Below, in pieces: positions 1-64,000 of a stretch of DNA of 64,000 nucleotides. Position 1 is the stretch's first letter; each line of letters opens with the position of its first letter. A program made the translations under genes and the position numbers. The notes under the pieces were generated by a model. The model worked only from the letters and a program-made list of their open reading frames with translations. It did not search any database and was not told the DNA's origin. Origin of the DNA: Arcobacter suis CECT 7833 (lineage in GTDB: Bacteria; Campylobacterota; Campylobacteria; Campylobacterales; Arcobacteraceae); NCBI RefSeq assembly GCF_003544815.1, contig NZ_CP032100.1, positions 496,001 through 560,000 of the forward strand. Direction: 5' to 3'.

Positions 1-2
1 TT

Positions 3-1091
3 AATGCAAATGCTATATCTTTTTCTTTTATAGATAAAAGACATTTTAAGCAAATAGAAACTAAAAAAGTGACTTTTACTTTAAGACCAGAACAAAGTGA
101 TGCAATAAAAGAGATTAAAAAAAGAGATTTTTCAATTTGTGTTGCACCTCCTGGATTTGGTAAAACTTTGCTTGGAGCAAAAATATTTGAGCAAAGGGCA
201 ACTACCACTATGATAGTTGTAAATAAAAATATGTTGTTGGATCAATGGATTGAAAGATTTGTAAACTATTTTGGATATGATAAAAAAGATATTGGATATT
301 TAGGAAAAGGTCACAATAAATTAAATGGAATAATTGATGTGGCAACAATGCAAAGTTTGAAAAATGATCCTGAAATAATAAATAATTATTCGTTTGTAAT
401 AGTTGATGAGTGTCATCATATTCCAGCAATTACTTTTGAGCAAATTATTAAAAATTTTAAAGGTAAATATATTTTAGGTTTAAGTGCAACTCCAAATAGA
501 AAAGATGACTTACAACCTATCTTATATCAACAGTTGGGTGAGATTTCTTATGAATATAAGAAAAAAAGAACACATACAAATAAACTTCAAATAATTAGAA
601 CAGATTTTTCAAGTAGTGCTGATAACTACGCTACAATCATAAATGAATTGTGCTTAGATGAAAATAGAAATAATTTAATAATTGAAGCAATAAAAACTAA
701 TATTCAAAGAAAAATTTTAGTTTTAACCGATAGAATAGAACATATAAATATATTAGAAAATCTTTTGCAAAAAGAGAAAATCGATTATGTTTGTGTTCAT
801 GGAAGTTTAAATAAAAAAGAACAAGTAGAAAATATGGCATTGGTAAATACGAAATCATTAATTATTGCTACAACATCATATTTTGGAGAGGGAATTGATT
901 TCCCTCACTTAAATACAATTATGTTTGTAACACCAATTTCATATTATGGAAGACTTGTTCAATATCTTGGGAGAATAGGACGGGGAAATCAAGAGTGTTT
1001 GGCAATTGATTTTTTAGATTCCAAAAATGCTATGTTGAATTCAGCTTATAAAAAAAGGCTTGAAGGCTACAAACAAATGCATTATAAATAA
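3..1091 (+). CDS. SF2 DEAD/DEAH-type helicase, C-terminal part (5' end outside window)
   Basis: The reading frame is open from the left edge of the window, so the GTG at 69 is probably internal and the protein is longer. Visible helicase motifs in order are APPGFGKT (Walker A), DECHH (motif II), LSATPNRKD (motif III) and YLGRIGRG (motif VI), giving a complete two-lobed ATPase core of about 340 residues. The block around R-P-E-Q and the Walker A context resemble UvsW-like or TOTE-type helicases, in which the helicase follows another domain (for example a primase-like domain), but that upstream part cannot be seen. It is followed 17 bp later by a cation antiporter gene with no functional link. 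The helicase fold is sure; the subfamily is a guess. Confidence 0.8.
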   Translation, partial: NANAISFSFIDKRHFKQIETKKVTFTLRPEQSDAIKEIKKRDFSICVAPPGFGKTLLGAKIFEQRATTTMIVVNKNMLLDQWIERFVNYFGYDKKDIGYLGKGHNKLNGIIDVATMQSLKNDPEIINNYSFVIVDECHHIPAITFEQIIKNFKGKYILGLSATPNRKDDLQPILYQQLGEISYEYKKKRTHTNKLQIIRTDFSSSADNYATIINELCLDENRNNLIIEAIKTNIQRKILVLTDRIEHINILENLLQKEKIDYVCVHGSLNKKEQVENMALVNTKSLIIATTSYFGEGIDFPHLNTIMFVTPISYYGRLVQYLGRIGRGNQECLAIDFLDSKNAMLNSAYKKRLEGYKQMHYK

Positions 1092-1108
1092 ATTTTAAAA
1101 GGAGTTAA

Positions 1109-2722
1109 ATGTTAGGAATTATTGTTGCAACAACACTTATTACATTAATTTTAAATCTAATTCTAAAAAAAGTACATTTGCCAACAATTATAGGATACAT
1201 ATTAACTGGTACGATTATCGCTTATACTTTTAATTTACATTCAGCTGTTGATAATCATGAATTAAAAGAAATTGCTGAATTTGGGGTAGTTTTTTTAATG
1301 TTTACTATAGGTTTAGAATTTTCTTTAAATCACTTAAAAAAAATGAGAAAAGAAGTTTTTTTTACGGGAACTTTGCAAATAGTTATAACAACAGTTTTTG
1401 TATATTTAATTGCACGATTTGTAATAGGATTTAATACTCAAACAGCTTTAATAATTGGAACAGTTTTATCTTTATCTTCAACAGCGATTGTTCTAAAAAC
1501 TTTTAATGAAACAAAAGAGATAACAAAACCCCATGGAAGAAGGGTTTTAGGGATCCTAATTATGCAAGATATTGCAGTTATTCCTATACTTTTAATGATT
1601 TCATTTTTTTCTATGACAGATGATGGTGCTTTACTTTTTACAATTGGAAAAACTATTTTAGCTGCTATTGTATTATTAGCTTTATTATATTTTAGTGGTA
1701 GATATTTATTAGAACCATTTTTAAGATATGTATCTGCTACTAAATCAGATGAATTATTTGTAGCTTCAGTTTTATTATTAGCTGTTGGTTCTGCATATTT
1801 GGCATATTATTTTGGGTTTTCATATTCACTTGGAGCATTTATTGCAGGTATGATGATTTCAGAAACTAAATTTAAACATCAAGTTGAAGCTGACCTTATT
1901 CCTTTTAGAAATATACTTTTAGGTGTGTTTTTTATAACAGTTGGAATGCAAATAAATTTTAAAGTAATCTATGAATATGCTTGGATTATCGCTATTTTAT
2001 TACCACTTGTGATGGGATTAAAATTTATAGTAATTTATACACTTGTAAGATATGAAGATAATAAAAGAGTTGCTTTTAAAACAGCACTTTCTTTAATTCA
2101 AATAGGTGAATTTTCACTTGCTATTTTAGAATTAGCAAGAAGCCAAAATTTAATTGATATAACATATTCTCAAATATTAATAGTAACCATTGTAATATCA
2201 ATGATTTTAACACCAATAGTTTTAAAGAATCTTTCAAAAGCAGCTGCTAGATTGATTCCAGAAGATGTTATGATGATAACAAATACATATAATATTGCAG
2301 AAGATACTGAAAATCATGTTGTAGTTCTTGGTTATGGAAGATTTGGTCAAGCAATAGTTGAAGAGTTAAAAACTTTTGGTCAAAATTATGTGATTTTAGA
2401 ACATAATGTAAAGTTTTATCAAATAGGAAAAGATAGAGGGGAACCAATAGTTTTTGGAAATGCAGCTCAAAGACATATTTTAAATTCTATAAATATTAAA
2501 AAAGCATCTGCTGTAATAGTTGCGGTTAATAATCCAGAGATATTACATCTTATTTGTGAAGCTGTTAATGATTTAACACACAACAGTAAAACTATTGTAA
2601 CTGTTACAACAGAAGCAGAAAAAGAAGCATTAAGAGGTTTACATTTAAAGCATGTTATTGTAGAAACAAAACAAATAGCAAGAGCAGTTGTGGATGAAAT
2701 TATGTATTGTAGACTTTCATAA
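1109..2722 (+). CDS. CPA2-family cation:proton antiporter with C-terminal RCK/TrkA-N domain (KefB/KefC-like)
   Basis: This is an inner-membrane Na+/H+ or K+/H+ antiporter of 537 residues. Roughly residues 1-380 form a dozen hydrophobic segments, including the family blocks GYILTGTIIAY and FMFTIGLEF-like residues near 65-75. From about 395 a cytoplasmic Rossmann fold begins with HVVVLGYGRFGQAIVEEL, carrying the GxGxxG nucleotide-binding signature of RCK (TrkA-N) domains that gate K+ efflux systems. An AAAAGGAG ribosome site lies just upstream of the ATG. The gene stands alone and ends in a strong hairpin shared with the convergent tonB operon. Substrate ion and ligand control (glutathione as in KefC, or nucleotide) cannot be told from sequence. 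Confidence 0.88.
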   Translation: MLGIIVATTLITLILNLILKKVHLPTIIGYILTGTIIAYTFNLHSAVDNHELKEIAEFGVVFLMFTIGLEFSLNHLKKMRKEVFFTGTLQIVITTVFVYLIARFVIGFNTQTALIIGTVLSLSSTAIVLKTFNETKEITKPHGRRVLGILIMQDIAVIPILLMISFFSMTDDGALLFTIGKTILAAIVLLALLYFSGRYLLEPFLRYVSATKSDELFVASVLLLAVGSAYLAYYFGFSYSLGAFIAGMMISETKFKHQVEADLIPFRNILLGVFFITVGMQINFKVIYEYAWIIAILLPLVMGLKFIVIYTLVRYEDNKRVAFKTALSLIQIGEFSLAILELARSQNLIDITYSQILIVTIVISMILTPIVLKNLSKAAARLIPEDVMMITNTYNIAEDTENHVVVLGYGRFGQAIVEELKTFGQNYVILEHNVKFYQIGKDRGEPIVFGNAAQRHILNSINIKKASAVIVAVNNPEILHLICEAVNDLTHNSKTIVTVTTEAEKEALRGLHLKHVIVETKQIARAVVDEIMYCRLS

Positions 2723-2747
2723 CTAAAGATTAATTTCTTTAGTTATG
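2718..2747. terminator. Bidirectional hairpin terminator between antiporter and tonB
   Basis: A perfect 12-bp stem (2718-2729 paired with 2736-2747) with a 6-nt loop, TTAATT, overlaps the antiporter stop codon and lies between two convergent genes. The A/T-rich flanks on both sides suit termination from either direction. Confidence 0.7.
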
Positions 2748-2760
2748 ATTTAAATATTTG

Positions 2761-3459
2761 TTATTTGATTTGATAAACAATTGGTACAGTTATTTCCCAA
2801 CTATGTTTATTTAATTCTTTAGGAATAGCCTCAATATTTCCTATATCAGCTAAAATTTTTATTGCAGCTTCGTCTAATCTTTCAAAATATGAACTTTTAC
2901 TAACTTTAATATTTGTTATTTGACCATCTTTTGAAACAACAAATGTTACATAAACTTTCCCATTTTGATTTAATCTTTTTGCAGCATTAGGATAAACCTT
3001 GTTTTTTTCAATTTTAGCTCTTAGTTTAGATAAATATTGTGCTTCTATACTTTCTATTTCACTTGTATCTACTTGTTTAGGTGGAATTTCATTTAAAATA
3101 GGAGTATTATCTACTGGTTTTATATTTTGTTGAACAACCTCAGTTTTTTGTTCTTCAGTTTTTTCTTTAATTGGCTCTTGTATAGGTTTTTTATGCTCTA
3201 GTTTTTTTTCTTTTTTAGGTTTGTGTATTTTCTTTTCAACTATTGGTTCTGGTTGAGTTTTTTCTACAACTGGTTCAGGTTCAGGCTGAACTGGTTGTGG
3301 AGTAACTTCTTGATGAACTAGTGTAATATGTTTAAGAGATATAGTTTTTTCTTCTTTTTCTGGAATAATTACTGAATCAGCAAAAACAAAAAAGAAAAAA
3401 AATACGGCTATTAAATATAAAACCATAGTTATAAAAAAAGAGTTTAAGTATCTAGTCAT
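2761..3459 (-). CDS. tonB: TonB energy transducer
   Basis: TonB couples the proton-motive force harvested by ExbB-ExbD to outer-membrane receptors. The 232-residue protein has an N-terminal membrane anchor (about residues 8-28), then a long Pro/Glu/Lys-rich periplasmic spacer with repeated QPEPEPVVEK and KPKKEKK-like blocks (about 50-125). It ends in a TonB C-terminal domain with YPNAAKRLNQNGKVYVTF and the closing WEITVPIVYQ. It is the last gene of exbB-exbD-tonB; its ATG overlaps the exbD stop in ATGA, indicating translational coupling. A Fur-type box upstream of exbB suggests iron repression. Three TonB-dependent receptors lie 22-30 kb downstream in this window and are the obvious clients. 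Confidence 0.93.
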   Translation of the reverse strand: MTRYLNSFFITMVLYLIAVFFFFFVFADSVIIPEKEEKTISLKHITLVHQEVTPQPVQPEPEPVVEKTQPEPIVEKKIHKPKKEKKLEHKKPIQEPIKEKTEEQKTEVVQQNIKPVDNTPILNEIPPKQVDTSEIESIEAQYLSKLRAKIEKNKVYPNAAKRLNQNGKVYVTFVVSKDGQITNIKVSKSSYFERLDEAAIKILADIGNIEAIPKELNKHSWEITVPIVYQIK

Positions 3460-3833
3460 TTTTTAGTCACTATAGAAACATTTGAATAATTATGTTTTTT
3501 TAACATGTCTAAAACCTGAACAAAAGATTCAAACTTTGTATTTTTATCTGTGTTAATATGTATTGGTGTTTCTTTTGATGATTGCAAAATTATTTTTTCT
3601 ACATTTTCTAAAATTTCTATTTTGTTTTCAAAAAGTATTTCACCATTTTCTTGAATTACAAGGATTATCTCTTTATCTGGTTTTAAATTATCTGCATTTG
3701 ATGCATTAGGTAAAGAAATAGGAATAATTCCCCTTGAAATAAATGTTGAAGTTAATAAAACTATTGCTAAAAGTACAAGTAAAACATCAATAAATGGTAT
3801 AACATTTATCGAATCATATTTCTTCAGTTTCAT
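3456..3833 (-). CDS. exbD: ExbD, TonB-system proton channel subunit
   Basis: ExbD forms the proton channel of the TonB motor with ExbB. The protein begins MKLKKYDSINVIPFIDVLLV; the aspartate in the single N-terminal membrane helix (F-I-D-V-L-L-V) is the conserved protonatable residue. A periplasmic domain of about 95 residues follows. I place the start at 3833 because GGAG sits seven bases before that ATG; an in-frame ATG eight codons upstream has no ribosome site and lies inside exbB. The gene overlaps exbB by 20 bp upstream and tonB by 4 bp downstream. Confidence 0.93.
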   Translation of the reverse strand: MKLKKYDSINVIPFIDVLLVLLAIVLLTSTFISRGIIPISLPNASNADNLKPDKEIILVIQENGEILFENKIEILENVEKIILQSSKETPIHINTDKNTKFESFVQVLDMLKKHNYSNVSIVTKK

Positions 3834-4245
3834 ATAAACTCTCCAAAACTTCAGCATATCTACTTAGAATATTATAAAATACCATAGAAATGATTGCTAC
3901 AACTAACCCAACTGCTGTTGCTTTTAAAGCTAATGCTAAAGATGCCATAATTTTTGCAGCTTCAATATCACCATTACTCATAGTCATAAATGTAAGCATA
4001 ATTGCTAATACAGTTCCTAATAATCCAATATAAGGAGAATTTGAAGCAATCGTTCCAATAATAGTAAGATGTTTTGTTAAGGCAACATCTAAATGTTTTT
4101 TGTTTGTATAATTTTTTATATTAATTTTTTTGTAAAAAATTATTCTTTCTATAAAAAACCAAACAGCAATAAAACTCATAAAAACAAGAAGTCCTATTAC
4201 TCCATAGTCAACTGTATGTTTAAGAGTTTCTATATTCATATCCAT
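3814..4245 (-). CDS. exbB: ExbB, TonB-system proton channel subunit
   Basis: ExbB is the scaffold of the TonB motor in the inner membrane. The 143-residue protein shows three membrane helices: about residues 15-33, about 58-88 with the conserved PYIGLLGTVLAIMLTF block, and about 97-125 with the polar KATAVGLVVAI block that lines the proton path. It is short compared with enteric ExbB but normal for the Campylobacterota type. AAAGGA lies eight bases before the ATG. It is the first gene of the tonB operon, reading away from a perfect Fur-type palindrome. Confidence 0.92.
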   Translation of the reverse strand: MDMNIETLKHTVDYGVIGLLVFMSFIAVWFFIERIIFYKKINIKNYTNKKHLDVALTKHLTIIGTIASNSPYIGLLGTVLAIMLTFMTMSNGDIEAAKIMASLALALKATAVGLVVAIISMVFYNILSRYAEVLESLYETEEI

Positions 4246-4293
4246 TTTTGCGATCCTTTTTACTTTTTATAAACATAACTATAATATAATATT

Positions 4294-4306
4294 GATAATA
4301 ATTATC
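4294..4306. promoter_or_regulatory. Fur-type box between exbB and the tolC-macAB-like operon
   Basis: GATAATAATTATC is a perfect 6-1-6 inverted repeat matching the classical Fur hexamer pattern. It sits in the shared promoter region of the divergent tonB system and exporter operon, so one site could repress both when iron is plentiful. The match is seen directly; binding is inferred. Confidence 0.65.
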
Positions 4307-4394
4307 TTAATTGAAATAGAAAGTTTAATATTTTGTTAAAGATTCATTAAAATAAATCGTATACAATTTCACTAATTAAGAAAAAGGAGTTTTT

Positions 4395-5588
4395 TTGAAG
4401 AGAATAATTATTCCTTCTTTATTTTGTTCTTTAATCTTTGCAAATGAGTTAGATATTTTGCAAAAAGATAAAAAAGAGTTAAGACAGATAGAAAAAGAAG
4501 TTATACAAAAGAAGTACGAAGGTGCAAAGGATGATTGGATTGGAACAATCAATTTAAGTTCAGGATTAACAAGAAGCCATTCTTTTTCAAAAGATAATGA
4601 TTCCTTTAATAAAAGTATTTCTATTGGATTTACTCAAAGTGTGTACGAATCAGGTGGAATAGAATTTGGAATTAAATATGCCAATGATGAACTAAAATCA
4701 GAAACAATTGCATGGGAAAATGAAAATATAGCAATGTTACAAACTATTTATGAAACTCTTTTAACTATAGAAAAACTAAAGTTACAAATAGAACAAAGTG
4801 ATTATTTATTAAAAAATAAAGATATTGAACTTATTTTAAAAAAGATTCAATATGAAGCGGGAAGAGTTGATATTATCGAACTTAATAATGCTATTATGTC
4901 AAAAAACAATCAGCAAAAAGAGAATATTTCTTTGAAAAACTCACTAAAAGATAAAGAGTATGAGCTTTCAAAATATACAAGTTTTAAATCTAACGAAATA
5001 GAAATTATTGATTTTAAAATTATTGATAAAGAGAAATTCTTAAAAGATAATTTAAATATCAGATATGAAAATTCAAGAGTTGAATTACTTGATACAAGTT
5101 ATAAACAACTAAAAAGTTCGTATTTACCAAAAGTTAGTTTAAATACAAATGCAGGATATTCAGATAATGGGGATTTAAGTAGAGATACAAATGAAGAGAA
5201 TAAAAATGGTTCTGTTGGTTTAAATATGACAATGCCTTTATTTGATATTACAAAAGAGGCAAAAATAGAAAAATCAAAATTAGAAGTGTTAAAACAAAAA
5301 GTAAATGTAACTGATATACAAAATGAGTTGGTTTATGAATATGAACAAATTTTGGCTCAAATTAATACTTATGAAGAGTATGAACAAATTACAAAAAATA
5401 ATTTGAAATTATATGATGACTTACTTATGGTAAATCAAAGTTCAAATAGCGCTGGTATGACTTCTGATTTTGATTTAGAAATTTTACAAAATACAAAAAA
5501 AATAAATGAATATGATTTAGAAATAAATGATATTAATAAAAAACTACAATATTCAAAACTATATTTTAAAACAAAGGCTGATATCTAA
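4395..5588 (+). CDS. TolC-family outer-membrane efflux protein
   Basis: This is the outer-membrane duct of a tripartite exporter. The 397-residue protein has a signal peptide (MKRIIIPSLFCSLIFA), then the long heptad-rich helices and two TolC-type repeats, with the Y-L-P-K-V-S-L block of the second repeat near residue 240. The start is TTG with AAAGGAG five bases upstream. It is the first gene of a four-gene operon (TolC, adaptor, ATPase, permease) joined by TAATG overlaps. It resembles the TolC-like protein at 19448-20605 in signal peptide and architecture. Position opposite tonB across a Fur-type box suggests an iron-linked cargo such as a siderophore, which is inference. Confidence 0.88.
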   Translation: MKRIIIPSLFCSLIFANELDILQKDKKELRQIEKEVIQKKYEGAKDDWIGTINLSSGLTRSHSFSKDNDSFNKSISIGFTQSVYESGGIEFGIKYANDELKSETIAWENENIAMLQTIYETLLTIEKLKLQIEQSDYLLKNKDIELILKKIQYEAGRVDIIELNNAIMSKNNQQKENISLKNSLKDKEYELSKYTSFKSNEIEIIDFKIIDKEKFLKDNLNIRYENSRVELLDTSYKQLKSSYLPKVSLNTNAGYSDNGDLSRDTNEENKNGSVGLNMTMPLFDITKEAKIEKSKLEVLKQKVNVTDIQNELVYEYEQILAQINTYEEYEQITKNNLKLYDDLLMVNQSSNSAGMTSDFDLEILQNTKKINEYDLEINDINKKLQYSKLYFKTKADI

Positions 5589-6853
5589 TGGATGCAAATT
5601 TACAAAATGAATTAAAAAATTATTCAAATAAAAATTCAAAGAAAAAATATTTTTTTATAATTTTTATAATTTTACTTTTAGGCTCGGCTGTTTATTATTA
5701 TTTTTTTATAAGTCAAGCAAAAAAAGAAGATGTTGTTTTATATAATACAAAAAAGGTAACTAAAGGTGATTTGTCTGTTGTTGTTAGTGCAACAGGAACT
5801 TTAAATCCAACAAATAGTGTTGAAATTGGAGTTGAAGTATCTGGAACTATTAAAGAAATATATGTGGATTTTAATGATGAAGTTGAAGTAGGACAACTTT
5901 TAGCAATTCTTGATACTAGAAAATTACAATCAGAGGTCGATGGACAAACGGCAAGTTTAGGTATTTCAAAAGCTAATCTTAAAGAGAGTGAAGTAAATCT
6001 TAGAAATAAAAAAGCAGTTTATGATAGAACTTTAAAAATGTACAATAGTTCAGGTGGAAAATATCCTTCTATAAATGAACTTGATGATGCAAAATTTGCC
6101 TATGAAAGTTCAGTTTCTTCTTTAGAAGCTTCAAAAGCAAAGGTTGAACAATCATCTTTTAGTTTAAATACTGCAAAACAAAACCTTGATAAAGCATATG
6201 TAAAATCTTCTATAAAAGGAATAGTTTTAAATAGAGCTGTTGAAGTTGGACAAACCTTGGCTGCTTCTATGAATGCTCCAAAATTGTTTACTTTAGCAAA
6301 AGATTTAACTCAAATGGATTTAATAGTAAGTATTGATGAATCAGATGTTGCAGATATTAAAAAAGATTTAGATGTAACTTTTACAGTTGATGCATATCCA
6401 AATAAAAATTTTAAAGGAAAAATAAAACAAGTACGACTAAATCCAGTTACAGTAAATGGCGTAGTAACTTATGAAACAGTTGTTGGAGTTAATAACGAAG
6501 AATTACTTTTAAGACCAGGAATGACAGCAACTGCTCAAATTAATACTAAACAAAGTCTTGATAAATTGATGATTCCAAATGGAGCATTGAGATTTAAACC
6601 AAAAGTTCAATCAGAACAAAAAGCAAACACTATGAATTTAGTGCAACCTCCAAGACGACTTCCAGGTGAAAATCCTTCTAAAGATTTAGGAAAAAAAGAA
6701 TTTTCTCCTATATTTATTTTAGAAAATAATCAACCAAAAAGAGTTATGGTAAAAGTTTTAGAAACGGATGGAAAAATCACAACTGTTGAATCAAATGACC
6801 TAAAAGTTGATGATGAGTTGATTATCTCACAAAAGAGTGATAATGGAAAATAA
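5588..6853 (+). CDS. Periplasmic adaptor of MacAB-type exporter (HlyD/MacA family)
   Basis: This membrane-fusion protein bridges the MacB-like permease and the TolC duct. The 421-residue protein has an N-terminal membrane helix (about 20-41), a lipoyl half (SATGTLNPTNSVEIGVEVSG), a coiled-coil hairpin (about 115-205), the returning lipoyl half (VKSSIKGIVLNRAVEVGQTL) and beta-barrel and membrane-proximal domains to the end. The ATG overlaps the upstream tolC stop (TAATG). Its arrangement with an ATPase and a four-helix permease matches MacA rather than an RND adaptor. A proline/charge-rich insertion (about 345-370) lies in the membrane-proximal region. Confidence 0.88.
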   Translation: MDANLQNELKNYSNKNSKKKYFFIIFIILLLGSAVYYYFFISQAKKEDVVLYNTKKVTKGDLSVVVSATGTLNPTNSVEIGVEVSGTIKEIYVDFNDEVEVGQLLAILDTRKLQSEVDGQTASLGISKANLKESEVNLRNKKAVYDRTLKMYNSSGGKYPSINELDDAKFAYESSVSSLEASKAKVEQSSFSLNTAKQNLDKAYVKSSIKGIVLNRAVEVGQTLAASMNAPKLFTLAKDLTQMDLIVSIDESDVADIKKDLDVTFTVDAYPNKNFKGKIKQVRLNPVTVNGVVTYETVVGVNNEELLLRPGMTATAQINTKQSLDKLMIPNGALRFKPKVQSEQKANTMNLVQPPRRLPGENPSKDLGKKEFSPIFILENNQPKRVMVKVLETDGKITTVESNDLKVDDELIISQKSDNGK

Positions 6854-7547
6854 AAAAACTATTATTGAATTCAAAAATATAGTTAAGACTTATGGTAATG
6901 GAGATGCAAAAACTTACGCTTTAAATGGAGTAAATCTTTCTATAAAAGAAGGAGAATTTGTAGCTATTATGGGAGCTAGTGGAAGTGGAAAATCAACAGC
7001 TATGAATATGATAGGATGTTTAGATAAACCAAGTTCAGGCGAATATCTATTTAATGGTATAAATGTGGCAGATTTAAACAGAAATCAAATGGCACTTTTA
7101 CGAAGAAATTTTTTAGGATTTGTTTTTCAAAGCTTTAATCTTTTAGGAAGAACAAGTGCTTTAGAAAATGTAGAATTACCTTTAGTTTATAGAAAAATTC
7201 CTGCTATTAAAAGAAAAGAAATGGCATTAGACGCCCTTACAAAAGTAGGGCTTCAAAGTGTAGTTTATAACACTCCTGCTCAACTTTCTGGTGGGCAACA
7301 ACAAAGAGTTGCGATTGCCAGAGCAATAGTTTCTAATCCTTTAGTTTTATTAGCAGATGAGCCAACTGGAAATCTAGATAGTATAAAAAGTATGGAAATT
7401 ATGAACTTATTAAAACAATTAAATGAAGAAGAAAAAATCACTGTAATTATGGTAACACATGAAGAAGAAATGGCAGCATTCGCTTCAAGAGTTATATATT
7501 TTAGAGATGGACATATTGAAGATAGTTTAAAAAAAGGATTTAAGTAA
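6843..7547 (+). CDS. MacB-type ABC transporter ATPase
   Basis: Cytoplasmic ATPase of the exporter. It shows Walker A GASGSGKST, a Q-loop (FVFQSFNLL), the ABC signature LSGGQQQRVAIARA, Walker B VLLADEPTGNLD and the switch histidine in MVTHEEE. About 234 residues is normal for the LolD/MacB-N class. Two starts are possible: GTG at 6837 or ATG at 6843. I chose ATG because AAGAG is correctly spaced before it. Unlike Escherichia coli MacB, ATPase and permease are separate genes. The gene overlaps the adaptor gene by a few bases and the permease by TAATG. Confidence 0.92.
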   Translation: MENKKTIIEFKNIVKTYGNGDAKTYALNGVNLSIKEGEFVAIMGASGSGKSTAMNMIGCLDKPSSGEYLFNGINVADLNRNQMALLRRNFLGFVFQSFNLLGRTSALENVELPLVYRKIPAIKRKEMALDALTKVGLQSVVYNTPAQLSGGQQQRVAIARAIVSNPLVLLADEPTGNLDSIKSMEIMNLLKQLNEEEKITVIMVTHEEEMAAFASRVIYFRDGHIEDSLKKGFK

Positions 7548-8758
7548 TGTTAACAAATGCCTTTTTAATTGCTTTAAAAGAGATAAGAAGAAATATTTTA
7601 CGATCTTTTTTAACTATTTTAGGAATTGTAATTGGAGTAGCTTCTGTAATTGCAATGGTAATGATTGGAGATGGAACAACTGCTAATGTAAAAGAGAGTA
7701 TTTCAAAACTTGGAACTAATATGCTAACTTTGAGAGTTGGACAAGAAAGACGAGGACCACCAAGGGAAGATAATAGTGCAAAACCATTTACAGAAGGTGA
7801 TATTATTGCCATAAAAAATGAGATTCAAAATATCAAAGCAGTTGCTTCTGAAAACTCAAGTAGAATGAATATTGTTTATGGAAATAAAAGTAATAGTGCT
7901 TCAGTAATTGGAACAAATAATGACTATTTTATTATAAAAGATTGGGAAGTAACCGATGGAAGAACTTTTGATGAAAGTGAACTTAATAGTGGGAAATCTT
8001 CTTGTATTATTGGAACTACAATAGTTAAACAACTTTTTGGTGAAGAAAACCCTATTGGTACAAATATTAGACTTAAAAATTTAAGTTGTAATGTTATTGG
8101 AGTTCTAAAATCAAAAGGAGCTGCTGCTTTTGGAAATGATCAAGATGAAATAGTAATAGTTCCCCTTAAAATGTTTCAACAAAAAATAAAAGGTGATAAA
8201 GATATTTCATCAATTCTAATTTCAATTACAGATGGTAAACATATTGAAAATGCAAAAATTGAGATTACATCTTTAATGCAAGAAAGAAGAAGTTTAAGAG
8301 TTGATGAACCCGATAATTTTCATATTCGAGATATGGAAGAGATGCTTTCTGCTATGACGTCAACAACAAAAATGTTAACTTATCTTTTAGGCTCAATTGC
8401 AGCAATTTCTTTACTTGTTGGTGGAATTGGAATAATGAATATTATGTTAGTTTCAGTAACGGAAAGAACAAGAGAAATAGGAACAAGACTTGCTATTGGA
8501 GCTATGGAAAATGAAGTTTTACTTCAATTTCTAGTTGAAGCTATAGTTTTATCAACAATGGGTGGAGTTATTGGAATAATTTTAGGCTTAGGAATAGGTT
8601 ATGGAATAGTAACTATGATGGATTTAACATTTATCCTAAATAATCAAATAATAATGATATCTTTTTTCTTTTCAACTTTAATTGGAGTTGTTTTTGGATA
8701 CTTTCCTGCTAGAAAAGCAGCAAGATTAAATCCTATTGATGCTTTAAGATACGAATAA
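7547..8758 (+). CDS. MacB-type ABC transporter permease (FtsX domain)
   Basis: Membrane subunit of the exporter. The 403-residue protein has membrane helix 1 at about 15-40, a large periplasmic MacB-PCD domain (about 45-260), then three helices at about 280-305, 330-355 and 365-390 with the FtsX blocks GGIGIMNIMLVSVTERTREIG and YFPARKAARLNPIDALRYE at the C terminus. It is the last gene of the tolC-like operon and is followed by a hairpin terminator. MacB-type pumps extrude macrolides, peptides, toxins or siderophores; cargo here is not decidable from sequence. Confidence 0.9.
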   Translation: MLTNAFLIALKEIRRNILRSFLTILGIVIGVASVIAMVMIGDGTTANVKESISKLGTNMLTLRVGQERRGPPREDNSAKPFTEGDIIAIKNEIQNIKAVASENSSRMNIVYGNKSNSASVIGTNNDYFIIKDWEVTDGRTFDESELNSGKSSCIIGTTIVKQLFGEENPIGTNIRLKNLSCNVIGVLKSKGAAAFGNDQDEIVIVPLKMFQQKIKGDKDISSILISITDGKHIENAKIEITSLMQERRSLRVDEPDNFHIRDMEEMLSAMTSTTKMLTYLLGSIAAISLLVGGIGIMNIMLVSVTERTREIGTRLAIGAMENEVLLQFLVEAIVLSTMGGVIGIILGLGIGYGIVTMMDLTFILNNQIIMISFFFSTLIGVVFGYFPARKAARLNPIDALRYE

Positions 8759-8762
8759 ATTT

Positions 8763-8800
8763 AAAATAAAATCTTTTCTTCAAAGAGAAGATTTTATTTT
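8763..8800. terminator. Bidirectional hairpin after the exporter operon
   Basis: A perfect 13-bp inverted repeat (8763-8775 with 8788-8800) with a 12-nt loop lies between the convergent exporter permease and ankyrin genes and overlaps the ankyrin stop. AT-rich arms give T-runs in both directions. Confidence 0.7.
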
Positions 8801-9312
8801 GATTGAAGTATCTTAAATTTTTGAATTAGATATTCTATTTTTAGATTGTGAGCAAGATTCAAAGCACTGTTTCCTAAAAAGTCTTCATGAAGAAAATTTG
8901 CACCATTTTCAATTAAATAATTTATACTATTTAATTTATTATACAAAACAGCATAAATAATTGGTGTAGAGTTTATATCATCTATTTCATTTATATTCAC
9001 TCCACAATTTCTAAGACATTTTATAACTTTTACATTGTCTTTATAAACAGCATAATTAATAGCAGATAAATTAGGTGAAACCTCTGTACTTATATTAAAT
9101 TGCATCAATTTTTCTATTGCAACAATATTTCCTTTATTAATTGCCCAAAATAAAGCATTTCTTCCTCTAAAATCTTTTGTGTTTATGTCAATAACTTTAA
9201 GTGATAATATTTCAAATAAAGTATTCCACTTATCTTCATTTATTAAAGTAAAAAAGATTTTGTTTAAGAGTTGTTCATCTAGATTGTTATTTAAAAAGAT
9301 ATTATTAGACAT
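8794..9312 (-). CDS. Ankyrin-repeat protein, Fur-box controlled
   Basis: The 172-residue cytoplasmic protein is built of about four ankyrin repeats: DFRGRNALFWAINKGNIVAI, then SAINYAVYKDNVKVIKCLRN, then STPIIYAVLYNKLNSINYLI and a final NSALNLAHNLKIEYLI block. There is no signal peptide or membrane segment. Small bacterial ankyrin proteins usually act as protein-binding or inhibitor modules, some beside catalase or iron genes. AAAGGA lies six bases before the ATG, and a perfect Fur-type box lies 18 bp upstream, so it probably has its own iron-regulated promoter downstream of the small membrane-protein genes. Partner unknown. Confidence 0.8.
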   Translation of the reverse strand: MSNNIFLNNNLDEQLLNKIFFTLINEDKWNTLFEILSLKVIDINTKDFRGRNALFWAINKGNIVAIEKLMQFNISTEVSPNLSAINYAVYKDNVKVIKCLRNCGVNINEIDDINSTPIIYAVLYNKLNSINYLIENGANFLHEDFLGNSALNLAHNLKIEYLIQKFKILQSK

Positions 9313-9329
9313 CTTAATTCCTTTATATT

Positions 9330-9342
9330 GATAATCATTATC
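9330..9342. promoter_or_regulatory. Fur-type box upstream of ankyrin gene
   Basis: GATAATCATTATC, a perfect 6-1-6 palindrome, lies between the 73-codon membrane-protein gene and the ankyrin gene. Its position just before the ankyrin ribosome site suits an operator. Confidence 0.7.
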
Positions 9343-9374
9343 ATAATATAAAGAATCTTAAGTGAAGTTTAAAA

Positions 9375-9596
9375 TTAGTCTATTTGAGATTTTATTTCTT
9401 TAATTTTTTTAGATTTTTTTGGTTGATATAACATGTGATGCCAAAGTGCAAAACCACAAAATGCAACACCTGCAAGAACGTGAACTTTTTTAGCAACACC
9501 ATTTTTCATAAACATAGAAGTTACAACAGTGGCACCAAGTGTTGCTGTCATTCCAATTTTTGCAGCTTCTTTTTGAAGTTCTAAATCAATTTTCAT
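9375..9596 (-). CDS. Small two-helix membrane protein with intramembrane histidines
   Basis: The 73-residue protein has two hydrophobic helices (about 14-31 and 38-58) and a very basic C terminus (PKKSKKIKEIK). The second helix reads VHVLAGVAFCGFALWHHMLY, with His near its start and His-His near its end, a spacing reminiscent of small haem- or metal-binding helical hairpins such as DUF4405, though I do not recognise the family. It is translated by overlap with the 39-codon gene upstream (9586-9705), and both lie behind two Fur-type boxes. It is probably membrane-resident and part of the iron-compartment-like cluster. Confidence 0.72.
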   Translation of the reverse strand: MKIDLELQKEAAKIGMTATLGATVVTSMFMKNGVAKKVHVLAGVAFCGFALWHHMLYQPKKSKKIKEIKSQID

Positions 9597-9705
9597 CTCT
9601 TTCTTTCCTTTTTTTTCTTCGTTCCATTGTTTTCATAGTTTTATTTACAGTTTTCATAGTTAAAATTGCTGTTAATGCAGTTGCAAGTGGTAATAAAATA
9701 GGCAT
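9586..9705 (-). CDS. 39-residue membrane microprotein
   Basis: A short gene: ATG at 9705, TGA at 9586-9588, coding MPILLPLATALTAILTMKTV and then a strongly basic tail (T-M-E-R-R-K-K-R-K-E-R). AAAAGGA lies five bases before the ATG. Its last codons overlap the start of the 73-residue membrane protein by 11 bp, the coupling typical of a real operon. It has one hydrophobic helix of about 15 residues and no close family that I recognise. Two Fur-type boxes lie immediately upstream. The ribosome site, coupling and regulation make it more than a chance frame. Confidence 0.6.
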   Translation of the reverse strand: MPILLPLATALTAILTMKTVNKTMKTMERRKKRKERDEN

Positions 9706-9717
9706 AGTAATCCTTTT

Positions 9718-9775
9718 GATAATAATTATCATAATTCTATCAAAGAAATCTTAAATAAAACTGATAACTATTATC
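9718..9775. promoter_or_regulatory. Tandem Fur-type boxes upstream of the two small membrane-protein genes
   Basis: GATAATAATTATC (9718-9730, perfect 6-1-6) and GATAACTATTATC (9763-9775, one mismatch) flank the likely promoter of the minus-strand gene pair at 9586-9705 and 9375-9596. Two sites 45 bp apart suggest tight iron control. Confidence 0.68.
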
Positions 9776-9781
9776 ATATTA

Positions 9782-11893
9782 CTATTTTATATTAACACCT
9801 TTAATTGAATTAAACAATAATCCAATTGTTGTTCCATTATGTAAAACTGCTGTTACAATTGGAGAAAAAATTCCAAATGTAGCACCTGCTAAAATACAAG
9901 AGTTTATTCCAACTGTTGCATTAAAATTATTGTTAATTAAATTCATTGTTTTATTTGCATACTCTTTTGCTTCAACAACAGCCATAATATCATCTTTTAG
10001 TAAAGAAATATCAGCCGTTGCCTTTGCAATATCAGCACCTCTGCTCATTGAAATTCCAACATGAGCGGATATAAGAGCTGGTGCATCATTGATTCCATCA
10101 CCTACGAAAGCTACTTTTTTACCACTTTCCATAAGTTCTTTTACTATTTTTGCTTTATCTTGAGGTAAAAGTTCTGCTCTAACTTCATCTATTCCTAATT
10201 CATCAGCTATCATTTTTGCTTTTTGTTTTGTATCACCTGTTAACATTATGATATTTTTTACGCCTAATTTTTTTAGTTTTGAAATTGCTTCTTTTGAATT
10301 GTGTCTTAACTCATCAGCTAAAGTAATAGTTCCTAGAAGCTTTCCGTTATAACCTATATAAAGTAAAGTTCTTCCATCTCTTAACGAATTTTCAATTTTA
10401 TCTTTGTGTTCAGTAAAATCAATTTTTTCATCATCTTCTAAAAAGTGTCGACTTCCAATAATTACAGATTTTCCTTTTACTTCTGTTTTTACTCCATGAG
10501 CTACGATAAATTCAACTTCTTCATGGTGCATGTGAACAAAACCTCTTTGTTTTGCTGCTTTTACAACAGCTTCTGCAACAGGATGAAAATAGTGTTCTTC
10601 TGTTGATGCAGTAAGATTTAAAAGTTTATCTTCACTCCATTTATCATCATAAGATTCTACACAAATTACTTCTAATTCTCCAGCTGTTAAAGTTCCTGTT
10701 TTATCAAAAACAAAAGTATCAGCATTACTTAAAGCTTCAATTGATTTTGCACCTTTTATCATAATTCCATTATGACCAGCTTTTGAAATAGTAGATTTAA
10801 AAGCAACAGGAGTTGCAAGTTTTAAAGCACAAGAATAATCAGCTTGTAAAATAGAAGCTACCCTTTCAAAATCTTTTGCAAAAATATATGAAACTGTTGC
10901 CAATCCAAGAGTTACTGGAACTAATTTATTTGCTAGTTTATTGGCTTTTAACTGAACTGATGATTTCTCATTTAAAGAATTTTCAATATAATGTTTTATT
11001 CTTTGAGTTGCTGTGTTGGCTCCAACATGCTCAGCCCAAATTCTAAATCTTCCTTCTTCAACAATAGTTCCAGAAATAACCCTATCACCTCTATATTTTA
11101 TTATAGGTTCAGCCTCTCCTGTCATTGAAACTTGATTTACGCTTCCAGTTCCTTCAACTATATGTCCATCCACAGGAATCGTATTTCCAATTCCAACTAC
11201 TACAATATCTCCAATTTCAATATCATTACTTTTTACTAAAATTTCAGTGATTTTTCCATCAATTTTTTTCTCAATCCAAGCTTCTTCAACATTTGGTTTT
11301 GATAACTCTTTTAATAAATCATCACTTTTATGAACAGTTGTTTCTTCAATATATTCACCAAGTTCAAGCATTGCATTTGTAGAGTTTGCAGCTAAATAAT
11401 CTTTTCTATAAATAGAAATAGCAACAGCTGCACTTTCTAAAACTTTTGAAGTTAATCCTTCTTTTAATAACTCTTTTGAACCCTCAATTAATAAGGGAAT
11501 TGATGCACCAGTTGTAATTCCTGCTTTTAATAGATCATTTGTTACAAATCTTTCAGCAATTAAAGCACTAGTTGCTCTTACTATTCCATTTATTGATGGT
11601 TCTTCACTACCAACACAAGATATACAAACAGCAGCTACTTCATCTTCGCAAGATTTTAATAACTCTTCAATAGTAAGTTTATTTAAAATCTCTTCTATTT
11701 TTTCACTTATATCTTTGTGTAATTCAAAAATAATACTAAAAGCTTTTTTATTTATTCGTACATTTTTTATATCTTTTATTTTTTCAAAATAGTTTTTTAA
11801 GATATTTTCATCTATAAACTCATCTTTTAATAAAAAATATTTATATCTAAATCTTAAATTAGTTTGATGTACTTTAATAAATTTGTTATTCAT
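9782..11893 (-). CDS. P1B-type metal ATPase without CPx motif (FezB/P1B-6-like candidate)
   Basis: A heavy-metal-type P-ATPase of 703 residues. Diagnostic parts are the actuator TGE (258-260), phosphorylation loop DKTGT (Asp397), the P1B-specific His437-Pro438, TGDT near 552-555 and GDGINDA (598-604). The membrane metal site normally reading C-P-C/H is D-Y-S-C-A-L-K here (Ser354, Cys355), and the helices before the actuator domain are unusually polar. Residues 1-80 form a degenerate HMA-like domain without C-x-x-C, beginning with an Arg/aromatic stretch, LRFRYKYF. It is the last gene of a six-gene operon with an HMA-like protein, a ferritin-like protein and small membrane proteins, an arrangement recalling ferrosome (fez) operons whose FezB is a P1B-6 ATPase. 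The P1B class is clear; the iron role is inferred. Confidence 0.85.
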   Translation of the reverse strand: MNNKFIKVHQTNLRFRYKYFLLKDEFIDENILKNYFEKIKDIKNVRINKKAFSIIFELHKDISEKIEEILNKLTIEELLKSCEDEVAAVCISCVGSEEPSINGIVRATSALIAERFVTNDLLKAGITTGASIPLLIEGSKELLKEGLTSKVLESAAVAISIYRKDYLAANSTNAMLELGEYIEETTVHKSDDLLKELSKPNVEEAWIEKKIDGKITEILVKSNDIEIGDIVVVGIGNTIPVDGHIVEGTGSVNQVSMTGEAEPIIKYRGDRVISGTIVEEGRFRIWAEHVGANTATQRIKHYIENSLNEKSSVQLKANKLANKLVPVTLGLATVSYIFAKDFERVASILQADYSCALKLATPVAFKSTISKAGHNGIMIKGAKSIEALSNADTFVFDKTGTLTAGELEVICVESYDDKWSEDKLLNLTASTEEHYFHPVAEAVVKAAKQRGFVHMHHEEVEFIVAHGVKTEVKGKSVIIGSRHFLEDDEKIDFTEHKDKIENSLRDGRTLLYIGYNGKLLGTITLADELRHNSKEAISKLKKLGVKNIIMLTGDTKQKAKMIADELGIDEVRAELLPQDKAKIVKELMESGKKVAFVGDGINDAPALISAHVGISMSRGADIAKATADISLLKDDIMAVVEAKEYANKTMNLINNNFNATVGINSCILAGATFGIFSPIVTAVLHNGTTIGLLFNSIKGVNIK

Positions 11894-11898
11894 AATTT

Positions 11899-12249
11899 CT
11901 ATTCTTGATTAGCTTGCATTTGAGCTTTTGCATCTTCATATCTCTCTTTTAGCTCTTCAATTCCAGCACTAAAAAGTTCACTTCCTTTTCCAAAAGCTTT
12001 AAAAAGTCCTTCTTGAGCATTTTTGTTTGTAAGAAAATATGTTAATGCAGCGCCTAGTAATGCACCTTTTATGAAATCTCCATTACTAAAAGTACTTTGA
12101 GGAGTATTTACTTGTTGAGGATTTTGTAAAGGATTAAAGTTTTGATTAATATAAGGATTTTGGTTTATATTAACACCATTTTGAAGATTTTTAGGTCTAC
12201 TATTTTCAATATTTATATCATATTGATTTGTTTGATTTGATTTATTCAT
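11899..12249 (-). CDS. Asn/Gln/Pro-rich single-pass membrane protein (YtxH-like) of the iron cluster
   Basis: The 116-residue protein has a low-complexity, disordered N-terminal half rich in Asn, Gln and Pro (about 1-55), one glycine-rich membrane helix (FIKGALLGAALTYFL) and a charged amphipathic helix (GIEELKERYEDAKAQMQ). The start at 12249 is preferred because GAGGA precedes it; an in-frame ATG ten codons upstream lies deep inside the previous gene. It overlaps the stop of that gene by 8 bp and ends six bases before the ATPase gene. Such small glycine-zipper proteins are typical of organelle-shaping operons, which is an analogy only. Confidence 0.7.
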   Translation of the reverse strand: MNKSNQTNQYDINIENSRPKNLQNGVNINQNPYINQNFNPLQNPQQVNTPQSTFSNGDFIKGALLGAALTYFLTNKNAQEGLFKAFGKGSELFSAGIEELKERYEDAKAQMQANQE

Positions 12250-12604
12250 AATCAATTTCCTCAACAGGACAATTTTCATTTGTTAAATATTTTTGATCAA
12301 GTTTTTCTTCAATCACTTCAATTGCATAAATTCCCATCATCCCTATGCTAGCAGCTGTCAAAGCTTTGAATAATCCACCTTTTTGGCCTAAATAATTTGC
12401 AGTTGCGATTGCACTCCCAGTTGCGATTGCACCTTGAGAAGTTCTTTTAATAGTGTCTTTTATTGCATCTTTTTTTGTAATTTGTTTACTTTGAGCTTTT
12501 TTATAGTTTAATGCACCACTTACAACGGCACTTGCAATTGCTCCACTTATTACATGTCCTAAAACATTTCTTGGAGCTCCTGTATCAATAACTATTTCTT
12601 TCAT
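12242..12604 (-). CDS. Small glycine-zipper membrane protein of the iron cluster
   Basis: The 120-residue protein has two or three short hydrophobic, alanine/glycine-rich helices: GHVISGAIASAVVSGALNY (about 16-34), GAIATGSAIATANYLG (about 58-73) and ALTAASIGMMGIYAIEVI (about 81-98). A lysine-rich loop lies between the first two. It ends in an acidic tail with one Cys-Pro. The spaced small residues suggest helix packing or oligomerisation in a membrane. The ATG overlaps the upstream stop (ATGA). I do not recognise a named family; it superficially resembles short magnetosome or ferrosome membrane proteins. Confidence 0.7.
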   Translation of the reverse strand: MKEIVIDTGAPRNVLGHVISGAIASAVVSGALNYKKAQSKQITKKDAIKDTIKRTSQGAIATGSAIATANYLGQKGGLFKALTAASIGMMGIYAIEVIEEKLDQKYLTNENCPVEEIDYE

Positions 12605-12834
12605 TCTTCTTCCTTATTTTTTAACTCAACTTTTTCTTCTGAAGATTTCTTCATAGGACAAATAGAACCTTTTAATTCATCTAAATTTTCTTTTGTTTTT
12701 TCTAAAGTAGTATTTGCAAAATCTTTTGATTTTTCAAATAGTTTTGAAGTTTTTTCTTTTAAATTATCTCTATTTTTAAAAGCAATAACAGCACCAGCAC
12801 CAACAGCCAATCCTAATATAAATGGTAAAGCCAT
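12601..12834 (-). CDS. Small YtxH-like membrane protein
   Basis: The 77-residue protein has an N-terminal glycine-rich membrane helix (FILGLAVGAGAVIAFKNR), a long Lys/Glu amphipathic helix, and a Cys-Pro-Met motif near residue 58 (GSICPMKK) before an acidic tail. The YtxH-type pattern of one glycine helix plus coiled coil is common in stress and envelope proteins. AGGAG lies just before the ATG and overlaps the end of the upstream ferritin-like gene. Third gene of the operon; function unknown. Confidence 0.7.
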   Translation of the reverse strand: MALPFILGLAVGAGAVIAFKNRDNLKEKTSKLFEKSKDFANTTLEKTKENLDELKGSICPMKKSSEEKVELKNKEEE

Positions 12835-12837
12835 TTT

Positions 12838-13521
12838 TTACTCCTCTTCTTTAATATTTTTTTTTGAAAGGTAATTATTTAAAAGAGCAATTGTTGCAGC
12901 TCCTAAAACAGCTCCACTAACCATAGATAAGTTTAATTTAGAAAAAATAGTTGAAATCGAACTTTCATCAATATTTCCACTCATAATATCATCTAAAATA
13001 ACTTGGTAATCTCCTAGTTTTTCCATAATATTTTCTGCATTAATATTTGTTGTATTTCCATTAGTATAATGATTTAATACACAATTTCTAAATGCTGGTA
13101 AATGATTATTAAATGAAGCTGCTTGAAGTCTATAAAGAGTATCTTTTATGTCATTTTCAATAGCAAAGCCAAGTAGATTATTGTACATTGCAATATTATC
13201 TATCTCACTAGCAACTCCCATTTCACAACACTCGATTAAAGTATTCGGGATTTCTATTTTTGAAGCCCAATTATTTATTGGAACTTCAACACCATATTTT
13301 TCCATCAATTTTATAAGTGCAGCATAATGAACAGCTTCTGCTTCTTTTATATTTACAAAAGGTTGAACTAACCCAAACTTTTCAATTATTTTTGTGTAAG
13401 TTTCATAGGCTTTAAATTCATCATAAACGGCAATTCTTAAAATTTGAGAAGTTATGGGAACTTGACTATTTATATCTACTCTTGTTGATATTAATAGTGC
13501 TTCATCAATATTTGTTTCCAA
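12838..13521 (-). CDS. Membrane-anchored DUF2202 ferritin-like protein
   Basis: Residues 20-150 match a ferritin-like four-helix bundle of the DUF2202 type: D-E-F near 34-36, EAEAVHY with an E-x-x-H pair (Glu62, His65), Glu106 in the third helix and His140 in F-N-N-H-L-P-A-F. These would form a di-iron site. A linker is followed by a C-terminal membrane helix (about 198-216, SMVSGAVLGAATIALLNNYL) and a basic/acidic tail, so the bundle would be tethered to a membrane, which is unusual for soluble iron oxidases. The start is TTG with a strong AAAGGAGG site. Second gene of the operon, beside an HMA-like protein and a P1B-ATPase. Confidence 0.8.
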   Translation of the reverse strand: METNIDEALLISTRVDINSQVPITSQILRIAVYDEFKAYETYTKIIEKFGLVQPFVNIKEAEAVHYAALIKLMEKYGVEVPINNWASKIEIPNTLIECCEMGVASEIDNIAMYNNLLGFAIENDIKDTLYRLQAASFNNHLPAFRNCVLNHYTNGNTTNINAENIMEKLGDYQVILDDIMSGNIDESSISTIFSKLNLSMVSGAVLGAATIALLNNYLSKKNIKEEE

Positions 13522-13836
13522 TTAAATAACCTCCTTTGCAAGTTCATTTATTAATATAGATAACTCATCTACATTTTCATTTTTAACTAAATCTTCCCAA
13601 TGTTTTGGTTTAAATATAGTTGGTTCATAAATAATCGTAACAGAAGCAATAATTTTATTTATTTTAATACTAATTATTCCATCTATTTTATTTGGTAAAT
13701 TTTCAATATCACTGATAGTTATATTTCCACCTGAATCTTTTATTTTTGGATTTACTCGAACCCTTAATCTTCCAGGTGTGTGGGCAATAATTGAAAAAAA
13801 ACTAGCAATTTTAATAATATCTTGTGTACAAATCAA
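13522..13836 (-). CDS. HMA-like (HMA2) domain protein with Arg-rich motif, first gene of iron-cluster operon
   Basis: A 104-residue protein. After a short hydrophobic start comes H-T-P-G-R-L-R-V-R-V (19-28), an Arg-rich strand like that in HMA2-type proteins associated with P1B-6 ATPases. A beta-alpha-beta-beta fold follows (GIISIKINKIIASVTIIYEP) that lacks the C-x-x-C metal site of copper chaperones. The start is TTG at 13836 with AGGA five bases upstream; no ATG is available in a good context. It heads the operon running to the ATPase and lies just behind a -10 box, a Fur-type site and a 20-bp palindrome. Confidence 0.75.
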   Translation of the reverse strand: MICTQDIIKIASFFSIIAHTPGRLRVRVNPKIKDSGGNITISDIENLPNKIDGIISIKINKIIASVTIIYEPTIFKPKHWEDLVKNENVDELSILINELAKEVI

Positions 13837-13866
13837 AATAATCCTTTCATTATTAGCATTCTTTCT

Positions 13867-13911
13867 TAGTTAGACTTAAGTTAAACTTATTATAAATTAA
13901 AAATCATTATC
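13867..13911 (-). promoter_or_regulatory. Promoter of the iron-cluster operon with Fur-type site and 20-bp palindrome
   Basis: On the minus strand, TATAAT (13894-13889) is a good -10. Just upstream, GATAATGATTTTT (13911-13899) matches the Fur 6-1-6 pattern at 11 of 12 scored positions or nearly so. Just downstream, a 20-bp imperfect palindrome centred on CTTAAG (13868-13887, 16 of 20 symmetric) covers the expected transcription start, like an operator. Confidence 0.55.
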
Positions 13912-14368
13912 ACTTTTTGTTTTGACAAGGTTCACAAACTCCATAAATAGTCATAACATGTTCTTTTAAAATAAAATTATTCTTTTCTGCAACTTTAATT
14001 TGATTTAATTCTATTAAATCATCTGAAAACTCAACGATAATACCACATGAAGTACAAATTAGATGATCATGATGTTCAGTAATGTTTAGTTCATATCTAA
14101 CAACTCCATCTCCAATATCTAATTGATTTACTAATTTCATATCATGTAGAAACTTCATAGCACGATAAACTGTTGCTATTCCTATAGATACATTATAGTT
14201 TTTTTTGATTTTATTTGAAATCTCTTCTGCGGTTAAATGTTCTTTTGAAAAATATAAAATTTTTAATATATAATCTTTTTGAATTGAATTTTTCAAACCT
14301 ATTTTTGATACATTATTTTTAAAGTTTTTTAAAAAAATGTCAAATGATATTTCTTGATTGTTTTCCAT
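13910..14368 (-). CDS. fur: Fur-family metalloregulator
   Basis: A 152-residue winged-helix repressor. It has the recognition-helix block SIGIATVYRAMKFL, the metal-site run HHDHLICTSCG (His90s and a C-x-x-C) and a second C-x-x-C (CEPCQ) at the C terminus that binds structural zinc. This is the Fur rather than Zur or PerR pattern as far as eye comparison allows. It is co-transcribed with a 47-codon gene through a TAATG overlap and lies directly upstream of the iron-cluster operon, so it probably controls that operon and the other boxes in the window. Whether it is the global Fur or a local paralogue cannot be decided here. Confidence 0.88.
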   Translation of the reverse strand: MENNQEISFDIFLKNFKNNVSKIGLKNSIQKDYILKILYFSKEHLTAEEISNKIKKNYNVSIGIATVYRAMKFLHDMKLVNQLDIGDGVVRYELNITEHHDHLICTSCGIIVEFSDDLIELNQIKVAEKNNFILKEHVMTIYGVCEPCQNKK

Positions 14369-14511
14369 TAGTTAAAGCCTTTTATAATGATGAATATAAT
14401 ACTTAAAGAGAGTGTAAAACCATATAGTTTCCATAGATTCTTATGTATTTTAACATTTTTTTTGTATAACTGTGAATTTGTAATGTCTATTTGATTAAAT
14501 AATTCTTTCAA
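14368..14511 (-). CDS. 47-residue membrane microprotein coupled to fur
   Basis: A short gene: TTG at 14511 with AAAAGGAG five bases upstream, stop TAA overlapping the fur ATG (TAATG). The product begins MKELFNQIDITNSQLYKKNV and ends with one hydrophobic helix (LYGFTLSLSIIFIIIKGF). No family is recognised. The ribosome site, coupling and membrane helix argue that it is translated; it may simply lead ribosomes into fur or act as a membrane sensor partner. Confidence 0.6.
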   Translation of the reverse strand: MKELFNQIDITNSQLYKKNVKIHKNLWKLYGFTLSLSIIFIIIKGFN

Positions 14512-14538
14512 AATAGCTCCTTTTCATAAAAGTAAATC

Positions 14539-14621
14539 TTATCATTAGTTATCTTAAAGAATATTGATTGTAATTATCATTTTAAATCTAAATTAAGTAA
14601 TTTACATCTATAATCAAAAAA
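14539..14621. promoter_or_regulatory. Divergent promoter region of fur operon and the 14639 gene
   Basis: GATTGTAATTATC (14566-14578) matches the Fur pattern at 10 of 12 scored bases, and CTTATCATTAGTTATCTT (14539-14556) contains further Fur-like half sites on the fur side. TATAAT (14609-14614) is a good -10 for the plus-strand gene at 14639. Autoregulation by iron is likely. Confidence 0.45.
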
Positions 14622-14638
14622 AATTAAAAAGGATCTTT

Positions 14639-15040
14639 ATGTTAAATGTTACACTTTTAACATCTGTTGCAAAAAGTGCTTTAGTTGGGGCTGTTGCTAC
14701 AAAATTGGTTGATACCTTAATATCTTCAAAAATAAACAATAAAATAGAACAAAATAAATGGCTTAGAAATACGAAGTTAGAGTTATTTTCAAAATTTACA
14801 GAAGATATATTATCTATTGATACTTTAAATATTGAAATTCAACTAAGAGAAATTAAAAAAACATCAGCAAAAATAATATTACTCGTAAACGATAGAAAAG
14901 TAAATGATAAAATTGAGAATTATATAAATGCGTTGATAAAATTTAATGAAAATGAACGAATTGAAAAAAATGCATTAAGTTTAGTAAATAAAGATATGAT
15001 CTCTTTTTTAAGTAGAAATATAAAATTAAATGGAAATTAA
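14639..15040 (+). CDS. Hypothetical single-pass membrane protein next to fur
   Basis: The 133-residue protein has one Ala/Val-rich membrane helix near the N terminus (SVAKSALVGAVATKLVDTLI, about 9-28) followed by a helical, charged cytoplasmic region. AAAAAGGA precedes the ATG and TATAAT lies 25 bases upstream. I do not recognise the family. Divergence from the fur operon across Fur-like half sites and the glycine/alanine helix suggest that it belongs with the iron-compartment-like cluster rather than with fumC, which follows 27 bp later. Confidence 0.6.
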   Translation: MLNVTLLTSVAKSALVGAVATKLVDTLISSKINNKIEQNKWLRNTKLELFSKFTEDILSIDTLNIEIQLREIKKTSAKIILLVNDRKVNDKIENYINALIKFNENERIEKNALSLVNKDMISFLSRNIKLNGN

Positions 15041-15067
15041 AATAATCTATCAAAAATAGGAATAAAA

Positions 15068-16465
15068 ATGAATTTTAGAATTGAAAAAGATACAATGGGT
15101 GAAATTAAAGTTGCTAATGACAAATATTGGCAAGCTCAAACTCAAAGAAGTTTAGAAAATTTTCCAATTGGTGATGAAAAAATGCCAAAAGAAATAATTG
15201 AAGGTTTTGCGTATTTAAAAAAAGCTTGCGCAATAGTAAATAATAAATTAAAAAGATTAGATGATATAAAAACAGATGCAATTTGTAAAGCTTGCGATGA
15301 GGTAATTGAAAAAAAATTAGAAAATAATTTTCCTTTGGTTGTTTGGCAAACAGGTTCTGGAACACAATCAAATATGAATATAAATGAAGTTGTAGCTTCA
15401 AGGGCAACTGAAATTTTAGGAAAAGATTTTAGAGTAGAAAAATTAATTCATCCAAATGATGATGTAAACAAAGGTCAAAGTTCGAATGATACTTTTCCAA
15501 CAGCAATGAGAGTTGCTTTTGTACTTGATATTCAAAAAAGATTAATACCTGCGATAAATATTTTAAAAACTACTTTAGAAAAAAAATCAAAAGAGTTTGA
15601 AAATATTGTAAAAATAGGAAGAACTCATTTACAAGATGCAACTCCACTAACTTTGGGGCAAGAAATATCAGCTTATGTTGATATGTTAAATAAAGCTTTG
15701 GCTCAAATTGATGATTCTATGAAATATATCGTAGAACTTGCAATTGGAGGAACTGCTGTTGGAACAGGGCTTAATTCTCATCCTAATTTTTCACCAATGG
15801 TTTGTGAAGCTTTAAATTTATTAACAAATACAAAATATCCTTTTAAATCTCATCCAAATAAATTTCATGCTTTAACAGCGCATGATGGTGAAGTGGTTTT
15901 AAGCGGAGTTTTAACAGCACTTGCCTCAAATCTTATGAAAATAGCAAATGATATTAGATGGCTTTCATCAGGCCCTAGATGTGGAATAGGAGAAATTAAT
16001 ATCCCTGAAAATGAACCTGGAAGTTCAATAATGCCTGGAAAAGTAAACCCAACTCAAAGTGAAGCAATGACTATGGTAGCTGTTCAAGTGATGGGAAATA
16101 ATACAGCAGTTTCAATAGCTGCTAGCCAAGGTAATTTTGAATTAAATGTATTTAAACCTGTAATTGCTTTAAATATTTTACAGTCAATTAGACTTTTAAG
16201 TGACACTATGCTTGCATTTAATGATAATTGTGCAGTTGGAATTGAAGCAAATTTGGTAAATATAAATAAATATTTAAATGATTCTTTGATGCTAGTAACG
16301 GCACTTAATCCATATATTGGATATGAAAAAGCAGCATTAATAGCAAAAACGGCTCATAAAAATGGAACTACACTTAAACAAGAAGCAGTAAATCTTGGAA
16401 TTTTAAGTGAAAAAGAGTTTGATTTATATGTAAAACCAGAAGATATGATAAAACCTAGTTTATAA
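15068..16465 (+). CDS. fumC: Fumarate hydratase class II
   Basis: Interconverts fumarate and L-malate in the TCA cycle. The 465-residue protein has the class II features [12 protein letters not shown] (about 94-105), [10 protein letters not shown] with the catalytic His, and the superfamily signature [13 protein letters not shown] (about 317-329). The closest alternatives, aspartase and argininosuccinate lyase, lack this exact N-M-N-x-N-E-V context. Iron-free class II fumarase beside a Fur-regulated cluster recalls the iron-sparing fumC of enterics, but no Fur-type box lies directly upstream. It is followed 11 bp later by a small acidic protein gene. Confidence 0.94.
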
Positions 16466-16476
16466 TGGAGATTTAG

Positions 16477-16722
16477 TTGAAAGAGTTAGAAAAGTACTTT
16501 TTGATTGAAGAGTTTGAAGATGGTTGGGGAATGGATGATGAGTTTATTTGTGAAGAACAGCTGTTTGATTATTGTACAGAAGCTTTGTTTATTCCTGACG
16601 AAAAAATCGAAGAGCTAAATATGATAGGTGGTGAACTTGAAATTGTTCTAAAAGATTTGGAATTAGAAGATTTAGCTGAAGATTGGTATGTAAATCTTCA
16701 AAAATCTTCTAAGGATAATTGA
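16477..16722 (+). CDS. Small acidic conserved hypothetical protein
   Basis: The 81-residue, very acidic soluble protein (FEDGWGMDDEFICEEQLFDY) has no membrane segment or known motif. Its TTG start follows a GGAG site, 11 bp after fumC, so the two are co-transcribed. Acidic low-complexity composition gives no functional clue. Confidence 0.65.
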   Translation: MKELEKYFLIEEFEDGWGMDDEFICEEQLFDYCTEALFIPDEKIEELNMIGGELEIVLKDLELEDLAEDWYVNLQKSSKDN

Positions 16723-16792
16723 ATTTGATTTAAATCATTTTAAGTAGACTAATTGTTGGATACACTTTTTTATTGATTATAAAAGGAAACTA

Positions 16793-16981
16793 ATGTTCAG
16801 TTTTATTTTTACTAAAAAAGAAAAAAAGTTTAAAAGAGAAAAAACATTTGTTTGCAAGCATTGTAAATATACTTGCGAAGGTTGTAATACCAGATTTTGT
16901 TATGCTTGTCATTCAAATTCTGGTAATCCTTGTCCCCAGTGCGGTAAAACTAATTTACAAGAAAAAGAATTATCAATATAA
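16793..16981 (+). CDS. Small Cys-rich zinc-ribbon protein
   Basis: The 62-residue protein has four C-x-x-C knuckles in order: CKHC, CEGC, CYAC and CPQC, enough for two treble-clef or ribbon zinc sites, followed by a short charged tail. A-A-A-A-G-G-A-A-A precedes the ATG. It has no membrane segment. Such mini zinc ribbons usually mediate nucleic-acid or protein contacts; no partner is evident. It converges with the histidine kinase gene, ending five bases from it. Confidence 0.65.
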   Translation: MFSFIFTKKEKKFKREKTFVCKHCKYTCEGCNTRFCYACHSNSGNPCPQCGKTNLQEKELSI

Positions 16982-16985
16982 ATAT

Positions 16986-18680
16986 TTAAACCTCTATACT
17001 AAAAGAAGCACCTTTATCTTTATTAAAAACTTTTATTTTTCCTTTAAAATGTGATTCTATAATCATTTTTGACATATAAAGACCAATTCCACTTCCTTTT
17101 TGTTTTGTTGTGAAATATGGATCAAATATGTGATTTATGTATTTGTTTTCTATTCCACCTGCATTGTCTAAAATAGTAGTTATTATTGAGTCATTTTTTT
17201 CGTTTATTGAAATAATTATTTTCGGATTTTGTATTTGTCTTGAAATCAAAACATCTTTTGCATTTGTTAAAATATTTAAAATTACTTGAGAATATTCATT
17301 TTCATAAGCATTAATTTGTTTATCTTTTATAACATTAAATTCAAATTCTATTTTGTTACTTTCAAAAATTGGTTCCATTATTTCTAAAGCTTTTTTTACA
17401 GCAACACTGATATAAAAAATCTCTTTTTGTTTATTTGGTTTATAAAAGTCTCTAAAATTATCTATAGTTTTGGACATAAAATCTAGTTGAGCATTTGATT
17501 CTTCAATTTTTTCTTTTAAATATTTTTTATCCAAAGGTTCATCTTCAAAAGCTAATTGTAAATTCATATTTATAAAACCTAAATGTGTTAAAGGTTGTCG
17601 CCATTGATGGGCAATATTGTTTATCATTTCTCCCATTGAGGCTAATTTACTTTGATGAATTAGAAGTTTTTCTTTTTCATTTTTTTCTTCAACCATTTTT
17701 TTTAGGGTGTATCCAAGAGCAAAACTAAAAATTAAAGATTCAATTGGTGCTGATAGATGTACGGTATAAATTCCACTAATTTCAATTGAATCAAGTTCTG
17801 TTAAAAAAAGAAATAGAAAAACAATAAACCAACCTAATGTATAAACTATATGAAGATAGTTTTTTTGAAATACTGAAATTAAACCTGCAAGTGTTGATAT
17901 AAAAAAACTTACATAAAATGGCATATATTCATATAAAATTGAATATTTAAAAATAAAAATAGCAAAAATATCAAGAATATTTACTCCTATTAGAATCAAT
18001 ATTATTTTATTCATAAAAGGCATAGTAACTTTAGTATTTAAAACTTCCTTTGCAAATAAAAGAGTAAAAAGTAAACTTCCTGTTTCAAAAATATCAGTGA
18101 GAGCTTGTTCAAGAGTTGTTACATATGATTTATAACTTAAATAAGTAAAAGCGCATAATGTTAAAAGAACAAAAAGTTGCATAATTGAATAATATAAAAA
18201 ATAACGAGTTTGTGAAGAAAAATAGATAATCAAATAGTACAAAAACGCACAAAAAATTATTCCATAAGCTACTCCATACAAAATTCCTTCATATTTTAAT
18301 AAATATTTATATTCAAAATTATTTATATATTTCCAACGAAATTCAGCTTGTTTTGACTCTTTATATTTATATTTAAAAAAAAGTTCTTTTTTTTGATATT
18401 TATCTAGTTTTATTACCATAATATCATTGATTGTTTCATATATTGCATTTGTATAAATTAGACTTTTTTCATCTGAAACTATAGTCAGATAATAAGTTTC
18501 ATCTTTTAATTGTTCTAAATTAACATCAAATTTTATTGTAAATTCTGAGAGTTGTTTATCTCTATATTCAAAAAAAGATAAATCTTTAAAATTTATATGA
18601 TCTTCTGCAACATAATCTTTTATTAAATCACTGCTAAAAAGATTTGAGAAAAAAAGAGTAAAAAGGATTAAATATTTCAT
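16986..18680 (-). CDS. Sensor histidine kinase with 7TM-DISM sensor
   Basis: The mature form has a signal peptide, a periplasmic DISM-type beta domain (about 20-125), seven membrane helices (about 130-335) and a cytoplasmic kinase: H-box GEMINNIAHQWRQPLTHLG (about 350-367), N-box NILTNAKD, G1 DNAGGIE and G2 GSGIGLYMSK. I start at the ATG at 18680, which gives the signal peptide MKYLILFTLFFSNLFSS, instead of the ATG two codons earlier. A TATAAT box lies exactly six bases before 18680, so the mRNA is probably leaderless and the upstream ATG would not be transcribed. It pairs with the divergent response regulator at 18758. Confidence 0.88.
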   Translation of the reverse strand: MKYLILFTLFFSNLFSSDLIKDYVAEDHINFKDLSFFEYRDKQLSEFTIKFDVNLEQLKDETYYLTIVSDEKSLIYTNAIYETINDIMVIKLDKYQKKELFFKYKYKESKQAEFRWKYINNFEYKYLLKYEGILYGVAYGIIFCAFLYYLIIYFSSQTRYFLYYSIMQLFVLLTLCAFTYLSYKSYVTTLEQALTDIFETGSLLFTLLFAKEVLNTKVTMPFMNKIILILIGVNILDIFAIFIFKYSILYEYMPFYVSFFISTLAGLISVFQKNYLHIVYTLGWFIVFLFLFLTELDSIEISGIYTVHLSAPIESLIFSFALGYTLKKMVEEKNEKEKLLIHQSKLASMGEMINNIAHQWRQPLTHLGFINMNLQLAFEDEPLDKKYLKEKIEESNAQLDFMSKTIDNFRDFYKPNKQKEIFYISVAVKKALEIMEPIFESNKIEFEFNVIKDKQINAYENEYSQVILNILTNAKDVLISRQIQNPKIIISINEKNDSIITTILDNAGGIENKYINHIFDPYFTTKQKGSGIGLYMSKMIIESHFKGKIKVFNKDKGASFSIEV

Positions 18681-18686
18681 AATCAT

Positions 18687-18751
18687 ATTATACTAATAAA
18701 TTAATTAATATTAATAGTAATTATCATAATTTATATTTTTTATAGTATAAT
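18687..18751. promoter_or_regulatory. Divergent, apparently leaderless promoters with Fur-like site
   Basis: TATAAT on the minus strand (18692-18687) and TATAAT on the plus strand (18746-18751) each end six bases before an ATG with no ribosome site in between, the geometry of leaderless transcripts. Between them, AATAGTAATTATC (18713-18725) resembles a Fur box with one or two mismatches in the first half. Confidence 0.5.
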
Positions 18752-18757
18752 TCCGCC

Positions 18758-19444
18758 ATGAGTATAAATGAATTTAAAAATATAAAAATTTTATTTGTTG
18801 AAGATGAAGATAATATTAGAATAAATGCTACTTCATATTTAAAAAGATTATTTGATGAGGTTTATGAAGCAAAAGATGCTTTTGAAGCTTTTGAAATAAT
18901 TGAGTATAAAAAACCACATATAATAATTACAGACATAAATATGCCTAAAATAAATGGTTTAGAAATGATAAAAAAAATCAGAGAAAAAGGTTTAGATACA
19001 AATATTATAGTTTTAAGTGCATTTACCCAAACTAGTTATTTATTGGAAGCTATTGAATTAGGACTTGTAAAATATTTAGTAAAACCAATTCGGCATGAAA
19101 CTATTTATCCTGTTTTAACTCAATGCGTAAAAAAAATTAAAAATGATAATTCAAATATAAAATATTTTTCAAAAGATTGTTATTTTGATATGTTAAATAA
19201 AATATTAATAAAAGATAATCTAAACATAAAACTTACAAATAAAGAGTCAGATTTATTATCTTTATTATGTGAAAATAAAAATCAAACAGTTTTTTATGAA
19301 ACAATTGAAGCTGTAGTTTGGAATGATTCTTTTATGAGTGAAGATGCTATTCGTTCGGTTGCTAGAAATCTAAGAAAAAAACTTCCAAGAAATTGCTTGG
19401 AGAATTTTTCTAAAATTGGATATAAAATAGTTACTTTAGATTAA
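18758..19444 (+). CDS. Response regulator with receiver and OmpR-like DNA-binding domain
   Basis: The 228-residue protein has a receiver domain (about 10-125) with acidic pair E-D-E near 17-19, phospho-acceptor Asp in TDINMPKINGLEM, Ser/Thr in VLSAFT and Lys in YLVKPI. A winged-helix region follows (about 145-228) with VVWNDSFMSEDAIRSVARNL and GYKIVTLD at the end, typical of Campylobacterota OmpR-type regulators. It is divergent from its probable kinase at 16986. There is no Shine-Dalgarno sequence before the ATG; a TATAAT six bases upstream suggests a leaderless mRNA. It converges with the TolC-like gene at 19448. Confidence 0.88.
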   Translation: MSINEFKNIKILFVEDEDNIRINATSYLKRLFDEVYEAKDAFEAFEIIEYKKPHIIITDINMPKINGLEMIKKIREKGLDTNIIVLSAFTQTSYLLEAIELGLVKYLVKPIRHETIYPVLTQCVKKIKNDNSNIKYFSKDCYFDMLNKILIKDNLNIKLTNKESDLLSLLCENKNQTVFYETIEAVVWNDSFMSEDAIRSVARNLRKKLPRNCLENFSKIGYKIVTLD

Positions 19445-19447
19445 AGT

Positions 19448-20605
19448 TTAACCCATTTGGAAATATAAAAATAAAATCTCTTTTTTAATATTTAGTTTAT
19501 ATTTTTCTATATCAAGATTTCTTATCTCTTTTGAGTTTTTCAAAGTATCTACATCTTCGATTGCTTTAAATCCAGCAGCATATTCTTCTTGATTTAACTG
19601 TAATAATTCTTCATAAAGTTTAATATCATTTTGTGCTAAATTAATTCTTTGTTCATATTGTTTTATTGTTTCAAAAGAAGTTTCATAGATTTTTTCTAAT
19701 TTAATATAAGTTAAATCTTCTTCTTTTTTATTTTGTAAAAAAACTAATTTTGAGTGTTGAATATCATTTGAAGACGTTAAACTCAAGGGAATACTAACAC
19801 TTGCTCCATATTTATAATAGTCATCGACATTATCATTTGTATCTGAATTATTGTATCCAGCCGTTCCATTTATTTTAAAAGATGGTAAATAACTACTTTT
19901 TGTTTTTTGATATTGGGTTTGACTAATTTTTGATTCCATTTGGGCATATTGTTTTTGTGAAGATTTATCTAAAAATTCTTCTTTAGAAATAAGAGAAATA
20001 TCTGGTAAATTGATATTTGAAATATCATATGAAGTTAGTTTTTTTATCTCATTTTGGTATTTTACTTTTTCTAGCATTAATTCCATTTTTGTATCTTCAA
20101 GAAGATTTTTTGTCATAATTGCATCATTTAAATCGCTAATATCACTCTCTCCATTTTTATATTGAGATTTTTTTATACTAACTTCAATTTCTTTATTTTT
20201 AACATTTAAAATATTTTGTTTAATAGTAAGATTATTTACTAATAAATTTATAATATTGCTATATAACAAATATAAATCATCTTGATTATCCATTTGTATT
20301 TTTAGAGCCTCTTGGCTAAAAAGATAATTTGCATAATCAATTTTGGCGCTTATCCCACCAAAATTATAAACTTCTTGGGTTAAACTTAAAGAGTAATCTT
20401 TACTTTCAAAGTTTTCATTATCTTTACTTTGACTAACACTTAAATCAATATCACTGAGCCAATCATATTGATTTACTTTTTGTTTTTCTTCAATACTTTT
20501 GATTTTAAGTTCTTTTATTTCATTTTTTAAAGGTAATAAAACACTAATTTCTTCTTTTGCAAAAACTATAGAAACAAAAAAAATAGGTAACAAAAATCTT
20601 TTCAT
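19448..20605 (-). CDS. TolC-family outer-membrane protein of an RND pump
   Basis: The 385-residue protein has signal peptide MKRFLLPIFFVSIVFA and two TolC-type repeats; the first carries Q-E-V-Y-N-F-G-G and the second YLPSFKINGTAGYN (about 235-250). It is the third gene of an RND-adaptor-TolC operon; its ATG overlaps the adaptor stop (TAATG). Size and sequence resemble the TolC-like protein of the MacAB-type operon at 4395, suggesting old duplication. Export substrate unknown. Confidence 0.87.
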   Translation of the reverse strand: MKRFLLPIFFVSIVFAKEEISVLLPLKNEIKELKIKSIEEKQKVNQYDWLSDIDLSVSQSKDNENFESKDYSLSLTQEVYNFGGISAKIDYANYLFSQEALKIQMDNQDDLYLLYSNIINLLVNNLTIKQNILNVKNKEIEVSIKKSQYKNGESDISDLNDAIMTKNLLEDTKMELMLEKVKYQNEIKKLTSYDISNINLPDISLISKEEFLDKSSQKQYAQMESKISQTQYQKTKSSYLPSFKINGTAGYNNSDTNDNVDDYYKYGASVSIPLSLTSSNDIQHSKLVFLQNKKEEDLTYIKLEKIYETSFETIKQYEQRINLAQNDIKLYEELLQLNQEEYAAGFKAIEDVDTLKNSKEIRNLDIEKYKLNIKKEILFLYFQMG

Positions 20606-21303
20606 TATTTAAACTCCACATTTACACTTTGACCAAAATCTTTTGAGTCAATTTCAATTTCAGCTTTATATGCTGAAATAAAAGTTTTATCAGGTGTAAT
20701 ATCTAGTTTTTTTATAGTAGCATTTGATTTTTTACCATCTAAATAAATCTCTTTGGATTTTATATCTTTATAATCTTCTTTATTTAAATACAATACAAGC
20801 TTTGCTTTACTTGTATCATAAGCGGTTGCTATTTTTGTACCTGCGTTTACATAATCATATTTATTTACAATAAACTCTTTTAGATATAAATTATTTAAAG
20901 TTATCTCTTTTTTATTTAAGATGTCTTTTGTGTTTGTTATTGAAAGTTCAAGATTTTTTATACTATTTTTTAATTCAATAATTTGCATATATTTTTCATC
21001 TTTTTCATAATCACTTTTTCCAGTAATTGTTTTGTATTTATTGTAATAATTTTCCAAAATTACAAGTTTTTCATTTAAAAGTTTTAGTTGAGTTTGATAA
21101 AGATTTAAATTTTCTTTTTCAAGAACATTATCAATTTTTACAATAACGCCATTTACTATACTCATCTCTTTTGTTTTATCAAGAAAAGTAATTTCTCCAT
21201 TTGTATTTGCATATATACTAAATTCGTCTTTTGGTTCGATTTTTGCTATATAGTTATTGGCAAATAAAAGAATTGGAAGTAGTAGAAAAAAATATCGTAT
21301 CAT
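20605..21303 (-). CDS. Short periplasmic adaptor (membrane-fusion protein) of the RND pump
   Basis: The 232-residue protein has a signal peptide or anchor (MIRYFFLLLPILLFA), a first lipoyl half (EFSIYANTNGEITFL), a helical hairpin (about 60-130), the second lipoyl half (FIVNKYDYVNAGTKIATAYD) and a small beta-barrel. It is short for an RND adaptor, which usually has 350-400 residues; the membrane-proximal domain seems missing. AAGGA precedes the ATG. It lies between the RND transporter and TolC genes, so an adaptor role is very likely. Confidence 0.78.
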   Translation of the reverse strand: MIRYFFLLLPILLFANNYIAKIEPKDEFSIYANTNGEITFLDKTKEMSIVNGVIVKIDNVLEKENLNLYQTQLKLLNEKLVILENYYNKYKTITGKSDYEKDEKYMQIIELKNSIKNLELSITNTKDILNKKEITLNNLYLKEFIVNKYDYVNAGTKIATAYDTSKAKLVLYLNKEDYKDIKSKEIYLDGKKSNATIKKLDITPDKTFISAYKAEIEIDSKDFGQSVNVEFK

Positions 21304-21305
21304 TT

Positions 21306-24300
21306 TTAGTCCTTGATTTTAAATAAAGTTGCAAAAAGTGCAGGAACATAAATAAGGTTCAAAATAGTTCCCCATAAAATACCAAATCCTAAAGAAACGG
21401 CAATTGGTTGAAGCATCACAGATTCTCCTGTTGGGAAAAATATTAGAGTAAATAATCCTAACATAGTTGTTATTGAGGTTATTAAAATAGGTCGAACTCT
21501 AAGTCTAGCTTTTTCAAAAAACTCTTTTCTAGTTCTTGTATGATGTAAAAAATCTAACATAATAATTCCATCATTAATTACAACTCCTGCAAGTCCTAGC
21601 ATTCCTATCATTGATTGAGAATTTAGATTTATTCCTATAACAAAATGCCCAATAATTGGACCTAAAATGCTAAAAGGAATAACAGAAAGAATAATAAATG
21701 AACTTTTAAAAGAAGGGAAAATAGTCAATAAAGTAATAAAAATTAAAAACATAGCTACTAAAAAAGCTTTTATTAAATCAAATGCCATTTGTTCACTTTT
21801 TTCTTTTTCTCCACCAAAATTAATATTAACACCATCATTTTTTATGGTATTAATATTTTCTTCTAATAGATTTAATACTTCTGTTGAATTTACAATATTA
21901 TTATCAACATTTGCTAATACTTTTTTATAAATCTGTCCATTTATTTTTTCAATCTCTTCAAAGTTTCTTTCTATTTTAAAATCCACAACTTCTTTTAATT
22001 GAACAAATTGTTTATTATCTAAAGGAATATAAAAGTTTTTTAGTTCATTTAAACTATCTTTATATATTGATTTTGTGGTGATTTTGATAATTCCATCTTC
22101 GTTAAAAGTATTAGCTTGTTCTTTTTCTAAAAAGAAACTATTTATTGCATTTGCTAAATTACTATCTGTTAATCCAAGTTGTTTGCCGTAAGAATTGATA
22201 ATATATTTATATTCACTTTGTCCAAGTACCGTATTATCACTAATATCTTTAACTCCATTAATTGTGTGAAGTCTTTCTTTTAATTTTTCAATACTTTGGA
22301 TTAGTAATGTAGTATTTGCACTATTTAAAAGAATTTCAATATCAGTTGTTACTCCACCAATTCTATTTGTTGTTACATTATGTTCAACAGCATTATCTTC
22401 TTTTAGTAAAGGATTAATTAAATCTCTTATCATATTTATAGCTTCATTTGAGGTGATTAATCGAACTTTATTAGTTCTTTGAAAATCAAAACTTAGATTT
22501 AAAATAGGATTAACATAATTTTCTAAAAAGTTGTTTTCTCTAAAATCTTCAAGCTCTAACAAAAGAGTAAATCCATTTTCAATTGTTTCACTAGAATCAG
22601 TTATATCTTCATAAAATCCAACAGTTGTGTTTATATTTTTAATGTATATCTCTTTTGCATGATTTGATAAAGCTTCTTCATATTTTTTTGCAATTTGATT
22701 AGTGATTTCAATAGGAATAGAATCTTCAAGTTTGACTGATAATTTAATATTATTTGAGTCCATATCAGGGAAAAGTTGAAATCTACTACTTTGAATAAGT
22801 AAAATAGAAACTATAGGAATAGTTATAAAAAAAGTGATTAAAAAACTTCTTTTGTATTCAATAACTTTATGCAAAACCATTTCATAAAAATTATAAAGTT
22901 TTGTCCAATCTAATTGTTTTTCGTTGGCTTTTAAAATCTGTTTAGAGTGTAAAGGTAAAAATAAAAATGATTCAAGAATTGAAGAAATTATTAAACAAGA
23001 GATTATAATAGGAATAAGTTTCATTAAAAGACCCATTTCTCCACTTATAAACAGCATTGGTAAAAAAGCAAAAATTGTTGTTAATCCTGCAATTATTACA
23101 GGAGCAATCATTTGTTTTGTACCTTTTAATACAGCATCATTAATCTTATAACCATCATCGAGGTATCGTTGAATATTTTCACTTATGATAATAGCATCAT
23201 CAACAACAATCCCCAAAGCAATTAACATAGCCATCATTGATACCATATTTAAACTATATCCCATTATTTCAATAAACAATAAAGCAATAACAAATGAAAA
23301 AGGAATTCCTAAAATAATTACAAATGAAAGTCTTGGACTTATCAATATATACATTGCAAGTCCAACTAAAATAAGCCCTAAAACAATATTTGAAAGAATA
23401 GTTTTGATTCTTTCTTGAATAGGAGCTGAGTTATCCCTTGAAATACTTAAAGATATATCAGAATTATTTTGTTCGGTTTTTTTCAATAATTCTTTTATAT
23501 TTTCTACAAGTTTTATACTATCTCCATATTTATCTTTATAAACACGCAAAGTTATAGTATTTTCACCATTGAGTCTAGCAATCGTCTCTTTTTGTGGATA
23601 ATCAATAGAAATATTAGCAATATCGCTTAAATAAACTTTTTTATCATCTACTTTTATAATACTATTTTTCCAAAACTCTTCATTAAATTTGTTATTTTGA
23701 GCACTCAAATAGATATGATTACCAACTTGTTCAATATTTGCTACTGGATAAATATAAGATAATTGAGATATTGCATCTATTACGCTAGAACTATTTAGTC
23801 CATACATATTAATTTTTTTTGTATCTAACACTAAATCAATTTGTAAATCAGCATCGCCGTAGTTATTAACTTTACTAACATGTTCAATTTGCATTAAAGA
23901 TGTTCTTAAATTACTTGCAATTTTAATTAATTCTTTTTGTTCATATTTTGAAGAGTTTAATGAAATAGTTAATAATGACCACCCATAATCAATACTTCGA
24001 ACAGTAGGTTCTGTCATATCAGAAGGAAAATATCTTTTTGCAGCACTAACTGCATCTTTTATTTCATTGATTTTTTCAATTTTATCAACACCATCTTGTA
24101 GTTCAATTTCAATAGAAAAATATCCAGAATGAATAAAAGAGTTTATTTTTCCTAAGCCAGAAATAGAGTTAATTTCATTTTCAATTTCACTTACTGCAAA
24201 ATTGTTTAAATTATCAGCACTAGCTCCACTATATGAACCTTCAATTTCTATCATTTCAAGTTCAGTTGAAGGAAAAATTTCTTTTGGAATTTTAGTGTAA

Positions 24301-24386
24301 GAAAAAATCCCAAGGATTAATATAAAAACTAATATCGTATGATTTAAGTGGGAATTTTTGAAAAAATAATTGATTATTTTGTACAT
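21306..24386 (-). CDS. RND-family efflux transporter (AcrB-like, HAE/putative hydrophobe-amphiphile)
   Basis: Inner-membrane proton-driven pump of 1026 residues with the two-fold RND plan: helix 1 (about 15-30), a large periplasmic porter loop, helices 2-6 with ALGIVVDDAIIISENIQRY carrying the helix 4 Asp-Asp pair, then helix 7, a second loop, and helices 8-12 with GLAGVVINDGIIMLDF. The helix 4 acidic pair is the proton relay. It is co-directional with an adaptor and TolC gene and follows the transposase-like gene by 32 bp without a clear promoter. HAE-type sequence suggests organic substrates rather than metal ions, but substrate is not determinable. Confidence 0.9.
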   Translation of the reverse strand: MYKIINYFFKNSHLNHTILVFILILGIFSYTKIPKEIFPSTELEMIEIEGSYSGASADNLNNFAVSEIENEINSISGLGKINSFIHSGYFSIEIELQDGVDKIEKINEIKDAVSAAKRYFPSDMTEPTVRSIDYGWSLLTISLNSSKYEQKELIKIASNLRTSLMQIEHVSKVNNYGDADLQIDLVLDTKKINMYGLNSSSVIDAISQLSYIYPVANIEQVGNHIYLSAQNNKFNEEFWKNSIIKVDDKKVYLSDIANISIDYPQKETIARLNGENTITLRVYKDKYGDSIKLVENIKELLKKTEQNNSDISLSISRDNSAPIQERIKTILSNIVLGLILVGLAMYILISPRLSFVIILGIPFSFVIALLFIEIMGYSLNMVSMMAMLIALGIVVDDAIIISENIQRYLDDGYKINDAVLKGTKQMIAPVIIAGLTTIFAFLPMLFISGEMGLLMKLIPIIISCLIISSILESFLFLPLHSKQILKANEKQLDWTKLYNFYEMVLHKVIEYKRSFLITFFITIPIVSILLIQSSRFQLFPDMDSNNIKLSVKLEDSIPIEITNQIAKKYEEALSNHAKEIYIKNINTTVGFYEDITDSSETIENGFTLLLELEDFRENNFLENYVNPILNLSFDFQRTNKVRLITSNEAINMIRDLINPLLKEDNAVEHNVTTNRIGGVTTDIEILLNSANTTLLIQSIEKLKERLHTINGVKDISDNTVLGQSEYKYIINSYGKQLGLTDSNLANAINSFFLEKEQANTFNEDGIIKITTKSIYKDSLNELKNFYIPLDNKQFVQLKEVVDFKIERNFEEIEKINGQIYKKVLANVDNNIVNSTEVLNLLEENINTIKNDGVNINFGGEKEKSEQMAFDLIKAFLVAMFLIFITLLTIFPSFKSSFIILSVIPFSILGPIIGHFVIGINLNSQSMIGMLGLAGVVINDGIIMLDFLHHTRTRKEFFEKARLRVRPILITSITTMLGLFTLIFFPTGESVMLQPIAVSLGFGILWGTILNLIYVPALFATLFKIKD

Positions 24387-24418
24387 GGAATGATTTTAAA
24401 CCTTTATAAAATTTGAAA

Positions 24419-25018
24419 TTAAAATATATGAAAATGGTTTAATACCCTTTCATATATCTGCCCATTTGAGTGATTAAATCTAAAAAAAGACTCTTTAATA
24501 TGATCTTGAAGATTTTCTTTTTTTATGCCTCTAAATTTTTTTAGACGAGTGTCAATAAAAGTTTGTACGCTAGTATTTGTAGTATAAAACCCTAAAATCG
24601 TAAAATTCTTAGTATATTTATTATAAATAAGTCGAACAGAATTGTTTTTTTTATGGTTTACAAAAGTTTGTTCTAGCTTATTTTGTATAAAACTATTTAT
24701 ATTTGGGAAAATAAAACTTTCTTTATCTAAAAGAACAATTTTATTTTCTTCTTGAAGAAAATAGATATTTTTTTCATAAATTTTCATATAAGTAATATTC
24801 AAATCAATTTCACCATTTTTTGAATTAATATAAGAGTCAAATAATATTTCTCTAAATATTTTGTAGTAACTATTAATTGTTTGTCTACTTATATTTAATT
24901 TCTCTGCTGTTTGACTTGCTGTAAAATCTTTTGAAAAAAAGTAGCAAATTTTCTTTAACTGAGAAGTTTCAATTTTAATCTTATTTGTAATGATATTTTT
25001 GTTTTCTAATCTTGACAT
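24419..25018 (-). CDS. Transposase-derived (IS1595-type) HTH protein lacking catalytic residues, putative regulator
   Basis: About 199 residues. The N terminus has a helix-turn-helix (KDFTASQTAEKLNISRQTIN). The C terminus keeps the IS1595 transposase ending, R-L-K-K-F-R-G-I followed by ESFFRFNHSNGQIYE, and the middle still shows the G-E-I-D strand. The DDE residues appear lost: the D-E-S-Y-F-G-G block expected after the E-I strand reads L-N-I-T-Y-M, the central Asp is missing and the H-I-N-G-I-E-N-F block reads N-T-S-V-Q-T-F. The frame is intact with no inverted repeats at its edges. I start at ATG 25018, which lies six bases after a TATACT box. It may now act as a DNA-binding regulator of its neighbours. 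Confidence 0.65.
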   Translation of the reverse strand: MSRLENKNIITNKIKIETSQLKKICYFFSKDFTASQTAEKLNISRQTINSYYKIFREILFDSYINSKNGEIDLNITYMKIYEKNIYFLQEENKIVLLDKESFIFPNINSFIQNKLEQTFVNHKKNNSVRLIYNKYTKNFTILGFYTTNTSVQTFIDTRLKKFRGIKKENLQDHIKESFFRFNHSNGQIYERVLNHFHIF

Positions 25019-25024
25019 AATCAC

Positions 25025-25059
25025 AGTATATATAAAAAAAATGGCTAAAAAATGGCTAA
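25025..25059 (-). promoter_or_regulatory. Promoter of the transposase-derived gene with tandem TTAGCCAT repeats
   Basis: On the minus strand, TATACT (25030-25025) ends six bases before the ATG at 25018, so the transcript is probably leaderless. Upstream, two copies of ATGGCTAA (25041-25048 and 25052-25059) start exactly 11 bp apart, one helical turn, as expected for a tandem operator. Confidence 0.45.
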
Positions 25060-25116
25060 TTCAAATATTTTAAGTAAAGTTTCATTCCTTGTCATGAGTC
25101 TTTTTTGAATCAGAGT

Positions 25117-25167
25117 ATATTAAGTTAAATGTGGAAATAATTCCACCTATTAATGAGACTAATTATC
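25117..25167 (+). promoter_or_regulatory. Regulatory region of the first TonB-dependent receptor
   Basis: A TATATT -10-like box (about 25117-25122) is followed by an inverted repeat GTGGAA-ATAA-TTCCAC (25131-25146) and a Fur-type site GAGACTAATTATC (25155-25167, two mismatches). The GTGGAA palindrome is a candidate operator for the adjacent transposase-derived protein. Confidence 0.45.
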
Positions 25168-25192
25168 ATAATTAAAAAAACAAGGAAACAAA

Positions 25193-25309
25193 TTGCGAAA
25201 TATAAAAAGAAGAATAATTCCACTATCACTTTGTCTATCAATGATTTTAGGAAGCCAATTATTTGCTGAAAATACAGATACTTTACTTGAAGAAGTAGAA
25301 GTTTCGGAA
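25193..25309 (+). repeat. Duplicated signal-peptide coding segment, copy 1
   Basis: These 117 bp and 27344-27460 differ at only about 13 positions by hand count and align without gaps, including an identical 30-base stretch, while the downstream plug and barrel coding sequences are dissimilar. Confidence 0.75.
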
Positions 25310-27304
25310 AATAATAATTACTATATTGAGAATGGTGTAACGGAAGGAGTCGATTCATATACTACTAAAAGTATGAGTACTTCTACAAAAGTTGATTTAT
25401 CTCCAAAGGATACTCCTCAAACTGTAATGGTTTTTACAAGACAAAAACTTGATGACCAGAATATAACTTCTTTTCAAGATTTATTAGCAAAAACTCCAGG
25501 TGTTACAATAAATAAATGGGATGAAAGAGTTATGCCTACAGCAAGAGGTTTTAGTGTAGATTATTATTTATTTGATGGAATGCCTACTTATCAACAAACT
25601 GCAAATGATATAGATTTAGCTATTTTTGATAGAGTTGAAGTAGTTAAAGGTGCAAATGGATTGATGACAGGTGCTGGAAATCCAGCTATGGGGATGAATT
25701 TTATTAGAAAACATGCAAATTCTAAAGAATTTGTTGGAACAGCAAATTTATCTGCTGGTTCTTGGAATAATTATAGTTCTACGGTTGATATTCAATCTGC
25801 TTTAAATGAAAAAGGAAATATTAGAGCAAGACTTGTTGCTAAACATCAAGATAAAGAATCATATATGGATAATTATGAAAAATCAACAGATGTTTTATAT
25901 GGTGTGGTTGATATGGATTTAACTGATACTACATATTTGTCTTTTGGTGGAGGTTATGAAGATTTACAAAGAGATGGTGTACGATGGGGAGGATTACCAG
26001 CTTTTTATACTGATGGAACAAGGACAAGTTTTGATAGATCAAATACAGTTTCAGGCGATTGGACATATTGGGATGTTAAAACTAAAAATTATTTTGCAGA
26101 TTTGAAACAATATGTTTATGATGATATTTCTTTAAATTTATCAGTATCCAATCGAGAATTTGATACTGATACAAAACTTGCATATTTTAGTGGAAAAGTT
26201 AATAAAGCAACAGGACTTGGAACAGGCTCTCCTTCTCGATATACAAGTGAAAGAACAGAAAATGAAAATAATATAGATTTATATGGTTCTATACCTTTTG
26301 AAATAGCTAGTTTAGAACATGAGATAGTGGTAGGAACAATGTATAACAAACATAAAGTAACAAAAGATAATTGGGCGAATGCAAATCTTACAAATGTAAC
26401 AGTAGATGTTTTAAATATAGAAAATCCATATTCAAATTGGACTTCTAGCGGTAATAATGTATTAAATCAAACAACACAAAAAGGTACATATTTAGCTGGA
26501 AAATTTTCTTTAATGGAAGATTTAAAACTTATAAGTGGATTTAGGGTCTCAAATTGGGAATATGAAGTGGCAAATGGAGTAGGAAATAGAGAATTTGAAA
26601 ATGAAATAACTCCTTATGTTGGGTTGATTTATGATATTGACAATAATCACAGTATTTATACTAGTTATACAAATATTTTTAAACCACAAAGTTTTAAAAC
26701 AGCTAATGGAGATTATTTAGATCCTGTTGAGGGACAAAGTCAAGAAGTTGGAGTAAAAGGTGAATATTTTAATGGAAACCTAAATACTTCAGTTTCATTA
26801 TTTAAAATTGAACAAGATGGTGTTGGTGAAAAAATTGATGGCGTATTTGTTGTTAATACAACTGAATCAGCTTATAGAGCAGCTAGTGGTGTTGAGAGTA
26901 AGGGTATTGAATTTATTGCATCGGGAAAACTTACTGATAATTTAGGCTTAGATTTTGGTTTAGCAAACTTTGAGGCGAAAGATGCAAAAGGTAATAAATT
27001 TAATACAGATTCTTCGAGAACAACAGCAAATTTATTTGCTAAATATACTATTAATGATTATCGATTTGGTGGTGGAATAAATTACAAAAGTAAAATATAT
27101 TCAGGCACAGGTGTTAATGAAATCGCACAAGATGGATATTTTACAAATGATTTAATGGCAGGATATAAAATTAATAAGAATTTTGATTTGCAATTAAATG
27201 TTAATAACATATTTGACAAAGTGTATTATGAAAGACTTGGGGCTAATTCTATGGTTTATGGTGACCCTAGAAATGCCACACTAGGGATGAAATATACATT
27301 CTAG
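25193..27304 (+). CDS. TonB-dependent siderophore receptor (FpvA/FoxA-like)
   Basis: Outer-membrane receptor of 703 residues. It has a signal peptide (MRNIKRRIIPLSLCLSMILG), a plug domain with KDTPQTVMVFTRQKLDD and the siderophore-receptor block VKGANGLMTGAGNPAMGMNF (about 150-172), and a 22-stranded barrel ending in the aromatic C terminus (L-G-M-K-Y-T-F). There is no N-terminal signalling (STN) domain, so it does not use a FecI/FecR-type cascade. The TTG start follows AAGGA. The signal-peptide region is nearly identical in DNA to that of the next receptor. Substrate is probably a hydroxamate-type ferric siderophore by resemblance; a Fur-type site lies upstream. Confidence 0.9.
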   Translation: MRNIKRRIIPLSLCLSMILGSQLFAENTDTLLEEVEVSENNNYYIENGVTEGVDSYTTKSMSTSTKVDLSPKDTPQTVMVFTRQKLDDQNITSFQDLLAKTPGVTINKWDERVMPTARGFSVDYYLFDGMPTYQQTANDIDLAIFDRVEVVKGANGLMTGAGNPAMGMNFIRKHANSKEFVGTANLSAGSWNNYSSTVDIQSALNEKGNIRARLVAKHQDKESYMDNYEKSTDVLYGVVDMDLTDTTYLSFGGGYEDLQRDGVRWGGLPAFYTDGTRTSFDRSNTVSGDWTYWDVKTKNYFADLKQYVYDDISLNLSVSNREFDTDTKLAYFSGKVNKATGLGTGSPSRYTSERTENENNIDLYGSIPFEIASLEHEIVVGTMYNKHKVTKDNWANANLTNVTVDVLNIENPYSNWTSSGNNVLNQTTQKGTYLAGKFSLMEDLKLISGFRVSNWEYEVANGVGNREFENEITPYVGLIYDIDNNHSIYTSYTNIFKPQSFKTANGDYLDPVEGQSQEVGVKGEYFNGNLNTSVSLFKIEQDGVGEKIDGVFVVNTTESAYRAASGVESKGIEFIASGKLTDNLGLDFGLANFEAKDAKGNKFNTDSSRTTANLFAKYTINDYRFGGGINYKSKIYSGTGVNEIAQDGYFTNDLMAGYKINKNFDLQLNVNNIFDKVYYERLGANSMVYGDPRNATLGMKYTF

Positions 27305-27343
27305 AAAAGAGGCTTTAAAAGTCTTTTTTTAATAAGGAAAAAA

Positions 27344-27460
27344 ATGAAAAATATTAAAAGAAAAATAATTCCACTATCACTTTGTCTATCAATGATATTA
27401 GGAAACCAATTATTTGCTGAAAATACAAATACTTTACTTGAAGAGGTTAATGTTTCAGAA
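27344..27460 (+). repeat. Duplicated signal-peptide coding segment, copy 2
   Basis: Partner of the segment at 25193-25309; the identity stops abruptly after the E-E-V-x-V-S-E codons. The abrupt edge fits gene conversion or domain swapping of the leader region. Confidence 0.75.
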
Positions 27461-29452
27461 ACTGCACAAAATGGAACTGCTGAAAATGGATATGTGGTGA
27501 AAGAGACAACTGGAATCGGAATTTGGGATAAAAGAAGTTTGCAAGATACTCCTTATCAAATGAGCATAGTTTCACAAGATATGATAGAAAACACTGCAAG
27601 TGGAATTGACCAAATTTTTAAAATGAATCCAGTTGTTCAAGTAACAAGAACTTCAACTTCTTCTCATAGTTGGAATACACCTGAAATAAATATAAGAGGA
27701 TTTAGTGCTTCAGGAAATCACATTTTAGATGGTATACCATTTTCTTGGGTAGAAGGGGTTACAACAGAAGAACTTGAAAGAATAGAAGTATTAAACGGAC
27801 TATCTGGATTTTTATATGGTGTTGGATATGTAGGAGGTGCAGTTAATTATGTAACAAAAAAACCGACATTAGAAAGAATTACAGATTTAACTATTGGAAG
27901 TACTGGAAATGAAGCAGCTTATATACATGCTGATTTAGGTGGAAAGATTGATGAAAAAGGAAAATTCTCTTATAGATTAAATGCTTTAAAACAAGATGGT
28001 GAGACTTCTATAAAAGACCAAAATATAGATAGAGAATTAATAACTGGAGCATTAGATTGGAGAGTAACTGATGATTTACTTTTAACATTTGATGCTTCGC
28101 ATAAAGAGAATAAAACAGATAAATTAACTGCTTCGTTTTCTAGTAATCAATCTGCAAGTATTTTAGATCCAAAACAAGGATATTCACCTGCTTGGACATT
28201 TTCTGATACTTCTCAAGATAGATTAGGATTTAAATCTTTATGGCAGATTAATGACAATGTAAAACTTAGAACTGGATATATCCATCTTGAACATGAAAAT
28301 GATATGTCTATGTCTTACGTATATGATAATTATGATGGAACATACAGACTTAACTATTATAGGGCTTGGCCTCAGACATCAACAACTCAAGGTGCTTATG
28401 TTTATACAGATATTGATTTTGATACTTTTGGAATTGAACATACCTTAACAATTGGTGGTTCTGGGAATAAAAAGAAAAGTAATAGTATTGATGGTGCTTG
28501 GGAATGGGTTAATTTAGGTAATTATACATTAGACCAATTAAATAATGTATCAAAACCAACTTATATCGGTAGTACTAATAATAAAACTTATTTATCTAGT
28601 CGTAATGAAAAAACAAATCTTATGGTTGGTGATGATATAAGATTTAATGACCAATGGAGTGCATTAGTTGGATTTAATTATGCAGAAGTTGAAGAAAAAA
28701 ATTACAATATTAATGGTGAAAAAACTGGTGGATATGATGCAAATGATATAACACCAAGTATATCTTTAATCTATAAACCATTTGAAGATTTGACAACTTA
28801 CACAACATATATGGAATCTTTAGAAAGTGGTACTATTGTTGGAGATTTATATTCAAATGCTGGAGAAATCTTTGACCCTTATGTAAGTAAACAATATGAA
28901 GTTGGAGCAAAATACTCTATTTCACAAAATTTACTTTTAAGTTCAGCATTATTTAGAATTGAAAAAGCAAATTCATATGAAGAACAAACTTCTTCAAAAC
29001 CAATATTAACTCAAGATGGATTAGTAATTCACCAAGGTTTAGAGCTAACGGTAACTGGAAAATTAACTGATAATCTTACCGTTGTAACTGGTGGAACAAT
29101 TATGGATTTAGAAATAGATAAAGCTGAATCAAATGAAGGTAAAAAACCTACAAATGTAGCTTCTAAAATGGCAAAACTTTATACCGAGTATAATATTCCT
29201 ACGGTTCAAGGTTTAGCATTAACTGGTGGAGCTTATTGGACAGGAGAATCATATAGAGATGGCGCAAATACAGATGTTATTCCATCTTATACAGTTTATG
29301 ATGGAGGATTCAGATATAAAACTAAATTAGATAAATATTCGACAACTTATATCGTTAATGTTACAAATCTAACTAATAAAGAGTATTGGAGAGGTTCAAC
29401 ATCTTTTGGTGAACCTAGAAATATAGCTTTATCTATGAAAGTAGAATTTTAA
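27344..29452 (+). CDS. TonB-dependent siderophore receptor, second copy
   Basis: Outer-membrane receptor of 702 residues. The signal peptide MKNIKRKIIPLSLCLSMILG is almost the same as that of the preceding receptor. The plug has LQDTPYQMSIVSQDMIEN and NINIRGF-like blocks, EVLNGLSGFLYGVGYVGGAV (about 150-170) and a barrel ending in a final Phe (MKVEF). There is no STN domain. It follows the first receptor by 40 bp with AAGGA before the ATG, so they are probably co-transcribed. The mature sequence is clearly different, implying a different ferric chelate. Confidence 0.9.
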   Translation: MKNIKRKIIPLSLCLSMILGNQLFAENTNTLLEEVNVSETAQNGTAENGYVVKETTGIGIWDKRSLQDTPYQMSIVSQDMIENTASGIDQIFKMNPVVQVTRTSTSSHSWNTPEINIRGFSASGNHILDGIPFSWVEGVTTEELERIEVLNGLSGFLYGVGYVGGAVNYVTKKPTLERITDLTIGSTGNEAAYIHADLGGKIDEKGKFSYRLNALKQDGETSIKDQNIDRELITGALDWRVTDDLLLTFDASHKENKTDKLTASFSSNQSASILDPKQGYSPAWTFSDTSQDRLGFKSLWQINDNVKLRTGYIHLEHENDMSMSYVYDNYDGTYRLNYYRAWPQTSTTQGAYVYTDIDFDTFGIEHTLTIGGSGNKKKSNSIDGAWEWVNLGNYTLDQLNNVSKPTYIGSTNNKTYLSSRNEKTNLMVGDDIRFNDQWSALVGFNYAEVEEKNYNINGEKTGGYDANDITPSISLIYKPFEDLTTYTTYMESLESGTIVGDLYSNAGEIFDPYVSKQYEVGAKYSISQNLLLSSALFRIEKANSYEEQTSSKPILTQDGLVIHQGLELTVTGKLTDNLTVVTGGTIMDLEIDKAESNEGKKPTNVASKMAKLYTEYNIPTVQGLALTGGAYWTGESYRDGANTDVIPSYTVYDGGFRYKTKLDKYSTTYIVNVTNLTNKEYWRGSTSFGEPRNIALSMKVEF

Positions 29453-29471
29453 TTAACAAGTAAAATTTAGA

Positions 29472-29728
29472 ATGAATAATATTAGAGGAAGTGTAAATTG
29501 GCAGGATAAATTTTATTCTGATGTAACTAATCTAGTTGGAGATTAACACAAGATGATGTAGTTATAATAAATTTAATGGGTAAATATGAAATTCCAAAAA
29601 ATTTATCTGCTCAGCTAAATGTTAATAATTTATTTGATAAAGAGTATTACTCAAATATTGTTTATGATATGCAATATATTTATGGTGACCCCAGAAATAC
29701 AACTTTATCGTTGAATTATAAATTTTAA
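29472..29728 (+). pseudogene. Remnant of a TonB-dependent receptor C terminus
   Basis: About 80 codons of receptor barrel end remain. The first part reads N-N-I-R-G-S-V-N-W-Q-D-K-F-Y-S-D and stops at a TAA near 29546. In another frame the code continues as L-T-Q-D-D-V, then LSAQLNVNNLFDKEYYSN, and ends YGDPRNTTLSLNYKF. This matches the last strands of the receptor at 25193 (for example LQLNVNNIFDK). No upstream plug or barrel sequence is present, so this is a frameshifted 3' relic, evidence of an earlier third receptor in the array. Confidence 0.75.
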
Positions 29729-29729
29729 T

Positions 29730-29756
29730 AAAAAGAGATTTTAAAAGTCTCTTTTT
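29730..29756 (+). terminator. Hairpin after the receptor remnant
   Basis: A perfect 9-bp stem (29730-29738 with 29748-29756), a 9-nt loop and a T-rich tail follow the remnant stop codon, 15 bp before the next gene. A weaker version of the same A/T hairpin follows the first receptor (27305-27330). Confidence 0.55.
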
Positions 29757-29771
29757 ATATATAGGAAAAAA

Positions 29772-30077
29772 ATGAAAGAATTAATAAAAAACTTATCAAC
29801 CCCAGAACAAAGTGGAAAAAGAATTGGGTTATTTAGAACTCTCTGTGCTATTTTCGGAGGACTTTTAGTAGCTTATTTAGGAATGACTTTACTTCTTTAT
29901 ATAATTCCAGGAACTCCTGGTGAATCTATTATCGTTCCTTTACTTCTTAATACCATGGCTTGGGCAGGAGTTGCTTTATGGATAAGTGTTTCTTCTACTA
30001 AATTAAGTGCAATATTGAGAGTTGTAATTCCTTCTTTGATATTTTCAATTCTTATAGCTATTTTATATAATATTTAA
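29772..30077 (+). CDS. Small three- to four-helix inner-membrane protein of iron uptake (DUF3649-like)
   Basis: The 101-residue protein has hydrophobic segments at about 20-47, 52-74 and 80-100, and a short cytoplasmic N terminus (KNLSTPEQSGKRIGLFR). It resembles the small membrane proteins (DUF3649 type) that precede PepSY membrane proteins beside TonB-dependent receptors. AAGGA lies before the ATG. It is followed nine bases later by the PepSY gene, so they form one unit. Confidence 0.7.
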   Translation: MKELIKNLSTPEQSGKRIGLFRTLCAIFGGLLVAYLGMTLLLYIIPGTPGESIIVPLLLNTMAWAGVALWISVSSTKLSAILRVVIPSLIFSILIAILYNI

Positions 30078-30085
30078 GGTAAAAA

Positions 30086-31663
30086 ATGAACGAAAATTTA
30101 GAAAAAGAATCAAATAAACTATTTAAACAAAGACTCCAAAGAGTTCATGTGGCAACGGGAATAAGTTTTTCTTTACTTATGTATGTGGCTGTATTTTTTG
30201 GAGTATTTGCTATTTTATTACCTTATATTCAAGTTTGGGAAAAACCTTCACGGCATTATCAGATAGCTGATATTACGAAAATAGATTATGGTTCTATGAT
30301 TGACCCCGTTTTAGCAGATTCTGATTATCCAAAAATGAATGGTGTTACTATTATTCTTCCAGGTTATATGGAAGATCCATCTCTTAGAATTAGAGCTCCT
30401 TATACAAAAACGAGAGTATTTAATCCAAATACAAATCAAGAAGTAGAAAATGAAGATGACCAATCAGAATTAGCAAGATTTTTAAATCACATGCATTATG
30501 GAAGACCTTTTAAAGATGTTGGTTATTTAATATTTGGTTTTACGGCTGTTGCTTGTATGTTTTTGGTTATTGGTGGAGTTATTTTAATCTTGAAAATAAA
30601 ATACAAAAATGATGGTAAAAATCCTGCAAGTAAATTTTCAAAGTGGCATAGAAAAATTTTTACTTGGGTATTTCCTCCTTTTATTATTATCACGCTAACG
30701 GGTGCTTTTATGAACATAGGATATGATGGTTCTGCTCCTATGACTTCCCTTGCTTCAAAAGGTGAAACAAGTCGAATTTTTCAGCTTACTGAACCGATTC
30801 TTTTTCCTGAAGAGCCAAAAATAGAAAAGAAAAATGACACTGCTTTAATGCTTCCTATGAATGAATTAATCAAAAAAGCAAAACAGATAAATTCAGATTT
30901 AGATTTTCAAAGAATAGAATTAATTAATTGGGGTGATTCAAGTGCTACTGCAAAACTTGAGGGATATAATCCTTATATGCCATTTTTAAATGGTATTTCA
31001 AATAAACCTAGTATTACTCTAAGTGGAGTTGATGGAACTTTAATAAGTGAACACAAAGTAATGGATAAACATTGGAGTGGACTTTTTTATGACAGTATTT
31101 TTTTCCTACACTTCTTATTTGGTGTTGATACTTTTACTAGATTATTTATTGCAACTTTAATGACAATTTCTAGTTTTGCTTTAGGTTTTGGAGTTTTATT
31201 ATGGCTTGAAAAAAAGGCTAGAAAATTCCCAAATCATATCCCCGTTTATCAATGGATGGGAAAATTATCACTTAGTGTGATGATAGGGGTGATTCCTGCA
31301 ACTGGATTTTTATTTGTAAGTCAATGGTTATTTCCTTTTGATTTAGAAAATAGGGTAGCTTTACAAAAAGGGCTTTTTGGTCTTTTTTGGTTAGCAACTT
31401 TAACTTGGTCTTTTTATCGATTAAATTCATATCAAGCTGCAAAAGAGTTTTTAATTTTAGGTGGAATTTTATTTATTTTAAGTCCAATTATTCACTTTAT
31501 TAATAGTGGATTTTCACCAATACAACTTTGGAATGAAAATATGTTTAATATTTTAAGCGTTGATATTGGTTTATTTATTTTTGGTGTTATTTTACTTTTT
31601 GTGGGAATAAAGTTACCCCAAGATAGAGTTAAAGTTCAAGAATTTTGGGCTAAGAAATTTTAA
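30086..31663 (+). CDS. PepSY-associated multi-pass membrane protein
   Basis: The 525-residue inner-membrane protein starts with the PepSY_TM hallmark RVHVATGISFSLLMYVAVFF (about 20-45) and has a periplasmic loop, a helix pair near 150-210, a second long periplasmic PepSY-like region (about 215-335) and four or more helices to the end. Members next to siderophore receptors are thought to act in reduction or release of ferric iron in the periplasm; related FoxB/FegB-type proteins are the model. His residues at helix edges (for example F-K-x-W-H-R-K) fit haem or metal binding. Operon with the preceding and following genes. Confidence 0.82.
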   Translation: MNENLEKESNKLFKQRLQRVHVATGISFSLLMYVAVFFGVFAILLPYIQVWEKPSRHYQIADITKIDYGSMIDPVLADSDYPKMNGVTIILPGYMEDPSLRIRAPYTKTRVFNPNTNQEVENEDDQSELARFLNHMHYGRPFKDVGYLIFGFTAVACMFLVIGGVILILKIKYKNDGKNPASKFSKWHRKIFTWVFPPFIIITLTGAFMNIGYDGSAPMTSLASKGETSRIFQLTEPILFPEEPKIEKKNDTALMLPMNELIKKAKQINSDLDFQRIELINWGDSSATAKLEGYNPYMPFLNGISNKPSITLSGVDGTLISEHKVMDKHWSGLFYDSIFFLHFLFGVDTFTRLFIATLMTISSFALGFGVLLWLEKKARKFPNHIPVYQWMGKLSLSVMIGVIPATGFLFVSQWLFPFDLENRVALQKGLFGLFWLATLTWSFYRLNSYQAAKEFLILGGILFILSPIIHFINSGFSPIQLWNENMFNILSVDIGLFIFGVILLFVGIKLPQDRVKVQEFWAKKF

Positions 31664-31675
31664 AAAAGGATTTTT

Positions 31676-32158
31676 ATGAAAAGATTTATATATATTTTAT
31701 TTTTAATTACTACATATTTACACTCTCATGAATTAATGATGAATGTAATTGATAATAAAGATAATACAGTAACTGTAATAGGTGGGGAAACAATTGAAGG
31801 TGCGATGATAAAATTTGAATCATTACAAACAGGTGAAGTTATATTTAAACAAAGATTACCTCAAAAAAGTGAACTAACTATTACTATTCCAAACGAACCA
31901 TATCAAATAGTTTTAGATGGAGGTCCAGGTGAAAAAGTTATTAAAGATGGAATCAATTTAAAAGGAGAAAATATTGATAAATCAGAAATAAATCCAACAG
32001 TAATAGAAAAGTTAACAAAAGCCGAACACGAAGTACATGAGTGGGATAAATTAACTACAATTTTATTTTCTATTGCCTTTATATTACTTCTTTTAACCAT
32101 TTATTTTAGTGCAAGAAATAGTAATAAAATTTTATTATTGTTAAAGGAAAATAACTAA
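31676..32158 (+). CDS. Periplasmic, C-terminally anchored protein of the iron uptake operon
   Basis: The 160-residue protein has a signal peptide (MKRFIYILFLITTYLHS), a beta-rich periplasmic domain (about 18-90, with GGETIEGAMIKFESLQTGEV and YQIVLDGGPGEKV) and a membrane helix near the end (about 132-150), then a short positively charged tail. The beta domain resembles half of a DUF4198/NikM-type carboxypeptidase-like fold. AAAAGGA precedes the ATG, 12 bp after the PepSY gene. It is probably an accessory factor; exact role unknown. Confidence 0.65.
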   Translation: MKRFIYILFLITTYLHSHELMMNVIDNKDNTVTVIGGETIEGAMIKFESLQTGEVIFKQRLPQKSELTITIPNEPYQIVLDGGPGEKVIKDGINLKGENIDKSEINPTVIEKLTKAEHEVHEWDKLTTILFSIAFILLLLTIYFSARNSNKILLLLKENN

Positions 32159-32176
32159 ACTCACAATATCAATTTT

Positions 32177-32281
32177 AATAACTATTATCAATTTTTATAA
32201 AAAATTAAGTTTTACTTTGTTAGCATGCCGTTAATATTTTGTTAACAAAGTATAAATTTTATTAATTAAATAAAATATTAT
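32177..32281 (+). promoter_or_regulatory. hemP promoter region with Fur-like site and palindromes
   Basis: AATAACTATTATC (32177-32189) matches the Fur pattern with two mismatches. Further down, ACTTTGTTA (32214-32222) is inverted at TAACAAAGT (32243-32251), and TTTGTTAACAAA (32238-32249) is a perfect 12-bp palindrome followed directly by TATAAA (32251-32256), a likely -10. A repressor bound at the palindrome would block the promoter. Confidence 0.45.
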
Positions 32282-32292
32282 AGGGTATTAAA

Positions 32293-32427
32293 TTGAAAGA
32301 AAATAAAGATAAACACCTAGAGTCAAAAGAGATTTTTGATAAAGAAAAAACTATTGAAATAAAGCATGATGGACAGTCTTATTATCTTAAAATTACTAAA
32401 TCAAATAAATTAATACTCACTAAGTAA
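32293..32427 (+). CDS. hemP: HemP-family haemin uptake regulator/protein
   Basis: A 44-residue gene starting TTG at 32293 with AGGG seven bases upstream. The product reads MKENKDKHLESKEIFDKEKT, then I-E-I-K-H-D-G-Q-S-Y-Y-L-K-I-T and ends N-K-L-I-L-T-K. The S-x-x-I/L-F block, the I-x-H-x-G-x-x-Y-x-L strand and the K-L-I-L-T-K ending are the HemP family signature. HemP proteins lie beside haem or siderophore receptor genes and in some bacteria activate the receptor gene. Here it sits 147 bp upstream of a TonB-dependent receptor. The remaining bases up to 32573 hold an 11-bp direct repeat and otherwise nothing coding. Confidence 0.85.
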   Translation: MKENKDKHLESKEIFDKEKTIEIKHDGQSYYLKITKSNKLILTK

Positions 32428-32443
32428 CTACAAAATAATTAAA

Positions 32444-32486
32444 ACATAGCCAGCAACAGTATATAGTTCTCCTACACATAGCCAGC
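32444..32486 (+). repeat. 11-bp direct repeats between hemP and the receptor gene
   Basis: ACATAGCCAGC occurs at 32444-32454 and 32476-32486, starting 32 bp apart (about three helical turns), in otherwise AT-rich intergenic DNA upstream of the Fiu-like receptor. The TAGCCA core also occurs in tandem at the promoter at 25041-25059. Confidence 0.6.
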
Positions 32487-32573
32487 CAAAAATTAAAATA
32501 TCAAACAACTGTTATCAAATAAAATAATAAATTAATTTTTATTTGAGAATTATTAATTTCTTGGAGGAAATGA

Positions 32574-34730
32574 GTGAATAAATATATTGTAAATAAAAAA
32601 CATAAAACAGCAAATTATTTTGGTGCCTCAGTGGTAACAGCGGCAGTTTTATTAACAACGCCTATTCTGCTAAGTGCAGAATCTACAGTTTTAGATAATG
32701 TTGAAGTTGAAACTAATCAAAATATAAATTACGGTGAAACTTATAAAGTAAATAAATCTTCATCTTCTAAAGTTACTCAAGATTTAGTAGATACTCCACA
32801 AACTATTCAAGTTATTACTAAAAAAGTAATGGAAGAACAACAAGCAACAACTTTAGTTGAAGCTTTAAGAAACACTCCTGGTATTACATTAAATCTTGGT
32901 GAAAATGGAAATACAAACTCTAAAGATAATATAAATATGAGAGGTTTTGATGCTCAAGGAAGTATTTACAAAGATGGAATTAGAGATTTAGCAAATTCAA
33001 GTAAAGATACATTTAACACAGAAGCTGTTGAAGTTACAAAAGGTGGAGTTGGAGCTGATAATGGAAGAGGTGTTTCATCTGGATATATAAATCAAGTTAC
33101 AAAATCTGCTACAAATAAAGATCAAGTTGCAGGAACAGTTGGTTATAGTACAGCAGAAAATGCAAGATTAACAGCTGATTTAAATAAAAAATTAAATGAA
33201 ACAACAGGTGTTAGATTAAATGTAATGAAACAAGATGGTGAAGTTGCTGGAAGGGACGAAGTTGAAATTGATAGAGCAGGAATTGCTGGTTCTATTGGAT
33301 TTGGAATAGGAACGGCTACAAGAACAACTATTAATTATGAACATACAGAACAAGATGATGTTCCAGATGGTGGAATTCCAACAGTAGGATTAGAAGGAAG
33401 TGCACAAAAAGCTGATACTTCTAAATTTTATGGAAGCGTAAATGATTTTGAAGAAGCAAAAACTGATGCCTTTACTCTAAAATTTGAGCAAGATGTATCA
33501 GATAATACAATATTTACAAATACTGCAAGATATGCAAAAACAACACAAGAGATGTTATTAACTTCTCCATCTAATTTCTCAACTGCTACAAATACAGTAA
33601 CAAGATCAATGCATGCAAGATGGCAAGAAAATGAGATATTAACAAATCAATCAAATTTTACAACAGAACTACAAACTGGTATGTTATTACATAAAATTAG
33701 TACAGGTATAGAATTAACAAAAGAAAATCAACTTACAAAAAATTATACTGCACAAACTGCGCAAACTTCAAATCTATATAATCCAACAAATATTTCTTGG
33801 GATGATTTAACTTTTTCTGGTCAAAAAAGTGATGGAGAAACTACAACAGTTGGAGCTTATTTATTTGATTCAATAAATATTGGAGAAAAAGTTATTTTCA
33901 CAGGTGGAGGAAGATTTGATAAATATGATACTACAAATGACATAATTTCAAGTACTTTAGTTCCATCAACAATAGAGGATAAAGGACATTTAAATAGTTA
34001 TAAAGCAGGTTTAGTTTATAAACCAGTAGATAATGGAAGTGTATATATTTCAAGAGCAACTACTCAATTACCTCCAGGTGGAGCAAACTTTACTTTAAGT
34101 GCAACAACTACAAATGCTAATAATCCAGATATGGAACCACAAAAATCAACTACTGATGAAGTGGGTACAAAATGGGATTTATTGGATAATAAATTATCTT
34201 TAACAACAGCTCTTTATAAAACAGTTGTGGAAAATGAAACTATGACTGAATCAGACGGAAGTACATCTCAAAATGGAGAAAAAGAGGTTAAAGGTATAGA
34301 AATCGGTGCAGTTGGTGAAATTACTGATAAATGGAGTGTAAGTACAGGTTTTGCAAAAATGAATACAGAATACACAAATTCTACATCAACAAATGAAGGT
34401 TTGAGTTTAAGATTCTCACCAGAGCATACAGCAACACTTTGGTCAACATATAAATTTACTCCAATATTTAATGTAGGAGTAGGGGCAAGATATATAGGAA
34501 CACAAACTATTGCAACAAGTACAACTTCAACTCCTCCTGTTAGTAAGATTGAGGATTATACGGTTTATGATGCAATGGCTTCTTATAAATTTAATAAAAA
34601 CTTAACTTATCAGTTAAATGTGTACAACTTAACTGATGAAGAGTATGTGTCTAATGTAAATAATTCTGGAAGAAGATACACTCCAGGAGCTTCAAGAAGC
34701 GGTTTATTATCTTTAGCATATAAATTTTAA
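32574..34730 (+). CDS. TonB-dependent receptor, catecholate siderophore (Fiu-like)
   Basis: Outer-membrane receptor of 718 residues. It has an extended signal peptide (about 1-36), then a plug with DLVDTPQTIQVITKKVMEEQ and EVTKGGVGADNGRGVSSGYI, and a barrel closing with LLSLAYKF. The plug wording and the R-G-F-D-A-Q-G block resemble Fiu, the monocatecholate receptor. The next gene is a PiuC/YbiX-type hydroxylase, the same neighbour as Escherichia coli fiu. The start is GTG with GGAGG seven bases upstream. A weak Fur-like site (32545-32557) lies before it. It ends in a hairpin terminator. Confidence 0.9.
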   Translation: MNKYIVNKKHKTANYFGASVVTAAVLLTTPILLSAESTVLDNVEVETNQNINYGETYKVNKSSSSKVTQDLVDTPQTIQVITKKVMEEQQATTLVEALRNTPGITLNLGENGNTNSKDNINMRGFDAQGSIYKDGIRDLANSSKDTFNTEAVEVTKGGVGADNGRGVSSGYINQVTKSATNKDQVAGTVGYSTAENARLTADLNKKLNETTGVRLNVMKQDGEVAGRDEVEIDRAGIAGSIGFGIGTATRTTINYEHTEQDDVPDGGIPTVGLEGSAQKADTSKFYGSVNDFEEAKTDAFTLKFEQDVSDNTIFTNTARYAKTTQEMLLTSPSNFSTATNTVTRSMHARWQENEILTNQSNFTTELQTGMLLHKISTGIELTKENQLTKNYTAQTAQTSNLYNPTNISWDDLTFSGQKSDGETTTVGAYLFDSINIGEKVIFTGGGRFDKYDTTNDIISSTLVPSTIEDKGHLNSYKAGLVYKPVDNGSVYISRATTQLPPGGANFTLSATTTNANNPDMEPQKSTTDEVGTKWDLLDNKLSLTTALYKTVVENETMTESDGSTSQNGEKEVKGIEIGAVGEITDKWSVSTGFAKMNTEYTNSTSTNEGLSLRFSPEHTATLWSTYKFTPIFNVGVGARYIGTQTIATSTTSTPPVSKIEDYTVYDAMASYKFNKNLTYQLNVYNLTDEEYVSNVNNSGRRYTPGASRSGLLSLAYKF

Positions 34731-34731
34731 T

Positions 34732-34757
34732 TAATTCAATCCTTAGGGATTGAATTA
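34732..34757 (+). terminator. Rho-independent terminator after the Fiu-like receptor
   Basis: An 11-bp perfect stem (34732-34742 with 34747-34757), TTAG loop and T-rich tail follow the receptor stop codon. A TATAAT (34780-34785) beyond it probably starts the hydroxylase transcript. Confidence 0.8.
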
Positions 34758-34816
34758 TTATTTTATAAATTAAATTACCTATAATTTTATTTACAAAGTA
34801 ATAAAAGGGAAAATAT

Positions 34817-35497
34817 ATGATATTACATATACCAAATGTTCTAAACCAGAATCAAATAAAAGAGTGTAGAGAGTTATTAAATAAAGCAGATTGGATTGAT
34901 GGAAAATTAACAGCAGGGAACCAAGCTATTAATGTAAAAAGCAATCTTCAATTAGCAGAAAATAACCCTTTATTACAGTATTTAAGAGATTTAATAACAC
35001 ATGCTTTAAAAACAAATCCTTTATTTGTAAGTGCCACTTTACCAAATCATATAATTTCACCTTTTGTAAATAGATATGAAAATAGTGCCTCTTATGGAAA
35101 TCATGTTGATAACTCGATTTTATACGATGCAACGGTTGGAAAAAACTTTCGTACAGATGTTTCAAGCTCTTTATTTTTTACAGACCCTGATGAGTATGAG
35201 GGTGGTGAAATGGTTATTGAAGATACTTTTGGATTACATGAAGTAAAACTTCCAGCAGGAGATTTGATACTTTATCCCTCAACTTCTTTACATAGGGTTG
35301 AACCAGTAACCAAAGGCGTAAGAATGGTTAGTTTTATGTGGACTCAAAGTATGGTAAGAAGTGCTTGGAAAAGAAATATTCTTTTTGAACTTGATAATAC
35401 AATTCAAAGCTTAAGGGCAAAACATGGAGAAACTCAAGAAACTTTAAACTTATCTATTCATTATCATAAACTCATTCAAGAGTGGGCTGAACTTTAA
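34817..35497 (+). CDS. PKHD-type Fe(II)/2-oxoglutarate-dependent hydroxylase (PiuC/YbiX family)
   Basis: The 226-residue cytoplasmic dioxygenase has a double-stranded beta-helix: iron ligands His and Asp in YGNHVDNSIL (about 94-103), distal His in TSLHRVEPV (about 156-164) and the 2-oxoglutarate Arg in KGVRMVSFMWTQS. The N and C termini (ADWIDGKLTAGNQA and SIHYHKLIQEW) are typical of the PiuC family. These enzymes accompany Fiu/PiuA-type catecholate receptors and are repressed by Fur. The substrate is not firmly established. Stop overlaps the next gene (TAATG). Confidence 0.92.
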   Translation: MILHIPNVLNQNQIKECRELLNKADWIDGKLTAGNQAINVKSNLQLAENNPLLQYLRDLITHALKTNPLFVSATLPNHIISPFVNRYENSASYGNHVDNSILYDATVGKNFRTDVSSSLFFTDPDEYEGGEMVIEDTFGLHEVKLPAGDLILYPSTSLHRVEPVTKGVRMVSFMWTQSMVRSAWKRNILFELDNTIQSLRAKHGETQETLNLSIHYHKLIQEWAEL

Positions 35498-36600
35498 TGA
35501 TAAAAGAAAAATTAGATTATATTCCAAATGATTTAGTTTCATTAGAAGATTATGAACGATATGCCAAAGAGAGAATGGATTTTAATTCTTTAGCATATAT
35601 TTGTAGTGGTGCAGCAGATGAAATAACTTATAAAAGAAATAATGAAGCCTTTAAAAATATTTTTTTAGAAACTAAAACCTTAGAAGATTTAAGTGGAGCT
35701 AATACAAAAATAGAATTATTTGGACAAAGCTACGAAAGTCCAATTTTTTTAGCTCCAGTTGCTTATCAAAGATTAGTTGATGTTAATGGCGAAATAGCAA
35801 CTGCTCAAGCTTCTAATGCTATGAATACTTGTATGTGTGTTAGTTCATTTTCAAGTTGTACTTTAGAAGATATTTCAAATACTACAAGTTCACCTCTTTG
35901 GTTTCAGTTGTATATTCAACCTGATATGAATGTAAATATTGAACTTATCAAAAAAGTTGAAAAACTTGGATTTAAAGCATTAGTTATCACAATAGATGCT
36001 CCAATTTCAGGTATTAGAAATGCCGAACAAAGAGCTGGATTTTATTTTCCAAATGGAATAAGTGCAATAAATTTAGAAAATATAAACTCTATTCAAACAA
36101 GTAATAATTTTGAAAATATATTAGATATTGTAAAAACATTGCCAACTTGGAAAGATATAGAATTTATCAAAAAAAATACAAATTTACCAGTAATTTTAAA
36201 AGGAATAACTTCTGTAGATTATGCAAAAAAAGCAGTTAGTTTGGGAATAGATGCAATCATAGTTTCAAATCATGGAGGCAGAACAATTGATACTCTTCCT
36301 GCAAGTATAGAAATTTTGCCAAAAATAGCAAATGAAATAAAAGGAAAAATTCCTATACTTTTTGATGGTGGAATAAAAAGAGGAACAGATGTTATAAAAG
36401 CCATATCTTTAGGTGCAAGTGCAGTTATGATAGGAAGACCTATTATGTATGGACTGGCAACCGCTGGTGCTTTAGGTGTGGCTCATACTCTAAAAATTTT
36501 AAAAGAAGAACTTGAAGTTTCTATGATATTTACAGGTTGTAAAAGTATTGAAGAAATGAAAAGTTTAAAGATTATTAATAACAGTTATCAGTTTCGTTAA
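35497..36600 (+). CDS. FMN-dependent alpha-hydroxyacid oxidase/dehydrogenase
   Basis: A (beta/alpha)8 flavoenzyme of 367 residues of the lactate oxidase / glycolate oxidase / LldD family. Family motifs include APVAYQRLVDVNGE, the FMN-binding FQLYIQ strand, VITIDAP, VILKGI with the catalytic Lys, and VSNHGGR with the catalytic His and Arg, then FDGGIKRGTD and GRPIMYGLA. It would oxidise an L-2-hydroxy acid such as lactate. It is translationally coupled to the PiuC-type hydroxylase, an unexpected pairing that suggests a joint role in siderophore or iron metabolism. Confidence 0.9.
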   Translation: MIKEKLDYIPNDLVSLEDYERYAKERMDFNSLAYICSGAADEITYKRNNEAFKNIFLETKTLEDLSGANTKIELFGQSYESPIFLAPVAYQRLVDVNGEIATAQASNAMNTCMCVSSFSSCTLEDISNTTSSPLWFQLYIQPDMNVNIELIKKVEKLGFKALVITIDAPISGIRNAEQRAGFYFPNGISAINLENINSIQTSNNFENILDIVKTLPTWKDIEFIKKNTNLPVILKGITSVDYAKKAVSLGIDAIIVSNHGGRTIDTLPASIEILPKIANEIKGKIPILFDGGIKRGTDVIKAISLGASAVMIGRPIMYGLATAGALGVAHTLKILKEELEVSMIFTGCKSIEEMKSLKIINNSYQFR

Positions 36601-36654
36601 AAAATCGTTAAAACAAATAATATAAAATTCACATATTAAAAAAAGGAGTTAAGA

Positions 36655-37320
36655 TTGAAAAAATTTATTTATTCGATTTTATTATCATCTTTTGCAGTTT
36701 TAAATGCCAATGCTCACGGTATTTGGTTAGAACTTGATGACAAAAGAGATGAGGCAAAATTGTATTTTGGTGAATGGGAAAATGGTAAAGCTGAAAGTGG
36801 AGAAAAACTTCAAAGAATAAAAGGTGAAGATGTTTATCCAAAAGAGTTATTAAAAGAAATAGTTAGAAAAGATAATCATATTTCATATAACTTAACAAAA
36901 AAATCAGATTTTGCAGTAATTGAATCAGGAGAACCTAGAAAAGGTAAAAATGATGAAACAATTAGTAGAAAAATATCTTACGCAAAAGCAGGAAGAACAA
37001 ATACAAATTCAATAATTGCATTTGATATAGTTCCCGTAAAAGAAAATAGTAATACTTTTAAATTAGTTTACAATAATGAACCAATGGTAAAAACAAATGT
37101 TACAGTGATTTCACCTACAAAATGGGAAAAAACTTTTAGAACAGATGATAAAGGTGAATTTACTATTCATACTCCATGGATTGGAAAATATTTACTTGAA
37201 GTTAGTTTTGAAGATGCTACAAAAGGTGAAATTGATGGAAAATCTTATGATAAAACAGTTCATTCTCTTTCATATATGATTGAAGTAAGTCAAGGTTTAC
37301 CTTGGGATTTAAAAAAGTAA
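36655..37320 (+). CDS. Periplasmic DUF4198-family protein
   Basis: The 221-residue protein has a signal peptide (about 1-20) cleaved before A-H-G-I-W-L-E-L, where the mature N terminus with His is typical of DUF4198 (NikM-like) proteins that handle metals in the periplasm. A second beta domain (about 130-200, PTKWEKTFRTDDKGEFTIHT) resembles a carboxypeptidase-regulatory fold. The start is TTG after a strong AGGAG. It is followed 11 bp later by a PepSY protein, so the pair probably serves iron or other metal acquisition. Confidence 0.78.
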   Translation: MKKFIYSILLSSFAVLNANAHGIWLELDDKRDEAKLYFGEWENGKAESGEKLQRIKGEDVYPKELLKEIVRKDNHISYNLTKKSDFAVIESGEPRKGKNDETISRKISYAKAGRTNTNSIIAFDIVPVKENSNTFKLVYNNEPMVKTNVTVISPTKWEKTFRTDDKGEFTIHTPWIGKYLLEVSFEDATKGEIDGKSYDKTVHSLSYMIEVSQGLPWDLKK

Positions 37321-37331
37321 AGAAGTAGATA

Positions 37332-38591
37332 ATGCACAAAACAATATGGTTTAAAATACATTGGATTTTAGGAATAACAGCAGGTATTGTATTATTTGTT
37401 GTTGGAGTAACAGGAGCTACATTATCTTTTGAAAAAGAAATTACTAGATTTATTAATCAAGATAGTTTTTATGTAACTGCATCAACTGAACCTAAACTTT
37501 CTTCAAAAGAGTTATTAGAAAAGTTTCAAGCAAACAATCCTAAAGCAAAAATAAATAGTATTTCAGTTTCAACTGATCCAGAAGATTCAGTTGTTCTAAA
37601 TATTGCAGGTGAGGGTGAAGATGCAAGAAGAGGAATAAGTAAATATCTAAATCCTTATACAGCTGAGGTTCTACCTGATATTGTTGGAAAAGATTTCTTT
37701 TCATTGATGTTAAGACTTCATAGATGGTTAGCATTTCCACAAGATATAAGAGAAGTTGGAAAACAAACAGTTGCTATATCTACTATTGCGTTAATTATAA
37801 TAGTAATTAGTGGACTTATTATTTATTGGGGAAGAGTTAAACGAGCATTTTTCAAAAGTTTTACTTTTACTACAAAACATCATGGACGAGCATTTCTTTC
37901 AACAATGCATAGTGCAATAGGTATGTGGGTAATTCCATTTTATTTATTAGCTGCTTTAACTGGACTTTTTTGGTCTTATCAATGGTATAGCACTTTACTT
38001 TATAATATAGCTGGAGTTGAAAAAACTCAAAGAAATAATACTCCTCCTCAAGCTCAACCAACGCAAGAAAATCAAGCTGAGGGACAAAAACCTCAAAGAG
38101 AAGGTGGTGAGAGAACTCAAGGTCAAAAACCACAAAAACAAGATGGACAAATGCCTGAGGGACAAAAGCCACAAAGACAAAGTGATAATAATTCATCTGC
38201 AAAATTTGATGAATTACAAAAAGCTGTAGATATGTTTAATGTTTTTGTTCAAAGAAATTATTATACATTTACAGTTAAATTACCACCAAAAGGAACTTTA
38301 TATAGTTTTTCATATTTGGATGATAAATCAAATCACTTTAGAGAATCAAATACTTTAGAGTTAGATATAAATTCTTGGCAGTTAACAAAACATGATAGAT
38401 TTGAAGATAAGCCATTAAATGAGCAATTAATTAGAAGTATGTTACCTCTTCACACTGGTGAATATTTTGGAATAATTGGACAAGTTGGTATGTTTTTAGC
38501 ATCTGCACTTATGGCACTTTTCACAATTACAGGATTTATGTTATATATAAATAGACACAAAAAGAAAAAGAAAAAAGAGATAAAAGAGTAG
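37332..38591 (+). CDS. PepSY domain membrane protein with Gln/Pro-rich insert
   Basis: The 419-residue protein has the PepSY_TM architecture: helix 1 FKIHWILGITAGIVLFVVGV (about 6-30), a periplasmic PepSY domain (about 45-125), helix pairs at about 140-165 and 190-215, a second periplasmic region and a last helix (about 385-405). Conserved His residues flank the helices (M-L-R-L-H-R-W, MHSAIGMW, LPLHTGEYFG). Between about residues 235 and 285 is an imperfect tandem repeat with G-Q-K-P-Q three times, a hydrophilic spacer not seen in the other PepSY protein. The C terminus is a lysine-rich tail. It is probably a haem- or iron-linked membrane reductase. Confidence 0.83.
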   Translation: MHKTIWFKIHWILGITAGIVLFVVGVTGATLSFEKEITRFINQDSFYVTASTEPKLSSKELLEKFQANNPKAKINSISVSTDPEDSVVLNIAGEGEDARRGISKYLNPYTAEVLPDIVGKDFFSLMLRLHRWLAFPQDIREVGKQTVAISTIALIIIVISGLIIYWGRVKRAFFKSFTFTTKHHGRAFLSTMHSAIGMWVIPFYLLAALTGLFWSYQWYSTLLYNIAGVEKTQRNNTPPQAQPTQENQAEGQKPQREGGERTQGQKPQKQDGQMPEGQKPQRQSDNNSSAKFDELQKAVDMFNVFVQRNYYTFTVKLPPKGTLYSFSYLDDKSNHFRESNTLELDINSWQLTKHDRFEDKPLNEQLIRSMLPLHTGEYFGIIGQVGMFLASALMALFTITGFMLYINRHKKKKKKEIKE

Positions 38592-38608
38592 TTTTAAACT
38601 ACTCTTTT
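38582..38608. terminator. Bidirectional terminator after PepSY gene
   Basis: AAAAGAGTAG (38582-38591) pairs perfectly with CTACTCTTTT (38599-38608) around a 7-nt loop, followed by more T. It overlaps the PepSY stop and lies between convergent genes. Confidence 0.85.
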
Positions 38609-40321
38609 TTAGTTATTTTCCATATATCTTTGACGCGCACTATCTTTTATTTTTGCCACTTCAACTAAAATAAATCCATCTATACAATCGCCAAAACTAT
38701 TATCAACATTAAATCCTAAAAATTTAACTCCATCATCAATGGCAATTTCACTATATTGTTTGTAAAGTGTAGGAATCGAAACACCAATATTTGATAAGGT
38801 TGATTTTAGAAATTTAAAATCTTTTTTCTTATCATTTAAGTCAAAAAGTTCTTTGATTTCAAGAAGATTATTTGAATATTGATAAGGAGTTTTTGCTTCA
38901 ATTAAACTATCTTTACTTCCATAATAGTGATTGTAATAAAAAATCATCATATCTTTTGCCACAGTTGGAAAAGTTGTACTAATTGAAACAGGTCCAAACA
39001 TATATTTGATATTTGGATTATTTTTTATATAAGCTCCAATTCCAAACCATAAATAATCCAAAGCTCTTGTTCCCCAATATTTTGGTTGCACAAAACTTCG
39101 ACCAAGTTCTATTGAATCTTTTAAATAAGGCGTAAATTCTTCATTGTATTGAAATAAAGCATTTGAATAAAAACCTTTTACACCAATATTTTTAAAAATA
39201 AAATCAGAATTTCCAATTCTATATGAACCTACAATTTCAAGTTCATTTTCATCCCATAAAATAATATGTTGGTAATAAATATCATATTTATCCGTATCTC
39301 TTTTTTTATTTACACCTTCACCCACTTTTCTAAAAGATATTTCTCTTAATCTTCCAAGTTCCTTTAAAACTATCGAATCTTCTGTGTAATCGTACAAATA
39401 GATTTTTTTACCATCTGAAGTTTGACCTATTAGTTTTGATTTCTTTAACTCATTTAATAAATCAATTCGGCTTACTGGATGAGCAATTGCACTTTGAGTT
39501 TCAAAAAAAGACTTTTTTCCTTTTTTTAGGGCATAAAGATGTTTTCTATAAAGGTTTAATAAAAACTTTTTATCTATTCCTTTTGGAGTTATATTTTCAT
39601 TTGGAATAATTTGTCCAACTTTTATATTTATTCTTTTTGATTTTTTATTAAACATTTCATGTGATAATAAAAGTGTCGAAAAAGTTTTGTTTATTACAGA
39701 AATTGTGTAAAAAGTTTTTGAGTTTTTTGCATCTAAAAATATTGGTAAAATTGGTGCGTTTGTATTTTGAGCAAAATTTAAAAAACCTTTATTCCAAGTT
39801 GGGTCTTTTATTCCTTTTGCTGTTGCTCGACTCACTTCACCTGCTGGAAAAATAATCAAAGCTTCTTCGTTGTTTAAAGCTTCATAGATTTTTTTTATAT
39901 CACTTTTTGATTGTTTTAATTTGTAGTTATCAATTGTAATAATCAAAGAATTTAAAGCATCAAATCCAGCTAAAAAATCATTTGCTACAATTTTTACATC
40001 TTTTCTAATTTGTCCAATAAGTCTTAATAAACATAAAGCATCAAGTCCACCTAAAGGATGATTTGCGATGATTACTACTTTTCCACTTGTTGGAATATTT
40101 TGTAAATCATTACTTGAAACTGCATAATCAAAATCAAAATAATCTAACACAGCATCTACAAACTCAAATCCTTTTAAGTGAGAATTTTGCGCTAAAAATT
40201 GATTTATAGAATCTTCATGAACTATCTTTTTTGCGATTTTAAATAAAGATTTTTTTAGAAAATTCTCTTTTTTATCCATGTTTGGGAATTTTTTTTCTAT
40301 TTCTTTTTGAATATCTATCAT
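38609..40321 (-). CDS. Two-domain acyltransferase (PlsC-like plus OlsB/GNAT-like), OlsF candidate
   Basis: The 570-residue protein. Residues about 60-280 form a lysophospholipid-acyltransferase domain with the H-x4-D catalytic motif in IIANHPLGGLDAL and IIFPAGEVSR. Residues about 300-560 resemble the GNAT-type OlsB family (YRIGNSDFIF, ELGRSFVQPKYWGTRALDYL, KYMFGPVSIS). This N-PlsC / C-OlsB order matches the bifunctional ornithine-lipid synthase OlsF, which N-acylates ornithine and then O-acylates the product. A haemolysin-like label is possible in automatic annotation. It is divergent from the DUF445 gene. Lipid product is an inference. Confidence 0.75.
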   Translation of the reverse strand: MIDIQKEIEKKFPNMDKKENFLKKSLFKIAKKIVHEDSINQFLAQNSHLKGFEFVDAVLDYFDFDYAVSSNDLQNIPTSGKVVIIANHPLGGLDALCLLRLIGQIRKDVKIVANDFLAGFDALNSLIITIDNYKLKQSKSDIKKIYEALNNEEALIIFPAGEVSRATAKGIKDPTWNKGFLNFAQNTNAPILPIFLDAKNSKTFYTISVINKTFSTLLLSHEMFNKKSKRINIKVGQIIPNENITPKGIDKKFLLNLYRKHLYALKKGKKSFFETQSAIAHPVSRIDLLNELKKSKLIGQTSDGKKIYLYDYTEDSIVLKELGRLREISFRKVGEGVNKKRDTDKYDIYYQHIILWDENELEIVGSYRIGNSDFIFKNIGVKGFYSNALFQYNEEFTPYLKDSIELGRSFVQPKYWGTRALDYLWFGIGAYIKNNPNIKYMFGPVSISTTFPTVAKDMMIFYYNHYYGSKDSLIEAKTPYQYSNNLLEIKELFDLNDKKKDFKFLKSTLSNIGVSIPTLYKQYSEIAIDDGVKFLGFNVDNSFGDCIDGFILVEVAKIKDSARQRYMENN

Positions 40322-40444
40322 TTCATACTCCTAATTTATCGTAATTCTATTTTTCTTTGATTACAAAAGGGTGACATAATAGTTTATGAAGGGTTTTACA
40401 AACTTATGCTAAAATTTCACTTATTAAAAATAAGGAAAATATCT

Positions 40445-41152
40445 ATGAATAAATCAGATATTACAAATATAACTACTCTTTTAATCATGGCTTTTGGTTA
40501 TTCAAATGGAAATGATTTGATTTATATGGTTGGTTTATTTGCATTTAGTGGTGCAATTACAAATAGTTTAGCAATTCACATGTTATTTGAAAAAGTTCCT
40601 TTTTTATATGGAAGTGGTGTAATAGAGAGTAAATTCTCACAGTTTAAAATCTCTATTCATAATCTACTTATGAATCAATTTTTTACGCGTGAACATCTAA
40701 CCAGATTTTTTCAAGAAGAAGTAACAAGTGCCAAAAAAACTATTGATTTTGAAAAAATCTTAAATAAAACAGATTTTTCACCAGCTTATGAATCACTAAA
40801 AGAATCAGTAATGCAATCATCTTTTGGTGGAATGTTAGGAATGTTTGGAGGAGAATCTGCTCTTGAGCCATTAAGAGAACCTTTCACAAAAAAACTTCAA
40901 GCTTCAATAATCTCAATTTCCGCAAGTGATGCTTTCCAAGAAGTAGTAAACGAAGCTTTAAAATCAGAAGATTTAAGTGCAGATGTATATGAAAAACTTA
41001 GTCGAATAGTGAATTTAAGACTAGAAGAACTAACCCCAAAAATGGTAAAAGAGATAGTTCAAGATATGATAAAAGAACACTTAGGCTGGCTAGTTATTTG
41101 GGGAGCTGTTTTTGGAGGAGTAATTGGGCTATTTAGTTCAGTTATTGCGTAG
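40445..41152 (+). CDS. DUF445-family membrane protein
   Basis: About 235 residues, with an N-terminal helix pair (GLFAFSGAITNSLAIHMLFE is the family signature), a long helical domain and a C-terminal membrane helix (WLVIWGAVFGGVIGLFSSVI). The start at 40445 is chosen because AAGGA precedes it; the in-frame ATG at 40406 lies inside the likely -10 (T-A-A-A-A-T near 40409-40415) and has no ribosome site. DUF445 proteins are broadly conserved, function unknown. Monocistronic. Confidence 0.8.
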   Translation: MNKSDITNITTLLIMAFGYSNGNDLIYMVGLFAFSGAITNSLAIHMLFEKVPFLYGSGVIESKFSQFKISIHNLLMNQFFTREHLTRFFQEEVTSAKKTIDFEKILNKTDFSPAYESLKESVMQSSFGGMLGMFGGESALEPLREPFTKKLQASIISISASDAFQEVVNEALKSEDLSADVYEKLSRIVNLRLEELTPKMVKEIVQDMIKEHLGWLVIWGAVFGGVIGLFSSVIA

Positions 41153-41232
41153 GAAACAAGATTAAATATAAACTTTTTCTTTGTTAATTTAGGGAAAAAG
41201 TCTATATTCTTTATTTTGAATAATATGAAAAC

Positions 41233-41487
41233 TTATGAATAATGGGAAAAATGCTGATTTTCATCTTTTTTAAATTCTAAAGCACTTTTTAAAGAATCAA
41301 TTTCATGTTTTAAATTTTCAATTTCATTTTTTAAAGAAGCTTTTTCTTCTTTAATTTTTTCTATTAAAGCTTCCATTTTTTCAACTTCATGGTGCAGTAT
41401 TTCATTTCTTGTTTTTAAAAGCAAAGTTTCATTTTTTGATTTTTCAGCTTCTTCCATTGCTAGTTTGCTTAATAATTCATAATTCAT
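41233..41487 (-). CDS. Small coiled-coil protein
   Basis: The 84-residue, almost entirely helical protein has clear heptads from about residue 12 to 75 (LLLKTRNEILHHEVEKMEAL and on), no membrane segment, and a polar C-terminal tail. The ATG at 41487 follows AAAGGA; an in-frame ATG eight codons further up has none. Unknown function; such short coiled coils often tether partners. Confidence 0.65.
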   Translation of the reverse strand: MNYELLSKLAMEEAEKSKNETLLLKTRNEILHHEVEKMEALIEKIKEEKASLKNEIENLKHEIDSLKSALEFKKDENQHFSHYS

Positions 41488-41646
41488 TTTAATCCTTTGA
41501 AATGAAATCAATAATATATATCATATTATAAAAAATAGTATTCGAATATTATTTTACTTTAAAATCTCTGATTTTGTGAAATTTTATTACAATCAATAAC
41601 AAAACTTTTATATGTTAAAATTAAACAAAATTTTTTTGAGGTAATT

Positions 41647-41952
41647 ATGGACGGGATTGAAGTATTAGTTTTATTAGATGTTGGTGGATTAGAAGATAAG
41701 GAAAAGTTTGAAAAACATGTAAAAAAAGAGGGATTCAAACCAGTTGAGGGCGAAGATTTTGTATATACTGCAACTTCAACAACAACAACTTTTTCTACAA
41801 AAGCATATATTTTAGAAGTGTTTAAAAAAGGGCTTCAGAAAAATGTTTTTAACGATGCAAATTTGATTTTTTTATTAAATGAAACACCATATCCAACATA
41901 TTATTACGATAAAACTACAAATGATTTTGAGTTAATCCAAGAAGAGAAATAG
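41647..41952 (+). CDS. Conserved hypothetical protein coupled to mfd
   Basis: The 101-residue soluble alpha/beta protein (MDGIEVLVLLDVGGLEDKEK, then FVYTATSTTTTFSTKAYILE) has no membrane segment or catalytic motif that I can name. TGAGGTAA precedes the ATG. Its stop overlaps the GTG of mfd (TAGTG), so both are translated together; it is probably a small conserved Campylobacterota protein. Confidence 0.7.
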   Translation: MDGIEVLVLLDVGGLEDKEKFEKHVKKEGFKPVEGEDFVYTATSTTTTFSTKAYILEVFKKGLQKNVFNDANLIFLLNETPYPTYYYDKTTNDFELIQEEK

Positions 41953-44939
41953 TGAAAAATATCTACGAATTTTTAAAAAATCTAAAAAATGAAAAAAGAA
42001 CAAAAGAGTGCCAACTTTTAATCGTAAATGACGATAGACAAGCCCAAATTGCCTCAGATATTGTGGCATATTTGGGTTTGAAACCTTTTGTTTTATCTGA
42101 TTTTAGAGCAAATTTTGGAGATGATTTATTGTCATTTTCAAATGAACTTCAAGATATTACAAGAACTCTTAGTTCATATTATTCTTATAAAAAACAAGAC
42201 AAAATCCTGATTTCTCCAATACGAACTATCTCTTATCCACTCCCAAAAGAAAAATGTTTTGATAGTTTTACTATAAGTTTTGCAGACACTATAAAAATCG
42301 ATGAGTTAAAATCAAAACTTTACAACTGGGGATATTACTTTGTAGATATTGTTACAAGTGAAGGTGAAGTCTCTATTCGTGGAGATATTATTGATATTTG
42401 TCCACTTGGAAGTGAGTTTGGATATAGAGTTTCACTTTTTGATGATGAAGTTGAAAGTATTAGAAAATTTGATATAGAAGACCAAAAATCAACTAAAGAT
42501 GAAATAGAAACTTTTACAATTAACCCAGCTTTTTTAGCCCTTGATGAAAATAGTTTAAGTGAAATAAACGAAAAAATAGAAAATATTTCAAGTGATGCAT
42601 TTATCAAAGATATTCACTCTTTAGGATTTTGGTATTTAGATGAATTAGGGGAATATTTACCTCAAAACCTTAGTTCATTTATCACAATAGACGCCTTAGA
42701 TGAACTAGAAGAAGTTTATGTTTTTGAAGAAAAAAGAATAAACAAAGATAAATTTTTATTAACACCTCAAATCTATCACAGTAAAAATTACCAAGAAATC
42801 GCCCCTGCAAATGTAAAAGAATTTATCTCTTTTCACAAAGAGAAAAAAATCACAATTATTTCTGGAACGGAAGCAAAAGTAAAAGGTTATGATTTAGACT
42901 TAGCCGATAAAAATATCAAGTATGTTTTAGAAAATTACATTATAAATTTAGTTAGTGATGATGAAGTTATCATTTCACTTAACAAAGAAGTAAAAAAACG
43001 AAGAAAGAAAAAAGTAAAACTTGTTCTTGATGAACTTCAATTAAACGATTATGTAGTTCATGAAAAACACGGAATTGGACAATACAAAGGAATAGAACCA
43101 GTAACTGTTATGGGTGCAAAACGAGATTTTGTAATAGTAATGTATGCAGGTGATGACAAGCTTTTAATTCCAGTTGAAAATATAGATTTAATCGATAGAT
43201 ATGTAGCTGATGGAAGCTCTTATGCAATGCTTGATAAGTTAGGTAAAGGAAGTTTTGCCAAACTAAAAGATAAAGTTAAAGATAGACTTTTTGAAATTGC
43301 AAATGATATTATAAAACTAGCAGCTGCAAGGGAACTTGTAAACGGTATCAAAATCAATACAGATAAAAAAATCCTTGAAGATTTCCAAAAAAGTGCAGGA
43401 TTTGATTATACGAAAGACCAAAAAAGAAGTATCAAAGAGATTTTTGCTGATTTAAGTAGCGGTCGAGTTATGGATAGACTTCTTTCTGGTGATGTTGGAT
43501 TTGGTAAAACTGAAGTTGCGATGAATGCTATGTTAGCTGTAATTTTAGATGGTTTTCAAGCTATCTTTGTGTGTCCAACGACACTTCTTGCTACTCAACA
43601 TTATCATAGTATGCAAAAAAGATTTTCTGAATTTGGAATAAGTATTGCCAAACTTGATGGAAAAACAAGTGCAAAAGAGAAAACTCATATCAAAAAAGGT
43701 TTAGCAAGTGGTGAGATAAAATTAGTAATTGGAACACACTCTTTACTTGAAATACAAACAGATAATTTAGCTTTAGTAATCATCGACGAAGAGCATAAAT
43801 TTGGAGTTAAACAAAAAGAAAAATTAAAACATTTAAGAGAAGATGTGCATATCTTCTCAATGAGCGCAACACCAATTCCAAGAACTCTAAACCTTGCTTT
43901 ATCAAAACTAAAAGGTATGAGTTCACTTCTTACTCCTCCAACTGAGAGATTGGGAGTGAGAACTTATGTAAAAGAGTATAGTGACAAACTAATCAAAGAG
44001 ATAATTCTAAGGGAAAAAAGAAGAGGTGGACAGCTTTTTTATGTGCATAATAACATAGCTTCAATTGAAGCAAAAAAAAGAGATATTGAACAAATAGTTC
44101 CAGGTATTAAAATTCAAGTTATCCACTCTCAAATCAAGCCAGCTGATGCAGAAAAAGTAATTGATGCTTTTGAAAACAAAGAGTTTGATATTTTATTAGC
44201 AACTTCAATCGTTGAATCAGGACTTCATTTACCAAATGCAAACTCAATCATCATCGATGGAGCTGATAGATTTGGAATTGCAGATTTACACCAGCTTCGA
44301 GGTCGAGTAGGGCGAAGTAACAAAGAAGGATTCTGTTATTACATAGTTGAAGATAAAAAACAAATCACAGAAGATGCAGTAAAAAGATTGGTTGCACTTG
44401 AATCAAACTCTTACTTAGGAAGTGGAACGGCATTGGCTCACCAAGATTTAGAAATCAGAGGTGGGGGAAATATTATTGGAGTTGACCAAAGTGGACACAT
44501 CAAACAAATTGGATACGGTTTATATCTAAAAATGTTAGAAGATACTTTAGCAACTTTAAGTGGAGATGATAAAAAAGAGAAAAAAACAGTAGATATAAAA
44601 CTAGCAATTTCAGCATATATAAGTGATGATTATATCCATGAAGACCGAGTTAGACTTGAACTTTATAGAAGACTCAGTAGGGCTTCTGAAATTCAAGAAG
44701 TTTATGCAATAGAAGAAGAGATGGAAGATAGATTTGGAAAACCAGATGTTCCAACAAAACAGTTTATAGAACTAATCATTATAAAAATTCTAGCGTTAAA
44801 TCTAGGAATCCAAAATATCAGCTCTTATGAAATGGCAATCACATTCACAAAAGTCAATGATACAAAAGAGACAATAAAATCACCAAGTAAAGATGATGAC
44901 GATATTATTGCTACAACTTTGAGATATTTGAGAAAGTAA
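41952..44939 (+). CDS. mfd: Transcription-repair coupling factor Mfd
   Basis: Mfd removes RNA polymerase stalled at DNA lesions and recruits UvrA. The 995-residue protein has an N-terminal UvrB-like region (about 1-300), an RNA polymerase-interacting CarD-like domain (LNDYVVHEKHGIGQYKGIEP, about 365-385), a RecG-like helicase with LSGDVGFGKTEVA (Walker A), IIDEEHKFGV (motif II) and SATPIPRTL (motif III), HQLRGRVGRS (motif VI) and a short C-terminal TRCF domain. It is shorter than the 1148-residue E. coli enzyme, as usual in this phylum. The GTG start overlaps the upstream stop. Confidence 0.95.
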   Translation: MKNIYEFLKNLKNEKRTKECQLLIVNDDRQAQIASDIVAYLGLKPFVLSDFRANFGDDLLSFSNELQDITRTLSSYYSYKKQDKILISPIRTISYPLPKEKCFDSFTISFADTIKIDELKSKLYNWGYYFVDIVTSEGEVSIRGDIIDICPLGSEFGYRVSLFDDEVESIRKFDIEDQKSTKDEIETFTINPAFLALDENSLSEINEKIENISSDAFIKDIHSLGFWYLDELGEYLPQNLSSFITIDALDELEEVYVFEEKRINKDKFLLTPQIYHSKNYQEIAPANVKEFISFHKEKKITIISGTEAKVKGYDLDLADKNIKYVLENYIINLVSDDEVIISLNKEVKKRRKKKVKLVLDELQLNDYVVHEKHGIGQYKGIEPVTVMGAKRDFVIVMYAGDDKLLIPVENIDLIDRYVADGSSYAMLDKLGKGSFAKLKDKVKDRLFEIANDIIKLAAARELVNGIKINTDKKILEDFQKSAGFDYTKDQKRSIKEIFADLSSGRVMDRLLSGDVGFGKTEVAMNAMLAVILDGFQAIFVCPTTLLATQHYHSMQKRFSEFGISIAKLDGKTSAKEKTHIKKGLASGEIKLVIGTHSLLEIQTDNLALVIIDEEHKFGVKQKEKLKHLREDVHIFSMSATPIPRTLNLALSKLKGMSSLLTPPTERLGVRTYVKEYSDKLIKEIILREKRRGGQLFYVHNNIASIEAKKRDIEQIVPGIKIQVIHSQIKPADAEKVIDAFENKEFDILLATSIVESGLHLPNANSIIIDGADRFGIADLHQLRGRVGRSNKEGFCYYIVEDKKQITEDAVKRLVALESNSYLGSGTALAHQDLEIRGGGNIIGVDQSGHIKQIGYGLYLKMLEDTLATLSGDDKKEKKTVDIKLAISAYISDDYIHEDRVRLELYRRLSRASEIQEVYAIEEEMEDRFGKPDVPTKQFIELIIIKILALNLGIQNISSYEMAITFTKVNDTKETIKSPSKDDDDIIATTLRYLRK

Positions 44940-44941
44940 AT

Positions 44942-45463
44942 ATGTTAGATTTAGAGTTTAAAGAGTGTCAAAAAAATGATATAAAAGAAGTTGTTTTTAT
45001 AATAAATGAAGCTTATAGAGCAGAAAGAAAAAATAATGCTTGGACAACTGAATCTCATATATTAACTGGAATTAGAGTAAATGAAGATGTGATGGGAAAA
45101 CTTTTAGATGAAAAAAACACTAAAACATATATTTCAAAAGTTGAAAATAAAATAGTTGGAACTATTCAAGCTAAACTTGATGGTGAAAATATACATATTG
45201 GACTTTTTGCTGTTGATACGAAATTTCAAGCAGAAGGAATAGGAAAAAAACTCTTAGAATTTGCAGAAAACAGTTCATCTAAACTTTGGGGAAAATCTAG
45301 TTTTATAATGGAAGTAATATCTACAAGAATTGAACTGATGGAATATTACATTAGAAGAGGGTATCAAAATACAAATAGTTTTATAGAGTTTCCAAAATCA
45401 GAACTTTGGACACCTAATACAAATGAAGAACTTAAACTTTTAGTATTAAAAAAAACTATTTGA
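44942..45463 (+). CDS. GNAT-family N-acetyltransferase
   Basis: The 173-residue enzyme has the GNAT core: a central strand IHIGLFAVDTKFQAEGIGKK carrying the Q/R-x-x-G-x-G/A acetyl-CoA loop (about 96-106) and a following helix, then EVISTRIELMEYYIRRGYQN, the classic C-terminal Y-x-x-x-G-F/Y motif. It starts two bases after the mfd stop, so it is in the same operon. Substrate unknown. Confidence 0.85.
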   Translation: MLDLEFKECQKNDIKEVVFIINEAYRAERKNNAWTTESHILTGIRVNEDVMGKLLDEKNTKTYISKVENKIVGTIQAKLDGENIHIGLFAVDTKFQAEGIGKKLLEFAENSSSKLWGKSSFIMEVISTRIELMEYYIRRGYQNTNSFIEFPKSELWTPNTNEELKLLVLKKTI

Positions 45464-45527
45464 TAAATAATTTATGTAAAGTTAGAGATATTAATAAAAT
45501 TACAAAAATCTCAACTTGAAATATTTA

Positions 45528-45842
45528 TTAACAACACTCCAACTCACAAACGCTCAAAGCTTTCATTCCTTGTTCATCTTCTGCTTTTTCAAAGAGTTCA
45601 TCCAAATAAAAAGAGTTAGAACATACAAGATATAAAAGTGCCTCCTTTTCGTCATCTTTTGGGTCTCTTGTGTAATAAGCTTTTGGAATCATTGGAACTA
45701 CTTTTTTCCAGTAGATATTCATATTTTTTGGATTTTCAAGAACCCTTAACATATTATCAATCACTAAACAAGCATTTTCAAAACAATCTATGTTTTTAAA
45801 GCTTACATACCTTTCATCAATTCTAATTTCATTGTTAGACAT
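45528..45842 (-). CDS. cowN: CowN, CO-protection factor of nitrogenase
   Basis: The 104-residue protein has the CowN hallmarks: RYVSFKNIDCFENA near the N terminus, a Y-W-x-K helix region and an acidic end with the terminal Cys pair (ELECC); the middle helix LYLVCSNSFYLDELFE matches the L-F-L-L-H-S-x-x-x-x-x-R-E-L-F-E block. CowN lets nitrogenase work in the presence of carbon monoxide, so the organism may fix nitrogen. No nif gene lies in this window. AAGGAG precedes the ATG. It is divergent from an AraC-type regulator. Confidence 0.85.
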   Translation of the reverse strand: MSNNEIRIDERYVSFKNIDCFENACLVIDNMLRVLENPKNMNIYWKKVVPMIPKAYYTRDPKDDEKEALLYLVCSNSFYLDELFEKAEDEQGMKALSVCELECC

Positions 45843-45947
45843 TTAAGTCTCCTTGTCGTATTTATATACAATTGTACTAGTTAATAAGTGATACTGCTAT
45901 GTTATAATCTGAAGATTTACTGACATTTTACGAAAGAAAAGGGAAAT

Positions 45948-46940
45948 ATGGCGGAAGTATCAAGTGTTACCTTTCATTATGTGTTAAAAGCTTTAGAAAA
46001 AACAACAAATATCTCTATAGAAAAAATGTTAAATGAAGTTGAGTTATCACCTCTTGTTTTATCAAAACATGATGGCAAAATTGATAGTAAAAAACTATCT
46101 TTTATTTTTAGATATTGTATGAAAGAATCAAATAATCCAGCTTTAGCTTTGCATATTGGACAAGCTGTTTCTTATCAATCTTTGGGACTTTTAGGGTATT
46201 TACTTTTAAATACAAGTAGTTTAAAGCAGATGATTGAAAAGTTCAATTATTATCAAAAAGTAATAAGTGGATATTTTAAATTCCAATTTTTTGATGATGG
46301 AATTTATTATAAATTAGCAATCTATATAAATGAAAACCCAATGATTCCCGTTCCTAGTTTTCATGCGCAAGTTCATTTATCTTCAATAGTTTCAATATTA
46401 ACTCAAATTTTAGGGCAAAAAGTAACTCCTGAATTTACATATTTTTCCCAAGATGTTGATGAAAATCTAATGGAATATCAAAAAATATTTGGAGAAAATA
46501 TTTTTTTTTCAAAAGATGAAAATGCTATATTTTTTAAAATTGATAGATTAAATATTCCAGTGAAAAATCCAAACTCTTCAATGTTGGATTTTTTTGAAAA
46601 TGAAGCAAAAAAAATTTTAGATGAATTAGAAATGCAATCTTGGTATGCAAAAGTTGAAAAAGAGATTTTAAAAAACATAGGAGAAAAGGAAGTAACAATA
46701 GATTTAATCTCTTCAAATCTTGGAACAACTCCCCGAACTTTACAAAACTATTTAAAAGCAGAATCAAAAACTTTTAGGGATGCTTTAAATAAAATAAGAC
46801 AAAAATTAGCTCAGCATTATATAGAAAATACAAAAATGGATTTAGGAACAATCTCTTTTTTATTGGGATATAAAGAGCCCAGTTCCTTTTTTAGGGCATA
46901 TAAAAAGTGGAATAAAAAAACTCCTAAACAAAGTAGTTAG
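45948..46940 (+). CDS. AraC-family transcriptional regulator with Arabinose_bd-type N-terminal domain
   Basis: The 330-residue protein. Residues about 10-205 form the OruR/ArgR-like ligand-binding domain (ALALHIGQAVSYQSLGLLGY). Residues about 230-325 hold the two helix-turn-helix motifs: ISSNLGTTPRTLQNYLKAES and the AraC signature ISFLLGYKEPSSFFRAYKKW. The C terminus is K-K-T-P-K-Q-S-S, which replaces the usual T-P-x-x-Y/F-R ending. TATAAT (45903-45908) and AAGGGAAAT precede the ATG. It lies divergent from cowN and could control it; that is speculative. Confidence 0.87.
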   Translation: MAEVSSVTFHYVLKALEKTTNISIEKMLNEVELSPLVLSKHDGKIDSKKLSFIFRYCMKESNNPALALHIGQAVSYQSLGLLGYLLLNTSSLKQMIEKFNYYQKVISGYFKFQFFDDGIYYKLAIYINENPMIPVPSFHAQVHLSSIVSILTQILGQKVTPEFTYFSQDVDENLMEYQKIFGENIFFSKDENAIFFKIDRLNIPVKNPNSSMLDFFENEAKKILDELEMQSWYAKVEKEILKNIGEKEVTIDLISSNLGTTPRTLQNYLKAESKTFRDALNKIRQKLAQHYIENTKMDLGTISFLLGYKEPSSFFRAYKKWNKKTPKQSS

Positions 46941-46944
46941 AAGT

Positions 46945-47946
46945 TTAATTAAATTCTAACTCACAAACAACTTGTGCATGGTCACTATTTAGAAGTGAGC
47001 CATTTTGGTTTTTTTGTAAATGTTTATCAAAAACTTCATAAGAGCTGATTTTCCCAATACTATTTTTTTTATTTTTATCAAATAAACTTGACACAAAAAT
47101 ATAATCCAAAACATTTCCTTTTCCAGCAAAATAACTTGTTGGTGTTCTTTTTATCTCTTTTTGTTCAGGATGTGGATTGTAAACTCTTTTTTCAAAATAG
47201 TGGTAAGCATCAAGCATCAAATAATCATCTTTTTTAAAAGTTTCATCATGATATTTTTTATTACTTAAAGCTTCAATTGTTATTGAAAATTCTTTATCAT
47301 TTAAATCTGTCATTAAAATAGCTGGATTTGATGTTCTTTTTATATCACTAAAAATAGAACTAGCTTCACAAAGTCTTTGTTTTAGAGATTTTGAATAATC
47401 TTCTTCTAAAGCTTTTTTTACTTTCTCTTTTTTTTCATTTAATGTGGCATCTTTTGTAAAAACATATTCAAATTCATTGTCTCTATTTGATTTTAAGTGG
47501 CAAACATATATATCTAACTCTTTCTGACTTGGCAGGGTTATAGTTGCTTTTATTGGCTCTCTTGCAAATTTAAAAAAACCATTTAAATGATGTTTTTTTA
47601 GTGCTGAAAAATCAATCTCAACTTTTTTTAGATTTTTAATTGGATATTTTGAAGCAAGTGCAACAATAGTGGTTGTATAAACTAACTCATTTTTTTTATC
47701 AGTTCTTGAACTATCAATTGTTTTAAAGTATTTAAAGCCCAATTCATTAAGTAAAGTTTTTAAAGCTTTTTTTGAGAAAACCTCTTGAAAACCTATAATA
47801 TCACAGTTCATATCTGTAATTTGATTTTTTATCCAAGTTGTTTTTTCGCTCCATTGCTCAACTGTAAATTTTTCTTTTTTTGTATACCATGAATATGGCG
47901 GTTCAACGAATTGAAAAAGATTAAATGTTCCTACTCTTATTTTCAT
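46945..47946 (-). CDS. Endonuclease/exonuclease/phosphatase-family protein
   Basis: The 333-residue protein of the EEP (DNase I-like) superfamily has N-terminal TFNLFQFVEPP with the metal-ligand Asn, then DIIGFQEVFS with the catalytic Glu, VCHLKSNR, LMTDLNDKEFS with Asp-x-Asn and the C-terminal LNSDHAQVVCEL with Asp-His. All catalytic blocks are present. No signal peptide. Substrate, DNA, phospholipid or nucleotide, cannot be predicted. It follows the diguanylate cyclase gene by six bases on the same strand. Confidence 0.83.
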   Translation of the reverse strand: MKIRVGTFNLFQFVEPPYSWYTKKEKFTVEQWSEKTTWIKNQITDMNCDIIGFQEVFSKKALKTLLNELGFKYFKTIDSSRTDKKNELVYTTTIVALASKYPIKNLKKVEIDFSALKKHHLNGFFKFAREPIKATITLPSQKELDIYVCHLKSNRDNEFEYVFTKDATLNEKKEKVKKALEEDYSKSLKQRLCEASSIFSDIKRTSNPAILMTDLNDKEFSITIEALSNKKYHDETFKKDDYLMLDAYHYFEKRVYNPHPEQKEIKRTPTSYFAGKGNVLDYIFVSSLFDKNKKNSIGKISSYEVFDKHLQKNQNGSLLNSDHAQVVCELEFN

Positions 47947-47952
47947 GTTTTT

Positions 47953-50061
47953 TTAAAGTATAAAAATACTATTTCTCCCTGATCTTTTTGCTTCATATAA
48001 ACAATCATCAGCTTCTTTATACAAAGTGTCACTATCACTTATATCGACTCCCTCTTTTGAAACAATTCCTATTGAAATGGTTAAATATTTAGATATTTCA
48101 CTTTTTTTATGTTCAATTTGAAGATTTTCAATTTCATTTTTTATTAGATTTGCAAATTCAATGGCTTTTTCTTTATCTAACGTTGTAATTATTCCAAACT
48201 CTTCTCCACCTAATCTAAAGGCAAAATCACTTCCTCTACTTGATTTTTTCTTCAAAAGATTAGCAACTCTTTCTAAAGCCAAATCACCTTTTTGATGACC
48301 GTAAGTATCATTGTATTGTTTAAAATAATCAATATCCATAATTAAAAAGGAGAAGTGATTATTTTCTCTTTTTGCTCTATTTATTTCTTCAACGATTTTA
48401 ATATTAAAAAATCTTCTGTTATAAAGTTGAGTTAATTCATCTGTAATAGATAGATGTTCAATATGTTTTTTATCTGTAATATTTGTTCTAATTGCTGTAA
48501 AACCAACTAATTCTTCTTTTCTAAAAATAGGTTTTATTATGGCATATACCCAATACTCTCTACCATTTTTATCTTGGTTATGGATTTCACCTTTCCAAAT
48601 ATTACCATCAAGAAGTTTTTTCCACATATCTTCATAAAATTTTGTTGGAGTATCTGGATGCCTTACTAATTTATGAGTTTTCCCAATTAATTCTTCTTTT
48701 GTATAAGCTGAAATTTTACAAAATGCTTCACTTACATCTAATATAAAACCATCTTTATTTGTAGAAGAAATAATTATATTTTCATTAATAATTTGTATGT
48801 AATCTTGTAATTTTATTTCTGTTTCATTTTTATTTTCAAGGGTAATATTTAAATTATTTGCAAGAGAAACGAACTCTTTATAAGTTAAATTTTGAGTATC
48901 AATTTTTTTATTTTCCTTTGAAGCTTTTTCAAAAGATGAAATTAGATGATTTATATTTATATCTATAAATTTAAATATTTTTTTAGAAGTAAGATATAAA
49001 CCTATAATTATCAAAACAAACATAATTGACATATAAATAAGTTGTTGATAAATCGTCTCTTTAAAAATAGCTTCTTTTCTTATTAACTCTTTTTCAACTT
49101 CATCTAAATATACTCCACAACCAATAATCCAGTTATATTTTTCATATTTCTTTACAAAAGATATTTTGTCATACTCTTTTGTTGTATTTATTTTTTTAAA
49201 TTTATAAGAAAAAAATCCACCTTCTGGATTTTGTGCAACTTCTAGTTGTTGTTGAAAAATATTTTTATATGGATGAGTAGCTGGAATTTCTATTTTTCTT
49301 CCCTCAAAAACCAAAGTTTGTGCATCTATGGTATTAACAAAAAGATAATTATCTCCACTAAATTTAACACTAGAGATTAATTCTAACATTTCATTTTTAG
49401 CATAATTTCGAATATCATCTAAATATTCACCCATTCCAATATGCCAATTGTATGGTTCAAATAGCTCAACAAAAGATATTTTAGAATATTGTTTAGTATC
49501 TTGCGAATTTGGTTTTACAAAAGTATTTGCTAAAAAACCTTCTTTATTTTCTAAAGCAATTTTAGCTTGTAGTTGAACAATAAAATTATTGTTTTCATCT
49601 TTTAATTTCCAAACATCTTTATATGAATCAAGTTCTATCTTTTTATTAAAAAGTATAGCTCGACCCTTATTACTGTTTATAAAAAAATATGTTTTGTCAT
49701 TTTCATAGTTTATATTATTTATGGCTCTTGCTATTAATAACTCTATTTCTTCTTGAGTTTTTGTATCTTTGTTTTCATTATAAATATTCATTGCTAAATT
49801 ATTAGCTTGCCCAACTCTTTCTTTTAACTTTGCTTTTACTGAGTTTATTAATAACTCTTCTTTTTGTTCAATCAAGTTATAAACACTTAGAACTTCTCTT
49901 TTTATTTGTTCTTTTTTTAACTGAGTAAACTCTTCTCTAATGTGTACTTTATCGTTTTGAAAATTTTTATATTGAAAAATAATAGAGATACTAAATGCCA
50001 AAAAAGTAGATATAAAGGCTGTTGTGAAGATAACTCTTGTTATAAAATTTGATAATTGCAA
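47953..50061 (-). CDS. Diguanylate cyclase with Cache sensor and PAS domain
   Basis: Membrane protein of 702 residues: helix 1 (about 8-28), a large periplasmic region with two Cache-like repeats (FVELFEPYNWHIGMGEYLDD and FVKKYEKYNWIIGCGVYLDE), helix 2 (about 340-360), a HAMP-like linker, a PAS domain (about 425-525, AYTKEELIGKTHKLVRHPDT, of the Aer type) and a GGDEF domain (about 540-702) with the active-site motif RLGGEEFGI. The site reads GGEEF, which is catalytically competent. It should make cyclic di-GMP in response to a small periplasmic ligand and cytoplasmic redox or oxygen state. Confidence 0.92.
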   Translation of the reverse strand: MQLSNFITRVIFTTAFISTFLAFSISIIFQYKNFQNDKVHIREEFTQLKKEQIKREVLSVYNLIEQKEELLINSVKAKLKERVGQANNLAMNIYNENKDTKTQEEIELLIARAINNINYENDKTYFFINSNKGRAILFNKKIELDSYKDVWKLKDENNNFIVQLQAKIALENKEGFLANTFVKPNSQDTKQYSKISFVELFEPYNWHIGMGEYLDDIRNYAKNEMLELISSVKFSGDNYLFVNTIDAQTLVFEGRKIEIPATHPYKNIFQQQLEVAQNPEGGFFSYKFKKINTTKEYDKISFVKKYEKYNWIIGCGVYLDEVEKELIRKEAIFKETIYQQLIYMSIMFVLIIIGLYLTSKKIFKFIDININHLISSFEKASKENKKIDTQNLTYKEFVSLANNLNITLENKNETEIKLQDYIQIINENIIISSTNKDGFILDVSEAFCKISAYTKEELIGKTHKLVRHPDTPTKFYEDMWKKLLDGNIWKGEIHNQDKNGREYWVYAIIKPIFRKEELVGFTAIRTNITDKKHIEHLSITDELTQLYNRRFFNIKIVEEINRAKRENNHFSFLIMDIDYFKQYNDTYGHQKGDLALERVANLLKKKSSRGSDFAFRLGGEEFGIITTLDKEKAIEFANLIKNEIENLQIEHKKSEISKYLTISIGIVSKEGVDISDSDTLYKEADDCLYEAKRSGRNSIFIL

Positions 50062-50204
50062 TTTGAATTCTTATATTGTATTTTAAGGAATAAGTATATC
50101 CAAAGATATTTCTTTTTCTCATTAAGGTTGCGTTAATATTCAATTCATAAATTGTTAAAATCCCCATGTCATACTTTCACATATCAAAAATAAAAGGATT
50201 GAAA

Positions 50205-50678
50205 ATGACAACAAAAAATAAAGTAATATCAGGATTAGTTTTAAGTGTAATTTTAGCAAGTGGTTTATTTGCAGCTGCTGACATGGATAAAAGAGGTGAA
50301 GAAAAAAGAGGTGATTCTAAATGCATGATGAAAGATGACAAAATGCATAAAATGGATAATCAAAGAGGTGGAATGTTCCATATGTTTGGAGAGTTAAATT
50401 TAACAAGTGAACAAAAAACTAAATTAGAACAAATTATGCAAGATAGCAGAAAAAATATGAAATCTGAAGATGAAGCATTCTCAAAAGATGGATTTGACAA
50501 AGCTAAATATGTTCAGATTATGAGCGAAAAAAGGGATAATATGTTAAAATCTCAAGCAGAAATTATTGAAAAATCTTATGCTGTTTTGACTCCTAAACAA
50601 AAAGAACAATTCAAAGTTCTTATGGATTTAAGAAAAGAAAAAATGAATCAAAAAATTGAAGAAAAAATTAAAGGGTAA
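50205..50678 (+). CDS. Spy/CpxP-like periplasmic protein
   Basis: About 157 residues with a signal peptide (TTKNKVISGLVLSVILASGLF), a Met/His/Lys-rich linker (CMMKDDKMHKMDN) and two LTxxQ motifs, LTSEQKTKL and LTPKQKEQF, diagnostic of the Spy/CpxP family of envelope-stress chaperones. The Met/His stretch may bind metal. I start at 50205, where AAAAGGA precedes ATG; an upstream ATG at 50166 lies at the likely transcription start, five bases after a TAAAAT box. It heads an operon with a response regulator and kinase, the same arrangement as CpxP-CpxR-CpxA. Confidence 0.8.
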   Translation: MTTKNKVISGLVLSVILASGLFAAADMDKRGEEKRGDSKCMMKDDKMHKMDNQRGGMFHMFGELNLTSEQKTKLEQIMQDSRKNMKSEDEAFSKDGFDKAKYVQIMSEKRDNMLKSQAEIIEKSYAVLTPKQKEQFKVLMDLRKEKMNQKIEEKIKG

Positions 50679-50681
50679 ATT

Positions 50682-51359
50682 TTGATTAAAATTGCAATGA
50701 TTGAAGATGATTTAGAATTAGCTAGTGTTCTAACCCAATACTTAAAGCAATTTAATATGGAAGTTACCAACTACGAAGAGCCATTTTTGGCTCTTTCAAG
50801 TTTAAAAATCAATAAATTTGACCTTGTGATTTTAGATTTAACACTTCCTGGAATGGATGGATTAGATGTTTGTAAAGCAATAGTAAAAAATTTTGATATT
50901 CCAATTATTATTTCAAGTGCTAGAAGTGACATAACAGATAAAGTGACAGCTTTACAACTAGGAGCTGATGATTATTTACCAAAACCTTATGATCCAAGAG
51001 AACTTGAAATTAGGATAAAAACAATTTTACGAAGATTTAATCACTCAAATATTCAAGAAGAAATAATAAATAAAATATTTCTTTTAGATGAATCTAAAAA
51101 AGAGATAACTAAAAATGGAAAATATATCAAATTAACAGCAGCAGAATTTGAAGTTTTATCACTTTTATTAAAAAGAGAAGGTTTTATTATCTCAAGGGAA
51201 GATATATTTGATAATTCTGATTTATTAAATCAAGATTATGAAAGCTCAGGTTCACTTGCTGTTATAATAAATAGAATAAGACATAAAATCGAAGAAAATC
51301 CAAAAGAACCACAGTTCTTGCATACAATTAGAGGAATGGGATATAAATTTATACAATGA
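50682..51359 (+). CDS. OmpR/PhoB-family response regulator (CpxR-like)
   Basis: The 225-residue protein has a receiver (about 1-120) with the acidic pair IEDD, phospho-acceptor Asp in LVILDLTLPGMDGLD, S/T in IISSARSD and Lys in YLPKPYDPRE, and a winged-helix DNA-binding domain (about 130-225) with ITKNGKYIKLTAAEFEVLSL and HTIRGMGYKF. The start is TTG, three bases after the CpxP-like stop; no strong ribosome site. It overlaps the kinase gene by ATGA. Likely responds to envelope stress and autoregulates. Confidence 0.92.
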   Translation: MIKIAMIEDDLELASVLTQYLKQFNMEVTNYEEPFLALSSLKINKFDLVILDLTLPGMDGLDVCKAIVKNFDIPIIISSARSDITDKVTALQLGADDYLPKPYDPRELEIRIKTILRRFNHSNIQEEIINKIFLLDESKKEITKNGKYIKLTAAEFEVLSLLLKREGFIISREDIFDNSDLLNQDYESSGSLAVIINRIRHKIEENPKEPQFLHTIRGMGYKFIQ

Positions 51360-52606
51360 ATAGACAATCAATATTTTTTACAATAAGCGTAAGTTTTATC
51401 ATATCAATTTTTCTAGTAATAATCAGTTTTTTAATACTAATAACCCATGATTATAGAATGAAAGAAGGACAGCTTTTAGATAAATATATTCCTGTTACTA
51501 AAATGATAAATAGACAAGATGAAATAGGTTTTGATGAAGAATTTATTAAAAGTTTAGAGGAAATAAATTATAAACTTTTTATTCAAATGTCTCAAATTAA
51601 CGCTGTAACATCTAATTCAAAAACTAAAATACTATTTGAAAGAACACATCCTAAACATGGAGATGTTTTTAAAATACTTAGTTTAGATGATATAAATTAC
51701 ATTTATATGAAGAAAAAAGGTGAAATTATTTTAATTCAAGATAATAACACAACAAATAGTAGTAGTCATATTTATATTATTTTAGTTTTTGCAATTTTAT
51801 TTATTACTATTATTTTAGTTTATTTAATAACTTTTAGAAAATTAATGCCTTTAAAGATTTTAAAAGATAAAGTAAAAACTCTTGGTGATGAAAATTTTGA
51901 TTTTGAATGTTGTAATACAAATGCCAAAGATGAAGTTTCACTTTTAGCAATAGAGTTTAAAAAATCTGCTTTAAAACTAAAAAGTGTAAAAGAAGCTAGA
52001 AATATTTTTATTAGAAATATTATGCATGAACTAAAAACTCCAATTACAAAAGGAAAATTTTTAACTCAATTAGAACAAAATGCTGAAAATAATGAAAAAT
52101 TAAAATCAGTTTTTAATCGATTAGAATCTCTTATAAATGAATTTGCTTCAATAGAAGAGTTAATTTCTTCAAATAAAAATATAGAAAAAAGATTTTATTA
52201 TTTAGATGATATTGTTGACAATGCCAAAGATATTTTGATGGTTGAAGATGAACATGTTATTTTGGAATATGAAAATAAAAAACTAGAAATAAACTTCAAA
52301 CTTTTTTCAATTGCAGTTAAAAATTTAATAGATAATGCAATTAAATATTCTCCAAATAAAGAAGTATTTATAAAAACGGAAGGCGAAAATATCATTTTTG
52401 AAAATATAGGAAATGAACTAAAATTTCCATTAGAAAATTATTTCGAACCATTTTTTTCAAATGAAGATAAACAAAAAGATTCTTTTGGTTTAGGATTATA
52501 TATAATTCATAATATTTTAAAAGCAAATAGTTATATTTTGGAGTATGAATATACAGATGGAATAAATAGATTTATATGCAAAAAGGGTGAATCATCTACG
52601 ATATAG
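51356..52606 (+). CDS. Sensor histidine kinase (CpxA/ArsS-like)
   Basis: The 416-residue protein has helix 1 (about 8-30), a short periplasmic sensor (about 32-140), helix 2 (about 142-163), a HAMP region, the H-box RNIMHELKTPITKGKFL (about 222-238), N-box VKNLIDNAIKYS, and a degenerate G1 (FENIG) with a G2-like D-S-F-G-L-G-L-Y block. The ATP lid is intact enough to be active. It is coupled to the response regulator by ATGA. The arrangement recalls Campylobacterota ArsRS and enteric CpxRA. Confidence 0.9.
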   Translation: MNRQSIFFTISVSFIISIFLVIISFLILITHDYRMKEGQLLDKYIPVTKMINRQDEIGFDEEFIKSLEEINYKLFIQMSQINAVTSNSKTKILFERTHPKHGDVFKILSLDDINYIYMKKKGEIILIQDNNTTNSSSHIYIILVFAILFITIILVYLITFRKLMPLKILKDKVKTLGDENFDFECCNTNAKDEVSLLAIEFKKSALKLKSVKEARNIFIRNIMHELKTPITKGKFLTQLEQNAENNEKLKSVFNRLESLINEFASIEELISSNKNIEKRFYYLDDIVDNAKDILMVEDEHVILEYENKKLEINFKLFSIAVKNLIDNAIKYSPNKEVFIKTEGENIIFENIGNELKFPLENYFEPFFSNEDKQKDSFGLGLYIIHNILKANSYILEYEYTDGINRFICKKGESSTI

Positions 52607-53739
52607 CAATTATTGGAGCAGGGGCAAGTGCCTTGATGTTAGCTTCAAATTTAGATAAAAAAAGATTTGATAATATTTGTCTTATAGACACAAATGCAAA
52701 AATTGGTTCAAAAATAAAAGTTTCTGGTGGAGCTAAATGTAATATTACAAATGAACTTGTAACTTCACATAATTATTTAGGTGATAGGGACTTTGTATCC
52801 AAACTTTTAGAAAAATTTTCAAAAAATGATTTATTGGCTTTTTTAAATAAAAACGGTGTAAACCCAAAAATAAATCCAAAAATAGTAAAAGGAACATATT
52901 TTTGTAACTCTAGTCAAGATGTTATTGATATGTTTACAAAACTTACAACCCATGTTAAAAAATATCTAAATACAACAGTTTTAGATGTGAATTTTGATAA
53001 ACACTTTAAAATAAAAACTGATTCTAAATTAATAGAAGCAAAAAAAGTTGTAATTGCAAGTGGTGGATTATCATATCCAGTTTTAGGAGCTTCAAGTATA
53101 GCTTTTGATGTGGCAAAAAAGTTTGGACATAGTATTTCAAAACTAGAACCTGCACTTGTTGGATTTACTGTTCAAAAAGAGCAGTTTTGGTTTAAAAATC
53201 TTTCAGGTATTTCAATGCCAGTTTTTACTTTTATTGATGAAAAAAGTTTTGAAGGTTCACTTTTATTTGCCCATAAAGGATGTTCTGGACCTGTTATTTT
53301 AACAAGTTCTTTGTATTGGAAAAAAGGAAAAATGGCCATAGATTTTTTACCTAAACAAAGAATAGAAACATTTTTCCAAGGGAATAAAATAATCTCTTCA
53401 GCTTTGCCTCTTCCAAAAAGATTTATTCAAGAATTTTTAGCTTCAGTTGAAATAGAAGATAAAAGTGTTTCAAGTTTAAGTATTGAAGAAAAAGAGAAAT
53501 TAAAATCATTAAAATATTATGAGTTTGCCCCAGCTGGGAACTTTGGATATACAAAAGCAGAAGTTACAAAAGGTGGAATAAATACTCAAGAAATAAATCA
53601 TAATAGTTTTGAGAGTTTAAAACAAAAAGATTTATATTTTTTAGGTGAATGTTTAGACATAACAGGAGAACTTGGAGGATTTAATTTTCAGATTACATTT
53701 AGTGAAGCGATGGTCTGTGCAAGGGAATTAAATAAGTAA
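52594..53739 (+). CDS. FAD-dependent oxidoreductase, YhiN/HI0933 family (start uncertain)
   Basis: Flavoprotein with the Rossmann signature IAIIGAGASALMLA at the N terminus, VSGGAKCNITN, IASGGLSYPVLGASS, FAHKGCSGP and a C-terminal FLGECLDITGELGGFNFQ block. The dinucleotide-binding G-A-G-A-S motif lies upstream of the first canonical start (TTG at 52633), and the frame is closed by TGA at 52588. No ATG, GTG or TTG exists between. AAGGG lies six bases before an ATC codon at 52594, so a non-canonical ATC start is the simplest explanation; alternatives are a TTG start that loses the motif, or a sequence error. About 381 residues, normal for the family is about 400. Confidence 0.8.
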   Translation: MYDIAIIGAGASALMLASNLDKKRFDNICLIDTNAKIGSKIKVSGGAKCNITNELVTSHNYLGDRDFVSKLLEKFSKNDLLAFLNKNGVNPKINPKIVKGTYFCNSSQDVIDMFTKLTTHVKKYLNTTVLDVNFDKHFKIKTDSKLIEAKKVVIASGGLSYPVLGASSIAFDVAKKFGHSISKLEPALVGFTVQKEQFWFKNLSGISMPVFTFIDEKSFEGSLLFAHKGCSGPVILTSSLYWKKGKMAIDFLPKQRIETFFQGNKIISSALPLPKRFIQEFLASVEIEDKSVSSLSIEEKEKLKSLKYYEFAPAGNFGYTKAEVTKGGINTQEINHNSFESLKQKDLYFLGECLDITGELGGFNFQITFSEAMVCARELNK

Positions 53740-53819
53740 AAAAAGTTATTTTTATAAATAATTTATAAAATTTTAGATATTATCTTCTCTAATTCGCAAG
53801 GTATTAAAAAAGGTTATAA

Positions 53820-55223
53820 ATGTTTTTTGGAAATAAAAATTTAGAAGAAAAAGTTACACTTTTATTAAACGAGATAGAAGACTTAAAAAATCAACTTCTT
53901 TTAAAAGATGAAGAAAAAGAAGAGATAAAAAATGACTTTTCTAAGCAATTAGAAAAAATGGCTACAAAGAATGAAAAAAAACTTGAAGTTTTTAAACAAA
54001 TAGCTAGTCATTCTCAAGAAGAAGGTTTGGTTGTTTTTGATGACAAAAACCAATTATTTTTCTCAAATAACCTAGCTCGTACAAATATAAAAGATTTTAA
54101 TGTTGTTTTAAATGCAGTTTTAGAAAACAATAGTCGTTTAATTATGGAAGATTGTGAAGCAAATGTGGTAATAAAAACTTATGAAAACTACAAAATTGTT
54201 TCATTAAGAAGAACTTCAATCCACGATAATAAAAATGGTGGTTTATTAGATAGACATAACAATAATATGACTAACTCTTTAAATAATACTCAAAAAACAT
54301 ATTTATCTTTACTTGATGAACTTCAAGAAATGGCAAAAGAATCAAAAGAAACAGCAACTGGTTCAACTCAAGGTTTAAATCTGATTAATGAAATAGTATC
54401 AGATACAAATAATTTACATAAAGAGATTGAAGTAGAAAATGAAGTTGTAAATTCATTGGTTTCAAAAAGTAAAGATATTGCACAAGTTATTAATATAATT
54501 CAAGAAATAGCATTTCAAACAAATATTCTTTCATTAAATGCAGCAGTAGAAGCTGCAACTGCTGGTGAAGCTGGAAAAGGATTTGCAGTAGTTGCAGCAG
54601 AAGTGCGAAATCTAGCAAATAGAAGTGCAGATGCAGCAAAACAAATCAAAGATGTTGTAAATTCTATTCAAAGTGAAACAGGAAAAATCAAAGATAGTTC
54701 TGAAACTGTAGCCTCAGTTGTAAATGAAACAAAATCAAGAATTGATATTTTAAGTAAACTAATGAATACTTTCCAAAAAAATTCAAACAGATCAGTTTAT
54801 GAAGTTGAAAGTATTTCAAATAAAATCTTTATAAATCTTGCAAAACTTGACCACGTTATTTATAAAAACAATCTATATCAATTAATCTTTGGTGGAGAAC
54901 ATAACTTCAACGCAGTTGATCACCATAATTGTAGACTTGGAAAATGGTATGACACGGGACTTGGAAAAGAACAATTTAGTTTTGTTCCATCATATAAAGG
55001 TCTAGAAAAACATCACCATACCGTTCACCATGAAGCAAATTTATTAGCAAAAGAGTGTTCAGGACATAGTGTTTCTTGTTCTAAACAATTAATTGAAGAC
55101 AAAATAGCATTAGTGGAAAATGGAAGCGAACAAGTATTTATTTATCTAGATAGAATTTTAGAAGAAAAAAATGATGTGCTTATGAAAGAAGCTGCAAATA
55201 AATTATTTGAACAAGGGAAATAG
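53820..55223 (+). CDS. Cytosolic methyl-accepting chemotaxis protein with CZB domain (TlpD-like)
   Basis: The 467-residue soluble chemoreceptor has an N-terminal coiled coil (about 1-65), a PAS-like region (about 60-130), the MCP signalling tip [20 protein letters not shown] then [20 protein letters not shown] (about 225-268) and a C-terminal CZB zinc-binding domain (about 340-440): L-D-H-V-I-Y-K, then [13 protein letters not shown] with Cys and His ligands, and the later His-His pair. No membrane segment. Helicobacter TlpD with this layout senses oxidative and zinc or chlorine-related cues. It starts an operon with a CheY-like protein and two kinases. Confidence 0.93.
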
Positions 55224-55224
55224 T

Positions 55225-55602
55225 ATGAATAATGAAAAATATTCTATTGCAATTATAGATGATGAAACAGAAATTTTAAATGTTTTAAGTAGATTTTTAT
55301 CAAGAAATCCAGATTTTTCAGTTACAACTTATTCTAATCCAATTACAGCTTTAAGTGCTTTGGGAAATTCAAAAGCAGATATAGTTCTTTTAGATATTAT
55401 GATGCCACAAATGAATGGTTTAGAAGTTTTAGAAAAACTAAAAGCAAAAGATTTAGAACAAAAAGTAATCATGATGACAGCATATTCAACTTTAGATAAA
55501 GTGTTAAAATCTCATAAAGAGGGCGCAACAAATTATGTAATGAAACCTTTTGATTCTTTACAATCTTTAGAAAAGAAAATATTAGAAGTTTTAAAGTCAT
55601 AA
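55225..55602 (+). CDS. Single-domain response regulator (CheY-like)
   Basis: The receiver-only protein of 125 residues has IIDDETE (acidic pair), phospho-acceptor Asp in IVLLDIMMPQMNGLEV, T in MMTAYST and Lys in YVMKPFDSL. The ATG at 55225 follows AAGGGAAA; an in-frame ATG six codons earlier lies inside the MCP gene. Its position between a TlpD-like receptor and two histidine kinases suggests that it takes phosphate from those kinases and acts on protein partners rather than DNA. Confidence 0.88.
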   Translation: MNNEKYSIAIIDDETEILNVLSRFLSRNPDFSVTTYSNPITALSALGNSKADIVLLDIMMPQMNGLEVLEKLKAKDLEQKVIMMTAYSTLDKVLKSHKEGATNYVMKPFDSLQSLEKKILEVLKS

Positions 55603-55606
55603 AACA

Positions 55607-57625
55607 ATGAATGATAAAAGCCTTGGTGTTAGGTATTTTTTTTATTTCCTAACTTCGCTTTTTGTTTTAATATTTATTATAAATATATTTAAAGAAGATG
55701 AAATTCAATACTCTTTGGAAAACTATAAAAAGTTTGTACATAAAGAGTATTTAAAATATTCTAATGAATATAAAAATAGCTCTGAACTTATATATTTTAA
55801 TGAGTTTGTAAAAAATAAACAACTTATTAAAACTTTCAAAAATATCAATAACACAAATCTTAACGAAGCCAAAAAAGAGATTTATAATCATCTAAAAGAT
55901 AGTTATCTTTTTTATAAAACCTTAGATGTAAATGACATAAGTTTTTATTCCTCTTCAAATAAACTTTTGTTAAGTATGCAAGAAAATTTTGTAGATGATA
56001 GTTCAAAAATTGTAGCAGAGGTTATTTTAAACAAAAAAGAGTTAAGTAGTTTTAAAATAGTTGATGATAACTATTTTTTAATATTTTCAAAACCTATATT
56101 TGATGAGAATTTGAACTTTTTAGGTGTTATAAATATAGAGTTTAATTTTGCTACTTTAATTAAAAAACTAGAATACAACAATGAATTTTCATTTTCAATG
56201 ATAATTTCAAATCAAATCAAACTTAATAAAAGTTTTTATTTTAATTTAACAGACTCACAAAAAAGTTTACTAATTGATAATATCAATAAATCAAAAGATT
56301 TTTCTTTAATTACAAAAAATCATGCTATTGATTTTCCTGTAGTTTTTATTCCTGTATTAAAATCACTTACAAATGAAAATAGTTTATATTTAGTGGCTTT
56401 TAATTCAAATAAGAATTCAAATATAGGAAAAATTGAAAAGTACTTTGATGTTTTATTTGTAATAGTTACTTTTTTGATTTTTATCATATTTTATTTCTCT
56501 TTTAAAGTAAAATATTTTAAAACACAAAAATTAATTATTGATAAAAAGTATCAAGAATTACACACTCAAATTGATGATAATGTAATAAAAGTTGAAACAG
56601 ATTTAGAAGGAATTATAACTTATGCTTCAAAACCATTTTGCAAAATCTCTGGTTATTCACATAAAGAGTTATTAGGCAGAAATGTAAATCTTTTAAAACA
56701 TTCTAATATTTCAAGTGTATTTTTTGAAAAACTTTGGAATGAATTACAAACAAATAAAATTTGGGAAGGCGAAATAAAAAACCAAGATAGATATGGGAAT
56801 TCTTATTGGATAAAAGGTGTAATCTTTCCTAAATATGATTATGAAAATAAAGTTATAGGTTACATCTCAATTCGATCAAACATAACAGATACTAAACAGT
56901 TAGAAAAAATAAATAAGCTTTTAAAAGAGGATTTATCAAATAAGTTAAATGAGATAAGAATGAAAGATAAAACTTTGGTTGATAGTACAAAAGTACAATT
57001 AATGTCAAAAATTATAGATTCATTAGGGCATCAATGGAAACAACCGATTTTAAATATATCTTCGTTAATTTATAACTTAAAAGTGATTATAAAAAATGAA
57101 GAAAATAGTAAAGATAAATTAGAATTAATTCAACAAACAGAGTTTGAGTTGAAAAATTTATCTGAAGTATTAAATGAAATAAAATATCTTTTCCAACAAA
57201 ATCAAAAGAAAAAATCAAATTTAACAGATGTTATAAAAGAGTCAATTTTAGCTACTCAAGAAGAACTTCAAGCAAATAATATAAAAATTAAATATGATTT
57301 AGAAAGTGAAATTTCTACAATTATCTCTTTTAACGAACTAAAAAATATCATATTTAATATGATTAAAAATTGTATAGAACAAAAAAAGTTAAATAATCAA
57401 GATGAAGTTTCTATGATAATTAATGTCATAAAAGAAGATGATTTATTGATAAAAATTGAAGATAACCTCAAAGGTGAAAATAAAAAAATAGATGAAAATA
57501 GACACTCAAATAGTTATTTATATTTAGTAAAACTTTTTGTTGAAAAAAATAAAGGTCTTTTTTGGTTTGAAAATACAAACTATAATACGACATATTATAT
57601 AAAACTAAAAAGTGAAAATATATAA
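55607..57625 (+). CDS. PAS histidine kinase with degenerate ATP-binding domain
   Basis: The 672-residue membrane protein has helix 1 (about 9-27), a periplasmic sensor (about 28-285), helix 2 (about 288-310), a PAS domain (about 325-440, SGYSHKELLGRNVNLLKHS) and the H-box SLGHQWKQPILNISSLIYNL. The N-box asparagine survives in FNMIKNCIEQ, but the G1 motif reads I-E-D-N-L-K-G-E without the usual G-x-G and no G2 motif is visible. It may be a weak or pseudo-kinase acting as a phosphotransfer or sensory partner of the next gene, which overlaps nearly end to start. Confidence 0.85.
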   Translation: MNDKSLGVRYFFYFLTSLFVLIFIINIFKEDEIQYSLENYKKFVHKEYLKYSNEYKNSSELIYFNEFVKNKQLIKTFKNINNTNLNEAKKEIYNHLKDSYLFYKTLDVNDISFYSSSNKLLLSMQENFVDDSSKIVAEVILNKKELSSFKIVDDNYFLIFSKPIFDENLNFLGVINIEFNFATLIKKLEYNNEFSFSMIISNQIKLNKSFYFNLTDSQKSLLIDNINKSKDFSLITKNHAIDFPVVFIPVLKSLTNENSLYLVAFNSNKNSNIGKIEKYFDVLFVIVTFLIFIIFYFSFKVKYFKTQKLIIDKKYQELHTQIDDNVIKVETDLEGIITYASKPFCKISGYSHKELLGRNVNLLKHSNISSVFFEKLWNELQTNKIWEGEIKNQDRYGNSYWIKGVIFPKYDYENKVIGYISIRSNITDTKQLEKINKLLKEDLSNKLNEIRMKDKTLVDSTKVQLMSKIIDSLGHQWKQPILNISSLIYNLKVIIKNEENSKDKLELIQQTEFELKNLSEVLNEIKYLFQQNQKKKSNLTDVIKESILATQEELQANNIKIKYDLESEISTIISFNELKNIIFNMIKNCIEQKKLNNQDEVSMIINVIKEDDLLIKIEDNLKGENKKIDENRHSNSYLYLVKLFVEKNKGLFWFENTNYNTTYYIKLKSENI

Positions 57626-57626
57626 A

Positions 57627-60104
57627 ATGAGAGTTTCATTCTACATCAAACTTTTTTTAGCATTTATTGTTTTTGCTATTTTATTATTAGGTTTTTCTTC
57701 TTTTGCTTTTAATAATTTTTATAAATTACATAATCAAAAGAAAGAAAAAGAAAATATAATAAATATTTTAAAACATCAAGAAAATAGTTTTAAGAGCTAT
57801 GTAAAATCCTTTGATGAAAAGCTTTTTTTATTAAGTCAGAAGAATTTCTTAGAAATACAAGATAAAGAAAAAGCACTAGATTTATTTAAAAAAATACTTT
57901 TTAATAATGAAAATATTCTTGAATTTAAAGTTGTTTCTTTAGATGCCCAAGAGATAATAAAAGTTACAAATAATTCGGGAAATATAAAAATCATTAAAGA
58001 TGAAAAACTTCAAAATATTTATTCAAATTCTTATTATAAAGATATTAGAACTTTAAAAGAACAAGAAATTTGGCATGTTAATTCAGATTTAGAAAAACCA
58101 AATATAATTAACTTTATTTTAAGAGAAAAAAATTATTTTCTAATTTTAAAAGTTGATTTTAGTAATTTTTTTGCAAATATTTACAATAACTTTGACAAAA
58201 AAACTTTAGTAATTTCAGATAATAATAGTGTAGTAAATGGCGAAAATAAAAACTTTGAAATTTATAAAAATGAATTAAATAATATAAAAAAAGATGATGC
58301 CTATTTGACAAATGAGTTTATATCGAAAAAAACTTATTTGAACGAAAATAAATATTTTATTTTTATTGTAAATATAGAACAAGAAGTAAATAATAATTAT
58401 TTTCAAGAATATTATAAATCTATAATCATTATTGGTTTAATTTTATCAGTAATATTATCCCTGCTTTTTTCTAAACCAATAGCAAAGTTAAATAAAAAAA
58501 TTGAAGATGAAAATAAAAATCTGGATTTAAGTATTAAAAAAAGTTTTATAGAACTAAATGAAAATCAAAAAGTTATTGATAAACATATTATGTTTATTCG
58601 AATGAGTAAAAACAATGTCATTTTAGAAGTTAGTTCAGCTTTTTGCTATTTTCTAGGTTTTTCAAAAGGTGAATTAATCGGACATGATTATAAAATGTTA
58701 ATTCATAAAGATACAAAAAAGAAAGAGTATATAAAACTTTGGAAATTTGTAAAAGAGGGGAAATCTTATGTTGGTGAAATAAAAGGAATCAAAAAAGATG
58801 GAGAATCTTTTTGGGTTGATTTATTTGTTGAACCAAATTTTGATAATTTAAAACAAATAGTTGGTTATACAATAATCACTTATGATACAACTAATAAGAA
58901 AAAAATCGAAGATTTATATAAAAATATAAATAATCAAGTTGAACAATATAATGCAATTTTTGAAAATGTAAATAGTGGTATTGCATTGATTGATTTAGAA
59001 GGAAATTTTAAAAAAATAAATAGTACTTTTTCTAAATTTTTAAAATATAAAGATGAAGAGTTATTTGAAATGAAATGTATTGATATTGTTCCTGAAAATT
59101 CAAAAGAACTTTTGTCAAAAATATTAAAAGAAGCCAGAGAAATAGGAACTATTTCAAATATTGAAAAGATTTTTGTAAAAAAATATGGAACATTAATTCA
59201 TCTTGAACTATCTTTAAGTCTTTTATCCGATAAAAAACATTTTGTATTTGTGGTTAACTCTTTGGAAGATAAAAGAAAATTACAAGAATTAAATCAAAAT
59301 CTTGAGTTACGAATAAATCAAGAAGTAGAAAAAAGTATCCAAAAAGATAAGATTCACCAACAAGAGCAAATAAAAAATGCAAAATTAACTTCAATTGGTT
59401 CATTAGCTGCTGGAATTGCCCATGAAATAAATACTCCTCTTACATATATAAAAGGTAATTTAGAGTTGATGGAATATGATATTTTTGATTTACCACAAAG
59501 TGAAATTCAAGAAAGAATGAAACAAGATAGTGAAAAAATAAAAGAAGGAATCAATAGAATTGCAAATATTGTTGAATCAATGAGAGAAATGTCTCAAAGT
59601 AGTAAAGAGATAAAAGAAGAAACAAATATTTATGCTACTTTAATAACTTCTTTAACTATGGCATATAATCGTTCACGACAAGTTTCTAGAATATATTTAA
59701 ATGGTAAATTATTTGATATAGATTCAATAAATAAAAATGAATATAAATATCTTTGTAAAATCCAAAAACAAAGAATCGAACAAGTTTGGATTATCGTTAT
59801 AAACAATGCTTTAGATGAATTAGTAAAAATTGATGATTATGAAAATAGAGTACTAAATATCAATATTTTTGAAGAAAATAATGAAGTGATAATAAGATTT
59901 AAAGATAGTGCAGGTGGAATAAATAAAGAGATTATAAATGAGATATTTGAGCCTTTTATTTCTTCAAAAGTACATAGTGGAATGGGAGTTGGATTAAATA
60001 TTGCGAAAAAAATAATTGATGAACAAGATGGAATTATAAGAGCTTACAATGAAGATTTTGGAGCTGTATTTGAGATTAGATTACAAAAGTATGAAGAAGA
60101 ATAA
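57627..60104 (+). CDS. Multi-PAS sensor histidine kinase
   Basis: About 826 residues with helix 1 (about 6-30), a periplasmic sensor (about 40-265), helix 2 (about 268-288), a coiled linker, PAS1 (about 325-435, with FSKGELIGHDYKMLIHKDTK), PAS2 (about 445-560), a coiled coil, the H-box SLAAGIAHEINTPLTYIKGN and a full ATPase: N-box VINNALDELV, G1 KDSAGGINKE and G2 GMGVGLNIAKK. Unlike its neighbour it looks fully active. The ATG at 57627 follows the upstream stop by one base; a GTG five codons earlier is an alternative. Likely kinase for the CheY-like protein at 55225. Confidence 0.9.
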   Translation: MRVSFYIKLFLAFIVFAILLLGFSSFAFNNFYKLHNQKKEKENIINILKHQENSFKSYVKSFDEKLFLLSQKNFLEIQDKEKALDLFKKILFNNENILEFKVVSLDAQEIIKVTNNSGNIKIIKDEKLQNIYSNSYYKDIRTLKEQEIWHVNSDLEKPNIINFILREKNYFLILKVDFSNFFANIYNNFDKKTLVISDNNSVVNGENKNFEIYKNELNNIKKDDAYLTNEFISKKTYLNENKYFIFIVNIEQEVNNNYFQEYYKSIIIIGLILSVILSLLFSKPIAKLNKKIEDENKNLDLSIKKSFIELNENQKVIDKHIMFIRMSKNNVILEVSSAFCYFLGFSKGELIGHDYKMLIHKDTKKKEYIKLWKFVKEGKSYVGEIKGIKKDGESFWVDLFVEPNFDNLKQIVGYTIITYDTTNKKKIEDLYKNINNQVEQYNAIFENVNSGIALIDLEGNFKKINSTFSKFLKYKDEELFEMKCIDIVPENSKELLSKILKEAREIGTISNIEKIFVKKYGTLIHLELSLSLLSDKKHFVFVVNSLEDKRKLQELNQNLELRINQEVEKSIQKDKIHQQEQIKNAKLTSIGSLAAGIAHEINTPLTYIKGNLELMEYDIFDLPQSEIQERMKQDSEKIKEGINRIANIVESMREMSQSSKEIKEETNIYATLITSLTMAYNRSRQVSRIYLNGKLFDIDSINKNEYKYLCKIQKQRIEQVWIIVINNALDELVKIDDYENRVLNINIFEENNEVIIRFKDSAGGINKEIINEIFEPFISSKVHSGMGVGLNIAKKIIDEQDGIIRAYNEDFGAVFEIRLQKYEEE

Positions 60105-60150
60105 AAGTTTATTTTTATACAATAAGAAAAAAATTAAATAAAGAAGATAG

Positions 60151-60975
60151 ATGAGAATAGGCTTTATCGGCGATATTGTAGGTCGTCCTGGAAGAAAAAT
60201 AATAAAAGAAAATTTAACAAAAATTAAAAAAGAGTTTGAAATTGATTTTGTAATTGCAAATGGTGAAAATGCAAGTCATGGTTTTGGACTAACAACTGAA
60301 GGTGCAAAAGAGCTTTTAAAAAGTGGAATTGATTTAATCACAGGTGGAAATCACAGCTTTGATAAGAAAAAAGATATGATGGTTTTATTAGAAACTTCAA
60401 ATGTTTTAAGACCTGATAATTATCCAGAAGGTTTAGTTGGAAGTGGCGTTAAAATCTGCGAAATACAAACTTCAAATGGAATTGAAAAACTAGCAGTTAT
60501 AAATTTAATGGGAATTTATGGAATGCCAACGGTTGAAAATCCTTTCAATTGGGCTAAAAAATTAGTAACAAATCTTCAAGAACAAAATATAAAAAATATT
60601 TTTCTGGATTTTCATGCAGAAGCAACAAGTGAAAAAAGAATAATGCTAATGATGTTTAAAAATCAAATAAGTGCAATTTGTGGAACTCATACTCATGTGG
60701 GAACTGATGATTTACAAATATTTGAAAATACAGCATATTTAACAGATATTGGATTAACTGGTTGTAGAGATAATGTAATAGGAATGGAAAATAAAATTCC
60801 TATTCAAAAAGTAACAACAGGAATTGGTGGGCATTTTGAAGTTCCAAATTCATGTAAATCTATTTTACAAATGATGGTTGTTGATATTGAAGATGGAAAA
60901 GCATCTAGTGCTTTTAAAATTAAAAAATATTGTAATAATCCCAAGTTATTTATCACAGAAGCCTACATTGATTGA
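60151..60975 (+). CDS. ymdB: YmdB-family metallophosphoesterase
   Basis: The 274-residue protein (TIGR00282 type) has the di-metal motifs IGFIGDIVGRPGR (Asp), FVIANGENASHG (Asn-Gly-Glu-Asn), TGGNHSFDK (Gly-Asn-His), FLDFHAEATSEK and the GTHTHVGTDD ending. Bacillus YmdB hydrolyses 2',3'-cyclic nucleotides and controls biofilm and motility choice. The gene opens the co-oriented run with the ParA-like gene, ubiE and xseA. All catalytic residues are visible. Confidence 0.92.
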   Translation: MRIGFIGDIVGRPGRKIIKENLTKIKKEFEIDFVIANGENASHGFGLTTEGAKELLKSGIDLITGGNHSFDKKKDMMVLLETSNVLRPDNYPEGLVGSGVKICEIQTSNGIEKLAVINLMGIYGMPTVENPFNWAKKLVTNLQEQNIKNIFLDFHAEATSEKRIMLMMFKNQISAICGTHTHVGTDDLQIFENTAYLTDIGLTGCRDNVIGMENKIPIQKVTTGIGGHFEVPNSCKSILQMMVVDIEDGKASSAFKIKKYCNNPKLFITEAYID

Positions 60976-61054
60976 CATTTAAACTATACGGAATTAATAA
61001 AAATTACGATAGAATAAATCAACTATATAATTACAAAATCCAAAGGTTTAATTG

Positions 61055-61846
61055 ATGATTATAATTCCACAAACAAAAGGTGGTGTAGGTAAATCTACAG
61101 TTGCTATGCAGGTTATTGCTCCATATTTGTATAAAAAACATGGCAAAAAAATCACTTATATTGAAATAGATGATGAAAATAACGACTCAAAATCATTTAC
61201 AAGAACAGAAATTGTAAATAAAAAGATGTTAGGAACAAATAGATTAAATGAACTTGATGAACTCATTTTAATGGATGATAATCATGAAGTAATCGTTGAT
61301 GTTGGTGGAAATAAAACTTCATCTTTAGTTCTTGATGAGATTAAAAAAGTTGGTTCTTTTGGAAATGTTAAATGGATTATTCCTTTAGGTGATGGTGAAC
61401 TTGATGGAAAAAATGCAATAGCAACCATGAAAAAAATCAGAAAAATAGAAAAAAATCCAGAAGATAATATAATTTTTGCCCTAAATAGAGCTATTTCGAT
61501 GGATGAAGATTATTATAATGAACAATTTATTAATTTTTTTGGACATAAATATTTAGAATCAAACTCTGTAATTTGTGATTTCGTAAAAGATCCAAAATAT
61601 TTTCCAGTTAAAAACGATAAAGTAATCACAATGAGTAGATATTTGGGTTCAACAGTTTGGGAAATGGCTTATAACAATACAGATTTTGCTGCAAAAGCTA
61701 TTCAAGCAAAAGAAGTGGGCGATATTGAAAGTGCTAGAAAATATCTATTTTTTAGAAGAATTCAAACAGAAGCAAAAGATTATGTATTAAACACTTTAAA
61801 TAAAATCTTTTGTGATTTAGATAGATGGATTGAAATTAAAAAATGA
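61055..61846 (+). CDS. Orphan ParA/MinD-type ATPase
   Basis: A 263-residue P-loop ATPase with the deviant Walker A KGGVGKST (residues about 8-15) containing the signature Lys, a Walker B-like VIVDVGGNKTS (with Gly after Asp) and a helical C-terminal extension (about 200-263). The Walker A Lys pair marks dimerising ParA-type switches. No ParB or parS-like gene is next to it, and the following overlapping gene codes a small membrane-tailed protein, so it more likely positions a protein complex than DNA. The start is ATG at 61055 or TTG at 61052. Confidence 0.8.
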   Translation: MIIIPQTKGGVGKSTVAMQVIAPYLYKKHGKKITYIEIDDENNDSKSFTRTEIVNKKMLGTNRLNELDELILMDDNHEVIVDVGGNKTSSLVLDEIKKVGSFGNVKWIIPLGDGELDGKNAIATMKKIRKIEKNPEDNIIFALNRAISMDEDYYNEQFINFFGHKYLESNSVICDFVKDPKYFPVKNDKVITMSRYLGSTVWEMAYNNTDFAAKAIQAKEVGDIESARKYLFFRRIQTEAKDYVLNTLNKIFCDLDRWIEIKK

Positions 61847-62091
61847 GTGATATGAGTTTCAAACAAGCTAAAGAGCTTGTTGAAAAAATGGAATTTTCTG
61901 AAATTGCTCTAAGACGTGCAGCCGATGATTTAGAAAAATCATCACAAAATTTTGAAATAACTTTAAAACACCAAGAAGATATTATAAATAAACTTCCTTA
62001 TGCAGACAAAAAATTATCATATATGTTTATTGCAGTTGCAACTAATATAGGATTGATTATAGGTTTATTAATAGGTAAATATCTTTTATAA
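61843..62091 (+). CDS. Small tail-anchored partner of the ParA-like ATPase
   Basis: The 82-residue protein has a charged helical N-terminal half (SFKQAKELVEKMEFSEIALR and on) and a C-terminal membrane helix (about 60-81, MFIAVATNIGLIIGLLIGKY). The ATG overlaps the ParA-like gene's stop (ATGA), so they are translated together. I infer that it anchors or regulates the ATPase at the membrane. No known family recognised. Confidence 0.7.
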   Translation: MSDMSFKQAKELVEKMEFSEIALRRAADDLEKSSQNFEITLKHQEDIINKLPYADKKLSYMFIAVATNIGLIIGLLIGKYLL

Positions 62092-62116
62092 AAATAAGAA
62101 AATAGGATAAATATAG

Positions 62117-62827
62117 ATGGAAAAACAAGAAAAAATTGTATCAATGTTCAATGATATTGCAGGAACTTATGATGTAGCAAATAGGGTTTTATCAATGGGA
62201 ATTGATAAGTCTTGGAGAAATAAGGCTTGTAATTTAGCATTTAATCTTTATGGTAAAAAAGCTATTGAAAAAATTGTAGATGTAGCTTGTGGAACTGGAG
62301 ATATGATTTTATTTTGGAAAAAAGTTGCAAATGAAAATTCAATAAATTTACAAAATATTGTAGGAGTAGATCCTAGTGTTGGAATGATGGAAGTGGGAAA
62401 AAAGAAACTTCCTGAAGTTGAGTTTATTGAAGCTGGAGCTGCATCTATGCCTCTTGAAAATGATAGTGCTGATATTATTTCTATTTCATATGGAATTAGA
62501 AACGTAGTTCAAAGACAAGAAGCTTTTGATGAGTTTGCAAGGGTTCTGAAAAAAGATGGTCTAGTTGTAATTAATGAATTTACAAAAAATAAAAAAGAAA
62601 AATTACTTGATCATTTAACTGATTTTTATATGAATAAAATATTACCAGTTTTAGGTGGATTAATTTCAAAAAATAAAGAAGCATATACATATTTACCAAA
62701 CTCAATTGATGAATTTTTAACAACTGAAAATTTATGTAAAGAGTTAAAACTTTCTGGTCTTGAGCCAATTCATGTGAAAGCATTTTCTATGAATATTTCT
62801 ACTTTAATAATCGCTAGAAAAATATAA
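62117..62827 (+). CDS. ubiE: Demethylmenaquinone/ubiquinone C-methyltransferase
   Basis: The 236-residue class I SAM methyltransferase has the UbiE signature YDVANRVLSMGIDKSWRNKA near residue 19, motif I KIVDVACGTGDMI (about 55-67), motif II GVDPSVGMM and the IRNVVQRQEAFDEFARVLKK and EF block of motif III. In this phylum it makes menaquinone or a methylated menaquinone for anaerobic respiration. AATAGGATAA lies before the ATG. Confidence 0.94.
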   Translation: MEKQEKIVSMFNDIAGTYDVANRVLSMGIDKSWRNKACNLAFNLYGKKAIEKIVDVACGTGDMILFWKKVANENSINLQNIVGVDPSVGMMEVGKKKLPEVEFIEAGAASMPLENDSADIISISYGIRNVVQRQEAFDEFARVLKKDGLVVINEFTKNKKEKLLDHLTDFYMNKILPVLGGLISKNKEAYTYLPNSIDEFLTTENLCKELKLSGLEPIHVKAFSMNISTLIIARKI

Positions 62828-62844
62828 TTTTCTAGCATTAAAAT

Positions 62845-64000
62845 ATGAATAAAGCAATCTCAGTATCAACTTTAAATGTTCAAATAAAATCACTTTTAGA
62901 AACTACTTTTATCCAAATTTATGTGGAAGGAGAAATTTCAAATATTACCCATCATAGTTCAGGACATATCTACTTTTCAATAAAAGATGAGAGTTCAACA
63001 CTTTCATGTGTTATGTTCAAAGGTAATACAAAATACTTGAAATTTCAACTTGAAAATGGTCAAAAAGTAGTAATCAATGGAAATATTACAGTTTATGCTC
63101 CAAGGGGGAATTATCAACTTTTATGCAATAAAATTGAACCCTCAGGACAAGGAGCTTTAGCATTTGCTTTTGAACAATTAAAAAATAAACTTGAAGCAAA
63201 AGGTTATTTTGATGGAAATTATAAGCAACCACTTCCAAAATATCCAAAAAAAATAGCAATAGTTACTTCACCAACTGGTGCAGCAATTGAAGATATGAAA
63301 AAAGTAGCAACTCATAGATGGCCATTGGTAGAATTTATTTTAGTTCCAACTTTGGTTCAAGGCGAAGGTTCTGCTTTTGATATAGCAAACTCTATAAAAT
63401 ATGCTGATAAATTACACTGTGATATTATGATTGTAGGTCGAGGTGGTGGAAGTATTGAAGATTTATGGGCATTTAATGAGGAAATTGTAGCAAATGCTAT
63501 TTATGAAGCAAAAACTCCAATTATTTCAGCTGTTGGACATGAAGTTGATTATCTGATTTCTGATTTTGTGGCTGATATTCGAGCTGCAACTCCTTCAAAT
63601 GCAATTGAAATTGCATTACCTGATATAAATGAACATAGAATTTATTTAGATTCTCTTGAAAATGAATACAATAATAGATTGAAAAATATATTATTTAACA
63701 AACAACAAGAGTTATCAAATATGAAAAGATTGTTTGAACAAAACTCTATTGAAACAAAATTTAACTATATTCAAACAGAGATAAATCTTTTAAAATCTTC
63801 ATTTAAAACTGATTTATCACAGAAAATATTAAGTTCTTCAAATGAACTAAATTTATTAAAGAATAGTTTTAAAAATAGTTTTTCAGCAGTTTTATTGAAA
63901 ACTCAAAATCAAATAGATTTATTAAAATCAAATTTTGAATTAAATCATCCCGATAAAAAAGATAAAAATGGTTTTGTACAAATTTCTAAGGATAATAAAA
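62845..64000 (+). CDS. xseA: Exodeoxyribonuclease VII large subunit (3' end outside window)
   Basis: The ATG at 62845 opens a frame that runs past the window end, so only about 385 codons are seen. The N terminus is an OB-fold (MNKAISVSTLNVQIKSLLET, then EGEISNITHHSSGHIYFSIK), followed by the catalytic core with IAIVTSPTGAAIEDM, VGRGGGSIEDLWAFNEEIVA and GHEVDYLISDFVADIRAATP; the coiled-coil tail is incomplete. XseA with XseB degrades single-stranded DNA. It starts 18 bp after ubiE. Confidence 0.95.
   Translation, partial: MNKAISVSTLNVQIKSLLETTFIQIYVEGEISNITHHSSGHIYFSIKDESSTLSCVMFKGNTKYLKFQLENGQKVVINGNITVYAPRGNYQLLCNKIEPSGQGALAFAFEQLKNKLEAKGYFDGNYKQPLPKYPKKIAIVTSPTGAAIEDMKKVATHRWPLVEFILVPTLVQGEGSAFDIANSIKYADKLHCDIMIVGRGGGSIEDLWAFNEEIVANAIYEAKTPIISAVGHEVDYLISDFVADIRAATPSNAIEIALPDINEHRIYLDSLENEYNNRLKNILFNKQQELSNMKRLFEQNSIETKFNYIQTEINLLKSSFKTDLSQKILSSSNELNLLKNSFKNSFSAVLLKTQNQIDLLKSNFELNHPDKKDKNGFVQISKDNK

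Follow-up and report, generated by a model that had tools for sequence, protein, structure and literature searches.

The window analyzed here is a 64,000-nt stretch of the Arcobacter suis CECT 7833 genome (contig NZ_CP032100.1, positions 496,001 to 560,000), and its features are collected in table 1. The gene of interest, referred to here as REG, is an intact open reading frame (ORF) of 199 codons on the minus strand, with its ATG at 25018 and an in-frame GTG two codons upstream of it. As described in the initial annotation, REG lies between an RND pump and TonB receptors, having an AcrB-type permease gene on one side and two tandem TonB-dependent receptor (TBDT) genes on the other. Genes for a response regulator (RR) and a sensor histidine kinase (HK) are present within 8 kb of REG, and a plasmid relative of the presumed outer-membrane partner of the permease is annotated as belonging to the TolC family.

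Table 1. Genes, protein regions, and DNA sites of the REG locus (window coordinates)
Feature	Position	Strand	Evidence
Sensor histidine kinase (HK) gene, 7TMR-DISM sensor region	16986..18686	-	Pfam
Response regulator (RR) gene, Response_reg + Trans_reg_C, OmpR/PhoB type, probable activator of REG	18758..19444	+	Pfam, repeat distribution
Presumed RND outer-membrane partner gene	19448-20605
Presumed RND adaptor gene	20605-21303
AcrB-type RND permease gene, same-strand neighbor downstream of REG	21306..24386	-	ORF, Pfam
REG, 199-aa protein, predicted catalytically dead IS1016/IS1595-type transposase derivative and putative transcription factor	24419..25018 (stop included)	-	ORF, family, absent DDE blocks, dN/dS
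REG C-terminal block RLKKFRGI...RFN, residues 158-182, common to intact IS1595-type transposases	24473..24547	-	alignment, profile matches
REG middle domain, residues 71-145, strands and one helix, where the DDE core is expected; catalytic blocks missing	24584..24808	-	patterns, AlphaFold2
REG HTH, residues 18-59; recognition helix 45-59; residue 46 is Gln (codon 24881-24883)	24842..24967	-	AlphaFold2 secondary structure, conservation, covariation
Direct repeat AGCCATTTTTTAGCCATTTTTTTT preceding REG, 11-bp units in tandem, probably the box of the PhoB-type RR	25034..25057	-	sampler, matrix scan, distribution
Composite box TTGTCATGA-N23-TAAG-N10-AAATAAT before the TBDT gene, probably the operator of REG, joined with the receptor promoter	25089..25141	+	conservation, pattern, covariation
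TonB-dependent receptor (TBDT) gene, PF00593 + PF07715, probable REG target	25193..27304	+	Pfam
Second TBDT gene	27344..29452	+	Pfam
Gene pair for a 101-aa protein and PepSY_TM, with a composite box of its own in G003 and G013	29772..31663	+	

The helix-turn-helix (HTH) of REG has a weak Pfam match (HTH_11, E 9e-4, below the HTH_11 cut-off), and two weak NCBIfam matches were obtained, both far under their cut-offs, to IS21 (E 0.0033) and to IS1595 (E 0.0063), the best stretch of the latter covering residues 158-183. An AlphaFold2 model built from seq​uences of seven proteins (pLDDT 79.6, pTM 0.76) places the HTH helices at residues 18-29, 34-41, and 45-59, followed by three strands, a helix, two strands, and three helices. 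Foldseek returned no match to this model below 1e-3. The VIA Z scores of the model reached a maximum of 6.2. Nearly all of these matches fall in residues 65-149, and most are to ATP-grasp-like domains, perhaps reflecting just a common arrangement. The middle domain may retain a ruined RNase H-like core, with which the model is compatible without displaying it. A control model for an intact transposase, at pLDDT 54.1, was too poor for comparison with the REG model, and solved structures searched with the REG sequence gave weak matches only, the best of them (E 0.048) to an HTH regulator.

The origin of REG is indicated by a profile of its relatives. This profile picks up intact IS1595-type transposases by their HTH and C-terminal block, with both parts matched in L088, L110, L112, L113, and L114, in keeping with the earlier claim that these two regions of IS1595 transposases survive in REG. 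Intact members of the IS1016 type were located in other Campylobacterales genomes and in one Oscillospiraceae contig, and two intact transposases match PF12762 (DDE_Tnp_IS1595) at 5.5e-30 and 2.5e-25. The catalytic blocks of the intact transposases agree with the IS1016 signature, published as DESYFG ... TD....Y ... NGIENFW ... ECEFRFN (PMC12561309). Patterns for the three catalytic blocks (DE[SV]YFG, [ST]D[GCK][WL], and NGIE.FW) and for the basic loop were present in all four intact transposases versus none of 28 REG relatives, so that by sequence the DDE residues are changed, as first noted; the catalytic-block patterns were likewise missing from four rows of class C and seven rows of class B, two further lineages taken up below. 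PF12762 at E <= 0.01 was found in none of the 22 REG relatives scanned with Pfam and had no match in the A. suis genome, and a PF12762 search of 104 genomes included no REG gene among the places listed.

The flanks of REG also differ from those of insertion sequences (ISs). Exact terminal repeats of 16-19 bp were found in five of the six IS copies tested, intact or broken. All exact flank repeats of the window REG are shorter than 12 nt, those of 12-18 bp at 4 of the 30 REG genes are AT-rich and unlike IS ends, and a search of the window for one IS end, tolerating up to 3 mismatches, gave 0 matches, which upholds the initial statement that no terminal inverted repeats flank the gene. An inverted-pair scan of this AT-rich stretch listed 17 pairs. 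The pair at 24419-24432 and 25060-25073 (14 nt, 93%) brackets REG and was rejected as IS ends, being nearly all A+T and unlike the ends seen in IS copies. Given the missing catalytic blocks and the missing IS-like ends, REG is on sequence grounds a catalytically dead derivative of an IS1016-type (IS1595 family) transposase and not an active IS1595 element, since DDE blocks, terminal inverted repeats, and a PF12762 match are all absent. It shares with the IS1016 subgroup the N-terminal HTH and the C-terminal RLxKFxGI...RFN block, and differs from intact members in lacking catalytic blocks and IS-like ends, in its shorter middle region, in its single copy per genome (two in G091), and in its recurring neighborhood.

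Searching 104 Arcobacteraceae genomes gave matches in 41, of which 29 have clear REG relatives at 34-79% identity. In total these 29 hold 30 REG genes, one in A. suis itself and two in G091. The 12 other matching genomes had weak matches only, and those with surroundings examined are IS remnants or class B. Within the genus the distribution is patchy (5 of 31 genomes). The match in G013 consists of two pieces flanking a masked run; the 28-row alignment and tree omit this REG (run of N) and that of G086 (X letters), both of which were retained for the analysis of upstream sites. In the tree the 28 REG rows form one side of a branch with support of 100/97. A single-protein REG query found no related loci in genome contigs and an alignment query found eight, while a REG query of viral contigs found none. 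A REG relative on plasmid pACLO of Arcobacter cloacae is annotated as “hypothetical protein.” The whole REG/RND/TBDT/RR/HK block, together with further TBDT-PepSY sets, is present on a 189-kb plasmid of this species (L215, NZ_CP053834.1 128189-152785).

REG genes are not scattered copies with IS ends, an arrangement that the initial annotation had also contemplated, and they recur in the company of TBDT, two-component, and TonB genes. A TBDT gene lies divergent to REG in 22 of 30 cases (21 relatives and the window); among the other eight, an RR gene is divergent in two and REG lies downstream of another same-strand gene in six. Among the 28 loci retrieved for the other REG genes, HK is present in 27 and RR in 26, and in G029 the RR lies ~9 kb from REG. 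No sigma/anti-sigma pair was found among the labeled neighbors.

Conserved blocks in the REG-TBDT gap first became apparent from aligned close relatives, and they make up a composite box that reads toward the TBDT gene. Its most conserved core, TTGTCATGA, is 46 bp upstream of AAATAAT, a presumed -10 element that is followed by what we take, by eye, to be a Fur-box-like sequence. In scoring the box over 20 letters, either G or A was accepted at base 3 and either A or T at base 9, and the spacing could be 22-24. It is present in all 22 divergent REG-TBDT gaps, with 18-20 of the 20 letters and a spacing of 22 or 23, and in none of the eight other REG upstream regions (at most 15 of 20 letters). 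Allowing up to one mismatch, we found 26 places in 22 of the 104 genomes, all 22 of them REG-bearing; none of the 75 genomes without REG had a match, and a reversed control pattern gave two matches across the 104 genomes. The window has a single match, against an expectation of 0.01 when up to two mismatches are allowed. TBDT genes follow 23 of the 26 places and 101-aa/PepSY genes follow two, and the remaining place is on a short contig with no ORF called and interrupted TBDT frames downstream. Places distant from REG were found at 4 kb (G064), at 5 kb (G003 and G013), and on another contig (G084).

By the fixed pattern, 7 of the 29 REG-bearing genomes are without the box (G031, G032, G086, G087, G089, G091, and G095). 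G091 does have one with a 22-nt spacing, and the remaining six have no TBDT divergent from REG, which may have another target there. With the composite pattern relaxed, 7 of 26 genomes had matches; those in G000 (A. suis), G064, and G091 are the known sites, and those in G011, G033, G086, and G087 have no AAATAAT and look like chance. A terminator-like stem at 25131-25146 was rejected as a terminator, as it overlaps the box end and is taken to be part of the partly palindromic GGAAATAATTCC. Part of the co-occurrence of REG and box is due to linkage, the REG and TBDT genes often being passed on together. We interpret the composite box as a protein site that is probably read by REG.

A second type of conserved site precedes REG itself. 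Upstream of REG genes are two nnCATTTTTT-like units at an 11-bp period, with a TATA-like box after them. Gibbs sampling, designed to accept a single site in each sequence, recovered this repeat at 26.2 bits versus 9.9-10.8 in four mononucleotide-shuffled sets. In a leave-one-locus-out scan of the fetched loci, with close relatives retained, the REG repeat had the top score in its locus for 29 of 30 genes, the exception being the first gene of G091, where it came third. Left-out scores were 17.9-32.1 in 28 of 30, the weak ones being 14.1 (first gene of G091) and 8.2 (G089). In the window, a weaker match is present at 12829 (+), with a matrix score of 21.7 versus 32.1 at REG. The promoter of its own that the initial annotation ascribes to REG is supported here by the conserved repeat and the TATA-like box that follows it, to which a sigma-70 scan adds nothing (nine promoter-like sites versus a shuffle mean of 8.1, i.e., no excess). 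The region 25025-25167, proposed there as the DNA to be bound, can now be refined to the probable REG operator at 25089-25141, with 25034-25057 more likely an RR box.

Across the 104 genomes a strict repeat pattern occurs at 32 places in 30 genomes (two matches for a reversed control): 18 at REG, two at feoA-feoB, three at TBDT genes in REG-less genomes, one at an RR/HK pair, and eight without evident link. A looser pattern (3 mismatches) gave 522 matches in whole genomes versus 304 for its reversed control and was not usable. Among the 31 genomes of the genus, nine have a close RR orthologue (at least 69% identity), and all nine have the repeat (eight by the strict pattern and G011 by matrix), as against none of the 22 others by the strict pattern. 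In three REG-less genomes, G012, G014, and G030, the repeat is directly before TBDT genes. Half-site type (CAC or other) tracks RR residue 200, in the presumed recognition helix, in 27 of 27 comparisons, from which G091 (L036) was omitted and to which L038 (G089), having no RR on its short contig, did not contribute; residue 119 fits equally well, columns 6 and 100 are higher by a maximum-entropy measure, and the agreement is largely one clade split, with lineage effects possible.

PhoB boxes are tandem, with an 11-bp period. The neighboring RR has the Response_reg and Trans_reg_C domains of PhoB/OmpR-type regulators, and the repeat has the same period and is located just upstream of the TATA-like box; the difference is that in REG-bearing genomes the box is before an ex-transposase gene and not before a transporter gene. 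Because the repeat precedes TBDT genes in REG-less, RR-bearing relatives and tracks RR residue 200, it is probably the box of the neighboring PhoB-type RR. Autoregulation of REG via the repeat was our leading reading at the outset and was set aside, as the repeat is also found before receptor genes in REG-less genomes.

Several occurrences of the repeat merit mention individually. In G031 and G032, both with REG, it is 36 and 48 bp upstream of feoA-feoB (L039:10464 - and L043:10392 -), which suggests that ferrous iron uptake is part of the same circuit there. The REG-less G011 has RR and TBDT, with the repeat in the gap in REG orientation, facing away from the TBDT (L245:2190-2440), and this may be a trace of a lost REG. 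In the REG-less G030 (L176:1585-1660), the TBDT behind the repeat carries ten consecutive G near its start, where the frame is broken, through either phase variation or a sequencing slip. The repeat in G057 (L161:1501) precedes a different RR/HK pair.

Taken together, we consider it likely that REG is a dead transposase which, under the control of HK and RR, regulates the receptor gene through the composite box. A transposase ancestor would have kept its DNA-binding N-terminus and C-terminal block and lost its DDE core to become a transcription factor. The 7TM HK and PhoB-type RR would turn on REG via the tandem repeat at its promoter, and REG would bind the composite operator in the promoter of the TBDT siderophore receptor gene and thereby control the receptor. 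The sequences themselves show the loss of the catalytic blocks, the recurrent gene neighborhood, purifying selection in close pairs, and the two DNA sites with their distribution and their covariation with REG and RR; we infer within this model the physical binding, the order of the cascade, the signal, and activation over repression. Of four REG-less genomes of the genus with the same RR, three have the repeat before a receptor gene, so REG looks like an inserted layer, or a layer lost from those genomes.

REG is more likely an activator than a repressor of the receptor, judging from the distance between TTGTCATGA and AAATAAT. It could instead read the composite box and repress the receptor, with RR or Fur supplying the remaining control, as the composite spans the presumed -10 element and a protein over TAAG-AAATAAT could block polymerase. 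However, the core is at a usual place for an activator, and the RR box precedes the receptor in REG-less relatives, where RR would activate, both points being drawn from position; repression by REG thus seems rather unlikely.

The assignment of REG to the composite box is further suggested by covariation between base 3 of the box and residue 46 of REG, which the AlphaFold2 model places second in the recognition helix. In REG-adjacent boxes, Gln46 occurs with G in 17 of 17 cases, and Val46 (four) or Pro46 (one) with A in 5 of 5. Residue 46 is the best few-letter predictor of base 3; columns 148 and 170, each carrying many letters, split the bases as well. This covariation amounts to two changes, because Val46 is confined to one clade of four genomes and Pro46 to G003, and there is a counter-case in G084, where the box on another contig is the A/T variant though REG has Gln46. 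The close relatives G003 and G013 are informative at finer scale: base 3 is A at both G003 boxes and G at both G013 boxes. In the parts compared, which exclude the masked run of G013, their REG proteins differ at residues 18, 23, 26, 46, 48, 63, 66, 72, and 80 (two further listed positions border that run), and in HTH helices 2 and 3 solely at 46 and 48. Their RRs have 14 differences but are identical from residue 146 to the end. No RR column fully separates box base 3, the best reaching 0.78 in 21 rows, with G091 again omitted.

Exchanged roles, with REG reading the repeat at its own promoter and RR reading the composite box, would fit the presence of the repeat upstream of REG whatever the neighbor and its overlap with the REG promoter. 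Against this, the repeat precedes a TBDT in three genomes that have RR and no REG, and follows RR residue 200. In addition, the composite box is absent by pattern from G011, G012, G014, and G030, all with a close RR and no REG, and it differs between G003 and G013 along with REG residue 46 while their RR DNA-binding regions are identical. We therefore regard an exchange of roles as improbable and retain the composite box as the probable site of REG and the repeat as that of RR.

Sequence constraint was assessed in both close and distant REG pairs. The window REG has dN/dS values of 0.123 and 0.141 with its two nearest relatives, which give 0.139 between each other, and in close pairs pN/pS is lowest in the HTH (0.06 and 0.14). 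These values show purifying selection in the close pairs. With the distant G003, dN/dS rises to 0.449, and pN/pS is 0.36 in the HTH, 0.83 in the middle domain, and 0.40 in the C-terminal part, based on which constraint over longer spans is weak in the middle domain. A 22-row alignment has 20 positions that never vary: M1, ten in the HTH (F28, D31, T33, A34, S44, R45, T47, N49, Y51, and R56), and nine in the C-terminal part (R158, K161, F162, R163, G164, E176, S177, R180, and N182). Beyond the nearest two relatives identity is 33-46%, yet these HTH and C-terminal positions do not vary.

A functionless, decaying IS remnant that hitchhikes with a mobile iron-uptake locus could account for REG on the A. 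cloacae plasmid, for its patchiness in the genus, and for the dN/dS with G003. Open frames, close-pair dN/dS of 0.12-0.14, the invariant positions, and an operator that tracks REG all speak against decay, which we consider very improbable. That REG is a still mobilizable IS1595-family element, as its HTH and C-terminal block in common with intact transposases might imply, is refuted by the missing DDE blocks and IS-like ends, the one copy per genome (two in G091), and the recurring setting, and is barely credible. Selection for DNA binding, the suggestion with which the initial annotation ended, gains support from the low dN/dS, the HTH as the most constrained part, the box confined to REG-bearing genomes, and the covariation of residue 46.

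The conversion of transposases into transcription factors is well documented in eukaryotes. In bacteria, TldR proteins are derived from the transposon protein TnpB, with catalysis lost. As described in PMC13418256, TldRs are RNA-guided transcription factors, and as transposon proteins turned bacterial regulators they are the nearest bacterial parallel to REG, differing in RNA guidance from REG with its HTH, its DDE-transposase origin, and its probable place under a two-component system. Control of TonB receptors is known from the same family as REG, since TBDT genes are targets of extracytoplasmic function (ECF) sigma factors in Arcobacter butzleri (PMC3445524); that regulator and operator are of another kind than REG and the composite box. 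The part of the open-license literature covered here describes no transposase-to-transcription-factor case for DDE-type insertion sequences of bacteria, and the REG family is undescribed in it.

Two further lineages resemble REG in having lost the catalytic blocks. Class B is a second dead-transposase-like family of ~220 aa with an N-terminal CxxC...CxxC, found in many Campylobacterales (loci L185-L214) and in A. suis itself (G000:C1:1145361-1145999; L062:7356-8015, L187). Its profile has matches in 150 of 298 genomes, some of which are other IS-like matches, and the member from G102 has a weak PF12762 match below the cut-off. A hyp hydrogenase-maturation gene is within ~1.5 kb in 23 of the best 30 loci, and it is possible that class B proteins regulate hyp genes. 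Gibbs sampling upstream of class B mostly picked the start of hypB itself. A CTTATGTATTTTTAGAACTAAAATGATAAAAT-like element, read by eye, is present upstream of many class B genes (L193-L210), some of them not beside hypB. Class C is a third dead-transposase lineage of ~200 aa from another family of the order (L099-L102, L118-L122), with gene neighbors in common at four of the five fetched loci (L118 and L120-L122); in the tree it groups with intact transposases (95/98) and not with REG.

IS1016-type transposases may have given rise to a small superfamily of transcription factors in Campylobacterota, comprising REG at the siderophore-receptor genes of Arcobacteraceae, a zinc-ribbon lineage beside the hydrogenase-maturation genes hypBCD across the order, and a third lineage in another family, with REG inserted between a two-component system and what was once the direct target of that system, a proposal on which we are evenly divided. 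If true, in each lineage the cutting core would be gone and the DNA-reading part recruited into host control. The protein, its DNA site, the covariation of residue with base, and relatives that have or lack the extra layer can all be read in genomes, so that the entry of a jumping-gene protein into an existing regulatory circuit can be tested directly. REG and the composite box are a candidate regulator and operator for the iron-receptor genes of the Arcobacteraceae.
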